From: Fibrobacter sp. UWR3
GTDB lineage: Bacteria > Fibrobacterota > Fibrobacteria > Fibrobacterales > Fibrobacteraceae
DNA: 64,000 nt
Reading direction: 5' to 3'
Assembly (NCBI RefSeq): GCF_900143055.1
Contig: NZ_FRCW01000003.1
Location: 248,001-312,000, forward strand
In this document: piece after piece, positions 1 to 64,000 of the stretch
Layout: every line of letters begins with the position of its first letter
How positions within the stretch are numbered: position 1 is the stretch's first letter
Notes under the pieces: model-generated
Told to the model about the DNA's origin: nothing
What the model saw: only the letters and a program-made list of their open reading frames with translations
The model's database searches: none
Position numbers and translations under genes: made by a program

Positions 1-419
1 ATGCTCTCGTCGCTGAACGGCACGCCAACCTTGAACCAGAGATCAAGGTCGCCACGGCTCGTGGTCCACATGTCCAGGTAACCGGACGGACCTTCGTCAT
101 CGTTTGCGTGGTCGTAGTAGAGCGGAAGGCTCACACCGACATCCAAGAAGTCGAGAAGACCAATCGCGGCATTGAAGTTGCCGGCGAGAGTCCAGTCCCA
201 CTGGTTGAGGTCATAGGTCTTGCCCTTGTAGGTGTAGAGGCCACCACGGGTAAGGGACCAGGAATCCAGAGTAATGTCACCACCCGTGCCAATGGAGAAA
301 TTCCACTGGCCAAGAGTACTGGCATTGTGCTGGTGGATACCGTCCACACCGCCCATCAACCCACTTTGGGCGAAGGCCATGCTACCGGCAAGTAGAGAAA
401 GAGCGATTGCTTTTTTCAT
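1..419 (-). CDS. Secreted or outer-membrane protein, N-terminal part
   Basis: The reading frame is open from an ATG at 419 down to the window edge, so about 139 N-terminal residues are seen and the C-terminus is missing. It begins with a clear signal peptide (MKKAIALSLLAGSMAFA, cleavage probably before QSG). The rest is rich in Gly, aromatic residues and alternating polar/hydrophobic stretches (GQWNFSIGTGGDITLDSW, then LDVGVSLPLYYD), as in outer-membrane beta-strands. No family was recognised with confidence. It lies 20 bp upstream of the end of the tyrosine kinase gene region but reads the same way, so it would be transcribed after that gene. An OmpA-type N-terminal barrel is possible but unproven. 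Confidence 0.7.
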   Translation of the reverse strand, partial: MKKAIALSLLAGSMAFAQSGLMGGVDGIHQHNASTLGQWNFSIGTGGDITLDSWSLTRGGLYTYKGKTYDLNQWDWTLAGNFNAAIGLLDFLDVGVSLPLYYDHANDDEGPSGYLDMWTTSRGDLDLWFKVGVPFSDES

Positions 420-439
420 CTATACTCCTTATTGTGTTG

Positions 440-2560
440 TTAATACTTCTTGTAGCCATAGTAGCCGTAGTAGCCACCATAGCCGTAACCCGAATGGCGT
501 TCGCACTTGTTGAACACGAAGGCCTTCGGCAAAGGTGTTTCGGTACTGCGGTCGAAGGTAGAGAGCGCTTCCTGGATGTTATCCATGCTATGCGCCGACT
601 GCTTCAGCACGCACAAAAGGTAATCCGCATACTTTTCGACCAGGAGCGCATCGCTGCACTGGAATACAGGCGGGGTATCAAGAATAATCAGGTCGTACTT
701 CTTACGGAACGTGTCGAGGAACGTACCGAAGCGGTTCTTGTTCAAGAGGTCGCCCGGGTTCACCACGCGCTTGCCCGAACCGATGATGTGGTAGTTCTCG
801 CTAACCATCTCGATGTACTCGTCGTCAAACTTTTCGGCACGGAGCATTTCGCAGAGGCCCTTGTGGCCCTTCTTGAACATGCGGCCACGGCGCAGGTCCA
901 TATCCACAAGCAAAACCTTCTTGCCCGACATGGCAAAGGAACAGGCGAGGTTCGTCGAGACAAACGACTTGCCCACGCCCTCTATGAGGCCCGATACCAT
1001 AAGGACCTTCTTGCCGTCGGCAAAGAGCGAGAACTCGAGCGCCGTCCTGAGTGCGCGGACCGCCTCGGCAAACGGTTCGTCGGGCTTTTCGTGCACGACC
1101 GGATCGAGCACGTTGTTCTCGGTGCCCTTGCCGAGCATCGGGAGCTTTCCGTACACGCCGATACCCGTAGCCTGCTCGACCTCGGTACTGCTCGCGACAC
1201 CGTTATGCGACATGCGACGCACGAGCACGATGGCACAGCCAAGGAGGAGGAACGCCAGGGCGACACCGCCAAAAATCAGCTTGCGGTTCGGCTTCGCGGG
1301 CTTTATGGGCACATAGGCCTGGTCCACGATACGCACGTTACCGACTTCACCCGCCTGCACCACGCGGAGCTGCTGGATGTTGTTCAGGAGGTTCGTGTAA
1401 AGCTTGTTGTTGACCTCGACTTCTTCCTGCAGGGAAAGGAATTCCTGCTGGGTCTTGGGGAGCTTGTCCGCCGCCTTCTTCTGCTTTGCGATTTCGCCGT
1501 AGAGCCTTGCCTGCTGCTGCTCGATGGTACGGACCGTCGGGTGTTCCGCCTGGAACAGGCGCAGGGCTTCCTGCTTCTTCTGTTCAAGTTCGAGCAGGCG
1601 CTGCTGGAGGCTCACGTCCTTCTCGAGGTGCACGCGTGTTTCGCCCGAGAGGTCGATGGTCCCGTTCGCGTTACGGAACGAGGTAAGTTTCTGTTCAGAG
1701 GAATCGAGCTTGGCCTTCACGCTCGGGAGCTGCTCCTCGAGGAAGTCGAGGGTTTTCTTCGCTTCGGCGCTACGCATCTCAATGTTCTGCTTGAGGTAGG
1801 TATTCGCGATAGAATTCAGGATGTCCGCCACGCGGTCCGGGTAGGCGTGCTGCATCGAGACGCGGATAATCCCGGAATTCTTGCCCTCTTCCGAGACGCT
1901 CAGTCCACCCAGGAGACCGGCGACCGCCATCTGCGGATGGGTCGCCCCCAGGAGGAAGGTCTGGCCCGGACGGGCCTTCATGGAACGCACGCAAATAGCA
2001 AGCGTATCACCCGCATAGGGCTGACGATAGGTTTCCCCGACCTCGCCCTTCAGCAACACGGCATCGTCCTCGCCCAGGAGTTCGAACTTGGTGGAATCGG
2101 GCAGCACGCGGGCCTTTATCTTGATTTTCGCCTCGGATACGGCACGCGGGATGCTCAGGAACTCGAGGTCCATGCGGCCTTCCCTGTGCAAAAGGCGGTC
2201 GACCTTGTCCAGCGGTACGGCCGAATAGCAGAGGCGCTGTTCCTCGACAACGGAAGAAAGCACCATGCGGCTCTTGATGAGCTGCATCTCGGCCTCGGAG
2301 GGGGTAGAAACATCCAGAAGGGCGCCCATTTCGCCAAGCGCCTTGGAAGACTTGTTGCCCTTCACGTCAACCTGCAGAAGGATATCGCTCTTGTAGGCCG
2401 GGCGCATCCACATGGCGGCGACACCACCCGCAAAAAGCCCCAAAAGAAGGAAAACCAGAAGGAATTTCCACTTCGTCTTCAAAAACATCAATATCTCGAG
2501 AATGTCGATCTCGTCATCTTCCTGCTTAGGAGCGACATTCTGCGATACATTATTATCCAT
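440..2560 (-). CDS. Polysaccharide co-polymerase / tyrosine autokinase (Wzc-like)
   Basis: About 706 residues. The N-terminal half is a Wzz-type chain-length domain: a transmembrane segment near residues 30-50, a long coiled periplasmic part (about 240-390) and a second membrane segment near 425. The C-terminal half is a BY-kinase with Walker A (GVGKSFVSTNLA), Walker A' (VLLVDMDLRRGR) and Walker B (LIILDTPP). The tail is a tyrosine cluster (YGYGGYYGYYGYKKY), the usual autophosphorylation site. I chose the ATG at 2560 because GGAG lies about 7 bp before it; a start at 2584 would add eight residues without such a site. Family role: regulating export and length of capsule or exopolysaccharide at the inner membrane. 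No polymerase or flippase is adjacent. Confidence 0.93.
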   Translation of the reverse strand: MDNNVSQNVAPKQEDDEIDILEILMFLKTKWKFLLVFLLLGLFAGGVAAMWMRPAYKSDILLQVDVKGNKSSKALGEMGALLDVSTPSEAEMQLIKSRMVLSSVVEEQRLCYSAVPLDKVDRLLHREGRMDLEFLSIPRAVSEAKIKIKARVLPDSTKFELLGEDDAVLLKGEVGETYRQPYAGDTLAICVRSMKARPGQTFLLGATHPQMAVAGLLGGLSVSEEGKNSGIIRVSMQHAYPDRVADILNSIANTYLKQNIEMRSAEAKKTLDFLEEQLPSVKAKLDSSEQKLTSFRNANGTIDLSGETRVHLEKDVSLQQRLLELEQKKQEALRLFQAEHPTVRTIEQQQARLYGEIAKQKKAADKLPKTQQEFLSLQEEVEVNNKLYTNLLNNIQQLRVVQAGEVGNVRIVDQAYVPIKPAKPNRKLIFGGVALAFLLLGCAIVLVRRMSHNGVASSTEVEQATGIGVYGKLPMLGKGTENNVLDPVVHEKPDEPFAEAVRALRTALEFSLFADGKKVLMVSGLIEGVGKSFVSTNLACSFAMSGKKVLLVDMDLRRGRMFKKGHKGLCEMLRAEKFDDEYIEMVSENYHIIGSGKRVVNPGDLLNKNRFGTFLDTFRKKYDLIILDTPPVFQCSDALLVEKYADYLLCVLKQSAHSMDNIQEALSTFDRSTETPLPKAFVFNKCERHSGYGYGGYYGYYGYKKY

Positions 2561-2742
2561 CAAAAATCTCCAAGTCCTTATCAAACGTCAAGATACGTTC
2601 AATCCGGAAAAATACATTCTTATTACAAAAGCTAGCAAAAAAACAACAGGTGACGAGTATCACTTAGTATTCCTACCGTGATTTCGCCACACATCGCCCA
2701 CAAAGATATTATCTTCTAGCCGCAACGCAACGGAAATTAGCG

Positions 2743-2748
2743 TATAAT
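2743..2748 (+). promoter_or_regulatory. Candidate -10 box for the ABC exporter operon
   Basis: A perfect TATAAT lies 17 bp before the ATPase start at 2765, in the 204-bp divergent gap between the tyrosine kinase and the ABC operon. No good -35 box is visible at the expected distance. The transcript leader would be very short. Confidence 0.3.
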
Positions 2749-2764
2749 CATCTAAAAAAACGAA

Positions 2765-3523
2765 ATGCGAGCAGAAAACCCCATACTTTCGATACAGGAC
2801 ATCCGCCGGGACTTCAAGATGGGCGACGAGACCGTGCATGCGCTGCGCGGTGTAAACTTTAGCATACATCCAGGCGAGTTCGTGACCATCATGGGGACCA
2901 GCGGCTCGGGCAAGTCCACGATGCTCAATATACTCGGGTGCATGGACCGCCCCACCTCCGGGCACTACATCCTGGATGGCGAACATACCGAAAAGCTAAA
3001 ACGCGACGCGCTCGCACGCATAAGGAGCAAGAAAATCGGGTTCGTATTCCAGAGCTACAACCTGCTGAACCGCACGACCGCCATCGAGAACGTGGAACTG
3101 CCGCTCCTGTACAATTCCGGCGTATCGGCAAGCGAGAGGCGCCGCCGCGCCATCGAGGCTCTGGAAAGGGTCGGGCTTGCAGAACGCATGAACCACCTGC
3201 CGAACCAGCTTTCGGGCGGCCAGCAGCAGAGGGTAGCCATCGCGCGCGCCCTCGTGAACGACCCCGTGATTATCCTTGCCGACGAGGCCACGGGTAACCT
3301 GGATACACGCACGAGCTACGAAATCATGATGATTTTCCAGGAACTCAACAGGCAGGGGAAAACTATCGCCTTCGTGACCCACGAACCCGACATCGCGACA
3401 TTCAGCGGGCGCACCATCACGCTGCGCGACGGGCTTATCAAGAAGGACGTAATCAACGAGAACGTGCAGGACGCGAAGGCCGCGTTCGAGGCCCTGCCGC
3501 CACCGGAAATGATTGATGATTGA
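2765..3523 (+). CDS. ABC transporter ATP-binding protein, MacB/LolD type
   Basis: 252 residues. Walker A is GTSGSGKS (near residue 45), the signature is [15 protein letters not shown], Walker B is VIILADEAT, and the H-loop is in FVTHEPD. The spacing and the ATGNLD motif after Walker B are typical of the MacB/LolD/FtsE subfamily, which power mechanotransmission or lipoprotein extraction. It is followed directly by its permease. The C-terminus ends inside a 7-bp tandem repeat: the last residues (MIDD) and the stop are encoded by repeat units, so the tail may vary in length between strains. No MacA-like adaptor is in the window. Confidence 0.92.
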
Positions 3524-3546
3524 TGATGGATGATGGATAATTGACG
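3512..3546 (+). repeat. Five 7-bp tandem repeats at a gene junction
   Basis: Five degenerate heptamers (ATTGATG, ATTGATG, ATGGATG, ATGGATA, ATTGACG) run without interruption. The stop codon of the ATPase lies in the second unit, and the start codon of the permease begins immediately after the fifth. Similar period-7 tracts occur at five other places in the window. Confidence 0.85.
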
Positions 3547-4752
3547 ATGGCCCCACTTACTTTAGCAAAAATCGCGATACGCGCGCTTCTCCGCAACCGC
3601 ATGCGCACCTTCCTCTCGGTGCTCGGCATCGTCATTGGCGTGGCGGCAGTCATCGCCATGGTGGCGATGGGCGAAGGCTCCCGCATTTCCATCAAGGAGC
3701 AGATGACTTCGATGGGCTCGAACGCCATCATCATCATGCCGAACCGCGACAGGCGCGGCGGCGTGCAGATGGAATCCAGCGAGATGCTCGAGGAAGCCGA
3801 CGTGATTGCCATACGCGAGCAGGCGACATACATCGACGGGGTCTCCCCGATGGTCACTGTCGGCGGGCAGGCGATTGTCGGCAACAACAACTCCCCCACC
3901 ACTCTCTCCGGGATTTCCGCAGACTACCTCAAGATACGCAACTACGAAATCGAGGACGGCGTGATGTTCGACGACGAGGCCGACCGCATGGCGAAAGTCT
4001 GCGTCATCGGGCAATCCGTCGTGAAGAACCTCTTCCCCGAAGGCGACCCCATCGGAAAGACCCTGCGCTACAAGAGCATTCCGCTAAAGGTCATCGGTAC
4101 ATTGAAGGCGAAGGGCTCCGGCGATTTTGGACAAGATAACGACGACGTGATATTCACTCCGTACCAGACCGTGATGCGCAGGTTCTCGGCAACGACAAAC
4201 ATCCGGCAGATTTACGCGAACTCCATCGGCGAAGGGTACGCCGAGAAGGCGACCGAGGAGATCATGGGAATCCTAAAGGAACGGCGCAGCTGGACAAGGC
4301 CCACAGACCCGTTCCGTGTGTTCACGCAAGAAGAAATGATACAGACCATCACGAGTACATCCGACCTGATTTCGCTCGTGCTCACGATTATCGCGGGAAT
4401 TAGCTTGTTTGTAGGCGGTATCGGAATCATGAACATCATGTATGTTTCCGTCACCGAGCGCACCAAGGAAATCGGGCTCCGCATGGCAATAGGTGCACGC
4501 GGGCGCGATATCATGTTCCAGTTCCTGTTCGAATCCGTCATCATCAGCCTGCTGGGGGGTATCATCGGGATTGCGCTCGGCATTGCCGCCTCCGAGGTGG
4601 TAAAGAGCGTATTCAACATGCCCATGAGCGTTTCTATCACGAGCGTCGTCGTGAGCTTTGCCGTGTGCTTTGTTACCGGAGTATTCTTCGGATGGTACCC
4701 TGCAAGGAAGGCCAGCAGGCTCGACCCGATTGAAGCGCTTAGGTTTGAGTAA
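3547..4752 (+). CDS. ABC transporter permease, MacB type
   Basis: 401 residues from the ATG at 3547. A TTG two codons earlier lies in the heptamer repeat. It has one N-terminal membrane helix (about 18-40, in FLSVLGIVIGVAAVIAMVAMG), a large periplasmic domain (about 45-260), and three C-terminal helices (about 270-300, 325-355, 360-390). This is the MacB_PCD plus FtsX arrangement. The coupling motif ERTKEIGLRMAIGARGRDI is the family hallmark between the second and third helices. It forms an operon with the preceding ATPase. Substrate cannot be told; family members export macrolides, peptides, lipoproteins or siderophores. Confidence 0.92.
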   Translation: MAPLTLAKIAIRALLRNRMRTFLSVLGIVIGVAAVIAMVAMGEGSRISIKEQMTSMGSNAIIIMPNRDRRGGVQMESSEMLEEADVIAIREQATYIDGVSPMVTVGGQAIVGNNNSPTTLSGISADYLKIRNYEIEDGVMFDDEADRMAKVCVIGQSVVKNLFPEGDPIGKTLRYKSIPLKVIGTLKAKGSGDFGQDNDDVIFTPYQTVMRRFSATTNIRQIYANSIGEGYAEKATEEIMGILKERRSWTRPTDPFRVFTQEEMIQTITSTSDLISLVLTIIAGISLFVGGIGIMNIMYVSVTERTKEIGLRMAIGARGRDIMFQFLFESVIISLLGGIIGIALGIAASEVVKSVFNMPMSVSITSVVVSFAVCFVTGVFFGWYPARKASRLDPIEALRFE

Positions 4753-4770
4753 TCGTTTATCGCCCGCACA

Positions 4771-6750
4771 TTAAACGGCGGCGGGGCGGTAACCGAGAAG
4801 CCGCATGCTGTAGAGTGCGGTTCCCTTGCTGATGCTGCGCACACCGGTGGCATACCCGAAAATTTTTCGCAGGGGGACTTCCGCCTTCAAAAAATGTGTC
4901 TTTCCGTCACCGCCGATTTCCTTCACCTTGCCGTCACGGGACTGTATATCGCCCGTAACGAGGCCCGCAAAGTTCACCGGGCATTCGAGCGAAAGTTCCA
5001 TCACGGGTTCGTACAGCCGAACATCGGCGGGCTTGATGAGTTTCACGACCGCATCGGCGCACGCCTTCTTGATCATGGGGGGCAAGGCGCCCTCGGTCCA
5101 TGTGAACTCGTGAACGATAAACCGCACACCTACCAGGGCGCCCTTCCCGAGCACTCCCACCTCGGTCGATTCCAGGAGGGCAGAACGCACTCCCGCCAGA
5201 ATCTCGCGGGGGGCGGTCTCCAGGAATTCCGCAGAAAGCCGGATGTCGTGCGCCTCGCTATCGAGCGGGCTTGCCGAAAGCCTTATGGAAATCTTGTGCG
5301 GGCCTACCTGGAACGTATTTTCCACCGGGCCCACCTCGCGGCACAGGCGTTCCTGCCAGCGCACCTCGGGGCTACCCGCGCGCACCTCGCAGCCGAACTC
5401 GCGCTTGAGGCGAGCCAGCAGCACCTCGAGCTGCACCTCGCCCACCGTATGCAGGTACCAGAAACCGCCATCATCCTTCTGCACGCGGAAACTCGGGTCC
5501 ATGCGGCTGAGCGTATTCAGGCTCTTTTCTACATGCTGGTAGTCCTCGGAACCGAGGCACTCCACGCGGGTCTGCAACAGCGGGCGGTACTTCTCGCGGA
5601 TGGATTGCGGTTCCGGCACATCCTCGTCTCGCGCATCTTCATCTTGCGGCATTCCACTCAGGATTACACGGCGCTGTCCGTCCAGGCTTATTACCTGCCC
5701 GAGTTCCGTCTCGAACGGGGCGCGCATCGCATATATGTCGCCCGGGCGTATCTCCTCTACGGGCACGAGCAGGTTCGCCTTGAGCCTCGAGAACTCGAAA
5801 CCCGCGGGCCATTCCTTGCGCTGCATCGCCGTATGGCTACGGAACAGCGAGATTTCGCCCACTCCCTTGAAATGCCGCAGGCGAATCACCTGACCGAGCT
5901 CGCCCGCGTTAAACTCCGGGACTTCCGGCAAAAAGAACGATAATGCCGTAATGAGGCTTCGCACGCCGTAACCCTCGAGCGCGGAACCCGCGTAACAGAG
6001 CGCGTATTCCCCGCTCTTCGCAAGCGCCCTGAGCCCGCGCAAAAGCAACTTCGGGGCGACCGCCTTCCCATCCATGGCAAGCTTCAGAATCTCGTCATCA
6101 AAACTGCTCGCGAATTCCACCGCCTCGGCATAGTGCTTCTTGAGTTCGCGCGAATTGTCCCAGCCGTCATCGACGTTCCAGCCCTCGTCCACGACCTCCT
6201 CGCCCGTCTCGGAATGCACAAGCCTGCTCTGGCTCAGCACATCCAGAATGCCGCTCATCTTGCCCGCGGTATATTCGGGAAGGGCCATGAGCACCGGCCG
6301 CACACCCAGCTGTTCCTCCACGTTGATGAGGGTCTCGTCCAGCGAATAGTCGGGATTGTCCAGCTTGTTTATGAACAAGATTACGGGGACGCCCGCCTCG
6401 CGCAACTTGCGGAAGGCGGCGACGGTCTGCGTCTCGACACCGCTCGCGGCACTCACCACCAGCACGGCACCTTCCACAGCACCGAGCGCCATGTCCACCT
6501 CCGCGCCAAAATCCACGTGGCCCGGAGTATCTATGAAATTGAACCAGGTGTTCTTCCACTCGAAATGAGCGACGCCGCTCTCGATGGTAATGCCGCGTTC
6601 CTTTTCTTCGGGCATGTAGTCCATCGTGGCAAGGCCCTCTTCCACCTTGCCCGGCCGGCGCACCTCGCCCGCCGCAAACAGAATGCGTTCCGACAGGGTC
6701 GTCTTGCCGGCGTCCACATGGGCGAGAATTGCAATGTTGCGAATGGGCAT
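4771..6750 (-). CDS. EF-G-like GTPase related to Tet(M)/Tet(O) ribosomal protection proteins
   Basis: 659 residues from the ATG at 6750, which opens MPIRNIAILAHVDAGKTT; the frame upstream has no family similarity. GTPase motifs: G1 AHVDAGKTT, G2 RGITIES, G3 DTPGH, G4 INKLD. The G domain is followed by EF-G domains II, III, IV and V in order. The segment FEWKNTWFNFIDTPGH resembles the ribosomal-protection branch (Tet(M): FxWxNTxxNxIDTPGH) more than EF-G itself, and the length is close to Tet(M) (about 640). It sits in the chromosome with no mobile genes near, so it may be an old housekeeping paralogue rather than acquired resistance. Whether it protects ribosomes from tetracycline is not shown. 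Confidence 0.85.
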   Translation of the reverse strand: MPIRNIAILAHVDAGKTTLSERILFAAGEVRRPGKVEEGLATMDYMPEEKERGITIESGVAHFEWKNTWFNFIDTPGHVDFGAEVDMALGAVEGAVLVVSAASGVETQTVAAFRKLREAGVPVILFINKLDNPDYSLDETLINVEEQLGVRPVLMALPEYTAGKMSGILDVLSQSRLVHSETGEEVVDEGWNVDDGWDNSRELKKHYAEAVEFASSFDDEILKLAMDGKAVAPKLLLRGLRALAKSGEYALCYAGSALEGYGVRSLITALSFFLPEVPEFNAGELGQVIRLRHFKGVGEISLFRSHTAMQRKEWPAGFEFSRLKANLLVPVEEIRPGDIYAMRAPFETELGQVISLDGQRRVILSGMPQDEDARDEDVPEPQSIREKYRPLLQTRVECLGSEDYQHVEKSLNTLSRMDPSFRVQKDDGGFWYLHTVGEVQLEVLLARLKREFGCEVRAGSPEVRWQERLCREVGPVENTFQVGPHKISIRLSASPLDSEAHDIRLSAEFLETAPREILAGVRSALLESTEVGVLGKGALVGVRFIVHEFTWTEGALPPMIKKACADAVVKLIKPADVRLYEPVMELSLECPVNFAGLVTGDIQSRDGKVKEIGGDGKTHFLKAEVPLRKIFGYATGVRSISKGTALYSMRLLGYRPAAV

Positions 6751-6773
6751 AAGTTTCAATCTAGCAAAAAACT

Positions 6774-7424
6774 TTACTTGACACAGCGGAGCGAGAACGC
6801 GAACTTTTTCGATTTCGCGGTGTAACCGAAGGCCATCGACTTGTTCGTGAGGTACCACACGCGAGCCTCGCCCGCAGGGATATCTTCCGACGCGTCGTCC
6901 GCTGTCCAGAAAAAGGCGAACTTCGCGAGGTTACCGTACGTGCCGTCATCGAAGCGGTTGCCCGCAGGCATGGCAGAAAACTTGAGCGTATCGTTCCCGT
7001 TGGTGTCACCTTTCCAGCCGTAGTTTGTCTTCAATAGGTAACCCGCATTAAAATCCGCGCCAGCAGACGTCCAGAGTTTCTCAAAATCTGCGTGTGTCGG
7101 CACACGGAAACCCGCAGGGCACGCCTTCTGCGCAACGTCCCAGCTGTACAGGCGCCCATAGGCCATGCAGTTGTTCTCGTCGTCATCGAGGCAAAAACTG
7201 CCTTCCGCATTGTAGTTCAGGTTGTCACCCATCCAGGTAAGGCCCGCAATATTTACCACGCGGTAAACCTGCCCGTCGCGGGCATCCTTCACTTCGGATT
7301 TCTTCACCGCCTTTGCTGCCGTCCTGGCGGGTTTCGGGCTAGCCTTCGCCTTCGCGGGCTTCGCTACGGATAAACTCGCAAACGCAAACACAAGTACCGT
7401 TATTGCAACAATAAATCGCTTCAT
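6774..7424 (-). CDS. Secreted FISUMP-domain protein
   Basis: 216 residues. A signal peptide (about residues 1-21, MKRFIVAITVLVFAFASLSVA) is followed by a Lys/Ala-rich linker (KPAKAKASPKPARTAAKAVKK). The Fibrobacter major paralogous domain (TIGR02145) comes next, with its typical features: DGQVYRVVNIAGLTWMGDNLNY, the Cys pair around DDDENNCMAYGRLYSW, CPAGFRVPTHADFEKLW, and the closing FSLRCVK. The family is greatly expanded in Fibrobacter and its biochemical role is unknown. The gene starts 9 bp after the YolD-like gene ends, so it may be transcribed with the DNA polymerase upstream, which is an odd pairing. Confidence 0.9.
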   Translation of the reverse strand: MKRFIVAITVLVFAFASLSVAKPAKAKASPKPARTAAKAVKKSEVKDARDGQVYRVVNIAGLTWMGDNLNYNAEGSFCLDDDENNCMAYGRLYSWDVAQKACPAGFRVPTHADFEKLWTSAGADFNAGYLLKTNYGWKGDTNGNDTLKFSAMPAGNRFDDGTYGNLAKFAFFWTADDASEDIPAGEARVWYLTNKSMAFGYTAKSKKFAFSLRCVK

Positions 7425-7432
7425 AATAGCAA

Positions 7433-7678
7433 TTATAAAAAATCGGAGCCTTCCTCGGGCATCACCATATCCGGGTCCTCGAGCACGAACTCGTTTTCGA
7501 CGGAATCCACCTTGCGTTCCGCTGTGGCATCAAGCGCTTCCGCATGCCCGCGGAGTGCTGCAAACGGGTGGAAAATCTTCGCACGGGCCTCCATGCTCAT
7601 GCGCGGGTGCTTCATGAGGAAGTTCCAGTCGTTCCTCGGGTACGGCAAATTTATTATGTCTTTATAATCATCAACCAT
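7433..7678 (-). CDS. YolD-like partner of a Y-family polymerase
   Basis: 81 residues from the ATG at 7678, inside the heptamer repeat that separates it from the polymerase. The motif LPYPRNDWNFLMKHPRMSME then ARAKIFHPFAALRGHAEAL matches the YolD-like pattern (ARAxxFxPFAALxGxxEAL) known from Firmicutes. There the gene follows a UvrX/YqjW Y-family polymerase and is thought to act with it, in a UmuD-like way. The acidic C-terminus (EFVLEDPDMVMPEEGSDFL) is unusual. Gene order (polymerase, then YolD-like) agrees with the family context. Function is inferred from this context. Confidence 0.8.
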   Translation of the reverse strand: MVDDYKDIINLPYPRNDWNFLMKHPRMSMEARAKIFHPFAALRGHAEALDATAERKVDSVENEFVLEDPDMVMPEEGSDFL

Positions 7679-7702
7679 CAATTATCCATTATCAATCATC
7701 AA
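7668..7702 (-). repeat. Five 7-bp tandem repeats between polymerase and YolD-like genes
   Basis: On the plus strand the units read TCATCAA, CCATCAA, TTATCCA, TTATCAA, TCATCAA. They abut the stop codon of the polymerase and contain the start codon of the YolD-like gene. The sequence is close to the complement of the repeat at 3512. Confidence 0.85.
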
Positions 7703-9091
7703 TTAGGCCCTGTGCCCTCCTATCTGTCCGTTGCGTTCTATGGTGGTGGCACCTTCCTGCAGGTCCATCCCCTTCACGATGGCGTTCTTGCCGAAGCGCT
7801 TCTTTATAAGCAGTTCCGCCTTCAGGCGCTTCTTTTCGCGTTCCTGCTTCTGCACGTCGGTAAACAGGTCGAACCCGCGGTTCTTTTCGTCCACGATGTC
7901 CGTCGCAACCAAATTTAGGCGACGCACCGTAAGCGCCGGGTCCACAATGCGGTCGAAAAGTTTCATCACAGCGTCGGCCATCACCGTCTGCGAACTCGTG
8001 TAGTACCCGATATTCGCCGTACCGTGCGCAGGCTTCGGCACCGTCCTTCCATAAAAATCCTGCACCGTCTCGCCGTGGTAGGTTCCCTTGTCCACGTTTT
8101 CGCGGTCATAACCCACCGTAAGCACGAGCCCGTTACATACAAGTTCATGTTCCACCAGTGCCATCGAGACGGTATCCACCATCTCGCGCACCACGATACG
8201 CGCCTTGTCGAACGGGTACGGGTCCTGTAGAACCTGCCCCTCGCCCGTACTGCGGCTGCGAGGTTTCGCCTTCCGGATATCTGCGATGGTGCACGGTTCG
8301 TAACCCCAGGCATGGTCTATCAGGATTTCCGCATTCACGCCGAGCATCTTGTAGAGCGCCTCGGGATTCTTGACACTCACGCGGGCAATGTCGCCCATCG
8401 TGCGGATGCCCCGCCCGCCGTTCAGGTAGCAGTTCTCTAGCCTCGCCGCTATGCCACGACCCACCTGCCAAAAGCTCGTAATCGGGCGATGCGACCAGAG
8501 ATTTTTCCGGTAGCTCATCTCGTCGAGTTCCGCGATTCGCACGCCGTCACTATCTGCTTCCACGTGCTTCGCCATGATATCCATCGCGATCTTGCACAGG
8601 TAAAGGTTCGTGCCAATTCCGCCCGTAGCGGTAATTCCCGTCGTGTTGAACACGTCCTGGATAATCGTCTTCACCAGTTCGCGCGCCGTCATCTTGTACA
8701 ACTTAAGGTAGCGCGTCAAATCCAAAAAGCACTCGTCGATGGAATACGCGTGAATGTCTTCTGCGCTCACATACTTGAGATATACGTTGTAGACCTTCGT
8801 GGAGTACTCCACATATTTTGCCATCTGCGGCTTCGCGATAATGAACTCGATTTTTTCGCCCGTACGGCGCTCCACCTCGCGCACCTTCTGGTTCACCTCG
8901 AACAGGCGCGCACGCCCGGGTATCCCGTAGGCCTTTAGCGCAGGCGTTACCGCAAGGCAAATCGTCTTCTCGGTGCGGCTCTCGTCGGCCACCACGAGTT
9001 TCGCCTTCAACGGGTCAATGCCCCGGAGGATACATTCCACCGAAGCAAAGAACGACTTGAGGTCTATAGCAGCATACGTGCGGGAGGGCAT
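7703..9091 (-). CDS. Y-family (UmuC/UvrX-type) translesion DNA polymerase
   Basis: 462 residues from the ATG at 9091. The palm opens with YAAIDLKSFFASVECILRGIDP (metal-binding Asp) and includes YSIDECFLDLT, the second catalytic acidic pair of Y-family enzymes. The region around residues 170-250 (GTNLYLCKIAMDIMAKHV, then FWQVGRGIAARLENCYLNG) is the thumb with HhH-like contacts. The length exceeds DinB (about 350) and fits UmuC/UvrX. It should copy damaged DNA. The following YolD-like gene supports the UvrX-type assignment. No LexA box was identified in the 80 bp upstream. Confidence 0.92.
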   Translation of the reverse strand: MPSRTYAAIDLKSFFASVECILRGIDPLKAKLVVADESRTEKTICLAVTPALKAYGIPGRARLFEVNQKVREVERRTGEKIEFIIAKPQMAKYVEYSTKVYNVYLKYVSAEDIHAYSIDECFLDLTRYLKLYKMTARELVKTIIQDVFNTTGITATGGIGTNLYLCKIAMDIMAKHVEADSDGVRIAELDEMSYRKNLWSHRPITSFWQVGRGIAARLENCYLNGGRGIRTMGDIARVSVKNPEALYKMLGVNAEILIDHAWGYEPCTIADIRKAKPRSRSTGEGQVLQDPYPFDKARIVVREMVDTVSMALVEHELVCNGLVLTVGYDRENVDKGTYHGETVQDFYGRTVPKPAHGTANIGYYTSSQTVMADAVMKLFDRIVDPALTVRRLNLVATDIVDEKNRGFDLFTDVQKQEREKKRLKAELLIKKRFGKNAIVKGMDLQEGATTIERNGQIGGHRA

Positions 9092-9205
9092 GGGAGGGAA
9101 TATAAAAAAAATGGCCAAATAACCCCATTCAGGCTTTACAATTCACGGGTCCAGGACGATAATAAAATGAAATTTCTAAATTGTACCCGAACAAAAGGAT
9201 ATACT

Positions 9206-9787
9206 ATGGCCGATTGCAACGAAAAGAAAGAAAACCAGACTCCGGAAATGATGAAGAAGGCGGAAGAATTCCTCGCTTCCAAGCGCCGTATCTTCCTGTG
9301 GGGCGGTGTCGATGACGAGAGCGCCGAACGCATCGTGAAGCAGCTCCTGTACCTGGATTCCCTGAACCACGAAGACATCGTGTTCTTCATCAACAGCCCG
9401 GGTGGCGTGATTTCTAGCGGTCTCGCCATCTACGACTGCATGAACGCCATCCAGAGCGACGTCGTGACGGTCTGCTGCGGCCAGGCGGCATCCATGGGCG
9501 CCGTGCTCCTTACCGCCGGTGCAAAAGGCAAGCGCGTCGCATGGCCGAACGCCCGCATCATGATTCACCAGCCGCTCATTCACGGCGAGATTGTGGCACC
9601 CGCGAGCGATATCCAGATCCAGGCCGAAGAAATGCTCCGCATCCGCGGCATCACGGGCAAGATCCTTGCCGAGACCTCGGGCCACACGATCGAGGAAATC
9701 GACCGCGACACCGAACGCGACAACTTCATGAGCGCCGAAGAGGCCAAGGCCTACGGCCTGGTCGACAAGGTCGAGAGCCTCGTCTAA
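9206..9787 (+). CDS. clpP: ATP-dependent Clp protease proteolytic subunit
   Basis: 193 residues from the ATG at 9206, preceded by AAAAGGA. An earlier start at 9167 would add 13 residues unlike the family. The catalytic triad is visible: Ser in CGQAASMGAVLL, His in MIHQP, and Asp in the DRDTERDNFMSAEEA region. It forms the proteolytic chamber used with ClpX or ClpA. Neither ATPase nor trigger factor is next to it; ftsY follows 23 bp downstream. The oligomerisation strand FFINSPGGVISSGLAIYD is intact. Confidence 0.95.
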   Translation: MADCNEKKENQTPEMMKKAEEFLASKRRIFLWGGVDDESAERIVKQLLYLDSLNHEDIVFFINSPGGVISSGLAIYDCMNAIQSDVVTVCCGQAASMGAVLLTAGAKGKRVAWPNARIMIHQPLIHGEIVAPASDIQIQAEEMLRIRGITGKILAETSGHTIEEIDRDTERDNFMSAEEAKAYGLVDKVESLV

Positions 9788-9810
9788 CGGCGCGTTAAAG
9801 GATTCTAGAA

Positions 9811-10731
9811 ATGGGCCTGTTTTCTGCCATCAAGAGCGGTCTTGCAAAGACGCGCGACGCCCTCATGGGCGAACTCAAGGGCATTGTCGGCGCGGGCAAG
9901 ATTACCGACGACACGCTCGAGGAACTCGAGGAACACCTGATCAAGGCCGATGTTGGCGTAGAGGCCGCATTCCTCTTGACGGATGCTCTCCGCGAACAGG
10001 CGCTGGGCAAGTCGCTCACCACCGAGCAGGTGCTCGACATCATGCGGAGCGAGGCGGAACGCTTATTGAAGGACCCGCCGCCGTTCGAACTCAAGGGCAA
10101 GCCGCACGTGGTTCTCGTGATTGGCGTGAACGGCGCCGGCAAGACGACCACGATTGGCAAGCTCGCCGCCCGCTGGATTAATGAAGGCAAGAAGGTGATG
10201 ATCGCCGCCTGCGACACGTTCCGCGCCGCGGCCATCGAACAGCTGGAAACATGGGCGCAGCGCAGCGGTGCCGAATTCGTGAAGCACCAGGAAGGGAGTG
10301 ACCCTGCGGCAGTCGCGTTCGACGCGTGCCAGGCCGCCGTCGCCCGCGGGTGCGACGTGGTGCTGATTGATACCGCCGGCCGCCTGCACAACAAGGACTA
10401 CCTGATGGAAGAACTCAAGAAGATAGTCCGCGTGATGAAGAAGGTGAACCCGGATTTTCCGCACGACATGTGGCTCGTGATTGACGGCAATACCGGCCAG
10501 AACACCATCAACCAGACGAAGATTTTCAACCAGAGTTTCCCCTTGACGGGACTCGTGGTCACCAAGCTCGACGGGACTGCACGTGGAGGTGCGGTTCTCA
10601 GCATCGCAAGTTCGCTCCAGATTCCCATCCGCTGGATTGGCATGGGCGAGCGCATCGACCAGCTGGTGCCCTTCAGCAAGGCCGAATACGTGGAAGGCCT
10701 TTTCGAGAACGCGCTGGAAGAGCAGCCTTAA
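9811..10731 (+). CDS. ftsY: Signal recognition particle receptor FtsY
   Basis: 306 residues: an N domain (about 1-90) followed by the G domain with GVNGAGKTTTIGKLA (G1), DTFRAAAIEQLETWA, DTAGRLHNKDYLMEEL (G3), TKLDGTARGG (G4) and GMGERIDQLVPF near the end. It is the SRP receptor that docks Ffh-bound ribosomes at the membrane. The acidic A domain of enterobacterial FtsY is absent, as in many bacteria. It starts 23 bp after clpP and is followed after 18 bp by a lipoprotein gene, so the group may be one transcript. Confidence 0.95.
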   Translation: MGLFSAIKSGLAKTRDALMGELKGIVGAGKITDDTLEELEEHLIKADVGVEAAFLLTDALREQALGKSLTTEQVLDIMRSEAERLLKDPPPFELKGKPHVVLVIGVNGAGKTTTIGKLAARWINEGKKVMIAACDTFRAAAIEQLETWAQRSGAEFVKHQEGSDPAAVAFDACQAAVARGCDVVLIDTAGRLHNKDYLMEELKKIVRVMKKVNPDFPHDMWLVIDGNTGQNTINQTKIFNQSFPLTGLVVTKLDGTARGGAVLSIASSLQIPIRWIGMGERIDQLVPFSKAEYVEGLFENALEEQP

Positions 10732-10749
10732 CGTCTAAGGGTTCCGGCG

Positions 10750-11130
10750 ATGGCGAGATTCACGCAAGATATGGCGAATGAGGCGCGGGCGACCGCGTTT
10801 CGTTTTGCTTTTGCCGTGCTCGCCGCGTTCCTGCTTGCCTCGTGCAGCAAGGAAGATATCAAGCCCGACATGCGCCTGGTGGAGGCGTTTGTCGAAGTGC
10901 GCATAATCGAGCAGAACTACGGTGCGGAAGCTCCTGCGGCAAGGCTTGCCCGCCAGGCGACGCTCAAGAAGTACGGCTACACCACCGAAACGTTTACGCA
11001 GGCATGCGACGCCGTCCTGAACGACGACGCCATGTGGCTCCCGTTCGAGCGTGCGGTTACCGAGCGCATCGATTCGCTGCTGGGCATCCCGAAGCCGGTC
11101 AAGGAAAAAAAGAAGGGGGACAAGAAGTGA
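10750..11130 (+). CDS. Small lipoprotein, DUF4296-like
   Basis: 126 residues. A hydrophobic signal ends in a lipobox (AFLLASC, Cys at about residue 34), followed by SKEDIKPDMRLVEAFVEVRIIEQNYG. The mature part is helical and ends in a basic tail (KPVKEKKKGDKK). The layout (D-M-x-L-V-E-A-F, a segment predicted to bind upstream of a helical hairpin) recalls DUF4296 lipoproteins, but this is weak. The first ATG at 10750 gives an over-long signal; ATG 10771 is possible. The stop overlaps the next gene's start (TGATG), implying translational coupling with the thioredoxin-like protein. Confidence 0.75.
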   Translation: MARFTQDMANEARATAFRFAFAVLAAFLLASCSKEDIKPDMRLVEAFVEVRIIEQNYGAEAPAARLARQATLKKYGYTTETFTQACDAVLNDDAMWLPFERAVTERIDSLLGIPKPVKEKKKGDKK

Positions 11131-11636
11131 TGCGCGTTTCCCGTTTTGCGCCGGCTTTTGCCGCGGTCTTGTTCCTGTTGGCGTTCTGCGTATCCGCCGG
11201 TTTATCGCCCGCGTATGCGGCAGTCCCGAAGAAGAAGTCTAAAGTCCACTGGATGGACTACGCGACAGCACTCGCGAAGGCGAAACAGAACCCGAAGCTC
11301 ATCTTTGTCGACCTGTATGCGGACTGGTGCGTGCCCTGCCGCATCATGGAGGCGAACGTGTACAGCGATCCGACGGTAGCCTCGCTACTGAACAGCAGGT
11401 TCTACGCCGTAAAGCTCAATGCCGAGTCGCAAGACACGATTTCGTGTGACGGGGAGCGCAAGACGGTACAGCGCTGCTACTTCGACACGTGGGAATTGAG
11501 CGCTTTGCCCGCCTTCGTGCTCGTGGCGCCGAAAGGTCTTACTATATTGACGGTGACGGACTCCATGAGCCCCGAAGAAATGCAGTCTCTTCTTTTCAAG
11601 TTCCTTGTAAAGGAAGAGGAGTGGATAAAACAATGA
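11130..11636 (+). CDS. Periplasmic thioredoxin-fold protein
   Basis: 168 residues. The signal peptide (about 1-30) is followed by a thioredoxin fold with VDLYADWCVPCRIMEANVY, i.e. a WCVPC active site like the C-terminal domain of DsbD, and the cis-Pro in LSALPAFVLVAP. Two further cysteines (DTISCDGERKTVQRCYF) lie between, an extra feature. The start overlaps the lipoprotein stop, and its own stop overlaps the glycosyltransferase start (ATGA). It probably reduces or isomerises disulfides, or maintains apo-cytochrome or pilin cysteines; the substrate is unknown. Confidence 0.85.
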   Translation: MRVSRFAPAFAAVLFLLAFCVSAGLSPAYAAVPKKKSKVHWMDYATALAKAKQNPKLIFVDLYADWCVPCRIMEANVYSDPTVASLLNSRFYAVKLNAESQDTISCDGERKTVQRCYFDTWELSALPAFVLVAPKGLTILTVTDSMSPEEMQSLLFKFLVKEEEWIKQ

Positions 11637-12784
11637 GTGAAGAAGTAGTATTCTATTTGCGCGTCGCCTTCTGGGGGCTGTTTTTTCTGCTTGCGCTCTG
11701 CTACGTGATTTTCCCGGTGACGCTCCCGTTCGTGAGCGAACTCTTCAAGCGCCGCCGCCGCGATATCATTGAAAATTTTGATCTGCCTACGGTTTCGCTC
11801 CTGATATCGGCCTTCAACGAGGAAGGCGTCATCGAGCGCAAAATCCAGAACATCCTGGAAATCGACTACCCGAAAGAGAAACTCGAAGTCCTGATAGGCG
11901 ACGACGGTTCTGCGGACCGCACCGCAGAAATTATCGCGCGATACGCCGACAAGGGAATCACCCTCGTGAAGGCCCCGAAGAATGCGGGCAAGGCGGCGAT
12001 GCTCAACCGCCTGCAGAAAATTGCGAAGGGCGAGATTCTCGTGTTCTGCGACGCGAACACGATGTTCTTCCCGAACGTGGTACGCAAGCTTGTCGCCCCC
12101 TTCGAGGATCGCAAAATCGGGTGCGTCTGCGGCCACCTGATTCTTTCGGACAAGAGCGGGAGCATGCTCGGCCAGGGCGAAAGTTCGTACTGGGATTTGG
12201 AATCCGAAATCAAAAAGTTCGAGGGAATCCTCGACAGGCTTATCGGCGGTAACGGCGCACTCTACGCCATCCGGCGTAACCTCTATACGGAACTGCCCGT
12301 AAAGAAGAGCGTCATGGACGACTTCTTCATTACCACGAAGATTCTCCAGAAGGGGTATTTCTGCACGTTTGTCGCAAGCGCCATCGGCACGGAACAGACA
12401 TCGAAGGAATCGAGCGGCGAGTTCCGGCGCAAGGTGCGTATCGGGCGCGCGAACTTCAACTACCTGTGGTCTTACCTGCCGCTGCTGAACCCGTTCCGCC
12501 CGCTGCTTGCGTACCTCTTTTTCTCGCACAAGATTCTGCGCTGGTTCTCCCCGCACCTCATAATACTGCTGTTTATCCTGAACACGCTCCTTTTGCCTTT
12601 TGGCCGTGTTTATCAGGTGTCGTTCGGGTTCCTTGTGCTCGCCTTCCTTGTTTGCGTGACGAAGGCGGTGCCGAGTGCATATTACTTTATGTCGATGAAC
12701 CTAGCCCTGCTCAAGGGATTCTTCCTCTCGTTCAGGCGTGAAAAGAGCGGTGGCTGGGCCCGCGAAGCGCGCAGCGATGAGTAG
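11633..12784 (+). CDS. Membrane family-2 glycosyltransferase
   Basis: 383 residues from the ATG at 11633, with AGGAAGAGGAG upstream. An N-terminal helix (about 8-30) precedes a GT2 domain: LISAFNEEGVIERKI, VLIGDDGSADRT (DDGS nucleotide-sugar site), VFCDANTMF, and a late DDFF segment (KKSVMDDFFITTKI) followed by a QxxRW-like region (RRKVRIGRANFNYLW). Two or three C-terminal helices follow (about 285-350). The pattern is that of processive or polyprenol-linked transferases such as the N-acetylglucosaminyltransferase IcaA/PgaC group. Being coupled to a thioredoxin-like gene is unexplained. Product unknown. Confidence 0.88.
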   Translation: MSEEVVFYLRVAFWGLFFLLALCYVIFPVTLPFVSELFKRRRRDIIENFDLPTVSLLISAFNEEGVIERKIQNILEIDYPKEKLEVLIGDDGSADRTAEIIARYADKGITLVKAPKNAGKAAMLNRLQKIAKGEILVFCDANTMFFPNVVRKLVAPFEDRKIGCVCGHLILSDKSGSMLGQGESSYWDLESEIKKFEGILDRLIGGNGALYAIRRNLYTELPVKKSVMDDFFITTKILQKGYFCTFVASAIGTEQTSKESSGEFRRKVRIGRANFNYLWSYLPLLNPFRPLLAYLFFSHKILRWFSPHLIILLFILNTLLLPFGRVYQVSFGFLVLAFLVCVTKAVPSAYYFMSMNLALLKGFFLSFRREKSGGWAREARSDE

Positions 12785-12790
12785 TTTTAA

Positions 12791-12818
12791 ATGTGAAGTG
12801 TGTAATGTGAGGTGTAAA
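12791..12818 (+). repeat. Degenerate 7-bp repeats after the glycosyltransferase
   Basis: Four units (ATGTGAA, GTGTGTA, ATGTGAG, GTGTAAA) fill the short gap between the glycosyltransferase stop and the next gene. Less regular than the copies at 3512 and 7668, but the period is the same. Confidence 0.6.
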
Positions 12819-12819
12819 A

Positions 12820-13302
12820 TTGTGCGAGAAAGTTTTTAAAGTGAAGTTGGCATTTTTTAAAGCGGTCTTGTTGGCCGTCGCATTCGCGGTCGTTCCGGCG
12901 AACGCCTTCACGATGGACGTGCAGGGTGGTGTTACAAACCACGTGAGCGAACTCTCCAAGTTCAACATGAGTTTCTATGGCCACTGGTGGTTCCCTATCG
13001 ACAAGATGACCTTTGTGGGTGTGGGCGGCGGTTACGAAGAACTTGACAACGTCGGCTACGTTCCGCTTTCTGCCAGCCTGTGGGTGCGCCTCCCCATCGG
13101 GCGGCAGGTGCTCCCGGTCGCTATCGGCGATTTTGGCTACATGATTGGCGAACGCCACCAGATGTTCTGGCGCGCAGGCGGCGGGCTCGACATCAAGAAC
13201 GGGGACTACTCCTCCATCCTGCTTATGGCAGGCTACCAGTACCTGCACCACGACGGGCACGGCTTCGTGTACCTCCACGCAGGAATCCTCGTGGAAATCT
13301 AG
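12820..13302 (+). CDS. Small outer-membrane beta-barrel-like protein
   Basis: 160 residues if the TTG at 12820 is used; a GTG at 12841 would give 153 and still keep the signal peptide (KLAFFKAVLLAVAFAVVPANAF). The mature part alternates Gly/aromatic residues in strand-like stretches (KMTFVGVGGGYEELDNVGYVPLSASLWVRLP; HGFVYLHAGILVEI at the C-terminus ending in Ile), as in a small barrel. No family recognised. It follows the glycosyltransferase after a heptamer repeat tract that contains no good ribosome site, so the start is uncertain. Confidence 0.7.
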   Translation: MCEKVFKVKLAFFKAVLLAVAFAVVPANAFTMDVQGGVTNHVSELSKFNMSFYGHWWFPIDKMTFVGVGGGYEELDNVGYVPLSASLWVRLPIGRQVLPVAIGDFGYMIGERHQMFWRAGGGLDIKNGDYSSILLMAGYQYLHHDGHGFVYLHAGILVEI

Positions 13303-13344
13303 AATCGCTCTTGCATACTCAAGAACTTAACTGGGAGGTGCAAA

Positions 13345-13917
13345 ATGCTCGGTAGATTACTTATCTGTCTTTTGCTTTTTATTTTCCTTGGCTGCGAAAA
13401 TCGTGAAGATGATTCTTGCCCGCCTCCCGTTGATAGCGTATCGACAAATCAATGCAAGCAGTGCATGGATGACGAGAAGTCCTATTCGGCTTTTGGGCTA
13501 TTCCTGAACCATTACTTTAGTCATTTTGACGACACATTTTCTTTAGATGATGATCTTGTGATTTATATGTACCCGGTGAATGACGGCTATTTTATGTATT
13601 CTAAAAACAAAGAAGTAAACAAGGTCTGGTCGAGCGTTTGCGGTGTGTACGAGAGTCTGTCCCCGGAACAGATGGAAAGGCTGAATAACATTGAAAATAA
13701 TGTGAGGATTGTGACGCGAGAAAATCCGTCAAAAAATGGACCAAGAATTTCCTTGTTCATGTGGAAGGGGAAAAGCAATAAGCATGCTTCATTAAAAGAA
13801 AGGTTTGAATATTTCCCGGGCAATGAAGAAATCAGAGGGGATGACAACATGTACAATTTCTTTGCGAAAGAAGTTTTTGTACATGGATGTAAGAAACATC
13901 TTCTCTCGACCTTCTGA
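13345..13917 (+). CDS. Lipoprotein of unknown function
   Basis: 190 residues. The lipobox is FIFLGC (Cys at about residue 16), preceded by a GGGAGG ribosome site. The mature protein is acidic and Cys-containing (SCPPPVDSVSTNQCKQCMDDEKSY; a late HGCKK). I recognise no domain. Its base composition is noticeably more AT-rich than the flanking genes, and its codon use differs (many ATT, AAA, TTT), so it may have been acquired. It ends just before a strong hairpin shared with the convergent pflB gene. Confidence 0.75.
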   Translation: MLGRLLICLLLFIFLGCENREDDSCPPPVDSVSTNQCKQCMDDEKSYSAFGLFLNHYFSHFDDTFSLDDDLVIYMYPVNDGYFMYSKNKEVNKVWSSVCGVYESLSPEQMERLNNIENNVRIVTRENPSKNGPRISLFMWKGKSNKHASLKERFEYFPGNEEIRGDDNMYNFFAKEVFVHGCKKHLLSTF

Positions 13918-13934
13918 ATGATGAACAACTAAAA

Positions 13935-13962
13935 AATCCCCCGGCTTAACTGGGGGATTCTT
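13935..13962. terminator. Bidirectional terminator between lipoprotein and pflB
   Basis: Perfect 8-bp arms AATCCCCC (13935-13942) and GGGGGATT (13952-13959), loop GGCTTAACT, A-run on the left and T-rich on the right. It serves the lipoprotein on + and pflB on -. Confidence 0.85.
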
Positions 13963-14002
13963 GATAATTGCGATAAACGCTTTTACTCGCGAACGAGCGG
14001 TC

Positions 14003-16264
14003 TTATAACACGCCGTGTGCCTGGCGGGCAATCACGTCGAGCTGCTGTTCACGCGTAAGCTTGATGAAGCGCACCGCATAGCCGGACACGCGGATAGTGA
14101 AGTTCTGGTATTCTTCCTTCTCCGGGTGTTCCATCGCATCCTTCAGCTTCTCGACGCCGAACACGTTCACGTTCAGGTGGTGGCTTCCGGTACTGAAGTA
14201 CCCGTCCAAGACCTGCATGAGTTTTTCGGTACGTTCCGCGTCGTCGTGCCCGAGCGCTGCCGGGTTGATGGTCTGCGTGATGCTGATGCCATCGAGCGCG
14301 TAGTCGTACGGGATCTTTGCTGCGGAATTGAGCGAAGCCAGGAGGCCGTGCTTTTCGGCACCGTAGCTCGGGTTCGCGCCCGGAGAAAGCGGTTCACCCG
14401 CCTTGCGCCCATCGGGGAGCGTTCCCGTCGCCTTGCCATAGACAACGTTGCTCGTAATCGTGAGAATGCTGGTCGTCGGTTCGGAGTGGCGGTAGGTCGG
14501 GTTGTGTTTGATCTTCGCCATGAACGTCTTCAGGAGCCACACGGCAATGTCGTCGGCGCGGTCGTCGTCGTTTCCGTAACGCGGGAAGTCGCCTTCAATC
14601 TGGAAGTCCTGCGCAAGGCCGGTTTCCTTGTCGCGGATGACCTTCACCTTCGCGTACTTCACGGCGCAGAGGCTATCGACCACGTGGCTGAAGCCTGCGA
14701 TGCCGGTCGCGAACGTGCGGCGCACGTCGGTATCGATGAGCGCCATTTCGGCAGCCTCGTAGTAGTACTTGTCGTGCATGTAGTGAATCAGGTTCAGCGT
14801 GTTCACGTACAGGCGTGCAAGCCAGTCGAGGTACAGGTCGAACTTGTGCACCAGCTCGTCGTAGTCCAGGTACTCGCTCGTGATGGGCGGGTACTCGGGG
14901 CCAATCTGCTGGCCCTTGCAAATCGCCTCATCCTTACCGCCGTTGATGGCGTACAGGAGCGCCTTCGCGAGGTTCGCACGTGCACCGAAGAACTGCATCT
15001 CCTTGCCGGTCTGCGTTGCAGAAACACAGCAGCAGATGCTGTAGTCGTCACCCCAGATGGGGCGCATCGTGTCGTCGTTCTCGTACTGGATAGCGCTTGT
15101 CTTCACGGAGATTTCCGCGGCGAACTTCTTGAAGTTCTCGGGCAGGCGCGGGCTGTAGAGCACGGTGAGGTTCGGCTCGGGCGAGGGGCCCATGTTCACG
15201 AGCGTGTGCAAGAAGCGGTAGTCCGTCTTGGTGACCATGTGGCGGCCGTCCTGGCCGAGACCCGCAACTTCAAGCGTCGCCCACACCGGGTCGCCGCTGA
15301 ACAGTTCGTTGTAGCTCGTGATGCGCGCGAACTTGACCATGCGGAGCTTCATCACGAAGTGGTCCACGAGTTCCTGGGCTTCCTCTTCGGTGAGGATTCC
15401 CTTCTCCATGTCGCGGTTGATGTAGATGTCGAGGAACGTGGATACGCGGCCCACGCTCATTGCCGCACCGTTCTGCGTCTTGATGGCGGCGAGGTAGCCG
15501 AAGTACAGCCACTGCACGGCCTCGCGTGCGTTCCTTGCGGGCTTCGAAATGTCGTAGCCGTAAATCTTCGCCATTTCCTTCATGCCCTGGAGCGCCTTGA
15601 TCTGTTCGGCGAGTTCCTCGCGCTGGCGCACGACTTCTTCGGACATGTCGGTCTCGTCGGTGAGGGCCTTGTCGGCCATCTTCTTCTCGATGAGGTAGTC
15701 AATACCGTAGAGGGCCACGCGGCGGTAGTCGCCCACGATTCGACCGCGGCCGTAGGTGTCGGGGAGGCCCGTGATGATGTGCGCCTTACGGGCTGCGCGC
15801 ATTGCCGGGGTGTACGCGTCGAACACGCCCTGGTTGTGCGTCTTGTGGTAGTCCGTGAAAATGTGGTGCAGTTCTGCGCTCGGGGTGTAGCCGTAGTTCT
15901 TGCAGGATTCCTCGGCCATCTTGATGCCGCCGAACGGCATGAACGCGCGCTTCAGGGGCTTGTCCGTCTGGAGGCCCACAATCTTTTCCAAATCCTTCGT
16001 GCCTTCGCCGATGTAGCCGGCGGGGTGGCTCGTGAGCGTAGATACCACGTCGGTATCCATGTCGAGCACGCCACCCTTAGCGATTTCCTGCTTCTGCAGT
16101 TCCTGGACCTCGTTCCAGAGCTTGGTGGTGGCGGCGGTCGGGCCCACGAGGAACGACTTGTCCCCGTCGTAGGGCTTGTAGTTCTTCTGGATGAACATGC
16201 GGACGTTGATTTCTTCTTTCCAGCGCTGGCCGACGAGTCCGTCCCATTCTTCTTTCACTATCAT
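14003..16264 (-). CDS. pflB: Formate acetyltransferase (pyruvate formate-lyase)
   Basis: 753 residues, the usual length. The active site holds the Cys pair in [20 protein letters not shown], and the C-terminal glycyl-radical loop is RVSGYAVRF. Substrate-channel motifs such as [16 protein letters not shown] are intact. It converts pyruvate and CoA to acetyl-CoA and formate under anoxia, central to a succinate/acetate/formate fermenter. The activating enzyme pflA is not adjacent but lies 41 kb away at 57112. The 360-bp divergent upstream region holds a perfect inverted repeat at 16383 that may be an operator. Confidence 0.97.
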
Positions 16265-16382
16265 CTTTTACCTTCTTTTATCCTTATTCAAAAAGCGATA
16301 ACAAACTATTTATGAGTCCAAATCTACCAAAAAAGCGGTGGGGTCAATCCCCGAAAAATCGGCGCCTATCGATGTTTGCACT

Positions 16383-16403
16383 ACATTGTAATTATTACAA
16401 TGT
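16383..16403. promoter_or_regulatory. Inverted repeat upstream of pflB
   Basis: Arms ACATTGTAA and TTACAATGT are perfectly complementary with a 3-bp spacer (TTA). It lies 119 bp upstream of the pflB start and 220 bp upstream of the divergent GH16 gene, in an AT-rich stretch. The core TTGTAA-N3-TTACAA resembles redox-responsive operators (Rex sites are TTGTGA-N6-TCACAA), but the spacing is different. The rest of the 16265-16623 gap contains no gene that I can support. Confidence 0.5.
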
Positions 16404-16623
16404 ATACATAATAAATTATCAAAGAGCAACAGGAAAAATTAAATATTTTACAATTTGTTGAGGGTCAACGAAATAACGCGTGCGACGGGAACGGAATTCT
16501 GGTGACGCCGGCGTTTTTAATACAGTTGATACACTTTTTACAGAACTTTAGCGTCTACGCGTGCGCGCCCCGTGAAAATAAGATACCTTTACGAATAGAA
16601 AAACTTGAAACCGCGAGGTTCCC

Positions 16624-17649
16624 ATGAAAACGAAATTCATCTTGCCCCTGGTTGTCGCTGCCGCGTTTGTCGCCTGCTCCGACGACTCCTCCTCCACCGC
16701 CCCGGCGAATCCCGATCCGACGCTCTCTTCCGACGCGTTCCCGACGGACCTGAGTTCCTCTTCGGACATGGCGGTCACTGACCCGACATCTTCTTCCGAC
16801 ATGCTCCTGCCGGAACTGTCGTCTTCCTCGGTCTTGCCCGATGTTCCTCTCTCTTCATCGGCAACTCCGTCGGCCGGCGGCATCGACCCGATTCCACCCG
16901 CAGTCGATGGACCGTACGACCCGACCAAGAAGTACACGTTCTACGGTGCGGAACTTACCGGCAAGGAACAGTTCCTGTACGGGCGTTTCGAGGCCCGCAT
17001 GAAGATGGCCGCTACAAGCGGTTCCGTGAGCTCCATGTTCCTCAACTACGACCTCTCCTGGAAAAAGGGCGACGAGCCGTGGAACGAGATTGACATCGAG
17101 ATTCTCGGCAAGGATCCGACCTCCTGGCAGTCCAATATCCTTACGCGTGAGGCCGACCCCTCCATTTCGGGCCTGACGGCATCGGAAAAGATTCACGAAT
17201 TCGGTTTCGACGCAACGAATGAATTTCATTTGTATGCAATCGTCTGGACTCCGGATTACGTTGCCTGGGAAATCGACAGCGTAGAAGTCCGCCGTGTATC
17301 GGTGGGTGAACTTGTGGGCAGCCACGCCGATGCGGACCAGGTGAAGTTCCTTACGGAACAGCAGTCCCTCCGCTTCAACCTGTGGGCCTCCAAGACCGCT
17401 AGCTGGACCGGCAAGTGGGCTCCGGAAAATCTCCCCATCGAGCAGCATATCGACTACGTGCGTGTGTACGCCTACAATGCGGATACCAAGGACTTCACCC
17501 TCTCCTGGCAAGATGACTTCGAAGGCGACGCTCTTGATTACAGCCGCTGGTCCGAAGGCAACTGGGAAATGGAGCGCGTGATGTACCGCGACCTGAACAT
17601 CCGCGTGGAAAACGGCTACGCCAAACTCCGCCTCGACTACGAACTGTAG
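16624..17649 (+). CDS. Circularly permuted GH16 glucanase-like lipoprotein
   Basis: 341 residues. Lipobox VAAAFVAC (Cys 19), then a Ser/Asp/Pro-rich linker to about residue 95 with repeated LSSSS-type motifs. The catalytic core follows the order of the F. succinogenes 1,3-1,4-beta-glucanase: FYGAELTGKEQFLYGRFEARMKMA, the catalytic strand WNEIDIEILGKD (ExDxE), then LRFNLWASKTASWTGKWAP. The strand FTLSWQDDFEGDALDYSRW, which is N-terminal in ordinary GH16, sits near the C-terminus, the diagnostic circular permutation. It should be a surface-anchored endo-beta-glucanase; the protein stops soon after that strand, with no extra C-terminal domain. Confidence 0.9.
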   Translation: MKTKFILPLVVAAAFVACSDDSSSTAPANPDPTLSSDAFPTDLSSSSDMAVTDPTSSSDMLLPELSSSSVLPDVPLSSSATPSAGGIDPIPPAVDGPYDPTKKYTFYGAELTGKEQFLYGRFEARMKMAATSGSVSSMFLNYDLSWKKGDEPWNEIDIEILGKDPTSWQSNILTREADPSISGLTASEKIHEFGFDATNEFHLYAIVWTPDYVAWEIDSVEVRRVSVGELVGSHADADQVKFLTEQQSLRFNLWASKTASWTGKWAPENLPIEQHIDYVRVYAYNADTKDFTLSWQDDFEGDALDYSRWSEGNWEMERVMYRDLNIRVENGYAKLRLDYEL

Positions 17650-17679
17650 CTTTTAACGAAATTCGCTCCTCCTAATGGG

Positions 17680-17707
17680 ACTCCCGGGTAACCCCGGGGG
17701 TTCTTTT
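17680..17707 (+). terminator. Terminator after the GH16 gene
   Basis: Stem ACTCCCGGG / CCCGGGGGT (one T-G pair), loop TAAC, followed by TCTTTT. It lies 31 bp after the GH16 stop. Confidence 0.8.
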
Positions 17708-17732
17708 GCGTCATCCCCGCGACTTTCTCGTC

Positions 17733-17757
17733 ATCCTCGCGTAGGCGAGGATCTTTT
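17733..17757. repeat. Short inverted-repeat element (ATCCTCGC/GCGAGGAT)
   Basis: Perfect 8-bp arms around GTAG, followed by TCTTTT, and preceded by a partial copy (GTCATCCCCGCGACTTTCTC). One member of a dispersed family that also occurs at 20522, 39699, 43094, 46166, 58012 and 58503. The rest of 17758-17847 holds only the alaS leader. Confidence 0.7.
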
Positions 17758-17847
17758 CTGCGTCATACCGAAGCCGTGCGCCGCACGGCAAGTGTATCCA
17801 TGAGATTTTTTTCTATCTTTACCCCCGAAAAATAAAAGGGACACATT

Positions 17848-20493
17848 ATGCCTACAATGACTTCTGCGCAGGTGCGCGAATCTTTTATCAAGTTCTTCGA
17901 ATCCAAGGGCCACCTCTTTGTGCGTTCTTCGCCGGTGGTTCCGCATGACGACCCGACGCTCATGTTCACGAATGCGGGCATGAACCAGTTCAAGGCAATC
18001 TTCCTGGGCGACAATCCGAAGGGCTGGAAGCGCGTATGCAATAGCCAGAAGTGCCTCCGCGTGTCCGGTAAGCACAACGACCTCGACGTGGTGGGCCGCG
18101 ACAACTACCACCACACCTTCTTCGAAATGCTCGGTAACTGGAGCTTCGGCGACTACTACAAGAAAGAAGCTATCGCCTGGGCTTGGGAACTTTTGACCGA
18201 AGTTTGGAAGCTCCCGAAGGAACGCCTCTTCGCAACTGTCTATCAGGATGATGACGAAGCCTGGCAGATTTGGAAGGACGTGTCCGGTCTTCCGGATGAC
18301 CGCATCATGCGCTTTGACGCCCACTCCAACTTCTGGGAAATGGGCGACACCGGTCCGTGCGGCCCCTGCTCCGAAATTCATTACGACCGCGGCGACCTCG
18401 CTACGCAGGCCGAAACCTTCAAGGACCCCATCAAGGGCGTGAACGGCGAAAACGACCGCTACATCGAAATCTGGAATAACGTGTTCATGCAGTACGAACG
18501 CGTGAGCGATGGCAGCCTCATTCCGCTGAAGGCGAAGAACGTCGATACCGGTATGGGCTTCGAACGTATCTGCGCTATTCTGCAGGGCAAGACCAGCAAC
18601 TACGACACCGACGTGTTCACCCCGATTATCGCAAAGATTGCTGAACTCAGTGGCGTTCCGTACAACGATGGTGAAGCCGGTACTCCGCACCGCGTGATTG
18701 CCGACCACATCCGTGCAATCTCCTTCGCTATTGCCGATGGCGCCTTGCCGAGCAACGAAGGCCGTGGCTATGTGCTCCGCCGCATTCTCCGCCGCGCTAG
18801 CCGCTTTGCCCGCCTGCTGGGCCAGAAGGAAGCCTTTATCTACAAGCTGGTGCAGGTGCTCGCCGACACGATGGGCGACGCCTTCCCGGAAATCCGCGAA
18901 CGCAAGGAATTCGTTGCATCCGTGATCAAGAGCGAAGAAGAAAGCTTTATCCGCACGCTGGACGCCGGCCTCGAACGCTTTGCCGGCATCGTGGCTGAAC
19001 TCGGCGACGCAAAGACCGTGCCGGGTGACAAGGTGTTCTTGCTCTATGATACCTATGGATTCCCGCCGGACCTCACCGGTATTCTCGCCGAAGAAAAGGG
19101 CCTTGCGATTGACGAAGAAGGCTACAACAAGTGCATGGAAGAACAGAAGGCCCGCGCCCGCGCCAACATGAAGCAGGGCATCAACACCATGGGTACCGAA
19201 GGCTGGACGCAGTACAGCGAAGCTAGCACAAACTTTGTCGGTTATGAACTCTCCGCTTGCGAAACGAAGGTTGTCCGCTGGCGCGAAGACAAGGGCGTGC
19301 TCTCTATTGTCCTCGAAACCTCTCCGTTCTATGCCGAAATGGGTGGCCAGGTTGGTGACAAGGGAACGCTCGTTTCTGCCGACCTCGAAATCCAGGTGTT
19401 CGACACCGTGAAGGTGAACGATACCGCTCTCTGCCGTGGTAAGGTTGTGAAGGGCGAAGCTAACGAAAAGACGATGGGCGCCGTGTTCATGGCAACTGTC
19501 GATAACGACCGCCGTAACGACATCCGCAAGAACCACTCCGCAACGCACTTGCTCCAGGCCGCTCTCCGCGAAGTGCTTGGCACTCACGTGCAGCAGCAGG
19601 GTAGCTTCGTTTCGAACGAGCTTCTCCGCTTCGACTTCAGCCACTTCAACGCGATGACCGCCGAAGAAATCCAGAAGGTCGAAGATATCGTGAACGCGAA
19701 GGTCATGGAATGCTTGCCGGTCCACACCGACGTGATGGACGTTGACGAAGCCAAGGCTAGCGGTGCTATGGCTCTGTTCGGCGAAAAGTATGGCGACAAG
19801 GTCCGCGTCGTGAAGATGGGTGACGCTGGCGTCGAATTCTCCCGCGAACTTTGCGGTGGCTTGCATGTGCAGAACACCGGTAACATCGGCATGGTGAAGA
19901 TTGTTTCTGAATCTAGCGTGTCTGCTGGCGTGCGCCGTATCGAAGCCGTCTCTGGCCGTGGCGCGCTCTCGCTGCTCCGTGCCGGAACGCAGATTTTGAC
20001 GGCCCTCCGCGAACAGCTTCGCTGCAAGGACGCCGAAGTTCTCGACCGCATTCAGCAGAGCTTCGCCAAGACGCAGAACTTGGAAAAGAGCCTGCAGTCC
20101 GTGAAGCTGGAACTTGCGACGCTCGCTGCTGCCGAACTCTTGAACGGCGGCATTAACGTGATGGGCGTGAATCTGTTTGTACGCGAACTCAACATGCCCG
20201 AAGACAAGTACAAGGACTTGCTGGACGGCGTTCAGAACAAGCTCGACACCGACAGCGTCGCCGTGATTGCGAACAAGGGCGAAGGCAACGGAAGCATCGC
20301 CGTGATGGTGGGCAAGGACGTTCAGGCCAAGGGCATCAAGGCCGGCGACCTCGTGAAGGACCTCGCCGCTGCTTGCGGTGGCCGCGGCGGTGGACGCCCG
20401 GACCGCGCTCAGGCCGGCACCAAGGAAGTCGACAAGATTGCCGGTGCCATCGCCAACGCCAACAACTGGATTCGCGCGAAGTTGGGTGCATAG
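17848..20493 (+). CDS. alaS: Alanyl-tRNA synthetase
   Basis: 881 residues, the usual length. Motif 1 begins RESFIKFFESKGHLFVRSSPVVPHDDPTLMF, motif 2 and the adenylation site follow (NVFMQYERVSDG; NVDTGMGFERI). The editing domain carries the HxxxH zinc site (NHSATHLLQAAL) and the CxxxH part (ELCGGLHVQNTGNIG). The C-terminal DHHA1-like domain has the Gly-rich GGRGGGRPDRAQAG. It charges tRNA-Ala and edits mischarged Ser/Gly. Its codon usage is strongly biased to major codons. It is monocistronic, with a terminator shared with the convergent gene. Confidence 0.98.
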   Translation: MPTMTSAQVRESFIKFFESKGHLFVRSSPVVPHDDPTLMFTNAGMNQFKAIFLGDNPKGWKRVCNSQKCLRVSGKHNDLDVVGRDNYHHTFFEMLGNWSFGDYYKKEAIAWAWELLTEVWKLPKERLFATVYQDDDEAWQIWKDVSGLPDDRIMRFDAHSNFWEMGDTGPCGPCSEIHYDRGDLATQAETFKDPIKGVNGENDRYIEIWNNVFMQYERVSDGSLIPLKAKNVDTGMGFERICAILQGKTSNYDTDVFTPIIAKIAELSGVPYNDGEAGTPHRVIADHIRAISFAIADGALPSNEGRGYVLRRILRRASRFARLLGQKEAFIYKLVQVLADTMGDAFPEIRERKEFVASVIKSEEESFIRTLDAGLERFAGIVAELGDAKTVPGDKVFLLYDTYGFPPDLTGILAEEKGLAIDEEGYNKCMEEQKARARANMKQGINTMGTEGWTQYSEASTNFVGYELSACETKVVRWREDKGVLSIVLETSPFYAEMGGQVGDKGTLVSADLEIQVFDTVKVNDTALCRGKVVKGEANEKTMGAVFMATVDNDRRNDIRKNHSATHLLQAALREVLGTHVQQQGSFVSNELLRFDFSHFNAMTAEEIQKVEDIVNAKVMECLPVHTDVMDVDEAKASGAMALFGEKYGDKVRVVKMGDAGVEFSRELCGGLHVQNTGNIGMVKIVSESSVSAGVRRIEAVSGRGALSLLRAGTQILTALREQLRCKDAEVLDRIQQSFAKTQNLEKSLQSVKLELATLAAAELLNGGINVMGVNLFVRELNMPEDKYKDLLDGVQNKLDTDSVAVIANKGEGNGSIAVMVGKDVQAKGIKAGDLVKDLAAACGGRGGGRPDRAQAGTKEVDKIAGAIANANNWIRAKLGA

Positions 20494-20521
20494 CGAAGTC
20501 ATCCTCGCGACTCTTCTCGTC

Positions 20522-20549
20522 ATCCCCACCACGGTGGGGATCTTTTTTA
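20522..20549. terminator. Terminator of alaS, also the repeat family
   Basis: Perfect arms ATCCCCACC / GGTGGGGAT with loop AC at 20522-20541, followed by a T-run. It overlaps the 3' end of the convergent HTH-peptidase gene (stop at 20547). Confidence 0.85.
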
Positions 20550-21548
20550 GACCTTAAACCCCGCATCCACCATGCATTTTTGCGCGAATGCGTTCGCCTC
20601 GTCCTCTTTTTCGGGATAGTTGTGCGTGATTTCGATGTTCTGCAGGCAAATGCCCTTCTTTCCGTGGTAAAGCACGTGCGCCAGCTCGTGGAAGAACGTG
20701 AACCACATCGTCGCGCGCTTCTCGAAGCGGTCATGCAGCTGGATTAGGGGAACGTCCTTGTACCAGCGGTACATCCCGTGAACCGGCGAACTCTTGATGT
20801 TCTGTACGAACAGCACGCGGATACCGATTTTGCGGCACAACGCCTGCAGGCCCGTCATGCAGTCGTCAACCACTTCCGCCTCGGGCGTCCAGTAGGTAAT
20901 GCGCTTCTTGCTTTTCGGGCGAACCTTGTTGGCCGCCGCAAATGCGATGATTTCGGGGAGCGCCGCCTTCAGGTTCTTGCGGACCGCGGGCTGCCCCAGC
21001 TTTTCCATCGGGTCCTGGTCCGAAAGGATTTCGCCCCGACGAATCCATGCCGACATGGCATACGGGTCCTTGACATCGGCGAGCGAAATGCGGAAGGCGA
21101 CCTTCAGGCGGGCATCCTTGTAGTAACTATCCCACGCCTGCGGAGACGCCACCGCGAAGAACTTGAGGAGCGAAAGGCCCGATTTGTCGTCAGCCTCGTT
21201 TTTACCGCGCCGTACCCAGTCGCGCACGCCAAGTTCTTCGGGAAAAGACTTTCTCCAGAGAGGCTGGTCCGAAAGCGAAGCCTTGACTCGTTCGCGAGAG
21301 AGAAATTCGTCGTGCGACATCTGACGGCGCAACCAATAATCTGCCGGAATTTCCGTAATCACTTCCAGCATTATCGCCACATCCGGCGTTATGCGACTAT
21401 TGCCCTGCAAAATGTCATTTACCGCCTTGGGCGTATAGCCCATGCGGGCCGCCAAATCGTTGGCATCGAGGCCCATTTCTTCGAGTTTTTCCGCCAATTC
21501 GCTTCCCGGCGAAGGCACATGCCACAATTCAATCTTATTTCCGTTCAT
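20547..21548 (-). CDS. HigA-like HTH protein with ImmA/IrrE metallopeptidase domain
   Basis: 333 residues. An XRE/HigA helix-turn-helix occupies about 15-75 (DANDLAARMGYTPKAVNDILQG, NSRITPDVAIMLEVITEIPADYWLRRQ). The C-terminal third is an ImmA/IrrE peptidase with the zinc motif FFHELAHVLYHGKKG and the downstream acidic residue in KEDEANAFAQKC. Such proteins are antitoxins or phage/ICE regulators that cleave a repressor. No HigB toxin is encoded beside it: the upstream 480 bp contains only an ORF without a start codon. This and the neighbouring HipA-like and RhuM genes suggest a small acquired patch. Confidence 0.88.
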   Translation of the reverse strand: MNGNKIELWHVPSPGSELAEKLEEMGLDANDLAARMGYTPKAVNDILQGNSRITPDVAIMLEVITEIPADYWLRRQMSHDEFLSRERVKASLSDQPLWRKSFPEELGVRDWVRRGKNEADDKSGLSLLKFFAVASPQAWDSYYKDARLKVAFRISLADVKDPYAMSAWIRRGEILSDQDPMEKLGQPAVRKNLKAALPEIIAFAAANKVRPKSKKRITYWTPEAEVVDDCMTGLQALCRKIGIRVLFVQNIKSSPVHGMYRWYKDVPLIQLHDRFEKRATMWFTFFHELAHVLYHGKKGICLQNIEITHNYPEKEDEANAFAQKCMVDAGFKV

Positions 21549-21706
21549 ACTGCTACCTATCCGTGCTCTTGAAAATCAACCGGTACGGCTGATCCAAGTC
21601 GCAAGCCCATTGGCCAGCACGATTGCCAACCTCATTATTTTAATGCACCTATAATATACATTAAAATTTTAATAAAAGCAATAGGTGTAGTATTATTTTT
21701 GAAAAT

Positions 21707-21934
21707 TTTCTTATATTAACAAAAATCGTAGCAGAGGACCTGCCCGAAGACTACATAAAAATTCGCAGTCGCACGCTTTGTCGATATCCAATACAAAATG
21801 GCGAAGCTAAACCATCTGTTCAAGGACGATTACGTCTTTATTTCTTACAAAGAAAAAACGAGTCCGATTTTTACGAAACATGCTTTCACGGAAACGACAA
21901 GAAATTTTTGAAAGAAATCGATAGCAAGTGGTGA
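21707..21934 (+). other. Open frame without a start codon, possible gene remnant
   Basis: The 480-bp gap 21549-22029 is AT-rich. Inside it a frame is open to the TGA at 21934 and reads as plausible protein (VAEDLPEDYIKIRSR, LRLYFLQRKNESDFYE), but no ATG, GTG or TTG occurs in frame near its 5' side. A different frame offers a 36-residue ORF from the ATG at about 21800. It may be the truncated 3' part of a toxin or other gene. I do not recognise it. Confidence 0.3.
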
Positions 21935-22029
21935 TCGTCCGCATAATCCAGGCTCATCGTAACAATTTCGTTCAGGATTTTGAGACGTTCGTCGTGTTCT
22001 TTTGGAAATAAAAAATATATATTTAAAAC

Positions 22030-23181
22030 ATGGCAAACACAATCTACACTCTCATAAACAAGGAAACACCCCTTTGCGACTTCGTAATCGAAGGAGAGGG
22101 CGAACTTGAACTTTGCAAGATTGTGAAGACCTTTTCGCCGTTGCCCTTTTGGTGCGAACCCCTTACGTCGTGGATCGAGAACAGAAGCGCAGCCAAACAC
22201 AGAGCGCACGTAAACAAGATTCTGGACCTTTGTGGCGGAAAGACAAAAAGCGGCTTTATCGCACTCACGCACTGCCTTTCGCTGACAGACACGCTTTGGG
22301 TGAAAAGCGAAAATGAAAACGTGACTTGGAAAGACGTCAACCTTTACGAGAACAACTTCGACGAGGTCATCTCCAGGCTTTCGTTCGACGGGAACGGACT
22401 TTTCGGAGTGCAGATGTCCACGACATCGCCCGAACTTACGACCGACGGCGCCTACGACAAATGCTGGCTGAATGAAAAAGACGGAATCCACCTTATAAAA
22501 ACCGGCAGCACCGGTGCTAGGAATTCGGGGCTGGAGCCCTACGGCGAAGTACTCGCGAGTCAAGTTTTCGAGAAAATATGCAACTCGGTCAAGTACTGTT
22601 TTAGAAGGTTCGACGGCCGAGTCGTTTCGGATTGCAAGATTTTCACAAGCCAGGAATTCGGATACAAACCAATTAGCGTTTTCTTGAAGAACGGCATAAG
22701 ATACGGTCTCCCAGAGACACTTGAAATCTACCGCGGAATGGGTTGCGAGGACGCCTTCCGCCGAATGATCGTGGCCGACTGCATCACGCTGAATTCCGAC
22801 CGGCATTTCGGCAACTTCGGTTTTACTGTAAACAACGAGACCTTCGAACGGACCGGAATCAACCCGTGCTTCGATTTCAATATGGCGTTCGTCCCCCTGT
22901 CCGAAGAAGGCTTCGATTTTGGCAAACGTGCCGACGGAACGGAATGCGACTTTGACGAATACCTCTCACACCGCGGGCCCGTAATCGGCAGCGACTATGT
23001 CGCCCCCGCCCGCGCGATACTCACGCCCGAAATCAAGAAGTGCGTGGAAGAAATCCGCGAAATTACACTAACCATCCCCTGCGACGAAAGATTTAGCGAG
23101 AAACGGCTCGCGCAGATGAACATGATAAAGAATGTTCAGTGCGAACGGATTCTCGGATTTGACGCAAAGTGGGAATTTTAG
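22030..23181 (+). CDS. HipA-like kinase
   Basis: 383 residues. The N-terminal part has the charged block FWCEPLTSWIENRSAAKHRAHVNKILD, which resembles the helical region preceding HipA-fold kinases. The kinase part shows the ATP-contacting LIKTGSTGARNSGLEPYGEVLASQVFEKI, the catalytic-loop-like LNSDRHFGNFGF (HipA: DxHxxNxG) and the metal-binding FDFNMAFVP. It belongs to the HipA/CtkA-like group, which includes toxins that phosphorylate aminoacyl-tRNA synthetases. No HipB antitoxin precedes it, although the HTH-ImmA protein is nearby on the other strand. The stop overlaps that of the RhuM fragment. Confidence 0.8.
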   Translation: MANTIYTLINKETPLCDFVIEGEGELELCKIVKTFSPLPFWCEPLTSWIENRSAAKHRAHVNKILDLCGGKTKSGFIALTHCLSLTDTLWVKSENENVTWKDVNLYENNFDEVISRLSFDGNGLFGVQMSTTSPELTTDGAYDKCWLNEKDGIHLIKTGSTGARNSGLEPYGEVLASQVFEKICNSVKYCFRRFDGRVVSDCKIFTSQEFGYKPISVFLKNGIRYGLPETLEIYRGMGCEDAFRRMIVADCITLNSDRHFGNFGFTVNNETFERTGINPCFDFNMAFVPLSEEGFDFGKRADGTECDFDEYLSHRGPVIGSDYVAPARAILTPEIKKCVEEIREITLTIPCDERFSEKRLAQMNMIKNVQCERILGFDAKWEF

Positions 23182-23411
23182 TGGGCGTCGCCATGCCGAG
23201 AAAGTGCAGTTGTTTCCATTTTGGAAACAACTGAATTTTCTTGGAGTTCCCCCTCGGCAAAGATGTTCTTCAGGTGCTTTGAAATGGCCGCTTTTTGCAC
23301 GTCGAACAGGTCCGCCATCTTCGCCTGAGTCAGCCAAAGATTCTCATTCTGCAAAAGGATTTCAACCTTCACCTCTGCATTATCGGTTTTGTAAAGCAAA
23401 ATCTCATCCAT
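23178..23411 (-). pseudogene. RhuM-family protein, N-terminal fragment
   Basis: 77 residues from the ATG at 23411. The sequence MDEILLYKTDNAEVKVEILL, LWLTQAKMADLFDVQKAAISKHLKNIFAEGEL, ENSVVSKMETTA is the conserved N-terminal DNA-binding part of RhuM/virulence-related proteins of about 330 residues. It then stops after eight unrelated residues (LSRHGDAH). The remaining three quarters of the family are absent, since the HipA-like gene begins its 3' end there. A perfect 11-bp inverted repeat (CAGTTGTTTCC, 23207-23233) in the coding part may act as a terminator for the HipA-like gene. Upstream 23412-23504 holds nothing clear. Confidence 0.75.
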
Positions 23412-23504
23412 ATACACAAATGTACACTACTTTTATGGCTCTGTCAAGTCTTTTCATGAGTATTTGGGGATTTTTTTTCCGGCAAATTCTATATTCCCCA
23501 CCAG

Positions 23505-23840
23505 ATGCTCACGGTCCTTAAATACATCGCCCTGATTGGCACGTTCTTCATTTACACCACGTCGGGGGTGTTCTCGAAGCTTGCGTCGCAGCGGGAGTTC
23601 CTCTCGCTGGGGTACATCGCGTTCCTTGCCTGCACGGTGGGCGTGCTGGGCATCTACGCGGTGCTGTGGCAGCAGATTATCAAGCGTATGGACGTGAGCC
23701 TGGCCTACATGTTCAAGGGCACGGGCGTGGTGTTCGGGCTAATGCTCGCGCACTTTGTGTTTGGCGAGGCCATCACCACGACGAACATAGTCGGGGCGGC
23801 AATCATCATCTGCGGCATCACGCTGTATGCGAGGCCATGA
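23505..23840 (+). CDS. Small four-helix membrane protein, EamA/SMR (ArnE-like) subunit
   Basis: 111 residues with four predicted membrane helices (about 5-22, 32-52, 62-82, 90-108), typical of half-size drug/metabolite-superfamily proteins. The motif SLAYMFKGTGVVFGLMLAHFVFGEAI near the third helix matches the EmrE/ArnE pattern (Ala-Tyr-...-Gly, then F-G-E). Its stop overlaps the start of a second four-helix protein (ATGA). Such gene pairs (ArnE/ArnF) form heterodimers that flip polyprenol-linked aminoarabinose. The convergent ArnC-like transferase at 25282 supports a similar lipid-linked sugar transport. Confidence 0.82.
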   Translation: MLTVLKYIALIGTFFIYTTSGVFSKLASQREFLSLGYIAFLACTVGVLGIYAVLWQQIIKRMDVSLAYMFKGTGVVFGLMLAHFVFGEAITTTNIVGAAIIICGITLYARP

Positions 23841-24175
23841 TGTTCTACGCGCTCGCACTATTCAATGTCTTTGTCGCGGCGGTGGCCCAGATGCTCCTGA
23901 AAAAAGCCGCCATCACGCCGCACAAGTCCATCGTCAGGGAATACCTGAATCCGTGGGTTATCGGCGGATACTCACTGATGGTGTTCTCGCTGGTATCGAA
24001 CGTGTATGTGCTGAGCCAGGGCGTGCTGCTCAAGGAACTCGGCACCATCGAGGCGGCCAGTTACCTGTTCGTGCCGGCCCTGGCATTCGTCTGTTTCAAG
24101 GAAAAAATCAACCTGCGCAAAGTTGCGGCAATCGCGCTTATCTTAGCGGGCGTCGTCGTGTTCTTTTGGGAGTGA
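23837..24175 (+). CDS. Small four-helix membrane protein, ArnF-like partner
   Basis: 112 residues, four helices, beginning MMFYALALFNVFVAAVAQMLLKKAAI, where Gln-x-x-Leu-Lys-Lys is the usual first-helix end in the family. GTIEAASYLFVPALAFVCFKEKINLRKVAAIALILAGVVVFFWE holds the third and fourth helices with the FxEKI loop. It is translationally coupled to the preceding gene. Together they probably form an asymmetric flippase dimer. It ends 6 bp before the convergent FkbM gene, so transcription from both sides meets here. Confidence 0.82.
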   Translation: MMFYALALFNVFVAAVAQMLLKKAAITPHKSIVREYLNPWVIGGYSLMVFSLVSNVYVLSQGVLLKELGTIEAASYLFVPALAFVCFKEKINLRKVAAIALILAGVVVFFWE

Positions 24176-24181
24176 GGCTCT

Positions 24182-25279
24182 CTACAAACAATACAGCACT
24201 AGTTCATGCGTCAAGTGTGAGTGGCGGCGCAGATAGAACCTGTAACTATTGTCTAACGAATAAATATACTGAGGCAACGTGAACAAGTCTTCAAACTTAT
24301 GATAGGCAGAAATTGCCAACTTGGGATGATAATTTCTTATTGTATTTTGCGCACCCTTCAGTGCATCTAGTTCTGCGCCTTCAATATCCATCTTGATAAA
24401 TGTCGCCTTCTCACCATTAAGCACATTGTCAATGGAATCTACTTCAATTTGAATCGCGCCATCATCAACAATCTTGCTTGCATCTGCATTTCCACCAGCA
24501 AATGAGAGCGTCGTCTTTTTGCTAAATGCGCCCAGTTTTAAGCACACAATGTCGTTATTGCCAGCAAAGTTCTTTACTAGAGTCTGATAATTTTTCTCAT
24601 CCGGTTCAAAGGCAAAAACCTTTTGCGGTCTCGATTTGGCGAGTAATTCCTGTATGGTATCGCCCGTAAATGCACCACAATCAACGAAGATCTCATTTTC
24701 TAGTTTAACGACATCCTCTGCAAAATAATGATTGGGGTCATAAAGATTTTCAGCCCAACCATAATCACCAGAAACGCGTTGATTTAAATACGACAAAAAC
24801 GTTTCTCTTGACTTACCCTCCTCTAACCGGTCGTATAGCCATTGAAAATCTTCAGCATGTGCAACGACATCATTATACTTGTAATTTTGCATAGCAAAAT
24901 TTTCGTATTTCGCGCAATCGCAGGCATAAATTTTTTCAACACCAAATCGTACAGCAAGCTCCTTCCGCAAAGATCCATACGATTTCTTATCTAAATTAAA
25001 CCCCACCCACAACACAGGATTTGGAATTACTTTTACAAGTCCTTCAATTGGTTGAATATCTTTATCAAAGAACTTCATTCCTGGCTTGTAATAGGCAGAA
25101 TCAAAGCCTACCGCATTTACGTTAACGCCAAATTCCTGCAACATCCGATACTGCTGCTTCGCCCAGCAGCCAGCTCCATACAGAATGACATTTGAATCAC
25201 ATGCTTTTATCTCCTTGGCATAGTCTTCAAGGATTACATGGTCCATTTTTATATTACGCAGAAAACTTTGTTTTTCCAT
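24182..25279 (-). CDS. FkbM-family methyltransferase
   Basis: 365 residues from the ATG at 25279; a TTG at 25285 overlaps the previous stop. The C-terminal half is a FkbM SAM-dependent domain: IFVDCGAFTGDTIQEL (motif I), FAFEPDEKNYQTL, and FIKMDIEGAELDALKGAQNTI. The N-terminal half (about 30-140) contains VILYGAGCWAKQQYRML, a Rossmann-like segment seen in some fused sugar-modifying FkbM proteins. It probably O-methylates a glycan. It is the last gene of the six-gene minus-strand run starting with the recombinase. Confidence 0.88.
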   Translation of the reverse strand: MEKQSFLRNIKMDHVILEDYAKEIKACDSNVILYGAGCWAKQQYRMLQEFGVNVNAVGFDSAYYKPGMKFFDKDIQPIEGLVKVIPNPVLWVGFNLDKKSYGSLRKELAVRFGVEKIYACDCAKYENFAMQNYKYNDVVAHAEDFQWLYDRLEEGKSRETFLSYLNQRVSGDYGWAENLYDPNHYFAEDVVKLENEIFVDCGAFTGDTIQELLAKSRPQKVFAFEPDEKNYQTLVKNFAGNNDIVCLKLGAFSKKTTLSFAGGNADASKIVDDGAIQIEVDSIDNVLNGEKATFIKMDIEGAELDALKGAQNTIRNYHPKLAISAYHKFEDLFTLPQYIYSLDNSYRFYLRRHSHLTHELVLYCL

Positions 25280-25281
25280 CT

Positions 25282-26199
25282 TCAAACCTTTTCACGAATA
25301 ACATACTGTGGAGCCTGATTGATGCAAATGTAAATGCGGCCTATATACTCGCCAATCAGCCCAAGAATAAGCATAATCATACCGCCCAAAAAGAGCATCG
25401 TTGACATAATGGACGCATAGCCCATAAGCATCTCTGGCATCATTATTTTTTGAATAACGATATATATACCGGAACCAAGGCCAAGAACCGCACATAAAAC
25501 ACCAATATACGTTGCCAATCGAAGCGGCTTTACAGAAAAAGCGGTAAAGCCATTTATCCATAGCGAAAGCAAGGACATCAGCGTATAATTGGATTCACCC
25601 AAGATTCGCTTTCGGTGTTGGATCTCCACACTACCAATCTTTTTGGTGGTTCTGAAAATTAGACCGCCTATATAAGGGAATGAATTTTGGTACTGCGTAA
25701 TTTGATCAATTACAAATTTTCGTGCAATAAAAAAACTTGAAGCACGTAAATTTTGCGGTTGGCCAATAAGAGACTCTGCCATTTTGCGGTTTATAAAAGA
25801 GCCGAACCGCCGATACACCTTTTGCGTAGATTTAACGTGGCAAGCATATACCACATCAAAGCCTTCTTCTAGCTTATCGACAAGCTTAAAGCACTCATTC
25901 GCTGGTGTCTGACCATCGTCATCAAGACTAATGACGTAATCTCCGGTAGTTTGCCCATATCCAGCCATCAAAGCGCTATGCTGACCAAAATTTTTTGCTA
26001 GGCAAATGCCCTTGATATGGCAATCTTCGGCTGCAAGTTGCTTGATAACTTGCCACACATTATCTGGGCTACAGTCGTTCACCAAGACAATTTCGTAGTC
26101 TGTACCAGAGCGCGTCGCGATGGTATCGCGAATTTCTTGCACCACGGTACCGATTGTATTCTCACTTCGGTAGCAGGGAATTACAAAAGAGAGTTTCAT
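25282..26199 (-). CDS. Polyprenol-phosphate glycosyltransferase, ArnC/GtrB type
   Basis: 305 residues. GT2 domain: LSFVIPCYRSENTIG, IVLVNDCSPDNVW (nucleotide binding), LAKNFGQHSALMAGY, and ISLDDDGQTPANE (DDD metal site). Two C-terminal membrane helices (about 225-250 and 262-285) and the closing YIGRIYICINQAPQYVIREK are typical of ArnC/DPM1/GtrB enzymes that put a sugar onto undecaprenyl phosphate. In the same cluster are a sugar aminotransferase and an ArnE/F-like pair, so an undecaprenyl-phosphate-amino sugar is a reasonable product. Adjoins the oxidoreductase stop without a gap. Confidence 0.92.
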   Translation of the reverse strand: MKLSFVIPCYRSENTIGTVVQEIRDTIATRSGTDYEIVLVNDCSPDNVWQVIKQLAAEDCHIKGICLAKNFGQHSALMAGYGQTTGDYVISLDDDGQTPANECFKLVDKLEEGFDVVYACHVKSTQKVYRRFGSFINRKMAESLIGQPQNLRASSFFIARKFVIDQITQYQNSFPYIGGLIFRTTKKIGSVEIQHRKRILGESNYTLMSLLSLWINGFTAFSVKPLRLATYIGVLCAVLGLGSGIYIVIQKIMMPEMLMGYASIMSTMLFLGGMIMLILGLIGEYIGRIYICINQAPQYVIREKV

Positions 26200-27339
26200 T
26201 TAAAAATCCTGATGAACAGATTCCCACTTGTTGCTCTGAGCCGATTTTGCCGCGGCCTGCATCATGGCTAGACCTTCAAGCGAAGTGTGAATGCCGCACA
26301 CATATTGGCTAGTGAAACTTCCTGTAGCAAAATACTGTCCAAGACAATCAGCAATGTCCTTATAGTAGTTCGCAAAGGCCTCAATAAAGCCAGCCGGGTG
26401 TCCCGCCTTAAAGCGGTTGTACCGTTGCTGGTTTGCAATCTTCACATCGCCAGTGCGGTCACGCAGGCTTACGTTGCCCCGCAAATCGCAGGTCTTAAGA
26501 GTTTCAGGCTCCAGCTGGAACCATTCGGCACTGCCTTCGCTACCATACACACGAATGCGCAACCCGTTTCGGTTGCCAAGAGCAGTCTTGCTAAACCAGA
26601 TTTGTGCTCGAACATTATTCGTATACTGAACAAGAGCCCCCACATTATCAACAATCTGCGGGAAGAGTCCAAACGTAGTCTGGTCCGCCACAATATGTTC
26701 AGGGCGTTCGCCAGTCAAGAAGTAGATCATGTTGTGCAGATGGCTACCCAAGTCTAACGAAATCTTCGGAATCACCGTTTCTTTCAGTCGCCAGCTCTGC
26801 GGTTTAGGCGGTTCGTTATGCGCACCCAAGCGCATGAAACCTTCTTGAGGCATTTCAACTTGCACCTGTTGGATTTTACCAAGTTTACCGTCAGCAATGA
26901 TCTGCTTGAGTTCACGAATCATCGGATAACCGGTGTAGTTGTACGTTGTGCAGAAGAAGCCCTTAGTTTCCGCAACAACCTTCGCGATCGCCTCGCCTTC
27001 GGCAACGCTTGTGGCAAGAGACTTTTCGCAAACAACAGGGAAGCCCGCCTTTAATGCGTCAATAACAATATCCTTGTGCAGATCTGTCGGCGCAAGCACA
27101 ACCACAGCATCAAGTTTGCCTTTTTCGGCATTTAGCAAATCATGGTAGTTTGCATAGGTGCGTCCGTCTGCAACGCCCCAAGTGCGGGCCGTCTCACGAT
27201 TTGTTTCTGCATGGGTGCTAAATGCACCCGCCACCAGTTCAAAGTGTCCGTCCATCTGGCTCGCAGCCTTGTGGACTTCCCCAATAGCAGAATTAATTCC
27301 GCCGCCAATAAACGCGATTTGGTATGGTTCCTTATTCAT
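26200..27339 (-). CDS. Gfo/Idh/MocA-family sugar oxidoreductase
   Basis: 379 residues. The N-terminal Rossmann part has IAFIGGGINSAIGEVHKAA (NAD(P) site) and VVVLAPTDLHKDIVIDALKAGFPVVCEKSLATSVAEGEAI, where the EKS Lys is the usual catalytic residue. Later parts include SLDLGSHLHNMIYFLTGERPEH and RFKAGHPAGFIEAFANYYKDI, typical of the subgroup acting on nucleotide-activated sugars and inositols. It would oxidise a sugar precursor for the same glycan as its neighbours. The ATP-grasp gene ends 78 bp upstream. Confidence 0.92.
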   Translation of the reverse strand: MNKEPYQIAFIGGGINSAIGEVHKAASQMDGHFELVAGAFSTHAETNRETARTWGVADGRTYANYHDLLNAEKGKLDAVVVLAPTDLHKDIVIDALKAGFPVVCEKSLATSVAEGEAIAKVVAETKGFFCTTYNYTGYPMIRELKQIIADGKLGKIQQVQVEMPQEGFMRLGAHNEPPKPQSWRLKETVIPKISLDLGSHLHNMIYFLTGERPEHIVADQTTFGLFPQIVDNVGALVQYTNNVRAQIWFSKTALGNRNGLRIRVYGSEGSAEWFQLEPETLKTCDLRGNVSLRDRTGDVKIANQQRYNRFKAGHPAGFIEAFANYYKDIADCLGQYFATGSFTSQYVCGIHTSLEGLAMMQAAAKSAQSNKWESVHQDF

Positions 27340-27416
27340 ATTTCTGAATATAGGTTATTTTAATGTATCGGGGCAGTTTTGGCCCAGAAAAGCACTATTT
27401 TGAATTGGAATAAGGG

Positions 27417-28610
27417 CTATTCTACAATAATTCTAGCCAAATCGGTCATTCGCCCCGTTTTTTCCTGCATTTCGACAAGCGAATTGAACTTAAAGAAGAC
27501 TATTCCCGCCTTGTACAAGAGCTTGTCCGCGATAACATCACTCGGTTTGAACCACAAGAACTTCTCGACGATATTCGATTCAATTTCAGGAGCAAAAACA
27601 ACATCACGAACCACACCCTCGCAAGTCGGCATAACGCAATGGCGCAGCCAATATCCCTGCGTAGGGACATCTACTATATCAGAAATATCTTCTCCCGTTT
27701 CCGCCATCACGATAAACTTCGGATAGTCAACACCAGTAGCGTACTTCACAAACTTGATGTACAAATCTCCAGGCGGACGCCGGCAAATTTCAATGATAAC
27801 AGGCGTTCCGTCGAATTTCTCTATATACTGAATATGCAGAATGCCATCAACTAGACTCAATTCTTTCGCAATTCGTTCACTATAGTCACGAAGTTTTTTT
27901 AATCCAGCATCAGATGTGGTCGTTGGGGTATTCGCACCACTTACCATGTATTTGTTTAGAAAATACTGTTCGTTATCAGCAAAAGCAAACGCGACTTTGC
28001 CATTCACCAGCATAGCAGAGAATCCATGATTCGTCCCCTGAATAAATTCTTCTACAACAACATGATCCTCTCTAGTGCGACCCACAGCATCTCTGTAGGC
28101 TTCGCGTGCTTCGTCTGCATTCTCTGCTCGGTGAATTCCTTTGCCTCCCGTCAAGTCAACCGGCTTAACAATAATCGGGAACTTCAGCATCGCAATAGCA
28201 TCTTCAAATTCCAGATCATTTCGTACCACTTTCGCCTGTGGCGTAGGAATGTTCAAACGGGTTGCCAATGCACGGTACCTATCCTTATGGTGAATTTCAA
28301 GGGATGTTGCATAAGAATCATGTCCCTGCAAGCCCATTTTTTCACAAACATAAACCGTCGAAAGCAAGGCAAAATCATTGCATCCAGAACACACTGCCTG
28401 AACAGCTTCATTACGAGCGAGTTCAAGCATCGCATTTTTGTCGCTAAAATCAGCAAATACTGTCTTGTCTGCAAACGAATGTCCAAGTCCATCGCGATTA
28501 TTTCCTGTGGTAATCACATACCAACCAAGATCTTGCGCAGCTTTGATTAGCGGAATCTCAGCGTGAGACCCTCCCAACAAGAGAAGTTTTTTTCTATTAA
28601 TTTGACTCAT
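27417..28610 (-). CDS. ATP-grasp enzyme of a glycan cluster
   Basis: 397 residues from the ATG at 28610. The N-terminal pre-ATP-grasp domain starts KKLLLLGGSHAEIPLIKAAQDLGWYVITTG. The ATP-grasp core has FPIIVKPVDLTGGKGIHRAENADEAREAY, VVVEEFIQG and HIQYIEKFDGTPVIIEICRRPPGDLY (metal ligands E and R). It ligates a carboxylate to an amine or thiol, so here it could join an amino acid or other acid to an aminosugar. It lies between the WecE-like aminotransferase, which provides an amine, and the oxidoreductase. The exact substrate is unknown. Confidence 0.88.
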   Translation of the reverse strand: MSQINRKKLLLLGGSHAEIPLIKAAQDLGWYVITTGNNRDGLGHSFADKTVFADFSDKNAMLELARNEAVQAVCSGCNDFALLSTVYVCEKMGLQGHDSYATSLEIHHKDRYRALATRLNIPTPQAKVVRNDLEFEDAIAMLKFPIIVKPVDLTGGKGIHRAENADEAREAYRDAVGRTREDHVVVEEFIQGTNHGFSAMLVNGKVAFAFADNEQYFLNKYMVSGANTPTTTSDAGLKKLRDYSERIAKELSLVDGILHIQYIEKFDGTPVIIEICRRPPGDLYIKFVKYATGVDYPKFIVMAETGEDISDIVDVPTQGYWLRHCVMPTCEGVVRDVVFAPEIESNIVEKFLWFKPSDVIADKLLYKAGIVFFKFNSLVEMQEKTGRMTDLARIIVE

Positions 28611-28634
28611 TTTAATAAACAAGACTCACGCTAG

Positions 28635-29771
28635 TTAACCGCCAAAGAATTCAAACACCTTCCCGCAGATATACTCGATTTCTTCCGGTTTCAGCCCGTA
28701 GAACATGGGCAAACGAAGCAGACGGTTACTTTCATTAGTAGTGTACTTATCTTCGCCATGGAACCGGCCGAAGCGCATGCCTGCGGGCGACGAATGCAAC
28801 GGCACATAGTGGAATACCGCAAGGATTCCGTTGTAGGTCAAGTGCTTCAAGAGCGCCGTTCGCGTCGCTAGGTCTTCTACTTTCAAGTAAAACATGTGGG
28901 CGTTGTGCGTACAATGTTCCGGAATGTACGGCAACTCGACCAAGCCCTTTTCGGCAAGGAGCGCGAGCCTTTCACGATAGGCGTTCCAGCTCGCCATACG
29001 TGCATCATTGATGATGTCGGCACATTCCAGTTCAGCGTAAAGATAAGCCGCGTTCAATTCGCTCGGCAAATAGCTCGAGCCAAGTTCCACCCATGTGTAT
29101 TTATCGACTTCGCCGCGATGGAACTGGCAGCGGTTCGTGCCTTTCTCACGAATGATCTCCGCACGGTCGTTGTACTTAGGATCGTTAATGAGCAGCGCTC
29201 CGCCTTCGCCCATGCTGTAGTTCTTGGTTTCGTGATAGCTGTAACAACCAAAGTCACCCAACGAGCCTAGCGCGCGGCCTTTGTATGTAGCCATCATTCC
29301 CTGGGCGGCATCTTCAACTACGAACAAATTATGGCGTTTAGCAATTTCATTTATTGCATCCATCTCGCAGGCGACCCCCGCATAGTGGACCGGCACAATT
29401 GCCTTTGTCTTTTCGGTAATCGCGTCTTCGATAAGTTTTTCGTCTAGGTTCATCGTGTCGGGGCGGATATCCACGAACACGCACTTGGCACCCTGCGACA
29501 CAAACGCATCGGCCGTGCTCACGAACGTGAACGAGGGCATAATCACCTCATCACCGGGAGCGATATTGCAGAGACGGGCAGACATTTCCAACGCATGCGT
29601 GCAACTAGTAGTCAGGAGAGCCTTCGCCGTCCCAGTATGTTCCTCAAGCCACTTGTGGCACAGGAGGTTGAACGTTCCGTCACCACAGATGCGACCGCTC
29701 TCCACGGCCTGTTTCACATAATCGAATTCCATCCCTACAAAGGGAGGCTTGTTAAAAGGAATCTTTTGCAT
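28635..29771 (-). CDS. dTDP-4-amino-4,6-dideoxygalactose transaminase-like enzyme
   Basis: 378 residues from the ATG at 29771. DegT/DnrJ/EryC1 fold: LTTSCTHALEMSARL, VHYAGVACEMDAINEIAKRHNLFVVEDAAQGMMATYKG, and the PLP Lys in SYHETKNYSMGEGGALL. The Lys context (HETKN) and the motif ELGSSYLPSELNAAYLYAELE closely match WecE/RffA. It makes a 4-amino sugar nucleotide, as used in enterobacterial common antigen or O-antigens. Its start lies 20 bp after the recombinase gene stop, so both are probably on one transcript. Confidence 0.92.
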   Translation of the reverse strand: MQKIPFNKPPFVGMEFDYVKQAVESGRICGDGTFNLLCHKWLEEHTGTAKALLTTSCTHALEMSARLCNIAPGDEVIMPSFTFVSTADAFVSQGAKCVFVDIRPDTMNLDEKLIEDAITEKTKAIVPVHYAGVACEMDAINEIAKRHNLFVVEDAAQGMMATYKGRALGSLGDFGCYSYHETKNYSMGEGGALLINDPKYNDRAEIIREKGTNRCQFHRGEVDKYTWVELGSSYLPSELNAAYLYAELECADIINDARMASWNAYRERLALLAEKGLVELPYIPEHCTHNAHMFYLKVEDLATRTALLKHLTYNGILAVFHYVPLHSSPAGMRFGRFHGEDKYTTNESNRLLRLPMFYGLKPEEIEYICGKVFEFFGG

Positions 29772-29791
29772 GTTTGAAATATAAACAAATA

Positions 29792-30628
29792 TCACCCCAA
29801 TTTTCTAAACTTCTTCATCTCTTTATCCAAAAAAGTATCCACATACTTTGCGTAAATCAAGGTCGTTTCCAGATTCCTGTGCCCAAGCAGTTTACTTGTT
29901 GCGGGCAGAGGAATGCCAAGCGAAATGCAAGTAGTCGCAAATGTGTGCCGGGCCAAATGACAATGAATTCTCTTGCAGTAGCCAAGTTTCTTTGCTGCGC
30001 TGCGGAGAGTCCGGTTGAAATAAGAGTTTTCCACAACACGAAACACCGGGCCGCTTGTTAGTTTCTCTGGCAACAGCAGTCGAGCCTGCAGCGGAATGGG
30101 GATATACACGGGGTCGCCCGTCTTGTGCATTTGCTTACGGATTTTCCAGTCAAAGATTTCGTTTGCGTCTAACGAACGAAGATCGTTATAGCGCAACCCG
30201 GTAAAGCAGGCGAACAAGAACACCCGCATGGAATCAGATTCCGTTTTAGTAAGCACTTTTTCCCGATCTATATAATTGAGATATAGACTTTTTAATTCGC
30301 GCATCGTCAAGAAACCACGCCGTGTATAGGCCCGACCGATTTTCACCTTATCGAACGGATTACTTTCAACAAGGTTATCAATAGCAAGTTTATTCGTAAA
30401 TATCCGAAAAACAGAGAGTGCCTTATTTATAGTTGCGGGTTTATTTCCGAGCTGTTGCATATAACACTTGAACTCCTGGATAACATCCGGACTTAAATCC
30501 GAGCATTCAAGACCGGGTCTAAAGTCAGAGATTTTCTTCAAGTTCCAGTAATACGTCCGGACTGTATATGGCGATAGGTTGAGTTTGTCCTTTTCTAGAT
30601 ATTGTACTGCAGCGTCGCAAAAAAGCAT
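29792..30628 (-). CDS. Tyrosine site-specific recombinase next to the pilin cassettes
   Basis: 278 residues from the ATG at 30628 (AAAAGGAA upstream). The SAM-like core-binding domain spans about 1-95 (LNLSPYTVRTYYWNLKKISDF; NKALSVFRIFTNKL). The catalytic domain has Arg I in FTGLRYNDLRSL, the HxxR box in HCHLARHTFATTC, and the HxxxxxxxxY end GHRNLETTLIYAKYV, so all key residues (R, H, R, H, Y) are present. It looks like the short recombinases of Bacteroidota that invert promoters and gene segments rather than a phage integrase. It starts 77 bp from the first pilin core and reads away from it, as rci stands beside the R64 shufflon. No phage genes are near. Confidence 0.92.
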   Translation of the reverse strand: MLFCDAAVQYLEKDKLNLSPYTVRTYYWNLKKISDFRPGLECSDLSPDVIQEFKCYMQQLGNKPATINKALSVFRIFTNKLAIDNLVESNPFDKVKIGRAYTRRGFLTMRELKSLYLNYIDREKVLTKTESDSMRVFLFACFTGLRYNDLRSLDANEIFDWKIRKQMHKTGDPVYIPIPLQARLLLPEKLTSGPVFRVVENSYFNRTLRSAAKKLGYCKRIHCHLARHTFATTCISLGIPLPATSKLLGHRNLETTLIYAKYVDTFLDKEMKKFRKLG

Positions 30629-30704
30629 AGGTATTCCTTTTAAAAGAAATGATGTGAAAAGTTCGTAAATATAAACGAAGCAGAGTTTCCTCATCCGGAG
30701 AATT

Positions 30705-30734
30705 AGCAGGAACCTACGTGAAGTTGCAGGATGC
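30705..30734 (+). repeat. Pilin recombination core site 1 (plus orientation)
   Basis: Thirty bases identical to the pilin gene at 39218-39247 (opposite strand), containing the 16-bp core CTACGTGAAGTTGCAG shared by all four sites. The core codes TyrValLysLeuGln in the frame of cassette 1. Around the 7-bp centre TACGTGA the right half AGTTGCAG is invariant and the left half varies. Confidence 0.9.
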
Positions 30735-31059
30735 TTTCTATTCGGAAAAAAGCATGTATGGCGGATGGGGCGTTATCGGTTATGTAGCTCCGGGTGCGGG
30801 GAGCTCTAACTCCTATGCTTCCACCAACTTTACCTATGCCGGACATATTGACTATGCAACCGAAACCAATGCGACGGAAGCGGATGCGTGGACTGTTACT
30901 AGCAAGGCCGCGTTGAATGACTGCCCGGCATCTAGTGTATGGAAGATTGGCGTTGTCCAGAATGCTGCCGGTAACACGTCAAAGTACTCGCAGGCACTCC
31001 CGACTGATGCGGATTGCAAGTCCTTGACTCCGAACTTCGATCAGATTGGCAAATCGTAA
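30706..31059 (+). pseudogene. Silent pilin C-terminal cassette 1
   Basis: From the core Tyr the frame codes 114 residues to the stop at 31059: YVKLQDAFYSEKSMYGGWG, LNDCPASS, then DADCKSLTPNFDQIGKS. It aligns along its whole length with residues 48-161 of the pilin at 38893, including the two conserved cysteines. It lacks the 47-residue pilin head: no prepilin peptidase site or hydrophobic helix, no ATG, and no ribosome site. It would become a complete tail if joined at the core to the pilin head. It begins 77 bp from the recombinase start, reading the opposite way. Confidence 0.88.
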
Positions 31060-31080
31060 TTTTTCTTTGAAATAAAAGAA

Positions 31081-31112
31081 AGAGACCTGAGATTTTTCTC
31101 GGGTCTCTTTTG
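31081..31112 (+). terminator. Terminator after silent cassette 1
   Basis: Stem AGAGACC-T-GAG / CTC-G-GGTCTCT with an ATTTTT loop, followed by TTTTGA, 21 bp after the cassette stop. A silent segment keeping its own terminator fits with the cassette being periodically placed behind an active promoter. Confidence 0.85.
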
Positions 31113-31161
31113 ATAATGGTGATAACGCGTTATTCATTAAAGATTCTCTTTGCAAACAATC

Positions 31162-31189
31162 AAAAAAAGCCATCCCCAAAGGGAATGGC
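31162..31189 (-). terminator. Terminator after silent cassette 2
   Basis: Read on the minus strand, GCCAT and ATGGC arms with CCC/GGG inner pairs are followed by a long T-run (complement of 31162-31168). It lies 23 bp past the cassette 2 stop, tail to tail with cassette 1. Confidence 0.8.
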
Positions 31190-31212
31190 TTCTTTCATTT
31201 CGTTTGCAAAAA

Positions 31213-31548
31213 CTACTTACCAATAGCATTGAAATTAGGCGTCAATTCAGGGCACTCGGTTGTTGCGTTATAGCTATCCGTACCGGTAGTAATCGCAATA
31301 TGTGCAATATGCCAGTTCTGGCCACCTTCGCAATCGTTCAGCTTAGACCTATTTGTTGCCGACCAGGCATTTTCAAGGGCTTCGTTGCTTTCAGTGTCAT
31401 AAGTCAAGGCGCCAGCATAAACGAAGTTCGTTGTCTGAGAAGAAGCCTCGTCAGTCGCGTTTTCTCCCGGGCCGCTGTAGCCGATGAGTTTCCAACCACC
31501 ATACATGCTCTTTTCAGAGGCATAGGCAGCCTGCAACTTCACGTAGGT
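31213..31548 (-). pseudogene. Silent pilin C-terminal cassette 2
   Basis: From the core Tyr, 110 residues: YVKLQAAYASEKSMYGGWK, SKLNDCEGG, then TTECPELTPNFNAIGK. It aligns with the pilin tail and with cassettes 1 and 3, again without head or start codon. Its upstream flank runs directly into the end of the LtaS-like gene (stop at 31575), leaving 26 bp. Together with cassette 1 it makes an 830-bp segment with inward-reading core sites at both ends and a partial ORF from each, the exact format of a shufflon segment. Confidence 0.88.
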
Positions 31549-31549
31549 T
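31530..31549 (-). repeat. Pilin recombination core site 2 (minus orientation)
   Basis: Twenty bases identical to the pilin gene copy, including the full 16-bp core. Here the flanks form a partial inverted repeat, GCAACC and AGTTGC, around the 7-bp centre TACGTGA, as expected of a tyrosine-recombinase crossover site. Confidence 0.88.
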
Positions 31550-31574
31550 GCGACGTTTTCTCCAATTAGAAAAA

Positions 31575-32759
31575 TTAGTTTAGCACCACAAAAGGTACCC
31601 AACGACGATAGAATTTCCGCTGGAACTCCAAGGGCGACAGAATCGGTTCGTGATCCCCCTGCACCACAAATCGCACATTGGGGTGTTTTTTTGCCAAATC
31701 GGCCACTATTTGCATAGTTGCAAACAAGCGTTCGTAATAGAGTTTTTCTGTTTCTTCCGCATTATCACTAATAGGGAACCGAGTATCACGCGTAGTCCAA
31801 GCGATAAAATGCCTTACGTTATCCGTCGAGCCTAGCAGCGAGTCAATCTTTAAAGCCATTACGGCATCACTCGTTGTAGTATCAGTCCAAAACTCCTGTT
31901 GAAAACCGATACGTCTAATATAATGGTATCTCCATTGTATTGTGGAGTCACCACCAAAGAAGAACGAAGTCTGATAGCCCAACTTAGCAAAACGGTTGGG
32001 CGTATAAAGAGAATCTCTTCGCCCTTGCGAACGCCATGCCGAATCCAGTAGGTCTGTTCGTTCCGCCGTGCGGGTACGGCTGGACATTCTAAAGTGGATT
32101 CCGCGCTCCTTCACCAAACCGTTAAATACGGCTAATTCTTTTGCAAACATATTAGAATCCATCGGAATCCCCCAGGATTCAACAAGTATAACCACATTGC
32201 TACGGGTCGTATCTACATAATAGCGTGTAATAGATACAGAATCAGTTGCGTTATTTTTTTCTCTAAATTCATCTGTCAAATGATTGCGAGCCCATTCTGG
32301 GCTTGTCGTTGTTCTTGCCAGCCATTTTGCGACAGGAAACTCAAATATCGGCTGGCTTGGGAAAAACTGGTTCAGATAGCAATGTGACATTAGCGCAGCG
32401 AATAAAAAGAAGCTGACACCTCGTAAACTAAATGCTTTTATCGGTTTCAAAAGAACAATGGCAACAGAACACGTGATTAAAGGAATGACTATTCGCCAAC
32501 CGATGTTCCAGCCCTTATACGAAAGTATATTCTGCAAATCCGCTACAGCCACCAAAAACAAAACTGCAAATACGCAACCCATCAACGGTTTACGAGCAAA
32601 GGTCGTCCTGTCTCTTACTAGCATAAACAGGAGCAACAAGGCAAGAACGCAAAAATCGAACAAGCCCCGGACAATATCTTGTCCCTTTTCAAAGGTACTC
32701 AAAAACGGGAGAACCGTTATTAAGGCCGTAGCAATCAACGGATAAAGAATTCTTTTCAT
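31575..32759 (-). CDS. LtaS-like alkaline-phosphatase-superfamily membrane protein 1
   Basis: 394 residues. Four or five N-terminal helices (to about residue 130) precede an extracytoplasmic sulfatase/LtaS-like domain: SNVVILVESWGIPMDSNMF (first metal acidic residue), TRTAERT (possible Thr nucleophile), FFFGGDSTIQWRYHYIRRIGFQ, AWTTRDTRFP and VVQGDHEPILSP. It ends WVPFVVLN, a motif shared with the two homologues at 34464 and 37391. The superfamily transfers phosphoglycerol or phosphoethanolamine to sugars, lipids or pilins. Its start overlaps the stop of the GT-C-like gene by 4 bp. Transferase action is inferred from fold and context. Confidence 0.82.
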   Translation of the reverse strand: MKRILYPLIATALITVLPFLSTFEKGQDIVRGLFDFCVLALLLLFMLVRDRTTFARKPLMGCVFAVLFLVAVADLQNILSYKGWNIGWRIVIPLITCSVAIVLLKPIKAFSLRGVSFFLFAALMSHCYLNQFFPSQPIFEFPVAKWLARTTTSPEWARNHLTDEFREKNNATDSVSITRYYVDTTRSNVVILVESWGIPMDSNMFAKELAVFNGLVKERGIHFRMSSRTRTAERTDLLDSAWRSQGRRDSLYTPNRFAKLGYQTSFFFGGDSTIQWRYHYIRRIGFQQEFWTDTTTSDAVMALKIDSLLGSTDNVRHFIAWTTRDTRFPISDNAEETEKLYYERLFATMQIVADLAKKHPNVRFVVQGDHEPILSPLEFQRKFYRRWVPFVVLN

Positions 32760-34456
32760 TTCCCTGTCTCCGTTAAAGAATCATTGACCAGAGAATACTT
32801 ATAAACAACCATTCCGTTAAAATTATGGACCGTATCTACTTTGACTTTATTATAATAATGCTGTTCCAAGAAATTTCCCAATGTTGGTACATCTACAACA
32901 AAAACATTATCTAGTACAACATCTTTCATGGGGTTTGTGACGCCTCGCTTGTGGATAGCCTTTTCTACATCAGGGAAATAGGGTGTCCAAAAGCCAAAAG
33001 ATATCACCTGTTCCCAACTTCCCTGCGGTTCCGTCAAATATGGTGGAACCTTCTGCCTAGACATGCTCATGTACGAATTCATTTCCATGACGAATACTGT
33101 AGAATCCGGGACAGAATCCATAAAGGCAAAAAGTCCTTTGTAATCCACAGTGTCCGTATGTTCGTGATGAATGGGGACTATTTCACCCGATCTCACATGT
33201 CGAACGGTGGGGCCCGAAATTGCGTATGAACACAAAGTGATAATTGCAACAACGCAAACAAAACCTATAGAAATACTTTTATGTATTTGGAAACGTTCCT
33301 TTAAAAAGGGTATTGTTAAAAGGGCCGCATACAACCACAATCCAACTTCAACACGATAAACAAGACGTTGCAAGTACAATAAATACGCAATCATTGCACA
33401 TACTATGAGCAAGGACAGCCACGACCATAGACTTTGGGGTGATTTGAACGCGAACAAGGCGAAACATAATAAAAGCCATATGATAAAGACGGGGTATTTG
33501 GCAGAATTCGGCAAAGTCCCTAAAACGTTTGCCAATTGTGGACGAATGAACATCTCATTTTTATATTTTGCAATCAGGTTTGTTATAATTCGGAGGCTGT
33601 CGGGCGCAAAGACTTCGGTATCGTAGAAGAGCCAATGCGTTAACATAGGTAAGGCTTGCCCCGAATATGAAATTTCATCAAGATCTTCATCAACAGCCTG
33701 TTGGTTGTAAAAGAGGCCATCCCCCAAAAGGGCACGAGGCCCTTGGAATTCCATATATTTCTTATAATCGGGAGCTTGGTACAAGCTTTTGTTGAAAAAT
33801 TGGAACCCATAAGCTCCTACAAACACAATCGCCAAAGCAACAATTACAGTTAATTTAACATTCCATAGTTTTTTGACCAACAATAATAAAGCCGCTGCAA
33901 AAAACGGCATTCCCATCAGAAAAGCTTCCCAACGCATCCACGAACCCCACCATAACAATAGTACACCAAGGATTAAAAGCGTAATCCAATTTTTGGTAGG
34001 GACTTCAGTCGCTTTTTTTTCTAGCCCGTAAATAAAAGCAAGCATCCCTGTCGCAGAGAGCATCGCTGCACACTTTGTAAACTGAATGGCAAGATAAAAA
34101 TCACTTGCACATAAGGCGACAATAACGACCGTTAGAATCGCCCCCCATTTTTCACCAACCTTATTAACAACGATATAACCAACAATGGTTAATGAAACAA
34201 AGACCGAAGCCATTTCGCCAATGTAATACCAATTTATTTTGGGAAACAGATGATACAATGGCAGCAAGCAATAGCCATACAGCGCATTTACAAATGTCAG
34301 GTGAACATTGTAGCCTTCGCCATATATGCCAGAGAGAATTCCGGACATAAATATATCATCTATGGCATCAAAGCGTAAATCGCCAAAAGCAATGCATAGC
34401 CCTAAAAAATAAAGGTTGATGAGAAAAGAAATAAGAATAAATTTTTTGTTAATCAT
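32756..34456 (-). CDS. GT-C-like multi-pass membrane protein 1
   Basis: 566 residues from the ATG at 34456 (AGGG 5 bp before it); a GTG at 34471 would add five residues. About ten membrane helices. The first extracytoplasmic loop has RFDAIDDIFMSGILSGIYGEGYNVH, an acidic pair placed like the DD/ExD catalytic motif of GT-C glycosyltransferases. The homologue at 35219 has SLDDYFMSSVLTGAYGAEYDVH at the same place. The C-terminal about 170 residues are extracytoplasmic. It probably moves a sugar from a polyprenol carrier to a surface acceptor, but no family was confirmed. Confidence 0.75.
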   Translation of the reverse strand: MINKKFILISFLINLYFLGLCIAFGDLRFDAIDDIFMSGILSGIYGEGYNVHLTFVNALYGYCLLPLYHLFPKINWYYIGEMASVFVSLTIVGYIVVNKVGEKWGAILTVVIVALCASDFYLAIQFTKCAAMLSATGMLAFIYGLEKKATEVPTKNWITLLILGVLLLWWGSWMRWEAFLMGMPFFAAALLLLVKKLWNVKLTVIVALAIVFVGAYGFQFFNKSLYQAPDYKKYMEFQGPRALLGDGLFYNQQAVDEDLDEISYSGQALPMLTHWLFYDTEVFAPDSLRIITNLIAKYKNEMFIRPQLANVLGTLPNSAKYPVFIIWLLLCFALFAFKSPQSLWSWLSLLIVCAMIAYLLYLQRLVYRVEVGLWLYAALLTIPFLKERFQIHKSISIGFVCVVAIITLCSYAISGPTVRHVRSGEIVPIHHEHTDTVDYKGLFAFMDSVPDSTVFVMEMNSYMSMSRQKVPPYLTEPQGSWEQVISFGFWTPYFPDVEKAIHKRGVTNPMKDVVLDNVFVVDVPTLGNFLEQHYYNKVKVDTVHNFNGMVVYKYSLVNDSLTETGK

Positions 34457-34463
34457 AAAAGCC

Positions 34464-35222
34464 CTATTCACAATTATTTAGAATCGCAACAGGAACCCAA
34501 TGCGCCTTATAGGAACGCCTTGTTTCTGGCGTACCAAGAGTAGGCCGATGTGTTCCTTGGACAATAATAGACGCTTCAGGATGTTTTTGGGCAAAATCTG
34601 CGATTAGTTGGAGAGAATGGTGCAAACTATCCCTATCACCAGTCCGAGAACTCTGCGTAGTCCATGCAATTGTTTTTAGAGAATCAGTCAACAGTAATGA
34701 ATCGATCTTTACAAGCATCACGCTGTCTGCACACCTTTGACAGAACTGAGCGTAACTAAAACCAATTTCACGAATATACTCTCTCCGCTCGTATTCCGTT
34801 GAATCGCCGCCAAACAAATATAAGTTCGGATGCGGAGTTTCTCGGTACTCCGTTTTTTCAGCGTGCTTCGTTCTGTTCGCGAGTCGGCGATGAAGTGCGA
34901 ACGTATGTGGAATGTCCGCAAATACCGCGAATTCTTCTGCTAGAAGATTTTCCTGTATTGGGACCCCCCAGGCATCCACCAAGATTATCACTTTTGTTTG
35001 AGAAGAATCTCCTATTTGTAGGTGAAGCCGCCGTTTATCGAAAATTGTGTATTTGTCCTTATACATCTGGGTGAGGGAATCTTCGTGGACCGATGGTTGC
35101 AGGTGCCAGGGTTTTTCGAAAACGGTAGACATGCTGGTCTTTCCCGCAATATAAAAAAGAACGCTTGAAAATAAAGCAAGGAAAAGAAAGCAAGCTATGT
35201 TTATTTTTTGCCACTTTTTCAT
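34464..35222 (-). CDS. LtaS-like protein 2, short and missing a metal ligand
   Basis: 252 residues with a single N-terminal helix (about 8-28) instead of the usual four or five. The catalytic-type domain is present: TKVIILVDAWGVPIQENLL, TKHAEKT, LYLFGGDSTEYERREYIREIGFS, AWTTQSSR, and WVPVAILNN at the end. In the C-terminal metal motif it reads IIVQGTHRPTLG where the two homologues have GDH, so an aspartate that normally binds metal is replaced by threonine. It may therefore be inactive or have a changed role. Start and stop overlap its neighbours, so it is translated as part of the GT-C operon. Confidence 0.75.
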   Translation of the reverse strand: MKKWQKINIACFLFLALFSSVLFYIAGKTSMSTVFEKPWHLQPSVHEDSLTQMYKDKYTIFDKRRLHLQIGDSSQTKVIILVDAWGVPIQENLLAEEFAVFADIPHTFALHRRLANRTKHAEKTEYRETPHPNLYLFGGDSTEYERREYIREIGFSYAQFCQRCADSVMLVKIDSLLLTDSLKTIAWTTQSSRTGDRDSLHHSLQLIADFAQKHPEASIIVQGTHRPTLGTPETRRSYKAHWVPVAILNNCE

Positions 35223-36949
35223 TGTCTATCCCCAACAACGGAATATTTGATTACATATATTTCACCAAATGTCGCTATAGTGTCCGTGGACAAAGTCCTA
35301 CGATAATGTCTCTGATAAAAGTCAGGAAGTATCGGATAGGGGGAATCTTCAACAAGATAGACATTAGGATTAATAATATCTTTAATCGGGTTTGTTACGC
35401 CCCTCTTGGTAAGCTCTTTCTTCATTGCCGGCAAATGAATGTTCCAATACCCTAACGAAAAGATATTTTGCCAACTTCCTGGCTTTATGGACCAATACGG
35501 CTTATCTTTCAGCGTACCCAACTGCTTATATCGTTCAAAAGAAAGCAAAAAAACATCGTCAGGATGTTGCTGTACATAATCTACGAATTCCCTCCAATCC
35601 CGAGTCATTTCTCGAGTTTCAATGATATTCCATTTTGTTTTTAACGACTGCGACGAAATAGCCAAGGCGGAAAATAAAATGGCGAACAGGATGACTGCAA
35701 AAGGAAAAATATTTTTATGTTTCGCTACGAACTCATTTTGAAAAAGACCATCTTTTGTAAGGAACGGAATTGTGCCGACAATAGCATAAAGCCACACCCC
35801 GGTCTCTACATGATATACTAGTCGATTTACCAAAAGAAGGTAGCTCAAGGACGCAGCGACGATGCATAGCGATGCCCATGGGTATAAATTCGCTTTCTTG
35901 TCGCGGATTGCAATAAGCAAAATGCAGAATATCACCCAACACCATCCGTTTGTGCGAGTGAGTGCCGAAGAAATCGCCATAAGGAAAGCAAACGGCATTC
36001 TAGACCAATTCGGATAGTACAAATTCCGTTTTGCGACATCGATAATCTTCTGTAATTCGCCCTCACTTAGAATTTCTGTGTCATAGAACACCCAACTCTT
36101 GGCCAATTGATAATCAATTCCGGACATTTCTCGTTCTTCGAGTTCATCGAAAGTTGATTCTGAATCGTAATACGCCCCATCTCCAAAAAAAGCTCTCACA
36201 GGCTGGTATTCTGCATAATACTTGTAATCACCTTGGCTATATAGACTTTTATCATGATACTTTAAAGCAAATAACGCAACAAATGTTATAGATAAAATAA
36301 TTAGCGAGCCTTTATAAAGACCCTTCCGTTCAAATATATTAGAGGTGAGCAATATGCAAAGAAGCGGCAATCCTAATAAGAAACCTTCCCAGCGCATTAC
36401 GCTGCCGGCAATTAAGAATAGCCCACCTAGAATTATATGAAATTTTTTTTGACTGGCATCGCCGAGTGCAATAAGTAAGATGCCGGCGGCAGTATAGGCG
36501 GTCGCACATTGCGTGAAACTGAGCTGAAAGTAGAAGTCAGGGGTCAGCGCGGCAAGCAAGACCGCGGCCACAGGAATACCTATTTTCTTACCCAGATTTT
36601 GGATTAGTGCGTAGGTATAAACAGTAAAGGCGGCAAAAGTTCCTGCTAATTCGAAAATAAAATACCACCCAATCTTAGGGAATAGCAGATAGAACGGCTT
36701 TAGAAAAAAACCATAAGCCGAATTAACGAAGTACATGTGCACATCATATTCCGCGCCATACGCTCCAGTTAGGACGCTGGACATAAAGTAGTCATCAAGA
36801 GAACCATGTCGCACCACGCCAAAAGCGAGATACAAAAGAAAAAAGATGAAATTTAAGCCTAGGGCTGAGAATAAGGCTTTACCACTTCGCATAATTGAAA
36901 TATAATATTTTAAACAATCAGTTAAAAATATTTTTTCAAAACTAAACAT
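35219..36949 (-). CDS. GT-C-like multi-pass membrane protein 2
   Basis: 576 residues from 36949, or 557 from the ATG at 36892; neither has a clear ribosome site. It is homologous along its length to the protein at 32756 (acidic LDDYFMSSVL loop, FTQCATAYTAAGILLIALG, GGLFLIAGSVMRWEGFLLGLPLL). About ten helices and an extracytoplasmic C-terminal part (HPDDVFLLSFERYKQLG; KKELTKRGVTNPIKDIINPNVYLVED). The last segment corresponds to IHKRGVTNPMKDVVLDNVFVVD in its homologue. It is the first gene of the run 36.9 to 31.2 kb, beginning 36 bp from core site 3, so inversion there would change what lies upstream of its promoter. Confidence 0.75.
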   Translation of the reverse strand: MFSFEKIFLTDCLKYYISIMRSGKALFSALGLNFIFFLLYLAFGVVRHGSLDDYFMSSVLTGAYGAEYDVHMYFVNSAYGFFLKPFYLLFPKIGWYFIFELAGTFAAFTVYTYALIQNLGKKIGIPVAAVLLAALTPDFYFQLSFTQCATAYTAAGILLIALGDASQKKFHIILGGLFLIAGSVMRWEGFLLGLPLLCILLTSNIFERKGLYKGSLIILSITFVALFALKYHDKSLYSQGDYKYYAEYQPVRAFFGDGAYYDSESTFDELEEREMSGIDYQLAKSWVFYDTEILSEGELQKIIDVAKRNLYYPNWSRMPFAFLMAISSALTRTNGWCWVIFCILLIAIRDKKANLYPWASLCIVAASLSYLLLVNRLVYHVETGVWLYAIVGTIPFLTKDGLFQNEFVAKHKNIFPFAVILFAILFSALAISSQSLKTKWNIIETREMTRDWREFVDYVQQHPDDVFLLSFERYKQLGTLKDKPYWSIKPGSWQNIFSLGYWNIHLPAMKKELTKRGVTNPIKDIINPNVYLVEDSPYPILPDFYQRHYRRTLSTDTIATFGEIYVIKYSVVGDRQ

Positions 36950-36985
36950 TCGCCATACAGCTTTGAATCCGATAGTAGCATAATA

Positions 36986-37001
36986 CTACGTGAAGTTGCA
37001 G
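36986..37001 (+). repeat. Pilin recombination core site 3 (plus orientation)
   Basis: The bare 16-bp core CTACGTGAAGTTGCAG; identity with the other sites stops at both ends, so this copy sets the minimum. It is in frame with cassette 3. Confidence 0.88.
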
Positions 37002-37331
37002 CAGGCATACTTTGCCGAGAAAGTCAAGTATGGAACATGGACAATGATTGGCTATTCTGGACCGGGCTCCAATGCGGGGACTAGCTCCACCACAACAAAC
37101 TTTGTTTATGATGGAACGGGTCTGACCACAGAAACGAATGCCGCAGATCAAGTTGGCTGGAAAGCAAAGAATATTGCCAAGTTGAATGACTGTGCTGGTG
37201 ACACATTCCATTGGCAGGTAAAAACTGGTACTGTAACAAATGATAAGGATGCTTACGTTGTTGAAATGACAAATGATACTGATGGTGCCTGTGTTGCGTT
37301 GACCCCGAACTTCACGTCGATTGGCAACTAA
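36987..37331 (+). pseudogene. Silent pilin C-terminal cassette 3
   Basis: From the core Tyr, 114 residues: YVKLQQAYFAEKVKYGTWT, IAKLNDCAGDTFHW, then DGACVALTPNFTSIGN. It aligns with the pilin tail, with both cysteines. Two codons before the core there is an in-frame TAA, so it cannot be read from upstream as it stands. It faces the active pilin: inverting the 2.2-kb interval between core 3 and core 4 would put this tail directly behind the pilin head and move the present tail here. Confidence 0.88.
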
Positions 37332-37351
37332 TCTAATTTGTTAAACTAATT

Positions 37352-37391
37352 GAAATGGTTCTCATCGGCGAATGCTGGTGGGAACCATTTC
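37352..37391 (+). terminator. Hairpin after silent cassette 3
   Basis: Arms GAAATGGTTC and GAACCATTTC flank an 18-20 base loop, 21 bp after the cassette stop. The T-run is weak. It reaches the last base of the convergent LtaS-like gene 3. Confidence 0.6.
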
Positions 37392-38830
37392 TAATTTCTT
37401 GAGTGCCCATTCAACACGATCATTGGAACCCATTTAAAGTAGAATGACTGTACAAAGCCGGCGTCCATTAAGGCACCCATAGGACGATGGTCTCCGCGAA
37501 TAATGAATGTGTATTCAGAATGACGATGTGCTAGCCATGTAATCCATCTTGCGGTATTCTCCTGCAGTGTAAAGAACGTGCAATCAATATCCGACAAATC
37601 AAGAGCCGTGCACTTATCTGATTTCTCATGGATTGTTGACAATTCATAAGGCGGGTGAGAATCTAGTGTTGTCCAATATATGAATTTTGGCGTAGTTTCA
37701 CCAAGCAAGGAATCTAAAAAGATGACCAAGGATGAATCGCATATACCAACAAATCCGTAATTACATGTAGACAACCTTTTGTCTGTTAGCTCATCACGAA
37801 AAAGAAGATGCTCGAAACCAAATTTCGCATAATTAGCACGTCTGTCGTAAAATCCGCCAGAAAAACCATGCACGTACCACGTCTGCAATCCATTCTCTTT
37901 AAACATCGCAGGAATTGGTGTTCCGTTAGCTATTCCATTTATGGAACCAAAATCTTCCCATTCCGCGCCCTGTGTATGATTCGAATGACGGTGATACAAA
38001 CCCATAAAACTTGGATCGGCATCCGCATAAGCGGAAAATAGCGTTTTGTCATAAGCAACAGATTTGTTTACTCCGAAACTTTCGACAAGAATCATCACAG
38101 TCGGTCTTGAGTAATCTGCAATGACAGATGCTGCGCTATCCCATTGCGGAAATACCTGTTTTATATCCTCTTGTAAATAGGAACTCTTTCCGACGATATT
38201 TTGTTTAAAGTATTGCCAAAGCCATGTTTTTGCAGGGTATTCCATTAGGCTTTGACGTTGTTGCAAGCAAGAGAAACCATAGCCTAAACAAATGGAAATG
38301 GTAGCAAGGGCAATCGCCACCGGATATGACAATTCAAGTCTTCTGCCGCCACAAAGATTTTTTCTTGCAAAGGCGTATTGAATCGCCGTAATCAACAATG
38401 GAATAACGACAAATAGAGGAGGTCCCCACCAAAAGAACCTAGCCAAGCCCCATACATCGGAATTCTTTAACGCAAAAGTCGAATAAAAGAAATTCTCACA
38501 ATCCACCACAAAGAATAAAAGAGAAAAAGCGGTAAATGCCGGTAGGACAAACTTTTTTTGCTTAGGAATTGATATGATAACCCAAAACGTCAACAGGTAA
38601 AGGCCGGCTGTTGCAAAGCCTTCCGCAGAATTTGCATAAAAAGAATACCCACAGATAAAGGCTGTGATTATGACTTTCCATACGATATTTCTTGATGGCA
38701 GAGCAAATGCCAACAATAGAAAGAATTCTTCTGCTGAGAAAAAACCGTGTAGCAGGGGCGAATCAAAGAATTCGCACGCTAGGTACGGTGCAAATGCGGC
38801 TACAATTGGGACAAAGAACAATAAAAACAT
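37391..38830 (-). CDS. LtaS-like alkaline-phosphatase-superfamily membrane protein 3
   Basis: 479 residues with five or six N-terminal helices (to about 190). The extracytoplasmic domain has TVMILVESFGVNKSVAY, HTQGAEWED (candidate Thr), VHGFSGGFYDRRANYAKFGFEHLLF, IYWTTLDSHPPYEL, FIIRGDHRPMGA and WVPMIVLNG. It is the best-conserved of the three homologues, with an intact GDH. It starts 62 bp after the pilin stop, behind the pilin terminator, with no good ribosome site, so expression probably depends on read-through from the pilin promoter. It sits inside the core 3-core 4 interval and would turn round with it. Confidence 0.83.
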   Translation of the reverse strand: MFLLFFVPIVAAFAPYLACEFFDSPLLHGFFSAEEFFLLLAFALPSRNIVWKVIITAFICGYSFYANSAEGFATAGLYLLTFWVIISIPKQKKFVLPAFTAFSLLFFVVDCENFFYSTFALKNSDVWGLARFFWWGPPLFVVIPLLITAIQYAFARKNLCGGRRLELSYPVAIALATISICLGYGFSCLQQRQSLMEYPAKTWLWQYFKQNIVGKSSYLQEDIKQVFPQWDSAASVIADYSRPTVMILVESFGVNKSVAYDKTLFSAYADADPSFMGLYHRHSNHTQGAEWEDFGSINGIANGTPIPAMFKENGLQTWYVHGFSGGFYDRRANYAKFGFEHLLFRDELTDKRLSTCNYGFVGICDSSLVIFLDSLLGETTPKFIYWTTLDSHPPYELSTIHEKSDKCTALDLSDIDCTFFTLQENTARWITWLAHRHSEYTFIIRGDHRPMGALMDAGFVQSFYFKWVPMIVLNGHSRN

Positions 38831-38840
38831 ATATAATCAC

Positions 38841-38870
38841 AAAAAAGGAACCCCGCGAAACAGGGTTCCT
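38841..38870 (-). terminator. Terminator between pilin and LtaS-like gene 3
   Basis: On the minus strand the arms AGGAACCC and GGGTTCCT are separated by 9 bases and followed by TTTTTT. It lies 23 bp after the pilin stop and 11 bp before the next start. Confidence 0.85.
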
Positions 38871-38892
38871 TAAGATGTTTATTCGGCTTTGA

Positions 38893-39378
38893 TTACTTAC
38901 CAATCTGGTCGAAGGTCGGGGTAAGAGCCTTGCATTCGGTGTCATCTACAGCAGACGTGTATGAACTTACCGTTGTCGTACTACCGATCGCGCCCAAGGC
39001 GATGGTCCAGTGATAATCACTATCACAGTCATTTAACTTAGCAATATTCTTAGCCTTCCAACCTATAGCATTACCAGTGGAAGTTGCTTCGTCTGTGTCA
39101 ACTTCGGCTGCGTTATATTCAAAGTTGTTTGATTCGCTAGATGCGCCCTTAGATCCACCCGGTGCCGCATAACCAATCATATCCCAGCCGCCAAACTTGT
39201 TCTTTTCGGAGAAGTATGCATCCTGCAACTTCACGTAGGTTCCTGCTGCAGGGCCGACTTCAGAGGCCTTGGACTTGGCGATCATGCCGAACAGCTTGGG
39301 AACTGCGACGGCGGCGAGGATGCCCATGATCACAATCACGACCATCAATTCAATGAGGGTAAAACCTTGTTTCTTCAT
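38893..39378 (-). CDS. Type IV pilin major subunit, the complete (expressed) copy
   Basis: 161 residues with AAGGAG 6 bp before the ATG. A short leader MKKQG is cut before the Phe by prepilin peptidase, giving FTLIELMVVIVIMGILAAVAVP with the conserved Glu5. Residues 1-47 form the constant head. At Tyr48 the shared core begins, and the 114-residue tail (YVKLQDAYFSEKNKFGGWD, KLNDCDSDYHW, DTECKALTPTFDQIGK) aligns with the three silent cassettes. The Cys pair probably closes a C-terminal loop. It is the only copy with a leader, so it should be the one assembled by the PilT/PilC machinery coded near 59-61 kb. Confidence 0.95.
   Translation of the reverse strand: MKKQGFTLIELMVVIVIMGILAAVAVPKLFGMIAKSKASEVGPAAGTYVKLQDAYFSEKNKFGGWDMIGYAAPGGSKGASSESNNFEYNAAEVDTDEATSTGNAIGWKAKNIAKLNDCDSDYHWTIALGAIGSTTTVSSYTSAVDDTECKALTPTFDQIGK
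39218..39247 (-). repeat. Pilin recombination core site 4, inside the expressed pilin gene
   Basis: Minus-strand copy of the core, thirty bases identical to site 1. It codes residues AlaGlyThrTyrValLysLeuGlnAsp. Recombination here leaves the reading frame intact with each cassette. Confidence 0.9.
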
Positions 39379-39455
39379 AGTGTACTCCTTGTTGTTTGTG
39401 ACACACTTGTTTGAGTCCTGGCCCGGAATTGAGCGTTCGACTCGTTTACTTCCCT

Positions 39456-39484
39456 AATATACACAATTTTTTTCGGAAAAGCAA
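39456..39484 (-). promoter_or_regulatory. Candidate promoter of the pilin gene
   Basis: On the minus strand TATATT (39456-39461) is preceded 17 bp upstream by TTGCTT (39479-39484). The leader to the ATG at 39378 would be about 70 bases. No sigma-54 type GG/GC pair was seen. The rest of 39485-39690 is AT-rich with no supported gene. Confidence 0.4.
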
Positions 39485-39698
39485 TAGTTTTGTCAAACTT
39501 TTGTCATTTTTGTGTCATAACAACCTGGAGCAGACGCAAAAATTGCTTTTTTCGACCAAAATCGCCGTTTTAGGGGTGTTTCGGATGCTTACAATTATAG
39601 ATTTTTTTCGCAAAAAAGGGGACTTCCGCCGAATTTTTTTATTCCAATGTGGAATATATCACACCCCTTTTGTCACGGAAATGTCATTTGGAGGGGAG

Positions 39699-39718
39699 AT
39701 CCCCGCCTTCGCGGGGAT
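39699..39718. repeat. Short inverted-repeat element (ATCCCCGC/GCGGGGAT)
   Basis: Perfect 8-bp arms around CTTC, followed by GACAAAAG. Single copy of the dispersed family, in the gap between the pilin promoter and the AlbA_2 gene. Downstream in the same gap (39729-39805) two copies of a TTTAAGAGGT-like motif precede the terminator at 39814. Confidence 0.7.
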
Positions 39719-39813
39719 GACAAAAGAAATTTAAGAGGTCTAAATGCCGTTTTTGAAGTAAATTCGGCAATTTTCTCTTAAAAAAAAAGCTTAAAACCTC
39801 TTAAATTTTCGAC

Positions 39814-39837
39814 AAACCTCTTAAAATTAAGAGGTTT
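39814..39837 (-). terminator. Perfect hairpin after the AlbA_2 gene
   Basis: Arms AAACCTCTTAA and TTAAGAGGTTT with a 2-base loop directly after the stop codon at 39838. The left arm occurs again at 39794 (AAACCTCTTAAA) and, reversed, at 39729. Confidence 0.75.
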
Positions 39838-41493
39838 TCATTTCGATAAGACCCATTTCTTAGACGCGTTATACCTAATTCGTCCCGCCATTCTGAGACT
39901 AGAAAGCAGGTTCTCAATCTTACTCTTTTTCTGACGTTCATCAAGGTTTGCCGGCAAATGTTGTTGCAGCATTGCGAAAATTTGGGACTTGCTCAATTCG
40001 CCATAATCCTTCAGATAATCCACGATAATATTTCGGTAATTCGTGTTGCTCAGCCCTTTCGCTTGCGAATGTTCCATTTCCTGGCTAGTCGCCAAAGCAA
40101 CATATTTCGATATGAAGATATTCTTTCCGCGGCCTTCGACAAGGCCATTCTTTTTCAACAACCTAATTGCTTCTTCCGACAATGCCCTTTTCTTCTGGAG
40201 AGCATCAAGTAATACGGCCTCATCCAAGCCAACGGAAGTATTCTCCAAAAGCATTTTGCTGTAGTCTTCGTCGATTATCGTTCCCGGAATACGCAGCACA
40301 ACTTTATCATTTGTGCTCTCGTAATCAGGCATAGGTAAACAGCGATTACGTTGGCTAAGAAACATTGAATGTATGCCATAACCCTGCGTGTCAATCATCT
40401 TCAAATTGACCATTGCCTGAACAAGGAACGGATTTCTGTAACAAGCAGGCGTCCGCTGCCCGCGAATGTAGTCTTCAAAGCGACCTTCAAAGAATGAACC
40501 GGCATTTTCGAAACAAAGGCTGTCTTTCTCCTCGGTAACAACAACTCTTGAATTTGCACGATAATCTTGATGAGCAATGCAATTATGCAGCGCTTCCAAT
40601 ATTGTCTTGGTATCGTACTTCCAGACTTCTGCAGGAATTAAGCTTTTGCTTGGATAAATCTTAAATCTGTAGTTGCGAATTTTCGCCAACACATGGTCAG
40701 TAGAGAGGAGAAACGGGATAGAAAAAATGTCACCCGCCTGTTCGTCCCCCGAATTCAATCGCCAAACTATCTGGGAGATATGATTTAGATAATGAGATGA
40801 CTCCTCCCTCCCCAACAACAGTAAGGTAGTTCTCGTAATTTTCCCGTCAATGGTTATTTTCGCCTTATCCAAAAACGCAGCGTCACTTAAAGAATCTATG
40901 TATTCCTTTTTGTCGGGATAACGCTCAACAAAGCCCAAACGAGCCCTTTTAATCGCCACAGGATCAAGATCGCATAATGCTGCCTCGGGAATGATTTCCT
41001 TACTCCAATCCAACCTAGAATTGTAGATGGTACGCATCCAGTCATGATAATCACGCAAGTTAGTTGTTGAACTATTTACCCTAATATAGGGGACATTCTG
41101 AAAGCAAGTCGGTTGCTCGGACGCAGCGGGAATAATAAAGACGGATACGGGGGATTTTTCATTTCCCTTGTAAAAAAAGCGTTCTACCTGAAAGTTAATC
41201 TTCGGAGTAATATTCACGCGAAGATAAAGTTCAAGGTGTTGATTTCCTTTCTTGGCAGTCGCAATATCAAATGACGTTCCAACAACTTCATAAGAATTGT
41301 CGTCCACACCGAAGAACAAATAGCCATTCTCTTCCCGTTCAAGACACGCACCATTAGAAAGTGCCGAAATGTACTTGCCCAAGTCTTCAGGACTCACATG
41401 ATTGCTCTTGAACTCCAAGAAACGGTTTTCCATAGCAAACGTTTTTATACAGGAATCCAGCAGTTCTGTTAGCTCTTGGTCTCTAAATGTCAT
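39838..41493 (-). CDS. AlbA_2 (Schlafen-type) putative transcriptional regulator
   Basis: 551 residues. The N-terminal AlbA_2 domain (about 20-150) has RFLEFKSNHVSPEDLGKYISALSNGACLE and GYLFFGVDDNSYEVVG, the usual E-x-K and FGVDD signatures. The middle part contains a GHKL-like ATPase-type segment with KTILEALHNCIAHQDYRANSRVVV and LCFENAGSFFEGRFEDYI. The C-terminus has two winged-helix stretches (EEAIRLLKKNGLVEGRGKNIFIS; VDYLKDYGELSKSQIFAMLQQHL). Such proteins often stand in accessory or defence regions. A copy of the 108-bp repeat lies directly upstream. Confidence 0.88.
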   Translation of the reverse strand: MTFRDQELTELLDSCIKTFAMENRFLEFKSNHVSPEDLGKYISALSNGACLEREENGYLFFGVDDNSYEVVGTSFDIATAKKGNQHLELYLRVNITPKINFQVERFFYKGNEKSPVSVFIIPAASEQPTCFQNVPYIRVNSSTTNLRDYHDWMRTIYNSRLDWSKEIIPEAALCDLDPVAIKRARLGFVERYPDKKEYIDSLSDAAFLDKAKITIDGKITRTTLLLLGREESSHYLNHISQIVWRLNSGDEQAGDIFSIPFLLSTDHVLAKIRNYRFKIYPSKSLIPAEVWKYDTKTILEALHNCIAHQDYRANSRVVVTEEKDSLCFENAGSFFEGRFEDYIRGQRTPACYRNPFLVQAMVNLKMIDTQGYGIHSMFLSQRNRCLPMPDYESTNDKVVLRIPGTIIDEDYSKMLLENTSVGLDEAVLLDALQKKRALSEEAIRLLKKNGLVEGRGKNIFISKYVALATSQEMEHSQAKGLSNTNYRNIIVDYLKDYGELSKSQIFAMLQQHLPANLDERQKKSKIENLLSSLRMAGRIRYNASKKWVLSK

Positions 41494-41510
41494 TTATTTT
41501 TCCGTTTTAT

Positions 41511-41618
41511 GGCGGGAACGCCCCCGCGAAGGCGGACAGGGACACCCCCATCTATACTATAAAACGATTTCGCGGGGAAAATGAGCCAAACAGGGCGTGA
41601 AAATTTTGTTTACACAAA
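41511..41618 (-). repeat. 108-bp upstream repeat, copy A (before AlbA_2 gene)
   Basis: Starts GCGGGAACGCCCCCGC and ends TTTTGTTTACACAAA. It shares with copies B and C the block TCTATACTATAAAACG, then TTTCGCGG and GTGAAAATTTTGTTTACA. Read toward the gene it carries a possible -10 TATAGT. It lies 18 bp upstream of the AlbA_2 start. The remaining 41619-41757 contains no gene that I can support. Confidence 0.8.
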
Positions 41619-41757
41619 TAAGGACGAGACGGTTCGCACACCATACTTCACAAAACAGTTGGCAAAATCAAGCAACAACTTGGCAAACTATTGCTTTTTG
41701 TTGGCAAACTTCTTGCGCAACAAAAGCACTGTCAAACCAGGTAATTATTCTGATATT

Positions 41758-42174
41758 CTAGTCATCGTTATAAATTACCTCGCCGGTAGCCAATAAGGCA
41801 ATACGTTCCAGGTCAAATACCTTGCCGGCCCTGCCGTCCGGCCGGTCTACCGGCTTTATGACGCAGAACGAGCCTATGCCGTAGACTATATTCACTTCCG
41901 AATACAGGTCACGATATTTCAAGGTAAAGTTGTAATTTTCCCACTCGTCATCGTCGTCGTGCCATATGAAGTCGCCGAAGGCCTGGTTATACAGGTTCTG
42001 GTAAAAGAACTCCATGCACGTCCAGATTTCTTCCTTGTCCGCGCCTTCATAGCCGTACATCAGGGATTCCTCCTCAAACGACTTTCGTTCTTTTACGAGC
42101 TCGATAAGCTTTACCAGCCAGATCCCGCCTTCGAGGCTTCCCATATCCTCTTCGACAAGGGTTTTCCGTGTCAT
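41758..42174 (-). CDS. Unrecognised 138-residue acidic protein
   Basis: No family recognised. It is acidic, with an Asp run (IWHDDDDEWENYNFTLKY) and no signal peptide or membrane helix, so cytoplasmic. Acidic single-domain proteins of this size in such islands are often immunity proteins, but no toxin is adjacent: the next gene upstream is BrnA, 185 bp away. That gap (42175-42359) contains no clear feature. Confidence 0.6.
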   Translation of the reverse strand: MTRKTLVEEDMGSLEGGIWLVKLIELVKERKSFEEESLMYGYEGADKEEIWTCMEFFYQNLYNQAFGDFIWHDDDDEWENYNFTLKYRDLYSEVNIVYGIGSFCVIKPVDRPDGRAGKVFDLERIALLATGEVIYNDD

Positions 42175-42359
42175 CTAATCGCAGTCCTTGCTGATAATAT
42201 ACTTTTCCTTGTTTAACTTTTAGGGCTTCGCCCAGCCTATTCTAAATATATCCGATTATTGCATTATGCGCAATAGCAACACTTTGGGTGTCTGAGCCGT
42301 CCCATCTAAATCATTGTTCGCTTTCCCAATTTCACGGTTTTGTCATTTGAAAGGCGCCT

Positions 42360-42575
42360 TTATTGCCACTTCAGGTTCAACCGACGCTTCGAAACAGCAC
42401 AATCCGTCAAATATGAGTCTATCAGAACCTGGTACGGGATTCCCAATTCCTTTGCCATATTCTTAAAGTATTCGATTGCAGACAAGTTAAGTCTAATCGT
42501 AATCTGCTTCTTGAGAATCTTGGCATAAGGGTTCTTCACAGCCCTCATCTTCGCGAAGTCATATTCCTTTTTCAT
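42360..42575 (-). CDS. brnA: BrnA-type antitoxin (CopG/ribbon-helix-helix)
   Basis: 71 residues. KKQITIRLNLSAIEYFKNMAKELGIPYQVLIDSYLTDCAV is a ribbon-helix-helix DNA-binding unit. Its start overlaps the BrnT stop by 4 bp, the usual toxin-then-antitoxin order of brnTA. It should bind BrnT and repress the operon promoter. Confidence 0.85.
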   Translation of the reverse strand: MKKEYDFAKMRAVKNPYAKILKKQITIRLNLSAIEYFKNMAKELGIPYQVLIDSYLTDCAVSKRRLNLKWQ

Positions 42576-42886
42576 AATTCGTCTCCTTTCCGTTCATTCC
42601 AATAGTACTGAAATTCCTTTTTCGTAGCCCTGCGGGCACTTATTATACGATGAATTATATGTTCAGCGTCAATGCCACTGCGCTCAGTAAAAACAACAAC
42701 CAGCGTTCTTAAGTTTGTCGACAAACCAATAAGAATAGACCGATCTTCTTGTGCCGAATGTTCTGCGTCAAAAAACACCCTGGCATGTTCATCTTCAAAA
42801 CACGTCTTGGCTTCTTCAAACGAAATGTCATGTTTCCTTTGGTTCGCTGCATTTTTTCTTTCGTCCCAGATGAATTCTATCTGCAT
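42572..42886 (-). CDS. brnT: BrnT-type ribonuclease toxin
   Basis: 104 residues. IEFIWDERKNAANQRKHDISFEEAKTCFED is the signature N-terminus of the BrnT family (WDxxKxxxNxxKHxxxFEEA), and the end RIISARRATKKEFQYYW also fits (RxISARxAxxxE). It is an RNase of the RelE-like fold, neutralised by BrnA. Copy B of the 108-bp repeat lies about 100 bp upstream, a place where an autoregulated promoter is expected. Confidence 0.92.
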   Translation of the reverse strand: MQIEFIWDERKNAANQRKHDISFEEAKTCFEDEHARVFFDAEHSAQEDRSILIGLSTNLRTLVVVFTERSGIDAEHIIHRIISARRATKKEFQYYWNERKGDEL

Positions 42887-42986
42887 ATAGAACTCCTGGA
42901 TATAATTACAATATAATTATATTTCACACAGAAAGCAACATTTTCTTGTGGGAAAACTTTACGCTCCATTTTATAGTCCTTTTTCT

Positions 42987-43094
42987 GCGGGAACGCCCCC
43001 GCAAAGGCGAATAGAGACACCCCTATCTATACTATAAAACGATTTCGCGGCGAAAATGAGCCAAACGGGGCGTGAAAATTTTGTTTACACAAAA
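42987..43094 (-). repeat. 108-bp upstream repeat, copy B (before brnTA)
   Basis: Nearly the same as copy A throughout (GCGGGAACGCCCCCGC, TCTATACTATAAAACG, TTTCGCGG, GTGAAAATTTTGTTTACA). It runs straight into the tandem inverted-repeat array at 43094. Confidence 0.8.
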
Positions 43095-43224
43095 AGATCC
43101 CCGCCTTCGCGGGGATGACGAGAAAGGGTTACAAAGATCCCCGCCTTCGCGGGGATGACGAGAAAGGGTTACAAAGATCCCCGCCTTCGCGGGGATGACG
43201 CTTTCAGCGCGGGGATGACGAGAA
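43094..43224. repeat. Tandem inverted-repeat array, 40-bp period
   Basis: Three units begin AAAGATCCCCGCCTTCGCGG and continue with GGATGACGAGAAAGGGTTAC; the first two are identical 40-mers. A degenerate fourth (GCGCGGGGATGACGAGAAG) follows. Each holds the hairpin ATCCCCGC-CTTC-GCGGGGAT. A 76-codon minus-strand ORF here is only a by-product of the repeats. Confidence 0.85.
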
Positions 43225-43334
43225 GAGTCGCGGGGGTCGCCCCCATTTTTTGCAGCAAACAAACCGCGAAAAACGTCTAAAGACGACTCCGGCCAACAAG
43301 CATGTCACGCTTTTGTCATTTGAAGGGCGAGAGC

Positions 43335-44651
43335 CTACAGATTACAAACCGAATAAAGAGGTATATTCACCATCCAATCCTGGTCCTTGTAAGGTAAAAG
43401 CGAAAAGCGGATTGACTTTTCGGGATGGAACTTGTCATAGAACGCCTTGAGGCTTTGCGAGCGGACGTTCGTTTCTGCCTTGACTTCCACCGGGACGGCA
43501 TTCATTCCTATTTGCAAAAGGAAATCTTGTTCGAAGGTCGCCTTATCCGTGCCGTAGTAATATGGTGTATAAGGGGTCTCGCATATAATCTGCTGCAAGA
43601 CAAACTGTTCTGTCAGGGCTCCCTTGAACTCGACAAACAGACGACTTCCTTCCAAAATTGTTTTGATGTCAAGTTCGCTCATTGCCGAAAGCAGCCCTAC
43701 GTCAAGCACGAACAACTTATATACCGAGAATTCCTTATATGCAGAGAGGGGCACGCGAGGTTCGTTTACGCGATTTACTTTGTGCACAAGCCCGCTATCA
43801 ACAAGCCACTGAATTGCCACCTCAAAATCGCCGCTACGGGCACCCTTTTTCATTTTCCCAAAAAAGAATTTCCGGTTTTCCTTGGCGAGCTGCATGGGGA
43901 TACTATCCCAGACCATGTTTATTTTGGGAAGTTCATTTGCGCTGGCATGCTTTCCGAAGTCGCCCCTATATTGGGTGATGATGGCGTTTTGCGCTTCACG
44001 GGCACTCTGAAAATCGCTGTTTTCTCTAAAGGCTTCGACTACTCCCGGCATCCCGCCGACATAGTAATAGTTTTTCAAGTGGTGCGTATATTTGTCGTGG
44101 AACACGCTGATTAGCGAATAATCCTTTGTCGCCAAAGCATCGGAGAGCGGCTTTTCACCGACAGCGCACAAGTACTCGCGAAAACTGAGCGGATGGAGCG
44201 ACAAAAGATCCACTTTACCGACAGGGTACGATACGCCCTTATGCAAGGCGACTCCTAACAGCGACCCCGCCGCCATCACATGGTATTCGGGCGCGTCTTC
44301 GCAGAAATACTTCAGCGATTCGAAAGCCTTCAGCGCATTCTGTATTTCGTCCAAAATGATGAGCGTGTCGCCTGGCGTAATGGTCACGCCAGAAGCGATG
44401 TTCAGAACCGACAGCAGCCTTTTTACGTCGTAGTCAGATTCGAATTCCTTTGCAACAGACTCGTTATTATAGAAAGAAACATAGGCCACCTTCTTGTAGA
44501 ATTGTCGGCCAAATTCCTTCATAAGCCAGGTCTTGCCAACCTGTCTGGCGCCCATAAGGACAAGCGGTTTTCGCCTTGGACTATCCTTCCACGCCTTCAT
44601 TTTTTCTATTGCGAACCGTTCCACAAAGGTACCTCCAGGCTCAATATACAT
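43335..44651 (-). CDS. AAA-family ATPase with DUF4143 domain
   Basis: 438 residues. Walker A is LVLMGARQVGKTWLMKEF (about 31-48), Walker B LIILDEIQNALKAFESLKYF. The sensor-type segment HVMAAGSLLGVALHKG and the block LHPLSFREYL are typical of the AAA_14/DUF4143 group. The C-terminal DUF4143 part has FEQDFLLQI and VPVEVKAETNVRSQSLKAFYDKF, a PD-(D/E)xK-like strand (E-x-K). The family is common and multi-copy in gut bacteria, often in accessory DNA; function unknown. Confidence 0.88.
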   Translation of the reverse strand: MYIEPGGTFVERFAIEKMKAWKDSPRRKPLVLMGARQVGKTWLMKEFGRQFYKKVAYVSFYNNESVAKEFESDYDVKRLLSVLNIASGVTITPGDTLIILDEIQNALKAFESLKYFCEDAPEYHVMAAGSLLGVALHKGVSYPVGKVDLLSLHPLSFREYLCAVGEKPLSDALATKDYSLISVFHDKYTHHLKNYYYVGGMPGVVEAFRENSDFQSAREAQNAIITQYRGDFGKHASANELPKINMVWDSIPMQLAKENRKFFFGKMKKGARSGDFEVAIQWLVDSGLVHKVNRVNEPRVPLSAYKEFSVYKLFVLDVGLLSAMSELDIKTILEGSRLFVEFKGALTEQFVLQQIICETPYTPYYYGTDKATFEQDFLLQIGMNAVPVEVKAETNVRSQSLKAFYDKFHPEKSIRFSLLPYKDQDWMVNIPLYSVCNL

Positions 44652-44735
44652 TTTTTCAGGGCTAAAATCAACAATATACTACATTTTTTCGTGACTAAAT
44701 GGATGTTTTCCACACATTTTTTTGGGGCTTAAAAG

Positions 44736-44774
44736 AAAAAGCCCGGCGAAAAAGCCCGTTCAATGAACGGGCTT
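44736..44774 (-). terminator. Terminator downstream of the Rpn-like genes
   Basis: On the minus strand AAGCCCGTTCA and TGAACGGGCTT pair perfectly over 11 bp with a 1-base loop in the listed form, followed by T-rich sequence. It lies 20 bp beyond the stop at 44795. The gap 44652-44735 holds nothing else. Confidence 0.75.
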
Positions 44775-44794
44775 AAAGTGTTTTGTTGCGCGGG

Positions 44795-45031
44795 TCATGT
44801 ATCCGGCGAATCGATTTCCTTCTTGAGTTCAAGGACGGTTGACTGGGGGAGCCCCGTATTGCGGGCCACTTTTTCAACAGAATCGCCGTCCAGAAGGAAA
44901 TTCTTTGCCACTTCCTTCTTCGCTTTCCGGGCTGCGCCGTACTCCCAGTACGACTTGTCGATGTCTTTCATGATGTTGCTGAGCATATGAATTATTTTGC
45001 CGAATAAGGACGAGTCGTTTCGTTTTGTCAT
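44795..45031 (-). CDS. Small protein resembling an Rpn-family C-terminus
   Basis: 78 residues. SYWEYGAARKAKKEVAKNFLLDGDSVEKVARNTGLPQSTVLELKKEI is the helical HTH-like tail seen at the end of many Rpn/PD-(D/E)XK transposase-like proteins. Its ATG overlaps the stop of the preceding Rpn reading frame (ATGA), so it is translationally coupled to it. It may be the remnant of a second Rpn gene or a separate small product. Confidence 0.65.
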   Translation of the reverse strand: MTKRNDSSLFGKIIHMLSNIMKDIDKSYWEYGAARKAKKEVAKNFLLDGDSVEKVARNTGLPQSTVLELKKEIDSPDT

Positions 45032-46042
45032 TTGATGGCGAGAGCCGCGTCCACTTTTTCGGCGGGAACGCCAATGGAACGGAGGTATTCCGCAATCCTA
45101 GCCTCACGGGCGGCGTTCTTTTCGCGTTCCTTCTGTGCTCCGAGCTTTTTGCCGCGACGAAGGCCGTTGCGCTCCGCAGCACGGCGACGGTCGCCGGCAG
45201 TAACAATACCCAGTGCCTGTCCTATACTCATGCGCATACGCAACTCCTCTACGACATTTTCGTCGATGTACTCTCCCAAAAACCTTCAAGCCGAGAGCAG
45301 CGGAAATGCTTGCATTTCCATTGCCGAGGCGAAGGGTTTTCTGCAAATATAGTTCAATTTTTTCGACAAGGGTAGCCCTCGATTCATTTTCCATCTTCGA
45401 GAGCATCCGAACAATTTGTTTCACGACACCTTTCAACTTTTCACCATCGAACGCGTACTTCATCACCAACGCGCCAACGGCTGCTTCAATGTTCTTTTCG
45501 GCAATACACTTGCTGTCGAGAATATCGGCAAGGTTCACAAGGACACATTCAAAAGGCAATTCGCGACCGTTGAACTCGCCCCTGAACTTCGCACGAAATT
45601 CTGCCATAGGGTCCCAGTCCTTCTGGCCGTTGTAGATGATGATAGCCTTCGTCGGGTACCAGCCGAAATCGGACGAGCCCTTGTTCACCATGATCTCGAA
45701 TACATAGCGGTAGATTTGCGAGAGCACGTCCTTCTTGCGGTAGGACTTATGTTCAAGAAGAATACCCACGAAGATTTCGGGACCGTTCTTGAGACTCGCC
45801 TTGAAGGCAAGGTCCGCCTCGCCCCACTCCTTCACATTGCTGTAGTTACCGGGAATGAGTTCAAGGGTTTGCATATCGACTGATGCAAGCATCCTGCGGA
45901 GTTCAGGATTCCGGTACTGCGCAAGCCGCAGGAGGGCACGAGCATTCTCAGGGACAGCATAGATGTAACGGAAGAAGGGATCGTGCTTACGACGCACGGA
46001 CACCTTCGGTTCTTTTTTCAAATCGGCTTTGTTCACAGCCAT
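45028..46042 (-). pseudogene. Rpn-family PD-(D/E)XK nuclease gene with a frameshift
   Basis: The first frame runs from the ATG at 46042: RRKHDPFFRYIYAVPENARALLRLA, EWGEADLAFKA and FVGILLEHKSYRKKDVLSQIYRYVFEI (the E-x-K nuclease site). At about 45278 it passes T5-G3 and leaves the family sequence (KVFG, then RVHRRKC). The next frame continues exactly there with GEYIDENVVEELRMRMSIGQALGIV and AERNGLRRGKKLGAQKEREKNAAREARI to the stop at 45028. One extra G (or a slip of one base) explains it. Intact length would be about 337 residues. A programmed shift is possible but not supported by a clear slippery site. Confidence 0.8.
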
Positions 46043-46056
46043 TTTATGGTCCTTTT

Positions 46057-46164
46057 GCGCGGCAATGCGACCGCTTCGCGGACAGGGACTCCCCTATCTA
46101 TACTATAAAACGGTTTCGCGGCGAAAATAAGCCAAAAGAGGTGTGAAAATTTTGTTTACACAAA
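46057..46164 (-). repeat. 108-bp upstream repeat, copy C (before the Rpn gene)
   Basis: Shares TCTATACTATAAAACG, TTTCGCGGCGAAAAT and GTGAAAATTTTGTTTACA with copies A and B, but its far part has diverged (GCGCGGCAATGCGACCGC). It stands 15 bp upstream of the Rpn start. Confidence 0.78.
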
Positions 46165-46165
46165 A

Positions 46166-46322
46166 AGATCCCCACCGTGGTGGCCACGCGCACTAAGCAC
46201 TAAAGTGCTAAGTGCTGTCCGCCCGCCTGCGCGAGGATGACGAAAAAGGCTACAAAGATCCCCGGTCAAGCCGGGGATGACGAGAATGGTCGCGAGGGTG
46301 ACGCTTTCAGCGCGGGGATGAC
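46166..46322. repeat. Mixed inverted-repeat cluster
   Basis: Contains degenerate repeat units (CCCCACCGTGGTGG; GATCCCCGGTCAAGCCGGGG; GCGCGGGGATGACGAGAAAA) and a near-palindrome at 46190-46216 with arms GCACTAAGCACT and AGTGCTAAGTGC (one mismatch, 2-bp centre). No gene is present between the Rpn gene and aroD. Confidence 0.7.
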
Positions 46323-46369
46323 GAGAAAAGAGTTCATTTTGGGTCTAGCAAAATTCCTATATTTACCGC

Positions 46370-47134
46370 ATGCCCGCGAGCAACGAAAAATTCCTGGTCG
46401 GCCTTGTCGGCCCCGAAGTCCTCTCCGCAGTAGAGGCGGACGCGGCACACCCCGTGTCCATCGACATCGGGGCATGCAACGCGCTCGAAATCCGCTACGA
46501 TTTCTTCCCCGAAAAGGAATGGCCCGCGCTTTCGAAGCGAGTGAGGAAAATCGCCCCGCACGCCATGCAGGTAGGCACCATCCGCCTGGAACGGGACGGC
46601 GGCAGGTTCCCCGACCGTGACGCGTACTCGCGCATCCCGCTCTGGTCAAAGATTCTCGCCGAGGGCGACGTACCAGAGTGGCTCGACCTGGAGCAGGACT
46701 GCCTGTACGACTTCAAGAACCTGAAGAACCTCGCCGACCTGCGCAAGACAAGGGTTCTCGTATCGCAGCACAACTTCTTGCGCATCCCGAGCCAGCAGGA
46801 ACTGGACGACTTCGCCCGCGACTGCCTGCGCGTGAAGGCTGACGGCCTCAAGATTGCCGCCATGAGCAACGGCGACACCGACTGCGAGCGCCTGTACAAG
46901 TTCGCGCGCATCCACTCGCAGAACTTCGAGCTCTTCGCCGCCTTCGGGATGGGCGAAACGGGCAAGGCGAGCCGCGTGTGGTCGCTCAAGGAAGGGGCGA
47001 ACCTCACCTACGGGTCTATCGGGCAGGCGCAGGCCCCCGGCCAGGTGGACGTCCTGAAAATGGCACGCGCCCTCCGCGAGCTCCCCGGCCTCACCACCCC
47101 CGCCGACGTGCTGAATTCCTTCGCGAAATTGTAG
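46370..47134 (+). CDS. aroD: 3-dehydroquinate dehydratase, type I
   Basis: 254 residues. NALEIRYDFFPEKEW holds the first-strand Glu, LVSQHNFLRIP the catalytic His, and GLKIAAMSNGDTDC the Schiff-base Lys. GANLTYGSIGQAQAPGQVDV is the closing active-site loop (S-x-G-Q-x-x-A-P-G-Q). It removes water from 3-dehydroquinate in the shikimate pathway, which also feeds the futalosine route started by MqnA at 54754. It stands alone, with neither other aro genes nor a clear terminator beside it. Confidence 0.92.
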   Translation: MPASNEKFLVGLVGPEVLSAVEADAAHPVSIDIGACNALEIRYDFFPEKEWPALSKRVRKIAPHAMQVGTIRLERDGGRFPDRDAYSRIPLWSKILAEGDVPEWLDLEQDCLYDFKNLKNLADLRKTRVLVSQHNFLRIPSQQELDDFARDCLRVKADGLKIAAMSNGDTDCERLYKFARIHSQNFELFAAFGMGETGKASRVWSLKEGANLTYGSIGQAQAPGQVDVLKMARALRELPGLTTPADVLNSFAKL

Positions 47135-47250
47135 TTTTTCTTAAAAAAACGCACTTTTTGCAGTCAAAATCTTATTTTAACTATACATCTATACAAAACC
47201 CGGCCTTATTTTGCTAAAATGTTGGTGGAATAGAGTAGAGGAATAGAAAC

Positions 47251-47715
47251 ATGCGACTTTCTGAAAGATTCGTCGACAACTGCATCTTGATCAACTCCGC
47301 GAGTACGACCAAGGAAGCTGTCCTGAACGAACTGGTTGACACCCTGTGCAACGCGTACAAGCTCGAGCACCGGGACGAGATTTTCGAAGCCGTATGGAAC
47401 CGCGAGCAGAGCCGTTCCACCGGTATCGGTTGCGGACTTGCCGTCCCCCACGCAAAGATTGACTACGTGGACCGCATGTGCATGGTGGCCGCCACCATCG
47501 AGAAGGGGCTCGACTTCCAGTCGTTCGACGGGGAGCCCGTCTACCTGCTTATTCTCATCGTGAGCCCGGGCAACACCGTGGGCCCGCACCTCAAGGCGCT
47601 CTCCTCCGTGAGCCGCCTCCTGGCCGACGGCAACGTGCGCAAGGACCTCATCGCCGCCAAGACCCCGGCAGAGTTCCTGACCATCCTCCGCGCCGCCGAG
47701 GACAAGTACCTGTAG
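47251..47715 (+). CDS. PTS EIIA domain protein, PtsN/fructose type
   Basis: 154 residues. The phosphorylated His is in TGIGCGLAVPHAKIDYVDR, as in PTS_EIIA type 2 proteins, and ILIVSPGNTVGPHLKALSSVSRLL is the second conserved block. No EIIB/EIIC, HPr or EI genes are nearby, so a regulatory PtsN-like role is more likely than sugar uptake. Its stop is followed at once by heptamer repeats. Confidence 0.88.
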   Translation: MRLSERFVDNCILINSASTTKEAVLNELVDTLCNAYKLEHRDEIFEAVWNREQSRSTGIGCGLAVPHAKIDYVDRMCMVAATIEKGLDFQSFDGEPVYLLILIVSPGNTVGPHLKALSSVSRLLADGNVRKDLIAAKTPAEFLTILRAAEDKYL

Positions 47716-47802
47716 TTGGTCACTGGTCATTGGTCAATAGTTATTAGATCTGCGCCATCAGGGCCTTGCTTCTGCTAATGACTAACAACTAATGACTATT
47801 AA
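47716..47802. repeat. Two facing blocks of 7-bp repeats
   Basis: Left block: TTGGTCA, CTGGTCA, TTGGTCA, ATAGTTA. Right block: CTAATGA, CTAACAA, CTAATGA, CTATTAA. The right block is roughly the reverse complement of the left, so together they could fold into a long imperfect hairpin with a loop of about 30 bases. It lies between the EIIA gene and tRNA-Val. Confidence 0.75.
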
Positions 47803-47854
47803 CCACGTATCCCTTGACACCCGAAACAAACTTTTATATATTTGCACCCACCTC

Positions 47855-47929
47855 GGACGGTTAGCTCAGTTGGTTTAGAGCGCTGCTTTCACACGGCAGA
47901 GGTCACTGGTTCAAATCCAGTACCGTCCA
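47855..47929 (+). tRNA. tRNA-Val (anticodon CAC)
   Basis: 75 bases. Acceptor stem GGACGGT/ACCGTCC, D arm GCTCAGTTGGTTTAGAGC, anticodon arm CTGCT-TTCACAC-GGCAG with CAC in the 34-36 position, T arm CTGGTTCAAATCCAG, discriminator A. The 3' CCA is not encoded. A rho-independent terminator follows 7 bp later. Confidence 0.95.
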
Positions 47930-47936
47930 CTCAAGG

Positions 47937-47963
47937 AAGGCCCGTACATGCGGGCCTTTTTTG
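47937..47963 (+). terminator. Terminator after tRNA-Val
   Basis: Arms AAGGCCCG and CGGGCCTT with loop TACATG, then TTTTTTG. Confidence 0.9.
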
Positions 47964-48021
47964 TTATCTTATACGCTCAAGAAAACTGCAACCTGCGCAC
48001 GAGGTCGGGCATCTAAAAGGC

Positions 48022-49314
48022 ATGAACAACAGAAAGGCTATAATTCTCGCAGCCCTCATGACGGCAGCCCTCGCCCAGGCAGACACCTGGACTCTCGAAG
48101 CGTGCCTCAAGCAGGCCAAGGAAAAGAGCCTCTCGCTCGAATCCGCGAAACTGCGCGAACAGCAGGCCGAAATCAACATCAAGCAGGCGAGCGTCAGCAA
48201 CCGCCCCACCGTTTCGGCAAGCATACAGAACACGCTCTACGACCACCCGTTCGTCCACGACGAGGACCACTACCGCCTGAACCTCGGCATTTCGGGCTCG
48301 TACACGCTATGGGACGGCGGGGTGAGCGGCGCCACCGTCGAAGTGAACCAGCTCAAGAAGCAGTCCGCGGCACTCGCCACAAAGCAGACCGAACGCAGCA
48401 TCCAGGAGAGCGTGCTGAACGCCTACATGAGCCTGCTCGCCGCACAGGAAAACCTCCGCACGGCAGACGCCTCCGTGGAACTCTCGCAGGCGGAATTCGA
48501 GCACTACGGCAAGCTTTTCGAGGCGGGCTCCATCACCAAGAAGGACCTCACGCAGAGCCAGTCCAACGTTTTGCAGAAGCAGGTGGCGCAACTCTCGGCG
48601 CAGCTTGCGGTAAGTACCGCGAAGACAACTCTCCGGCAGCTGCTGGAACTAAGCGACGACGCCGAGTTCGATATCTCCGCGCCGGAATCCGCAATTGCCT
48701 CCCCCGATTCTCTTGAACCGCTACCCGCGCTCGCCGACCTCAAGAAGGCGGTCAGGGAACAGCACCCGGGCCTCAAGTCCGACAGCGTCTCGGTCCGCGC
48801 GGCGAAGAAGAACACCGAGGTCGCGGGCAAGGGCAGTTCCATCACGGTGACGCTCGGGGCTAACTCCAGCACGGGCCTCCAGGCTTGGGAGTCGGGCGCA
48901 TACGGCGACCAGCTCAAGTACGGCTGGCAGAACTCCGTATCGCTCGGCATAAACATCCCCATATACGATGGCGGTTCCACGAACAACAAGGTGCTTCTCG
49001 CGCAGGTAAGCGAGAGCGAGGCCGGCCTCAGCATGCAGGAAACCGCCAAGAACCTCGAGAACAACATCGAGAAGCTCTACCTGAACGCGGTGAGCGCCGA
49101 CATGCAGTGGAAGGCGGCAATACTCCAGGTGGAAGCCGAGAACGAGGCGCTCCTGGTGGCCGAGGAACAGCGGAACGCTGGCGCCCTCACCTACACCGAC
49201 TACCTCACCCAGAAGAACAACCTCGAGAAGGCGCAGGTGACGCTCGTGAACGCGAAGTACACGAGCCTGCTCGCCCGGAAGGTGCTCGACCTGTACCAGG
49301 GCAAGCTGGACTAA
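48022..49314 (+). CDS. TolC-family outer-membrane efflux protein
   Basis: 430 residues from the ATG at 48022. A signal peptide (about 1-20, KAIILAALMTAALAQA) is followed by DTWTLEACLKQAKEKSLSLESAK, the family's N-terminal helix start. Two repeats of long helices and strands follow (SYTLWDGGVSGATVEVNQ around 90 and GINIPIYDGGSTNNKV around 310), as in OEP domains. It forms the trimeric outer-membrane channel for RND or ABC exporters. No adaptor or pump lies next to it, so it may serve several pumps, including the MacB-like one at 2765. Confidence 0.93.
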   Translation: MNNRKAIILAALMTAALAQADTWTLEACLKQAKEKSLSLESAKLREQQAEINIKQASVSNRPTVSASIQNTLYDHPFVHDEDHYRLNLGISGSYTLWDGGVSGATVEVNQLKKQSAALATKQTERSIQESVLNAYMSLLAAQENLRTADASVELSQAEFEHYGKLFEAGSITKKDLTQSQSNVLQKQVAQLSAQLAVSTAKTTLRQLLELSDDAEFDISAPESAIASPDSLEPLPALADLKKAVREQHPGLKSDSVSVRAAKKNTEVAGKGSSITVTLGANSSTGLQAWESGAYGDQLKYGWQNSVSLGINIPIYDGGSTNNKVLLAQVSESEAGLSMQETAKNLENNIEKLYLNAVSADMQWKAAILQVEAENEALLVAEEQRNAGALTYTDYLTQKNNLEKAQVTLVNAKYTSLLARKVLDLYQGKLD

Positions 49315-49485
49315 GGCGCGGGCGACCGTCAAGGCTCGCGGACAACCGCCGCGTTCCGTTCATAAAACTTTACATTACGTGGATAAATTGTCCATGAACT
49401 TCTCGTTTACGCGAAGCGAAAAACGCCCCTATTAGAATAAATTTCTTAGTGGCGTAATGGGATAACCAAAAAAGGAGTGTTGAAG

Positions 49486-51018
49486 ATGAAAAATCTTCTG
49501 GTTATTGGAGTGTCCCTCGCGGTATCGACCGCTTTCGCATATACCGTAAGCGGCAAGGTCACCGACGAAAGCAGCATGCCCATCAAGGGAGCCCAGGTCA
49601 CGCTGGTCAAGGAAAACAAGACCACAACAACGGACAACAAGGGCGAATTTACCATTCACGAAGAGGAAGAAACCATCGGGCTGAAGGGAGCCGCGGTGCA
49701 CAACCCGGGTTTCATCAGCATCAATTCGGGCATCCTCTCGTATTCGCAGAACGGGAGCAGCTCGGTGCAGGTGCGCATTTTCGACCCGCTGGGCAACAAG
49801 GTTTTCAGCCAGACGCTCTACGGTTCGGGCCAGGTGGACCTTTCCTCCGGCGTGAAGGCCAAGGGCACGTACTTTGCGCAGGTCTCCATGGGTAGCGCGA
49901 AGGAAACCATCCGCTTCAATGCAAGCGGCACCTACACCAACTCTTTCGATAGCGAAGGGCGCGCACTCCTCAAGGAAGTCCAGCAGGGCGAAGCGCTCCA
50001 GTTCGTCGCCGAAGGGTACGACACTCTCTCCGTCCCGCTCGGCACGCTCGACACTACGGTAGACGTGAAACTCACGAAGACCACCCCGGCCGAAGAACAG
50101 TTTGCATTCGGCTATGCATTGAAGAACGACCCGCGCCCGAGTAAGGGATGCGGCAAGAACTCCACGCTGCAGTCGACTGGTTCCGTCGAAAACGGCAAGA
50201 AGTACAACCTGAATGTCGGCGGCAAGAACCGCACGTTCTTCATCACCTTGCCAAAGAACTACGACAACAACAAGCCGCACAAGCTCCTCATCGCTAACCA
50301 CTGCATGGGCTCCAAGGCCGAAGACTTCGTGCACCACAGCCCGGACTACGACCACCCGACTCCGTACTATGGCCAGCAAGTGCTCGACAAGAACGGCGAC
50401 TACATTTTCGTCGCTCCGCAGGGTAACGACAACGGTACTTGGAACGGCAAGGAAGACCACCAGTTCGTCGACGAAATGATTACCGCGATGTTCGACAACT
50501 ACTGCGTTGACACCACCCGCGTGTTCGCCACAGGATTTAGCTTCGGCGCCATGTTCACGAACTCTCTCGCTCAGGACTTGCAAGAAAGACTCCGCGCTGT
50601 AGCCGTCTACGCAACTGCAGACTACAACATTTGGCTCCCGTCTGCAGGAACAGGTCGTTATGACGCCAAGAACTTGCCGATTGCCTGGATGGGCGTGCAT
50701 GGCAAGAGAGACGGCATGTGCAACTACGACCGCGCAAAGACCAGCGCCCTCCCGAGAATCCTCAAGCGTAACGGCAAGGCCGACGCCAATGGCAACTTCA
50801 CCGATGCCAGCAGCGAAAAGCCGCAAGAATTCAACGGCACAGCAGGCCACCTCTGCTATGACTTCACGACTGTCGACCCGCGCTTCCCGGTCAAGTGGTG
50901 CAGTTGGAACGGCGAACACCAGTGGACAGCACATGACGGCCCCAACACGGGTACCGGACAGGGCTGGCAGAACACCTGGGTTCCTGAAGAAGTTCACAAG
51001 TTCTTCGAACAGTTCTAA
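49486..51018 (+). CDS. Feruloyl/acetyl esterase, CE1 type, with N-terminal accessory domains
   Basis: 510 residues from the ATG at 49486 (AAAGGAG 8 bp before). Signal peptide about 1-19; a carboxypeptidase-regulatory-like fold (YTVSGKVTDESSMPIKGAQVTLVKENKTTTTDNKGEF); a small Ig-like unit (VQVRIFDPLGNKVFSQTLYGSGQVDLSSGVKAKGTYFAQV); then the esterase from about 205. Oxyanion segment LLIANHCMGSKAEDF, nucleophile elbow ATGFSFGAMF (GFSFG), Asp region GVHGKRDGMC, His in WNGEHQWTAHDG. Four to six cysteines may form disulfides. It should release ferulate or similar groups from hemicellulose outside the cell. Confidence 0.88.
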   Translation: MKNLLVIGVSLAVSTAFAYTVSGKVTDESSMPIKGAQVTLVKENKTTTTDNKGEFTIHEEEETIGLKGAAVHNPGFISINSGILSYSQNGSSSVQVRIFDPLGNKVFSQTLYGSGQVDLSSGVKAKGTYFAQVSMGSAKETIRFNASGTYTNSFDSEGRALLKEVQQGEALQFVAEGYDTLSVPLGTLDTTVDVKLTKTTPAEEQFAFGYALKNDPRPSKGCGKNSTLQSTGSVENGKKYNLNVGGKNRTFFITLPKNYDNNKPHKLLIANHCMGSKAEDFVHHSPDYDHPTPYYGQQVLDKNGDYIFVAPQGNDNGTWNGKEDHQFVDEMITAMFDNYCVDTTRVFATGFSFGAMFTNSLAQDLQERLRAVAVYATADYNIWLPSAGTGRYDAKNLPIAWMGVHGKRDGMCNYDRAKTSALPRILKRNGKADANGNFTDASSEKPQEFNGTAGHLCYDFTTVDPRFPVKWCSWNGEHQWTAHDGPNTGTGQGWQNTWVPEEVHKFFEQF

Positions 51019-51042
51019 AGAGTTACCTCCATAACCAACCCA

Positions 51043-51073
51043 GAACGGCTCCCGCAAGGGGGCCGTTCACTTT
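51043..51073 (+). terminator. Terminator after the esterase gene
   Basis: Arms GAACGGCTCCC and GGGGGCCGTTC (one T-G pair) with loop GCAA, 25 bp after the stop. Confidence 0.8.
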
Positions 51074-51077
51074 TTAC

Positions 51078-51133
51078 CTAGATTATCGCGGGAAGGGGAT
51101 GCCATTTCTAGATTATCGCGGGAAGGGGATGCC
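51078..51133 (+). repeat. Two direct repeats, 26 bp, period 30
   Basis: The block CTAGATTATCGCGGGAAGGG plus GATGCC occurs at 51078-51103 and again at 51108-51133. Nothing else but an AT/GC-mixed 250-bp stretch precedes the Hsp20 gene; an ORF on the minus strand here has no coding support. Confidence 0.8.
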
Positions 51134-51376
51134 GCGGGCATTTTAAAATGAAATGTAGAGTGTTTCGGGTGCGAAACGGCGCGTGCGGCTTTTTGAAACG
51201 GCGGGGAGCGGTTTTGGCATGAACACGCTGTCAAAGTGGCTTTTTTCGCTAAAAAACGGCATTTTTGATTTTCACGACGCGCTGGCTCCCGTTTTGGCAC
51301 GAAGTTCGCTTATAAGGGAGTGAACAAGAAACAAAGGGTCACGCAAAACGGGCCCGCAACCAAAAGAGGTAAAATT

Positions 51377-51757
51377 ATGATCAACGCACAGATTCTCCCG
51401 ACCGCATTCTATGGCATCCAGAACTTCCTTGACAACCTCAACGCTGAAGCCGCCAAGGGCGAATGCACCTACACGCCGAAGGCCGACTACTACGAGACCG
51501 AAAACGGCTTCGCACTTGAAGTCGAGCTCCCGGGCGTCAAGAAGGAAGACATGAACATCCAGGTCGAAAAGAACATCATCACCGTCAAGGCGACGCGTGT
51601 CCGCAGCAAGGACGAGAAGTTCACCTTCGAACGCAGCTTCCGCTTGGCCGACGACATCGACACCGAGAACATCAAGGTATCGCTCGAAAACGGCATCTTG
51701 AAATTCGACTTGTCAAAGAAGGCACAGGCCGCAGCCCGCAAGCTGACCATCGGCTAA
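51377..51757 (+). CDS. Small heat-shock protein, Hsp20 family
   Basis: 126 residues from the ATG at 51377 (AGAGG upstream). The alpha-crystallin domain covers about 35-125: ADYYETENGFALEVELPGVKKEDMNIQVEKNIITVKATR, FERSFRLADDIDTENIKVSLENGILKFDLSKK (the A-x-x-x-n-G-v-L motif as ENGILKFDL). It binds unfolding proteins without ATP. No CIRCE-type inverted repeat was seen upstream. A strong terminator follows. Confidence 0.92.
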   Translation: MINAQILPTAFYGIQNFLDNLNAEAAKGECTYTPKADYYETENGFALEVELPGVKKEDMNIQVEKNIITVKATRVRSKDEKFTFERSFRLADDIDTENIKVSLENGILKFDLSKKAQAAARKLTIG

Positions 51758-51797
51758 TCGATTAAAAGTGTACTCCATTGATCGATCTCCTTAGGGG

Positions 51798-51827
51798 ACT
51801 CCCGGTTTACGCCGGGAGTTCTTTTTT
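51798..51827 (+). terminator. Terminator after Hsp20
   Basis: Arms ACTCCCGG and CCGGGAGT, loop TTTACG, then TCTTTTTTT. Confidence 0.9.
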
Positions 51828-51834
51828 TGCGTAC

Positions 51835-51897
51835 ATTTTGCCGCCGTTGCGGGTAATTTTGCCGCCGTTGCGGGTAATTTTGCCGCCGTTGCGGGTA
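51835..51897 (+). repeat. Three 21-bp tandem repeats
   Basis: Three identical units starting ATTTTGCCGCCGTTGCGGGT, plus a partial fourth (ATTTTGCCGG). A minisatellite directly after the Hsp20 terminator. Confidence 0.88.
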
Positions 51898-51912
51898 ATT
51901 TTGCCGGCAAAA

Positions 51913-52116
51913 GCAGACCAAATGCAGACTTTTCGCCCTTTGGGTCTGCTCAATTTCAGACAAATTCACAAAATTTATGTCAAAAAGTGTCTTTTTAACG
52001 CATTTTCAGGGAAATTTCGGAAAATTTTCAGTGCAAAAGGGCTTTTGGGCATACTTTTGTTACATATAAATTAAAATTAAGCAGACCAAATGCTCATCCG
52101 GAGACCGTTTGGTCTG
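51913..52116. other. Non-coding stretch with two related hairpins
   Basis: The 13-mer GCAGACCAAATGC occurs at 51913 and at 52081. The first can pair with GGTCTGC (51943-51949). The second forms AGACCAAA / TTTGGTCT (52083-52115) followed by GTCTTTTTC, like a terminator. Between them is AT-rich sequence without an ORF of note. It could be a small RNA ending at 52120 or a decayed repeat pair. Confidence 0.4.
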
Positions 52117-52224
52117 TCTTTTTCGCAAAACTGCTCTCTGAAACACCCGAAAATTGCACTTTTGCACCCGTTTTTTGTATATTGAAAGCCGTAAGGCCCG
52201 CAGGGGGCCGCAGAGATTTGCAAA

Positions 52225-53115
52225 ATGCTTGATAAAGAAGTTCTAAAGACCGTCAGCCGCATTGAACTCAGCGTTCGCGGCACGCTCGACACCGTGATGA
52301 CCGGCGCCTACCATAGTTCCTTCAAGGGAAACGGCATGGAATTCAGCGAGGTCCGCGAGTACATGCCGGGCGACGATGTGCGTACCATTGACTGGAACGT
52401 GACGGCGCGTACCGGCACGCCGTACGTGAAGAAGTTTATCGAAGAGCGCGAGATGACCATGCTCCTGATGGTCGACGCGTCCAGCAGTTCGGAGTTCGGT
52501 TCCGGCAAGCAGATGAAGGGAGAGGTCATGGCGACCCTCACGGCGCTCCTTGCCTTTGCCGCCATCAAGAACAACGACAAGGTGGGACTTTTAATTTATA
52601 CGGACCAGGTCGAACTGTTCATACCGCCGGAAAAAGGCCGTAAGCACGTGCTGCGGCTCATCCGCGAAATCCTCTACTTCAAGCCGCAGCACCACGGCAC
52701 GAACACGCAGGTGGCGCTGGAGTATGCCGGCAAGATTCTGAACCGCCGTGCCGTCGTCGTGGTGATGAGCGACTTCCTGGACGAAGGTTTCGAGAACGCG
52801 TTTAAGATTTTGCGCAAGCGCCACGACGTGCTTGCGGTATCGGTGGTGGACCCGCGCGAAATGGAACTGCCTCCCGCGGGACTCGTGGAACTCGAGGACC
52901 CCGAAACCGGCGAAACGCTCCTTATCGATACCGGAGATGCGGCATTTCGCGAGGCGTTCGCCCGCGAGGCAAAGCGCCAGGGCAAGGCGACCAAGGAACT
53001 GTTCCAGCGCATGTCGATTGACTTCGTGCGCATCGAGACGCACGACGACTTCAAGGAAACCGTTGCCCCGCTCATCGAGCACTTCAGGCGCAGGGCAAAG
53101 GCTGCAAGGGTATAA
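52225..53115 (+). CDS. DUF58-domain protein
   Basis: 296 residues. GMEFSEVREYMPGDDVRTIDWNVTARTGTPYVKKF is the DUF58 signature (REYxPGDDxRxIDWNxTAR), followed by a von Willebrand A-like part (LLMVDASSSSEFGSG, a MIDAS-type DxSxS). Such proteins are encoded next to MoxR ATPases and VWA/BatA proteins, whose genes are not in this window. Cytoplasmic; role in envelope stress or complex assembly is only inferred from the family. KDPG aldolase begins 4 bp after its stop, an unusual coupling. Confidence 0.9.
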   Translation: MLDKEVLKTVSRIELSVRGTLDTVMTGAYHSSFKGNGMEFSEVREYMPGDDVRTIDWNVTARTGTPYVKKFIEEREMTMLLMVDASSSSEFGSGKQMKGEVMATLTALLAFAAIKNNDKVGLLIYTDQVELFIPPEKGRKHVLRLIREILYFKPQHHGTNTQVALEYAGKILNRRAVVVVMSDFLDEGFENAFKILRKRHDVLAVSVVDPREMELPPAGLVELEDPETGETLLIDTGDAAFREAFAREAKRQGKATKELFQRMSIDFVRIETHDDFKETVAPLIEHFRRRAKAARV

Positions 53116-53119
53116 CTCT

Positions 53120-53758
53120 ATGAATCTTATCGAATTCCTGAAAGACATGCCCGTTATAGGCATACTGCGCGACATTCCCCGCGGCGAAGAAGAAGCCTGC
53201 GTCAAGACGGCGGCAAGCTGCGGGCTCAAGGCCATCGAAGTCACCATGAACACGGATGGCGCCGAAGGCATCATCAAGGATCTGAAGGCAGCCGCCCGCC
53301 CGTACGGCATTTCCGTGGGCGCGGGTACGGTCCGTACCGGAGGCGACCTCGAACGGGCACTCAATACCGGGGCGGAATTCATAGTCACGCCGAATACGAG
53401 AAACGACATCATCCGGCTTTCGTGCACGGCCGGGGTCCCGATTATCCCGGGGGCACTCACCCCGACCGAAGTCCAGAAGGCGCACGACCTGGGCGCAACC
53501 GCCGTGAAGGTATTCCCCGTCAACTGCGTGGGAGGCCCCGAATACATCAAGGCACTGCGCGGGCCCTTCCGCGACATAAAGCTCATGGCATGCGGCGGCG
53601 TGAACGCAGAGAACGTTGGCGACTACTTCCGCGCAGGGAGCAACATCGTCTCGTTCGGCGGGAGCATCTTCAACGCAGGCCTCATGCGCGAAAAGAAATG
53701 GGACGAAATCGGGAAGAAACTCACCGTACTTCTCGATGCCGTCAAGGCCGTAATTTAA
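53120..53758 (+). CDS. eda: KDPG/KHG aldolase
   Basis: 212 residues from the ATG at 53120. GLKAIEVTMNTDGA has the catalytic Glu, AGTVRTGGDLERAL the family glycine motif, FIVTPNTRNDII, and TAVKVFPVNCVGGPEYIKAL the Schiff-base Lys. LMACGGVNAENVGDYFRAGS closes the barrel. It splits 2-keto-3-deoxy-6-phosphogluconate into pyruvate and glyceraldehyde 3-phosphate. Its partner enzyme Edd is not in the window; breakdown of uronic acids from pectin is another possible source of substrate. Confidence 0.92.
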   Translation: MNLIEFLKDMPVIGILRDIPRGEEEACVKTAASCGLKAIEVTMNTDGAEGIIKDLKAAARPYGISVGAGTVRTGGDLERALNTGAEFIVTPNTRNDIIRLSCTAGVPIIPGALTPTEVQKAHDLGATAVKVFPVNCVGGPEYIKALRGPFRDIKLMACGGVNAENVGDYFRAGSNIVSFGGSIFNAGLMREKKWDEIGKKLTVLLDAVKAVI

Positions 53759-53793
53759 GGGAAAATTCTACCTGCGGGTGCAAGGCACGCTCG

Positions 53794-54663
53794 CTACCTG
53801 CGGGCGTCGCGCATTTTCTGCTTGTTCATGTACATCGTGGCGTCGGCGCTGTGGAGCATTTCGTCCGTGTCCTTGTAGCCCTCGCTCGAATGCGCGATAC
53901 CGTAGGCGAACGAAACCGTCCGCTCGATGATAGTCACCGCCTTCACCGCCTCAAGCATGCGCTCGGCACAGATGAACGCGCCGCGCTTGTCGGTGTCGGG
54001 GCAAATCACCATGAACTCGTCACCGCCCATGCGGAACAGCAGGTCGGATTCACGCAACAGCTTCTTCACCGCGCTCACTACCGCACGCAGCAGCAGGTCG
54101 CCCGCCTGGTGGCCGTAACTGTCGTTAATTTGTTTCAAGCCGTTCAGGTCAAAGTAAATCAGGGCAAACTGCGTGCCGTACCGCGCACTGCGGGCAAACC
54201 ACTCGCGCAGGGAATACATGGCATGGCGGCGGTTGTACGCGCCGGTCAGGTCGTCGGTCAGGGAAATGTCCCTCAGGTACCGGAGCGTGCGGGCCAGCCG
54301 TATATGCACGTTCACGCGGGCCAAAAGAATATCGGGTACCGCCGTCTTGCTCACGAAATCGGACGCTCCGGCATGGAACCCCTTCGTGATGCTGTCGTAA
54401 TCTTCCCTGTTCGTGAGGAACACTACCGGGAGGTCGTCGAGCGCGAACTTCTGGCGTATGCGCAGGCATACCTCGTAACCGTTCAGGTCCGGCATGTTTA
54501 TGTCCAAGAGAACCAGGTCGACGCGTTCCGTATCGAGGAAATCCAGCGCCTCCTTGCCCGAACTGCACGTCACGACGCTGTAACCCACCTGCGACAGCAT
54601 CTCGTTCACCTGCTGCTGCACCTCGGCGCTGTCATCGACCACGAGAATCTTTTCTTCGACCAT
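53794..54663 (-). CDS. Response regulator with GGDEF diguanylate cyclase domain
   Basis: 289 residues. The receiver (1-120) has DD at KILVVDDSAEV, the phospho-acceptor in VDLVLLDINMPDLNGYEV, and the Lys in FVSKTAVP. The cyclase follows: LTDDLTGAYNRRHAM, FDLNGLKQINDSYGHQAGD and the active loop RMGGDEFMVI (GGDEF). No RxxD-type inhibitory site at the usual position was seen. PleD-like in layout but with a single receiver. It makes c-di-GMP, which may control pili and surface glycans. The sensor kinase is not beside it. Confidence 0.95.
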   Translation of the reverse strand: MVEEKILVVDDSAEVQQQVNEMLSQVGYSVVTCSSGKEALDFLDTERVDLVLLDINMPDLNGYEVCLRIRQKFALDDLPVVFLTNREDYDSITKGFHAGASDFVSKTAVPDILLARVNVHIRLARTLRYLRDISLTDDLTGAYNRRHAMYSLREWFARSARYGTQFALIYFDLNGLKQINDSYGHQAGDLLLRAVVSAVKKLLRESDLLFRMGGDEFMVICPDTDKRGAFICAERMLEAVKAVTIIERTVSFAYGIAHSSEGYKDTDEMLHSADATMYMNKQKMRDARR

Positions 54664-54753
54664 AGACGGTACTCCTTTCGACCTAATCTATATTCTTAGA
54701 TACAGCAGAGTCAATGCCCTGCTACATTCCAACATGGAACATATATGGGAACA

Positions 54754-55572
54754 TTACAGGAATTCTAGAGCGGGGGCGCTTTCCACGAGGCCTATGCGGC
54801 AGGAAAGTTCCAGAAAAAGCGACAGCGACCGCTTGCGTTCATCGGTAAAGCGGTAGTCGAGCACGCGGTAGTAATCCTCGAGAACGTCCCGAGGCAAATC
54901 CACCGGATAGCGAGAAAGCCAGCGGTCGAGCGAGCCCTTCACGTCGGCACGGAAAGCGAGAATGCTCTGTTCCGTCTGCTGCAGGTAACTGTCGAGCACG
55001 GGGCGGAGCGGGGCCTGCAGGGCGTTTTTCGAAATGATCCAGGCCCCGAACACGAACGGGAGCCCCTGCCATTCCTGCCAGAGCGCGCCCAGGTCGTAAC
55101 TGTATGCGAAACGCCCGCGCTCGTTCTCCTCGAGGGCGAGGTCACCGATGAGCAGGCAGGCGTCGTCACTCTCTTCGGCGGCAAGGCCTCCCACGTATTC
55201 GGGCCTAATCCCGTAGCGCATCTCGAACAGAATCCGGAGGAGCGCCACCGAGGTACGGCTCTGCGAGGTAACGCGCACGCGACGGCCCGCAAGCGACTCT
55301 ATCGGGTAGCGGGAAAACAGCTTGACCGAGCGCACCTCGAACGAGCACGACGTGCAGAACACGGGCGAGAGCACGAACGCGCCGGGCTTGAGCGCAAACG
55401 TAATCGAGGATGCGGGAGAAAGGTGGATGGAACCGTCCATGAGGCCCGCACTCTGCACGCTCGGCGGGCTATCGACAAACTCCACATCGCACAATTCGCT
55501 TTCACGCCCCAGGAAGGCATGAAAAAACGGCGCACACACCAAAAAAGGAATTCTCCCTACACGTAATGCCAT
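54754..55572 (-). CDS. mqnA: Chorismate dehydratase of the futalosine menaquinone pathway
   Basis: 272 residues. LRVGRIPFLVCAPFFHAF and the MDGSIHLSPASSITFAL region match MqnA (periplasmic-binding-like fold without a signal peptide). It removes water from chorismate to give 3-[(1-carboxyvinyl)oxy]benzoate. Menaquinone is needed for fumarate reduction, the succinate-forming step of Fibrobacter. Other mqn genes are not in the window. MqnA and MqnD are related; the N-terminal GRIP motif favours MqnA. Confidence 0.88.
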   Translation of the reverse strand: MALRVGRIPFLVCAPFFHAFLGRESELCDVEFVDSPPSVQSAGLMDGSIHLSPASSITFALKPGAFVLSPVFCTSCSFEVRSVKLFSRYPIESLAGRRVRVTSQSRTSVALLRILFEMRYGIRPEYVGGLAAEESDDACLLIGDLALEENERGRFAYSYDLGALWQEWQGLPFVFGAWIISKNALQAPLRPVLDSYLQQTEQSILAFRADVKGSLDRWLSRYPVDLPRDVLEDYYRVLDYRFTDERKRSLSLFLELSCRIGLVESAPALEFL

Positions 55573-55658
55573 GTAAAAAAATTAACTTTTGCCCGTAGCA
55601 TTTGGTAGGCTACAAAAAGAAAACAACCGCAAATAAAAGACTATCGACTAAAACTGCA

Positions 55659-55949
55659 ATGGGCGTATTTCACGTTAAGAAAACATCTGTAGGCGAAGAC
55701 CAGAAAAGCCTCGTATTCAAGGGCAAGATTCTCGAAGGCCCCATCAGCAAGGGCATGACCGTCGAGATTCCCGTAACACAGGGAACCGTGGTCCCGATGA
55801 AAATATACGACGTAGTCCAGTTCGACAAGCAGAAGGACGAAGACAAGAAAATCGGCCTCGTCGTGGATTTTTACAACCTTCCGGACGATATGGAAGTCAT
55901 CATGGGCCTCAATATCGCGAACGAAGACCTGAATATCGTTAACACGTAG
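55659..55949 (+). CDS. Small unrecognised protein with an EF-Tu domain-II-like strand pattern
   Basis: 96 residues from the ATG at 55659; a TTG at 55602 would add 19 basic residues. FHVKKTSVGEDQKSLVFKGKILEGPISKGMTVEIPV resembles the beta-barrel of translation GTPase domain II (FxGxVxxGxIxxGxxVxI), but there is no G domain. MPDD-like acidic residues near the end. No ribosome site is strong for either start. Function unknown. It starts about 90 bp after the mqnA start on the opposite strand. Confidence 0.65.
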   Translation: MGVFHVKKTSVGEDQKSLVFKGKILEGPISKGMTVEIPVTQGTVVPMKIYDVVQFDKQKDEDKKIGLVVDFYNLPDDMEVIMGLNIANEDLNIVNT

Positions 55950-56005
55950 AACTTGTACAAAGCAAGCGCGGCCAATCCAGGCCACGAACAAAATGGGATG
56001 ACACA

Positions 56006-57082
56006 ATGAAAAAGGAAAGACTGCGCGGAGTGAATTTGGGCGGCTGGTTCAGTCAGGTGGACTGCATCCAGGAAAAAGATCCCGTGGGTTTCCCTGGGGT
56101 CATTCAACACATCAGGACCTTCCTCGGCGCGAGCGACTTCAAGCGCATCCGCGAGGCGGGGTTCAACCACGTGCGCCTGCCCGTGGATTACTTTAACTTG
56201 TTCGAAACCGACGACGCGAGCAAGCCGAAGGCAGAGGAATTCTCGCTCCTGGACAAGGCCCTCAGGGAAATCCAGGCGGCAGACCTCGACGTGATTCTGG
56301 ACCTGCACAAGTGCCCGGGTCACGATTTTCACCTGGGCTGCTCTACGGAACAGGCGTTCTTTGCAGACCCGGCCGCCCGCAAGAAAACTTGCGACATCTG
56401 GGCATACATGGCCGAGCGCTACAGCAACGAGTCCCGCGTGATGATGGAGCTCCTGAACGAGCCCGCCGGTAGCGATTCCCGCGTTTGGGATAAAGTAAAG
56501 GACGAAATTTTCTGGGCTATCCGCAAGCACGCCCCCAAGAACACGATTGTGGTGGGCAGCAACAAGTGGAACAGCGCGAAGGAATTCGAGTTCCTCACCC
56601 CGATGGACGACGACAACGCCATCTACAGTTTCCACACCTACACACCGGTGACGTTCACGCACCAGGGCGCCGCATGGATTCAGGACCCGTTCTTCCACAT
56701 GGAACGCCCGTGGCCCGGCGACTACGCCGCCCCGACAGGCGATGCGGAAACGCGCCTGAACGTGGAATTCGGCAAGTGGGACAAGGCACGCCTGCAGGCG
56801 AGCATCCAGAATGCGCTCGACTTCCGCGCGAAATATGACCTGCCGGTAAGCTGCAACGAGTTCGGCGTGTACGTGCAGGTTCCGCGCCAGTACCAGATTG
56901 CATGGATGCGCGACTTCCTCGACATCTTGCGCGAGGCCGACGTGGGATTCAGCTACTGGAACTACAAGAACCTCGACTTCGGGCTTGTATCGAAGGGCGA
57001 ATCGCTGCACGAGAGCCTCCCGCAGTACAACAACCCCGAAAGGCTCGACCGCGAACTGATGGACATGCTCGCGAAGGGCTAG
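56006..57082 (+). CDS. GH5-family glycoside hydrolase without signal peptide
   Basis: 358 residues. The barrel shows RGVNLGGWFSQ at the start, FNHVRLPVDYFNLF, DVILDLHKCPG, the acid/base in VMMELLNEPAGS (NEP), FHTYTPVTFTHQGA, and the nucleophile in LPVSCNEFGVY. The C-terminal GFSYWNYKNLDFGLV is also typical of GH5. It begins MKKERLRG, with no signal peptide or lipobox, so it probably works in the cytoplasm on imported cello- or glucan-oligosaccharides. pflA follows after 29 bp. Subfamily cannot be fixed by eye. Confidence 0.9.
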   Translation: MKKERLRGVNLGGWFSQVDCIQEKDPVGFPGVIQHIRTFLGASDFKRIREAGFNHVRLPVDYFNLFETDDASKPKAEEFSLLDKALREIQAADLDVILDLHKCPGHDFHLGCSTEQAFFADPAARKKTCDIWAYMAERYSNESRVMMELLNEPAGSDSRVWDKVKDEIFWAIRKHAPKNTIVVGSNKWNSAKEFEFLTPMDDDNAIYSFHTYTPVTFTHQGAAWIQDPFFHMERPWPGDYAAPTGDAETRLNVEFGKWDKARLQASIQNALDFRAKYDLPVSCNEFGVYVQVPRQYQIAWMRDFLDILREADVGFSYWNYKNLDFGLVSKGESLHESLPQYNNPERLDRELMDMLAKG

Positions 57083-57111
57083 TCTACAAGGCGCACAACC
57101 CCCGCACCCCT

Positions 57112-57975
57112 ATGGCACTCGGCAGGATCAACAAGTTCGAAACCTTCGGGTCGGTCGACGGACCGGGAATCCGGTTCGTCGTCTTTACGCAGGGGTGCCC
57201 CATGCGCTGCAAGTTCTGCCACAATCCCGAGACGTGGAGTTTCGGGAATGCAGCCGGCTCGCTTGGGATTTCGGGCAATGGAAGCGCGGGCAGTAATTGC
57301 GCGGGCAGTGGAATTGCAGGTAATAACTGCGCGGGCAATGGAAGCGCGGGCAATGGAAGCGCGGGCTACGAGATTTCGGCCGGCGACCTGCTTGCAAAGG
57401 CCCTGCGGTACAAGACGTACTGGGGCAAAGACGGCGGGATTACCGTCAGCGGGGGCGAACCGCTTGCACAACTCGATTTTATGCTGGAATTCTTCACGCT
57501 CGCGAAAGCGGCAGGAGTCCACACGTGTATCGACACGAGCGGGGTCACGTTCAGGCGTTCCGGCGAAGCGTTCGCAAAAATCGAGCGCCTGATGCAGGTG
57601 ACCGACCTGCTTCTCGTGGACATCAAGCACATAGACAACGTTGTCCACAAGGAACTTACCGGACACGGGAACGAGAACATCATCGACTTCTTCCGCTACC
57701 TGGACGAAATCCACAAGCCTATCTGGATAAGGCACGTGCTCGTGCCCGGGATAAGCGACGACGACGCGGCGCTCGTAAGGACCCGCGACTTCATCCGCAC
57801 GCTGGGCAACGTAGAGCGCGTGGAGGTACTCCCCTATCACGCGTTTGCCCTCGGCAAGTATGCCGAGCTCGGTATCGAGTACGCGCTCAAGGACACGCAA
57901 TCCCCCACCGCAGAGCGCGTCGCAAACGCCAACGAGATTCTCGAAACCGCGAAGTACACGGGCTGGAAGAAATAA
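57112..57975 (+). CDS. pflA: Pyruvate formate-lyase activating enzyme (radical SAM)
   Basis: 287 residues from the ATG at 57112. The [4Fe-4S] motif is CPMRCKFCHNP (CxxxCxxC), followed by the glycine motif GITVSGGEPLAQ and the GGE binding of SAM. LLLVDIKHIDNVVHKELTG and IRHVLVPGISDDD are typical of PflA. Between the cluster loop and the next helix there is an insert of about 35 residues (54-83) made of six five-residue repeats of the form AlaGly(Asn/Ser)xx, not present in the E. coli protein. It installs the glycyl radical on PflB (14003). Confidence 0.93.
   Translation: MALGRINKFETFGSVDGPGIRFVVFTQGCPMRCKFCHNPETWSFGNAAGSLGISGNGSAGSNCAGSGIAGNNCAGNGSAGNGSAGYEISAGDLLAKALRYKTYWGKDGGITVSGGEPLAQLDFMLEFFTLAKAAGVHTCIDTSGVTFRRSGEAFAKIERLMQVTDLLLVDIKHIDNVVHKELTGHGNENIIDFFRYLDEIHKPIWIRHVLVPGISDDDAALVRTRDFIRTLGNVERVEVLPYHAFALGKYAELGIEYALKDTQSPTAERVANANEILETAKYTGWKK
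57271..57360 (+). repeat. Six 15-bp repeats inside pflA
   Basis: Units such as GCGGGCAATGGAAGC (twice identical at 57331 and 57346), GCGGGCAGTAATTGC, GCGGGCAGTGGAATT and GCAGGTAATAACTGC. Being a multiple of three, changes in copy number would keep the frame. Confidence 0.9.
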
Positions 57976-58011
57976 AGACCCTCGCCTTGAAAGCGTCATT
58001 CTCGCACAGGA

Positions 58012-58055
58012 AACGTCATCCTCGCGCAGGAAACGTCATCCTCGCGAAGGCGAGG
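58012..58055. repeat. Inverted-repeat element after pflA
   Basis: Two partial copies (GAAACGTCATCCTCGC) followed by a hairpin unit CATCCTCGC-GAAG-GCGAGGATC. It lies between pflA and the convergent GIY-YIG gene. Confidence 0.75.
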
Positions 58056-58059
58056 ATCT

Positions 58060-58362
58060 TCACGCATAGTCAAACAAATCCTTCCATTCAGGATTCTTTT
58101 CGTTTATAAGCCGTTCCTTCCACTCACGATTCCAGTGTTTCAACTGTTTCTCTCTAGCAATAGCATCATTCACAGATTGAAACTTTTCAAAATAAACAAG
58201 CCTGTCTACATTATATTTTGCAGTAAACGAATTGGGATCAATTTTTGACTTATGCTCAAGGATTCTCCTATTCAAGTCATTAGTCACTCCAATATAGAGA
58301 ACCGTTTTCTTATGGTTGCTCAAAATATATGTTGCAAACGGCGTGACATCGTTGCGGTCCAT
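58060..58362 (-). CDS. GIY-YIG nuclease-domain protein, UPF0213 type
   Basis: 100 residues from the ATG at 58362 (AAGGGGAG upstream). FATYILSNHKKTVLYIGVTNDLNRRILEHK is the GIY-YIG core (here YIL...YIG, with the catalytic Arg), followed by the conserved YNVDRLVYFEKFQSVNDAIAREKQLKHWNREWKERLI. This short form is common in Bacteroidota and Fibrobacterota; it may repair or process branched DNA, but its true role is unproven. Repeat elements flank both ends. Confidence 0.88.
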   Translation of the reverse strand: MDRNDVTPFATYILSNHKKTVLYIGVTNDLNRRILEHKSKIDPNSFTAKYNVDRLVYFEKFQSVNDAIAREKQLKHWNREWKERLINEKNPEWKDLFDYA

Positions 58363-58502
58363 ATGCTCCCCTTTTATGTTAAAGACCCTCGCCTTTTTCG
58401 TCCACAAAGTGGATAACTCAACTAAGGCAACAAGTTGCCAAGTTTCGTATAGCGAGGGTGACAATGTAATAAAAACGAGGGTGACAATGTACAAAATTTA
58501 AG

Positions 58503-58733
58503 AAAGACCCTCGCCTTTGCGAGGGTGACGACGGTAAAAAAAAAGAGGGGAATGATGTTCAAAATTTAAAAGACCCTCGCCTTTGCGAGGGTGACGGCGG
58601 TAAAAAAAAGAGGGGAATGATGTTCAAAATTTAAAAGACCCTCGCCTTCGCGAGGGTGACGACGGTAAAAAAAAGAGGGGAATGATGTTCAAAATTTAAA
58701 AGACCCTCGCCTTTGCGAGGGTGACGACGGTAA
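58503..58733. repeat. Array of four units with inverted repeats, about 65-bp period
   Basis: Each unit has AGACCCTCGCCTTTGCGAGG plus GTGACGACGG, an A-run, AGAGGGGAATGATGTTC and AAAATTTAAA. The hairpin is ACCCTCGC/GCGAGGGT. Units differ only in the loop (T or C), one G/A and the A-run length; the fourth is cut off. The region upstream (58384-58500) has partial units. All units including the stretches between hairpins are the same, unlike CRISPR. Confidence 0.88.
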
Positions 58734-58786
58734 AAAAAGAGCGAGACAAGACGCAGTATTCAGCAAGGGGTAAGAAACAAGTAAGA

Positions 58787-58840
58787 CGAGGCCACGACCC
58801 CCGAAGCCGTAGTTAAACCTACGGCGAGAGGGGGAGTAAC
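58787..58840 (-). terminator. Hairpin downstream of pilC
   Basis: CCGTAG (58807-58812) and CTACGG (58819-58824) with loop TTAAAC, extended by CCCCC/GGGGG outside, 20-70 bp beyond the pilC stop. The T-run is poor, so termination is uncertain. Confidence 0.45.
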
Positions 58841-58858
58841 GAAGTATTACGCAGTTTA

Positions 58859-60061
58859 TTAGCCCTTGATAGCGTCGCCCATGCTGAACATCGGCATATA
58901 CATAGCAATGAGGAGGCCGCCGACCGCGCCACCGAGGAACACGATAATGAGCGGTTCAATCATGCTCACGACGGCATCCACTGCGGCATCCACTTCTTCG
59001 TCATAGAAGTCTGCGAGCTTCAGGAGCATGCCGCCCAAGTTACCGGTCTTTTCGCCCACGCCGGTCATCTGGATAACCATGGGCGGGAAAATCCCTACTT
59101 CGGTCATGGGGTCCGCAATACTCTTACCACCGGCAATACCGATAGATATCCTGCCGATTGCCTTTTCCACGACCTTGTTACCTGCAGTCGAGGCCACGAC
59201 CTTCAAGGCATCCATCACGCTCACACCGGCGTTCAAGAGAGTTCCAAGAGTACGCGAAAAACTTGCCGTAGATGACTTTATCTGCAAGTCACCGATTTTC
59301 GGGACCTTCAGCAGGAACTTGTCGAACGCGAACTGCGCCTGCGGAATCTTCATCACGACCTTCCAGGCGATAATCAACGCAATCAAGGCAAGGAACAAAA
59401 AGCCGCCGTTATTCAACAGGAAGTCGGAGATGTTCATCACCACCTGCGTCGGGGCAGGGAGTTCCGCATCCAGCGCCGCGAACTGCTCGGCGAATGTCGG
59501 CACCACGAACGTCATAAGTGCAATCACCACCACGATACCCACAATGATAACCATCACCGGGTAGGTAAGCGCCTTCTTCACCTTGCGCTTGAGGCGCATA
59601 CTGTTTTCCATCGTCTCGGCAAGGCGCTGCAGGATTCCTTCCAAGATACCGCCCGCTTCGCCGGCCGCCACCATGTTGCAGTAAAGGGAATCGAACACCT
59701 TCGGGTGCTGCGCCAGTGCATCCGCCAGAGACGAACCGCCGTTGATGGACTGGGTCACCTTGTGAATAACATCCTTCAATGCGGGGTTTTCGCACTGCTC
59801 TTCCAGGATGGTCAAGCACTGCAGCATCGGAAGACCGGCAGAACACATCGAGGAGAACATACGCGTAAAGCGGGTCAGGTCCTCGTGCTTGATGCCGTTG
59901 CCGATGTTAATCCTGATTTCTTTCGGCTTTTTCTTCAGGCTCACAATCGCAAGCCTGCGGCGCATGAGGAGCGCTTCGGCCTCGGCCTTGTCCTTCGCCT
60001 CGAGAGTACCTTCGAAGTTGTTACCCTGCGCGTTCTGCGCCTTGTACAAAAACTCTGCCAT
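58859..60061 (-). CDS. pilC: Type IV pilus inner-membrane platform protein
   Basis: 400 residues, two GspF-type domains. AEFLYKAQNAQGNNFEGTLEAKDKAEAEALLMRR is the usual N-terminus. DLTRFTRMFSSMCSAGLPMLQCL and ASFSRTLGTLLNAGVSVMDALKVV begin the two repeats, and helices lie near 165-190, 215-235 and 370-395. GGILEGILQRLAETMEN and EPLIIVFLGGAVGGLLIAMYMPMF are conserved. It couples the PilT/PilB motors to pilin. It follows pilT after 3 bp. Partner of the variable pilin at 38893. Confidence 0.95.
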   Translation of the reverse strand: MAEFLYKAQNAQGNNFEGTLEAKDKAEAEALLMRRRLAIVSLKKKPKEIRINIGNGIKHEDLTRFTRMFSSMCSAGLPMLQCLTILEEQCENPALKDVIHKVTQSINGGSSLADALAQHPKVFDSLYCNMVAAGEAGGILEGILQRLAETMENSMRLKRKVKKALTYPVMVIIVGIVVVIALMTFVVPTFAEQFAALDAELPAPTQVVMNISDFLLNNGGFLFLALIALIIAWKVVMKIPQAQFAFDKFLLKVPKIGDLQIKSSTASFSRTLGTLLNAGVSVMDALKVVASTAGNKVVEKAIGRISIGIAGGKSIADPMTEVGIFPPMVIQMTGVGEKTGNLGGMLLKLADFYDEEVDAAVDAVVSMIEPLIIVFLGGAVGGLLIAMYMPMFSMGDAIKG

Positions 60062-60064
60062 CGA

Positions 60065-61132
60065 TTAAACTCCTTCCTTCACGAACAACTGTTCCAGCTG
60101 GTCCGGGCTCGGGGAACGAGCGAGCGCCTCGAAGCGGTCCACCTTGCGGTTCTTCACCAGTTCGCAGAGGCACATGTTCATCGTGTTCATGCCGAACTTC
60201 TGGCCGATTTCAATCATGGATTCAATCTGGTGAACCTTGTCGTCGCGGATAAGCGCACGAATACCGGGAGTCACGTTCATGATTTCGTAGGCCATCACGC
60301 GGCCACCGCCAATTTTGGGGACAAGCGTCTGGCATATGACGCCCTGAAGCACGAACGAAAGCTGGGTTCGCACCGTCTGCTGTTCGCCCTTCGGGAACGC
60401 GTCGATAATACGGTTGATAGTCTGCACGCAGGAGTTGGTATGCAGGGTCGCAAAAGCCAAGTGACCGGTTTCGGCAATCGTCAGGGCGCAACGCATAGTC
60501 TCGTTGTCACGCATTTCGCCGATGAGCACCACGTCCGGGTCCTGGCGCAAGGCCATCTTCAGGGCAATCGCAAAGCTGTTCGTATCGCTACCGACTTCAC
60601 GCTGGTTAATCATGCATCCCTGGTGCTTGTGCAGGAATTCAATCGGGTCTTCCACGGTCAAGATATGGTCGTGACGTTCCTTGTTGATCTTGTCGATCAT
60701 GGCGGCCAGGGTCGTAGACTTACCCGAACCCGTAGCACCCGTCACCAGCACGAGGCCGGAGGGGCGGGTCGTGAACTCGGCCAGAATCTTGGGAAGCCCG
60801 AGTTCCTTGAAGGTCTTGATTTCAAGCGGAATAATACGGAGCGCAAGCGCCACGCAGCCACGCTGCAGGTAGGCGTTCGCACGGAAACGCGCGAGGTTCG
60901 CGATACCGAAAGAAAAGTCGCATTCCTTATTCTGTTCGAACGACTTCTTCTGCAGTTCGTTCATCAAACTGTACGTCATGCGCATGGTTTCATCGGGCTT
61001 GAGCTTGTCGTCGCCGAGGGGGGTAAGCTTACCGGACAAGCGCACCAGCGGGGGCGAACCTGCGGTAATATGCAAGTCAGACGCGCCACGCTTAACCATT
61101 TCAGAGAGAAGATCTTGAATATTGTATGCCAT
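60065..61132 (-). CDS. pilT: Type IV pilus retraction ATPase
   Basis: 355 residues. DLLSEMVKRGASDLHITAGSPPLVRLSGKL is the PilT N-terminal domain, LVTGATGSGKSTTLAAMID the Walker A, ILTVEDPIEFLHKHQGCMINQREVG the Asp box, DVVLIGEMRDNETM the Walker B and FATLHTNSCVQTINRIID the His box. The C-terminal AIRNLIRE motif appears as GIRALIRDDKVHQIESMI. It disassembles pili for twitching and DNA uptake. First gene of the pilT-pilC pair. Confidence 0.96.
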   Translation of the reverse strand: MAYNIQDLLSEMVKRGASDLHITAGSPPLVRLSGKLTPLGDDKLKPDETMRMTYSLMNELQKKSFEQNKECDFSFGIANLARFRANAYLQRGCVALALRIIPLEIKTFKELGLPKILAEFTTRPSGLVLVTGATGSGKSTTLAAMIDKINKERHDHILTVEDPIEFLHKHQGCMINQREVGSDTNSFAIALKMALRQDPDVVLIGEMRDNETMRCALTIAETGHLAFATLHTNSCVQTINRIIDAFPKGEQQTVRTQLSFVLQGVICQTLVPKIGGGRVMAYEIMNVTPGIRALIRDDKVHQIESMIEIGQKFGMNTMNMCLCELVKNRKVDRFEALARSPSPDQLEQLFVKEGV

Positions 61133-61185
61133 ATTGCAGAATATAATTTAAAAGTGCCCGAAAAAAACATAAATTCTTGTCATAA

Positions 61186-61701
61186 ATGCGGAATAAGTCC
61201 TTTAAAATCGCTGGTTTTATCGTTTTGGCGGCACTTTTGCTGGTCGCCTACAGGGCCATTACCGCAAACGTGGAACCGTTCCGCGAAATCCCGAGCCGCA
61301 TCGCGAACTTCAGCGCCATCGAGATAGACGGCGGCAGGACGACCTTCGACGAACACAAGGGCAAGGCAACGCTCGTGGTGCTTAGCGCCAGCTGGTGCCC
61401 CGCATGCATCGCGGAACTCAACACGCTCAAGAACCTGCACAAGGAATTTTCCGCGAAAGGGCTAAGCATCCTGATGGTGAGCGAAGACGACAACGTGAAA
61501 ATCGCATCCCGGTTCAAGAAAAAATACGCGATGCCCTGGACCATGGTCCACTGGAACTACGACCTCATGAACGCTCTCGGAAACCCGCGGGTGATTCCCG
61601 TGAGTTACCTTGTAGATAGCGACGGCAAGTTCGACTACATCGAAGCGGGCATCATCGACGAGAACCGCATGAGGCGAGCGATCAAAGCGCTAGTAGAGTA
61701 A
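61186..61701 (+). CDS. TlpA-like membrane-anchored thioredoxin
   Basis: 171 residues. An uncleaved helix (about 8-25, FKIAGFIVLAALLLVAYRAI) anchors a TlpA/ResA-like domain: VVLSASWCPACIAELNTLKNL (WCPAC) and VIPVSYLVDSDGKFDYIEAG, with the cis-Pro. It acts outside the membrane, probably as a reductase. It is divergent from pilT, 53 bp away, and might keep the pilin disulfide in order, though this is only a position-based idea. Confidence 0.88.
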   Translation: MRNKSFKIAGFIVLAALLLVAYRAITANVEPFREIPSRIANFSAIEIDGGRTTFDEHKGKATLVVLSASWCPACIAELNTLKNLHKEFSAKGLSILMVSEDDNVKIASRFKKKYAMPWTMVHWNYDLMNALGNPRVIPVSYLVDSDGKFDYIEAGIIDENRMRRAIKALVE

Positions 61702-61751
61702 AGCTAGTAGACACGCTTGCCTTGCGGAGCAAGGCTACGGTGTGACGATGG

Positions 61752-62699
61752 TCAGGCAATCGGGCTCGGGAAAAGAATCACGTCCTTGATTTCATTCTTC
61801 CCGAGTGCAAGCATGAATAGGCGGTCTAGCCCGAGCGCCACACCGGAGCAGGCGGGCATACCGGATTCAAGCGCCGCGAGGAAGTTCTCGTCCTTGCGCG
61901 GGAGCGGCTTGCCCATCTGGCGACGGATTTCAAGGTCGGCATCAAAACGCCTGCGCTGTTCTGCCGCATCGGTCAGTTCCGTATAGCCGTTGCAGAGTTC
62001 CACCTGGTCCACGAAAAGTTCAAAGCGACGCGCCCACGTGTGGCCGTCCTCGCCCACGTAGGTCTGCGCGAGAGCCGCCTGCGACTGCGGGTAATCCAGA
62101 ATGAACTCCGGACCGTTTTTCGCGAGGGCAGGTTCCACCGCAAAGACCATCAGGTAATCCCACCAGTCCTCGCGGCTCATGCGTTCCGGACCCTCGGGAA
62201 CGGGGATTGCGCGCTCATTGCAGGCACAGACAAAGTTGTCCATACTCTCGCAGAACGGGTCAACGCCCGCATACTCCCTGAAGGCATCTATCCAGCGGGT
62301 GCGACGCGCGTGAATCGGCTGCCCGATAATTTCAGACACGAGCGCTTCCACCTCGTCCATCAACTTTTCTTGCGGCATGCCCACGCGGTACCATTCCACC
62401 ATGCTGAACTCGCAGTTGTGATGGCTGCCGGATTCATCTTTCCGGAAGGATTTCGTTATCTGGAAGATATCCCCGAAGCCCGATGCCAGAAGGCGCTTCA
62501 TGTGGAATTCCGGGCTCGTCATCATGTAATGGCCGCCTTCCACCTCAAAGTAATCCAGCTGGGGGTCGGTCCCTCCCGCATTGGAAAGCACGGGCGTTTC
62601 CACCTCAAGCACTCCGCGGGCTTCAAAGAACGCGCGCACCTTGTTCATCAAAGCTTGGCGCTTTATCCAGGTATCACGATTGCAAGTAGGAGCAAACAT
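61752..62699 (-). CDS. epmA: EF-P beta-lysyltransferase (EpmA/GenX type)
   Basis: 315 residues from the ATG at 62699. Class II aminoacyl-tRNA-synthetase core without anticodon-binding domain: VRAFFEARGVLEVETPVLSNAGGTDPQLDYF (motif 1), MTSPEFHMKRLLASGFGDIFQITKSFRKDE and HHNCEFSMVEWYR (motif 2), GVALGLDRLFMLALG (motif 3). Length and RRRFDADLEIRR fit EpmA, which attaches lysine to elongation factor P. EF-P and EpmB genes are not in the window. Confidence 0.92.
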   Translation of the reverse strand: MFAPTCNRDTWIKRQALMNKVRAFFEARGVLEVETPVLSNAGGTDPQLDYFEVEGGHYMMTSPEFHMKRLLASGFGDIFQITKSFRKDESGSHHNCEFSMVEWYRVGMPQEKLMDEVEALVSEIIGQPIHARRTRWIDAFREYAGVDPFCESMDNFVCACNERAIPVPEGPERMSREDWWDYLMVFAVEPALAKNGPEFILDYPQSQAALAQTYVGEDGHTWARRFELFVDQVELCNGYTELTDAAEQRRRFDADLEIRRQMGKPLPRKDENFLAALESGMPACSGVALGLDRLFMLALGKNEIKDVILFPSPIA

Positions 62700-62712
62700 A
62701 GTGTGAGCTAAA

Positions 62713-62740
62713 TCATCAATTATCAATTATCAATTATCAA
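62713..62740 (-). repeat. Four 7-bp tandem repeats at a gene junction
   Basis: Plus-strand units TCATCAA, TTATCAA, TTATCAA, TTATCAA. They contain the stop codon of the FISUMP gene (62737-62739) and end 13 bp before the EpmA start. Same consensus as at 7668. Confidence 0.85.
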
Positions 62741-64000
62741 TTATTCACCACGCAGCGAACAGAGAGCCAGAAACCCTTATCGACCGGAATCGTGGAGACT
62801 TCCTTGTCGGTACTGAACATGGACCTTGCCACACCGCGACCGTCACCTACGTCATTGCCGGTCCAGAAATAGGCGCCCTCGCCCTGGATTACGGAAATGC
62901 CGTTCTTGTTCGCGTAACCGCCGAACATCGCCGTAAATGCGTAATCGTCGGAGCCGTTGCTGCGGAGTTTTTCGGCGGCAGCATTCGCCCCGCCCGCATA
63001 AATCTCGAGCATCTTCCAGTCGTCATCGGTCGCGAGATGCGTGCCTTCGGGGCAAGCGGCGAGTGCGGCCTCGTGCGTGTACAGGCGACCGTAGGTCTTG
63101 CAGTTGTCATCTTCGCGATCATAGCACATGGACTTTTCTTCTACGGCAAAATTCAGGTTCTGCACAAACCAGCGGGTGCCATTGATTTCCTTGACCTTGT
63201 ACTTCTGGCCATCACGACCATCCTCAAAAATTTCAAACACCGGGCAGCGCGTCGCAAATTCCTTCTCGGCCAGGATTGAATCCACCGCAGGCTGCCACGA
63301 CGTGCAGAACCGGAAAAGTTCCCCGCCCGGAAGCGCCGTAGAATCCGCCTTGTGCTTATCTGCCCAGCGGGCCACGTATGCGATATCCACAATTTCGGAA
63401 TCCGGGATGGAGAGCGCCTTGGCGTTCAACTTCATGAGCTTCGAGTATTTTTCGGCAGTCGTCTTCTGCGTTTTCCAGTAGCCTTCCAACAAGCCCGTGC
63501 GAAGTTTTTCGTACAAAGGAGAAGGAACGGTCACCCCGATTGTCGTATCGATGAAATGTTCAGGCTCGGATTCGCATGTCGCCTCGCGAACGGAATCCTT
63601 CGTGTTGAGCGCGTACTGGAGACAGTCCTCGATACAGGCCTCGCGAGCCTTGCCTTTCTTGGGGCACGGAACCCAGATGCTGGTATCGACCGCCATCCTG
63701 AACGGCTTTGCAAAGGCCTTCGTTTTCAGCGCAGCCTTCGAGACGCCTTCAAGAGCATCGAGTGCTTTGGCGTTGCCGTTCTCGCCTTCCATAAGCAGGT
63801 AAGAAATCACTTCCGTGCAGGCGTTCATCGCCTTCGCGTTCGAGCACACCTTGGTGCCGTAGCCATACGAGAACTGGGACGGGCACAGGTTAAAGGACTG
63901 GTCCGGCATCGCCTTGAATATTTTTTCGTAGACCTTGACCGCATCTTCGGGAGAAAGCTTACCGCAGTAGATTTCTTCGGCGGCACCCTTCTTCACGATT
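62737..64000 (-). CDS. FISUMP-domain protein, N-terminus outside the window
   Basis: At least 421 residues are visible; the frame is open past the window end (the GTG at 63996 is internal). The C-terminal part is the Fibrobacter major paralogous domain: DGQKYKVKEINGTRWFVQNLNF, MCYDREDDNCKTYGRLYTHEAALAACPEGTHLATDDDWKMLE, and LSVRCVVNN at the end. The first part (about 1-260) is helical and Cys-rich (YCGKLSPEDAVKVYEKI, SYGYGTKVCSNAKAMNACTEV), unlike the small FISUMP protein at 6774. Ends within the heptamer repeats. Probably secreted; function unknown. Confidence 0.85.
   Translation of the reverse strand, partial: IVKKGAAEEIYCGKLSPEDAVKVYEKIFKAMPDQSFNLCPSQFSYGYGTKVCSNAKAMNACTEVISYLLMEGENGNAKALDALEGVSKAALKTKAFAKPFRMAVDTSIWVPCPKKGKAREACIEDCLQYALNTKDSVREATCESEPEHFIDTTIGVTVPSPLYEKLRTGLLEGYWKTQKTTAEKYSKLMKLNAKALSIPDSEIVDIAYVARWADKHKADSTALPGGELFRFCTSWQPAVDSILAEKEFATRCPVFEIFEDGRDGQKYKVKEINGTRWFVQNLNFAVEEKSMCYDREDDNCKTYGRLYTHEAALAACPEGTHLATDDDWKMLEIYAGGANAAAEKLRSNGSDDYAFTAMFGGYANKNGISVIQGEGAYFWTGNDVGDGRGVARSMFSTDKEVSTIPVDKGFWLSVRCVVNN

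Follow-up and report, generated by a model that had tools for sequence, protein, structure and literature searches.

Exchange of pilin tails by DNA inversion is known from Moraxella (Piv) and from the R64 shufflon (Rci), in which one constant pilin N-terminus can receive different C-terminal segments through inversion; R64 Rci is a tyrosine recombinase and Moraxella Piv is not. To our knowledge, the R64 shufflon exchanges only the tails of a minor pilin and includes no modification enzymes. In Neisseria, PptA and PptB belong to the alkaline-phosphatase (AlkP) superfamily and are phospho-transferases found alongside pilin glycosylation (PglL). The Neisseria pilin bears a glycan plus phosphocholine or phosphoglycerol, and pptA varies via a G-tract in its own gene rather than by inversion (PMC3656113). 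The cassettes of Pseudomonas aeruginosa (TfpO, TfpW, TfpX/Y/Z) carry an accessory gene behind the pilin gene with a Rho-independent terminator between them, which has been proposed to attenuate the accessory gene; glycosyltransferases are among these accessories (PMC11841053). Neither inversion nor an AlkP-superfamily transferase has been described for the Pseudomonas cassettes.

Here, we analyzed a 64,000-nucleotide stretch of DNA (the window) from Fibrobacter sp. UWR3, a fibre-digesting gut bacterium whose genome comprises 20 contigs and 3.5 Mb. The window includes a pilin locus that shares alternative tails, and probably their exchange by inversion, with Moraxella and R64, AlkP-superfamily proteins together with glycosyltransferases with Neisseria, and the pilin-accessory layout with Pseudomonas; unlike in Pseudomonas, other enzyme families are involved, and the tails appear to be exchanged by recombination. 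What is new is the occurrence of Pseudomonas-type pilin-accessory cassettes inside an apparently invertible pilin locus that is presumably run by a tyrosine recombinase. We lean toward the view that this is an invertible Fibrobacter pilin locus with pilin-accessory modification genes inside the invertible DNA. If true, pilin-accessory cassettes would extend to a phylum from which, in the literature we searched, they have not been reported; that search also yielded no report of pilin modification in Fibrobacter and nothing relevant on Fibrobacter pilin inversion. Fibrobacter pili are believed to aid adhesion to cellulose (PMC4668043), and a one-step switch of pilus sequence, and possibly of its coating, would affect attachment and phage binding.

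Layout of the locus and its crossover cores

The preliminary description placed five enzyme genes between pilin tails, and indeed AlkP1, GTC1, AlkP2, GTC2, and AlkP3 are all intact and lie side by side on the minus strand, flanked by one full pilin and three silent tails. The expressed pilin PilA (38893..39378, minus strand; PF07963, 1.4e-9) consists of an N-methylation motif and tail T0, and has 11 related places within its own genome. Leftward from PilA-T0 lie a Rho-independent terminator (38845..38871, minus strand; a -18 kcal/mol hairpin plus T-run), AlkP1 (37391..38830), silent tail T1 (36990..37331, plus strand), the genes GTC1 (35219..36949), AlkP2 (34464..35222), GTC2 (32756..34471), and AlkP3 (31575..32759), silent tails T2 (31213..31550, minus strand) and T3 (30718..31059, plus strand), and a tyrosine recombinase (29792..30694, minus strand; PF00589, 6.7e-15), the presumed invertase. 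GTC1 through AlkP3 are joined by start/stop overlaps of a few bases, as in an operon, and AlkP1 stands apart. Next to the recombinase are sugar/polysaccharide genes (24182..29795, minus strand) that encode an FkbM methyltransferase, GT2, GFO/IDH, ATP-grasp, and DegT.

The 15-bp core TACGTGAAGTTGCAG opens each of the four tails: site 0 at the start of T0 (39223..39237, minus), site 1 at T1 (36987..37001, plus), head to head with the GTC1 start, site 2 at T2 (31531..31545, minus), and site 3 at T3 (30715..30729, plus). Thus, the window combines inverted sites at tail starts with a recombinase. Elsewhere in the 3.5-Mb genome, the exact core occurs once more (G000:C2:381835-381849), away from any pilin found and likely by chance; the reversed sequence, used as a control, has zero copies in this genome. 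Across loci, the core pattern is CTACGTG-N4-TGCAG, and the N4 spacer is nearly always alike inside one locus and different from locus to locus, as expected if the sites of one locus recombine together. Close relatives of the recombinase adjoin pilin tails in other genomes. However, about 20 genomes (L125-L143, L101) have close homologues with no core site anywhere near, so this adjacency is not universal, and such homologues may work in trans or recognize other sites.

Evidence for inversion comes from a related genome, G060, in which a 7,908-bp contig (C7) has the core at both of its ends, as an inverted pair. These ends share exactly 95 bp with the contig that encodes the pilin N-terminus and with a far-flank contig, an overlap that recurs at other contig joins of this assembly. 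In G060, the identity of the two tails extends only 41 bp past the core, and no second full copy of the 95-mer from the expressed tail was found. A repeat of 41 bp is not expected to interrupt an assembly graph with a word size of 95 bp; judging from this assembly structure, both junction forms, and so both orientations, were probably present in the reads. Contig C7 carries GTC1-AlkP2, which puts a GT-C/AlkP pair in DNA that appears to flip and supports, in this relative, the earlier proposal that the inverting segment holds an LtaS-like/GT-C pair. For the window's own strain, we infer inversion.

In relatives, the DNA that separates silent tails (at loci L058, L081, L086, L090, L092) often also includes toxin-antitoxin-like genes (HipA-like genes and recurring small two-gene units), which were identified by eye save for one HipA_C match. 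Perhaps these units guard against deletion between direct sites.

Predicted glycosyltransferases and AlkP-superfamily proteins

The two GT-C-like proteins are homologs, as first described, with 34% identity between GTC1 and GTC2 in a 50-row alignment. The GTC1 model (pLDDT 90) has its best PDB matches to ALG9 (6.9e-5), AftA and ArnT (1e-3), and PglB (3.8e-3), all of which are GT-C enzymes, at modest TM-scores (~0.34-0.45). Two acidic residues in the first outer loop of GTC1, D52 and D53, are invariant in 50 proteins and form a GT-C acidic motif. Neither GTC1 nor GTC2 matches a described Pfam or NCBIfam family, a search of PDB sequences with the GTC profile found nothing, and across 168 genomes of the phylum, the GTC family was not found outside the window's own taxonomic family.

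Among the AlkP proteins, AlkP1 (479 aa, ~6 TM segments) and AlkP3 are LtaS-like and can be assigned to the AlkP/sulfatase fold, AlkP1 by PF00884 (3.9e-11) and AlkP3 by the PDB fold matches of its model (pLDDT 94), which include PbgA, LtaP, LtaS, EptC, GacH, and MCR-1 at low identity (12-17%). A profile of AlkP1 and the related family F6 (PF00884) matches LtaS structures at 1e-13. AlkP2 is a short, single-TM protein. Pfam and NCBIfam gave no meaningful match to AlkP2 or AlkP3, and the AlkP profile gave only a weak match to LtaP among PDB sequences (4.8e-4).

FGGDST, WTT, G(T/D)H, and WVPxxxLN had been listed as shared by all three AlkP proteins. The list holds for AlkP2 and AlkP3 but was slightly overstated for AlkP1, which has WTT, GDH, and WVPxxxLN with HGFSGGF where FGGDST is expected. 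All three contain T-x-x-A-E, in which the Thr and Glu are invariant across 68 aligned proteins; a proposed check of this Thr against the LtaS nucleophile was run, and the residue agrees in all three proteins. We describe the LtaS-type active site as an E/T/D/H set, of which we take LtaS D475 to be the fourth member. The LtaS metal and nucleophile residues include E255, T300, and H476 (PMC4973235). By motif and alignment matching, all four residues are conserved in 32/32 AlkP3 members (E194/T229/D369/H370 in the window) and in 13/13 AlkP1 members, with the exception of H (12/13). In AlkP2, E is replaced by D or N and D by T or A in 23/23 members, while T and H are kept; in the window, these changes are E to D and GDH to GTH. 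With its metal set altered in all members, AlkP2 probably does not work as a usual LtaS-type enzyme. PbgA likewise has no full metal set (PMC4973235). In another genome, broken AlkP1 pieces lie convergent with a pilin (L148, G043:C31, 2677-3188), as if the gene were degenerating in some genomes.

Linkage to pilins and the candidate target

We searched 111 genomes of the family with GTC1, AlkP3, and AlkP1 as queries, disregarding pilins, and then read the neighbourhoods. In 23/25 cases, a pilin or tail lies no more than 7 kb from GTC1, and the remaining two GTC1 genes are in pilin-led operons, so that GTC1-AlkP2 is pilin-linked in all 25. AlkP1 is pilin-linked in 18/21. By the same 7-kb measure, 28/49 GTC2 are pilin-linked, and 14/49 have only Wzm/Wzt nearby and no pilin. 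Pairing is strict, GTC1 always with AlkP2 and GTC2 always with AlkP3. Altogether, there is good support for the gene content, for the folds, and for the link to pilins.

The locus adjoins sugar genes and relatives of GTC2-AlkP3 occur in exporter clusters, which makes a polysaccharide a possible target. The GT-C/AlkP pairs would then decorate O-antigen or another exported polysaccharide, captured because the pilin locus edges a polysaccharide cluster. The GTC2-AlkP3 relatives occur with Wzm/Wzt and a DegT/ATP-grasp/GFO-IDH triad in many genomes, and this triad also flanks the window locus. There is also a precedent in Streptococcus, where GacH, one of the AlkP3 fold matches, takes glycerol phosphate from phosphatidylglycerol and places it on a side-chain sugar that GacI-L have attached (PMC12282279); this pathway acts on cell-wall polysaccharide and is encoded by a fixed gene cluster. 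However, GTC1 was within 8 kb of Wzm/Wzt in 0/25 cases (one AlkP2 is within 8 kb of Wzt). The GTC tree separates the GTC1 and GTC2 lineages, and within GTC2, pilin- and exporter-linked members are set apart with only two changes of context. On this tree, the window GTC2 groups with a G021 pair directly behind PilA, a placement that is unsure given the long branches, and the nearest relative of the window AlkP3 likewise belongs to a pilin-operon pair, in G021 (57%). Direct pilin-terminator-enzyme junctions, described below, recur as well. We therefore regard a polysaccharide target as rather unlikely. Three of the ABC-exporter polysaccharide clusters have a divergent pilin-like gene by or near GTC2 (L089:9662-10246, L099:7484-8086, L112:2890-3639).

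An enzyme gene lies directly behind a pilin or tail on the same strand at nine loci for AlkP1, seven for GTC1, seven for F6, two for F11, and four for GTC2. The F6 and F11 counts are biased, because the set of loci was assembled from matches to the GTC, AlkP, and recombinase families. A Rho-independent terminator (hairpin plus T-run) is present at 27/29 junctions, and the exceptions are two divergent pilins before GTC2. The Pseudomonas-like accessory layout, a gene behind the pilin with a terminator between, is thus found at T0-AlkP1 and at 26 junctions in relatives; the window's GTC1-AlkP3 operon is not directly behind any tail. Families F6 and F11 (~700 aa, many TM segments, no Pfam match) recur behind pilins (L066, L069, L072, L100) and look like further decoration enzymes. 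Among pilins without these families, five of the seven examined have a glycosyltransferase directly downstream, and the others have GH9 or HipA.

It could be argued that the genes are passengers in a neutral landing zone between crossover sites, functionally unrelated to the pilin, given that toxin-antitoxin-like genes also occupy such intervals in relatives and that near-identical tails have different enzymes. Yet in many species, genes of the AlkP and GT-C classes are found immediately behind pilins, including pilin loci that have no silent tails, and their orientation and terminators are conserved, which makes passenger status improbable.

Proposed joint exchange of tails and enzymes

In the pilin-modification model that we favor, the tyrosine recombinase would act on the short inverted CTACGTG-N4-TGCAG cores at tail starts, and recombination would swap the tail that is joined to the promoter and the pilin N-terminus. 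AlkP1 starts ~10 nt past the T-run of the T0 terminator, which makes read-through the likely source of its transcript; expression of AlkP1 would then be confined to the orientation in which T0 faces the promoter. The four-gene operon GTC1-AlkP2-GTC2-AlkP3 would most likely glycosylate and phospho-modify the pilin in the periplasm. Here, the GT-C enzymes would use a polyprenyl-phosphate carrier as the source of the sugar (presumed substrate and donor), AlkP1 and AlkP3 would move phosphoglycerol or phosphoethanolamine from a phospholipid (presumed donor), and AlkP2 would be a helper or an altered-chemistry partner of GTC1. The lost metal ligand of AlkP2 and the placement of this operon, which does not directly follow any tail, weigh against the model.

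Together, the linkage, the cassette layout, and the apparently flipping segment of G060 with its GTC1-AlkP2 make it plausible that the pilin tail and its enzyme context switch together. The stronger proposal, that a single recombinase-driven inversion swaps the pilin tail together with its glycosylating and phospho-modifying enzymes, is tentative, and we put it at somewhat below an even chance.

The preliminary description went further and suggested one matching enzyme per tail, but in the window only the expressed T0 has a co-directional enzyme (AlkP1), while T1, T2, and T3 have none. The altered metal ligands of AlkP2 and the presence of the GTC2-AlkP3 lineage in pilin-free polysaccharide-export clusters also speak against it. 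Some silent tails in relatives do have their own enzyme (L082, L093, L121, L055; an F6 fragment in L060), and the suggested check of co-occurrence, with tails labelled by the next enzyme, gave a weak association that is confounded by relatedness (permutation p ~0.01). However, similar tails are followed by different enzymes in L053/L082 (79% identical) and in L087 versus L057 and L098 (83-84%), which argues against strict matching, and we reject it: that inversion swaps matched pairs of a tail and its specific decoration enzyme is highly improbable. As far as the sequences tell, the enzymes are interchangeable between tails.

Elsewhere, the window has a dispersed 114-bp repeat (41505-41618 and 42980-43093, 91% identical) and, at 43093-43212, 40-bp units with GATCCCCGCCTTCGCGGGGATGAC.
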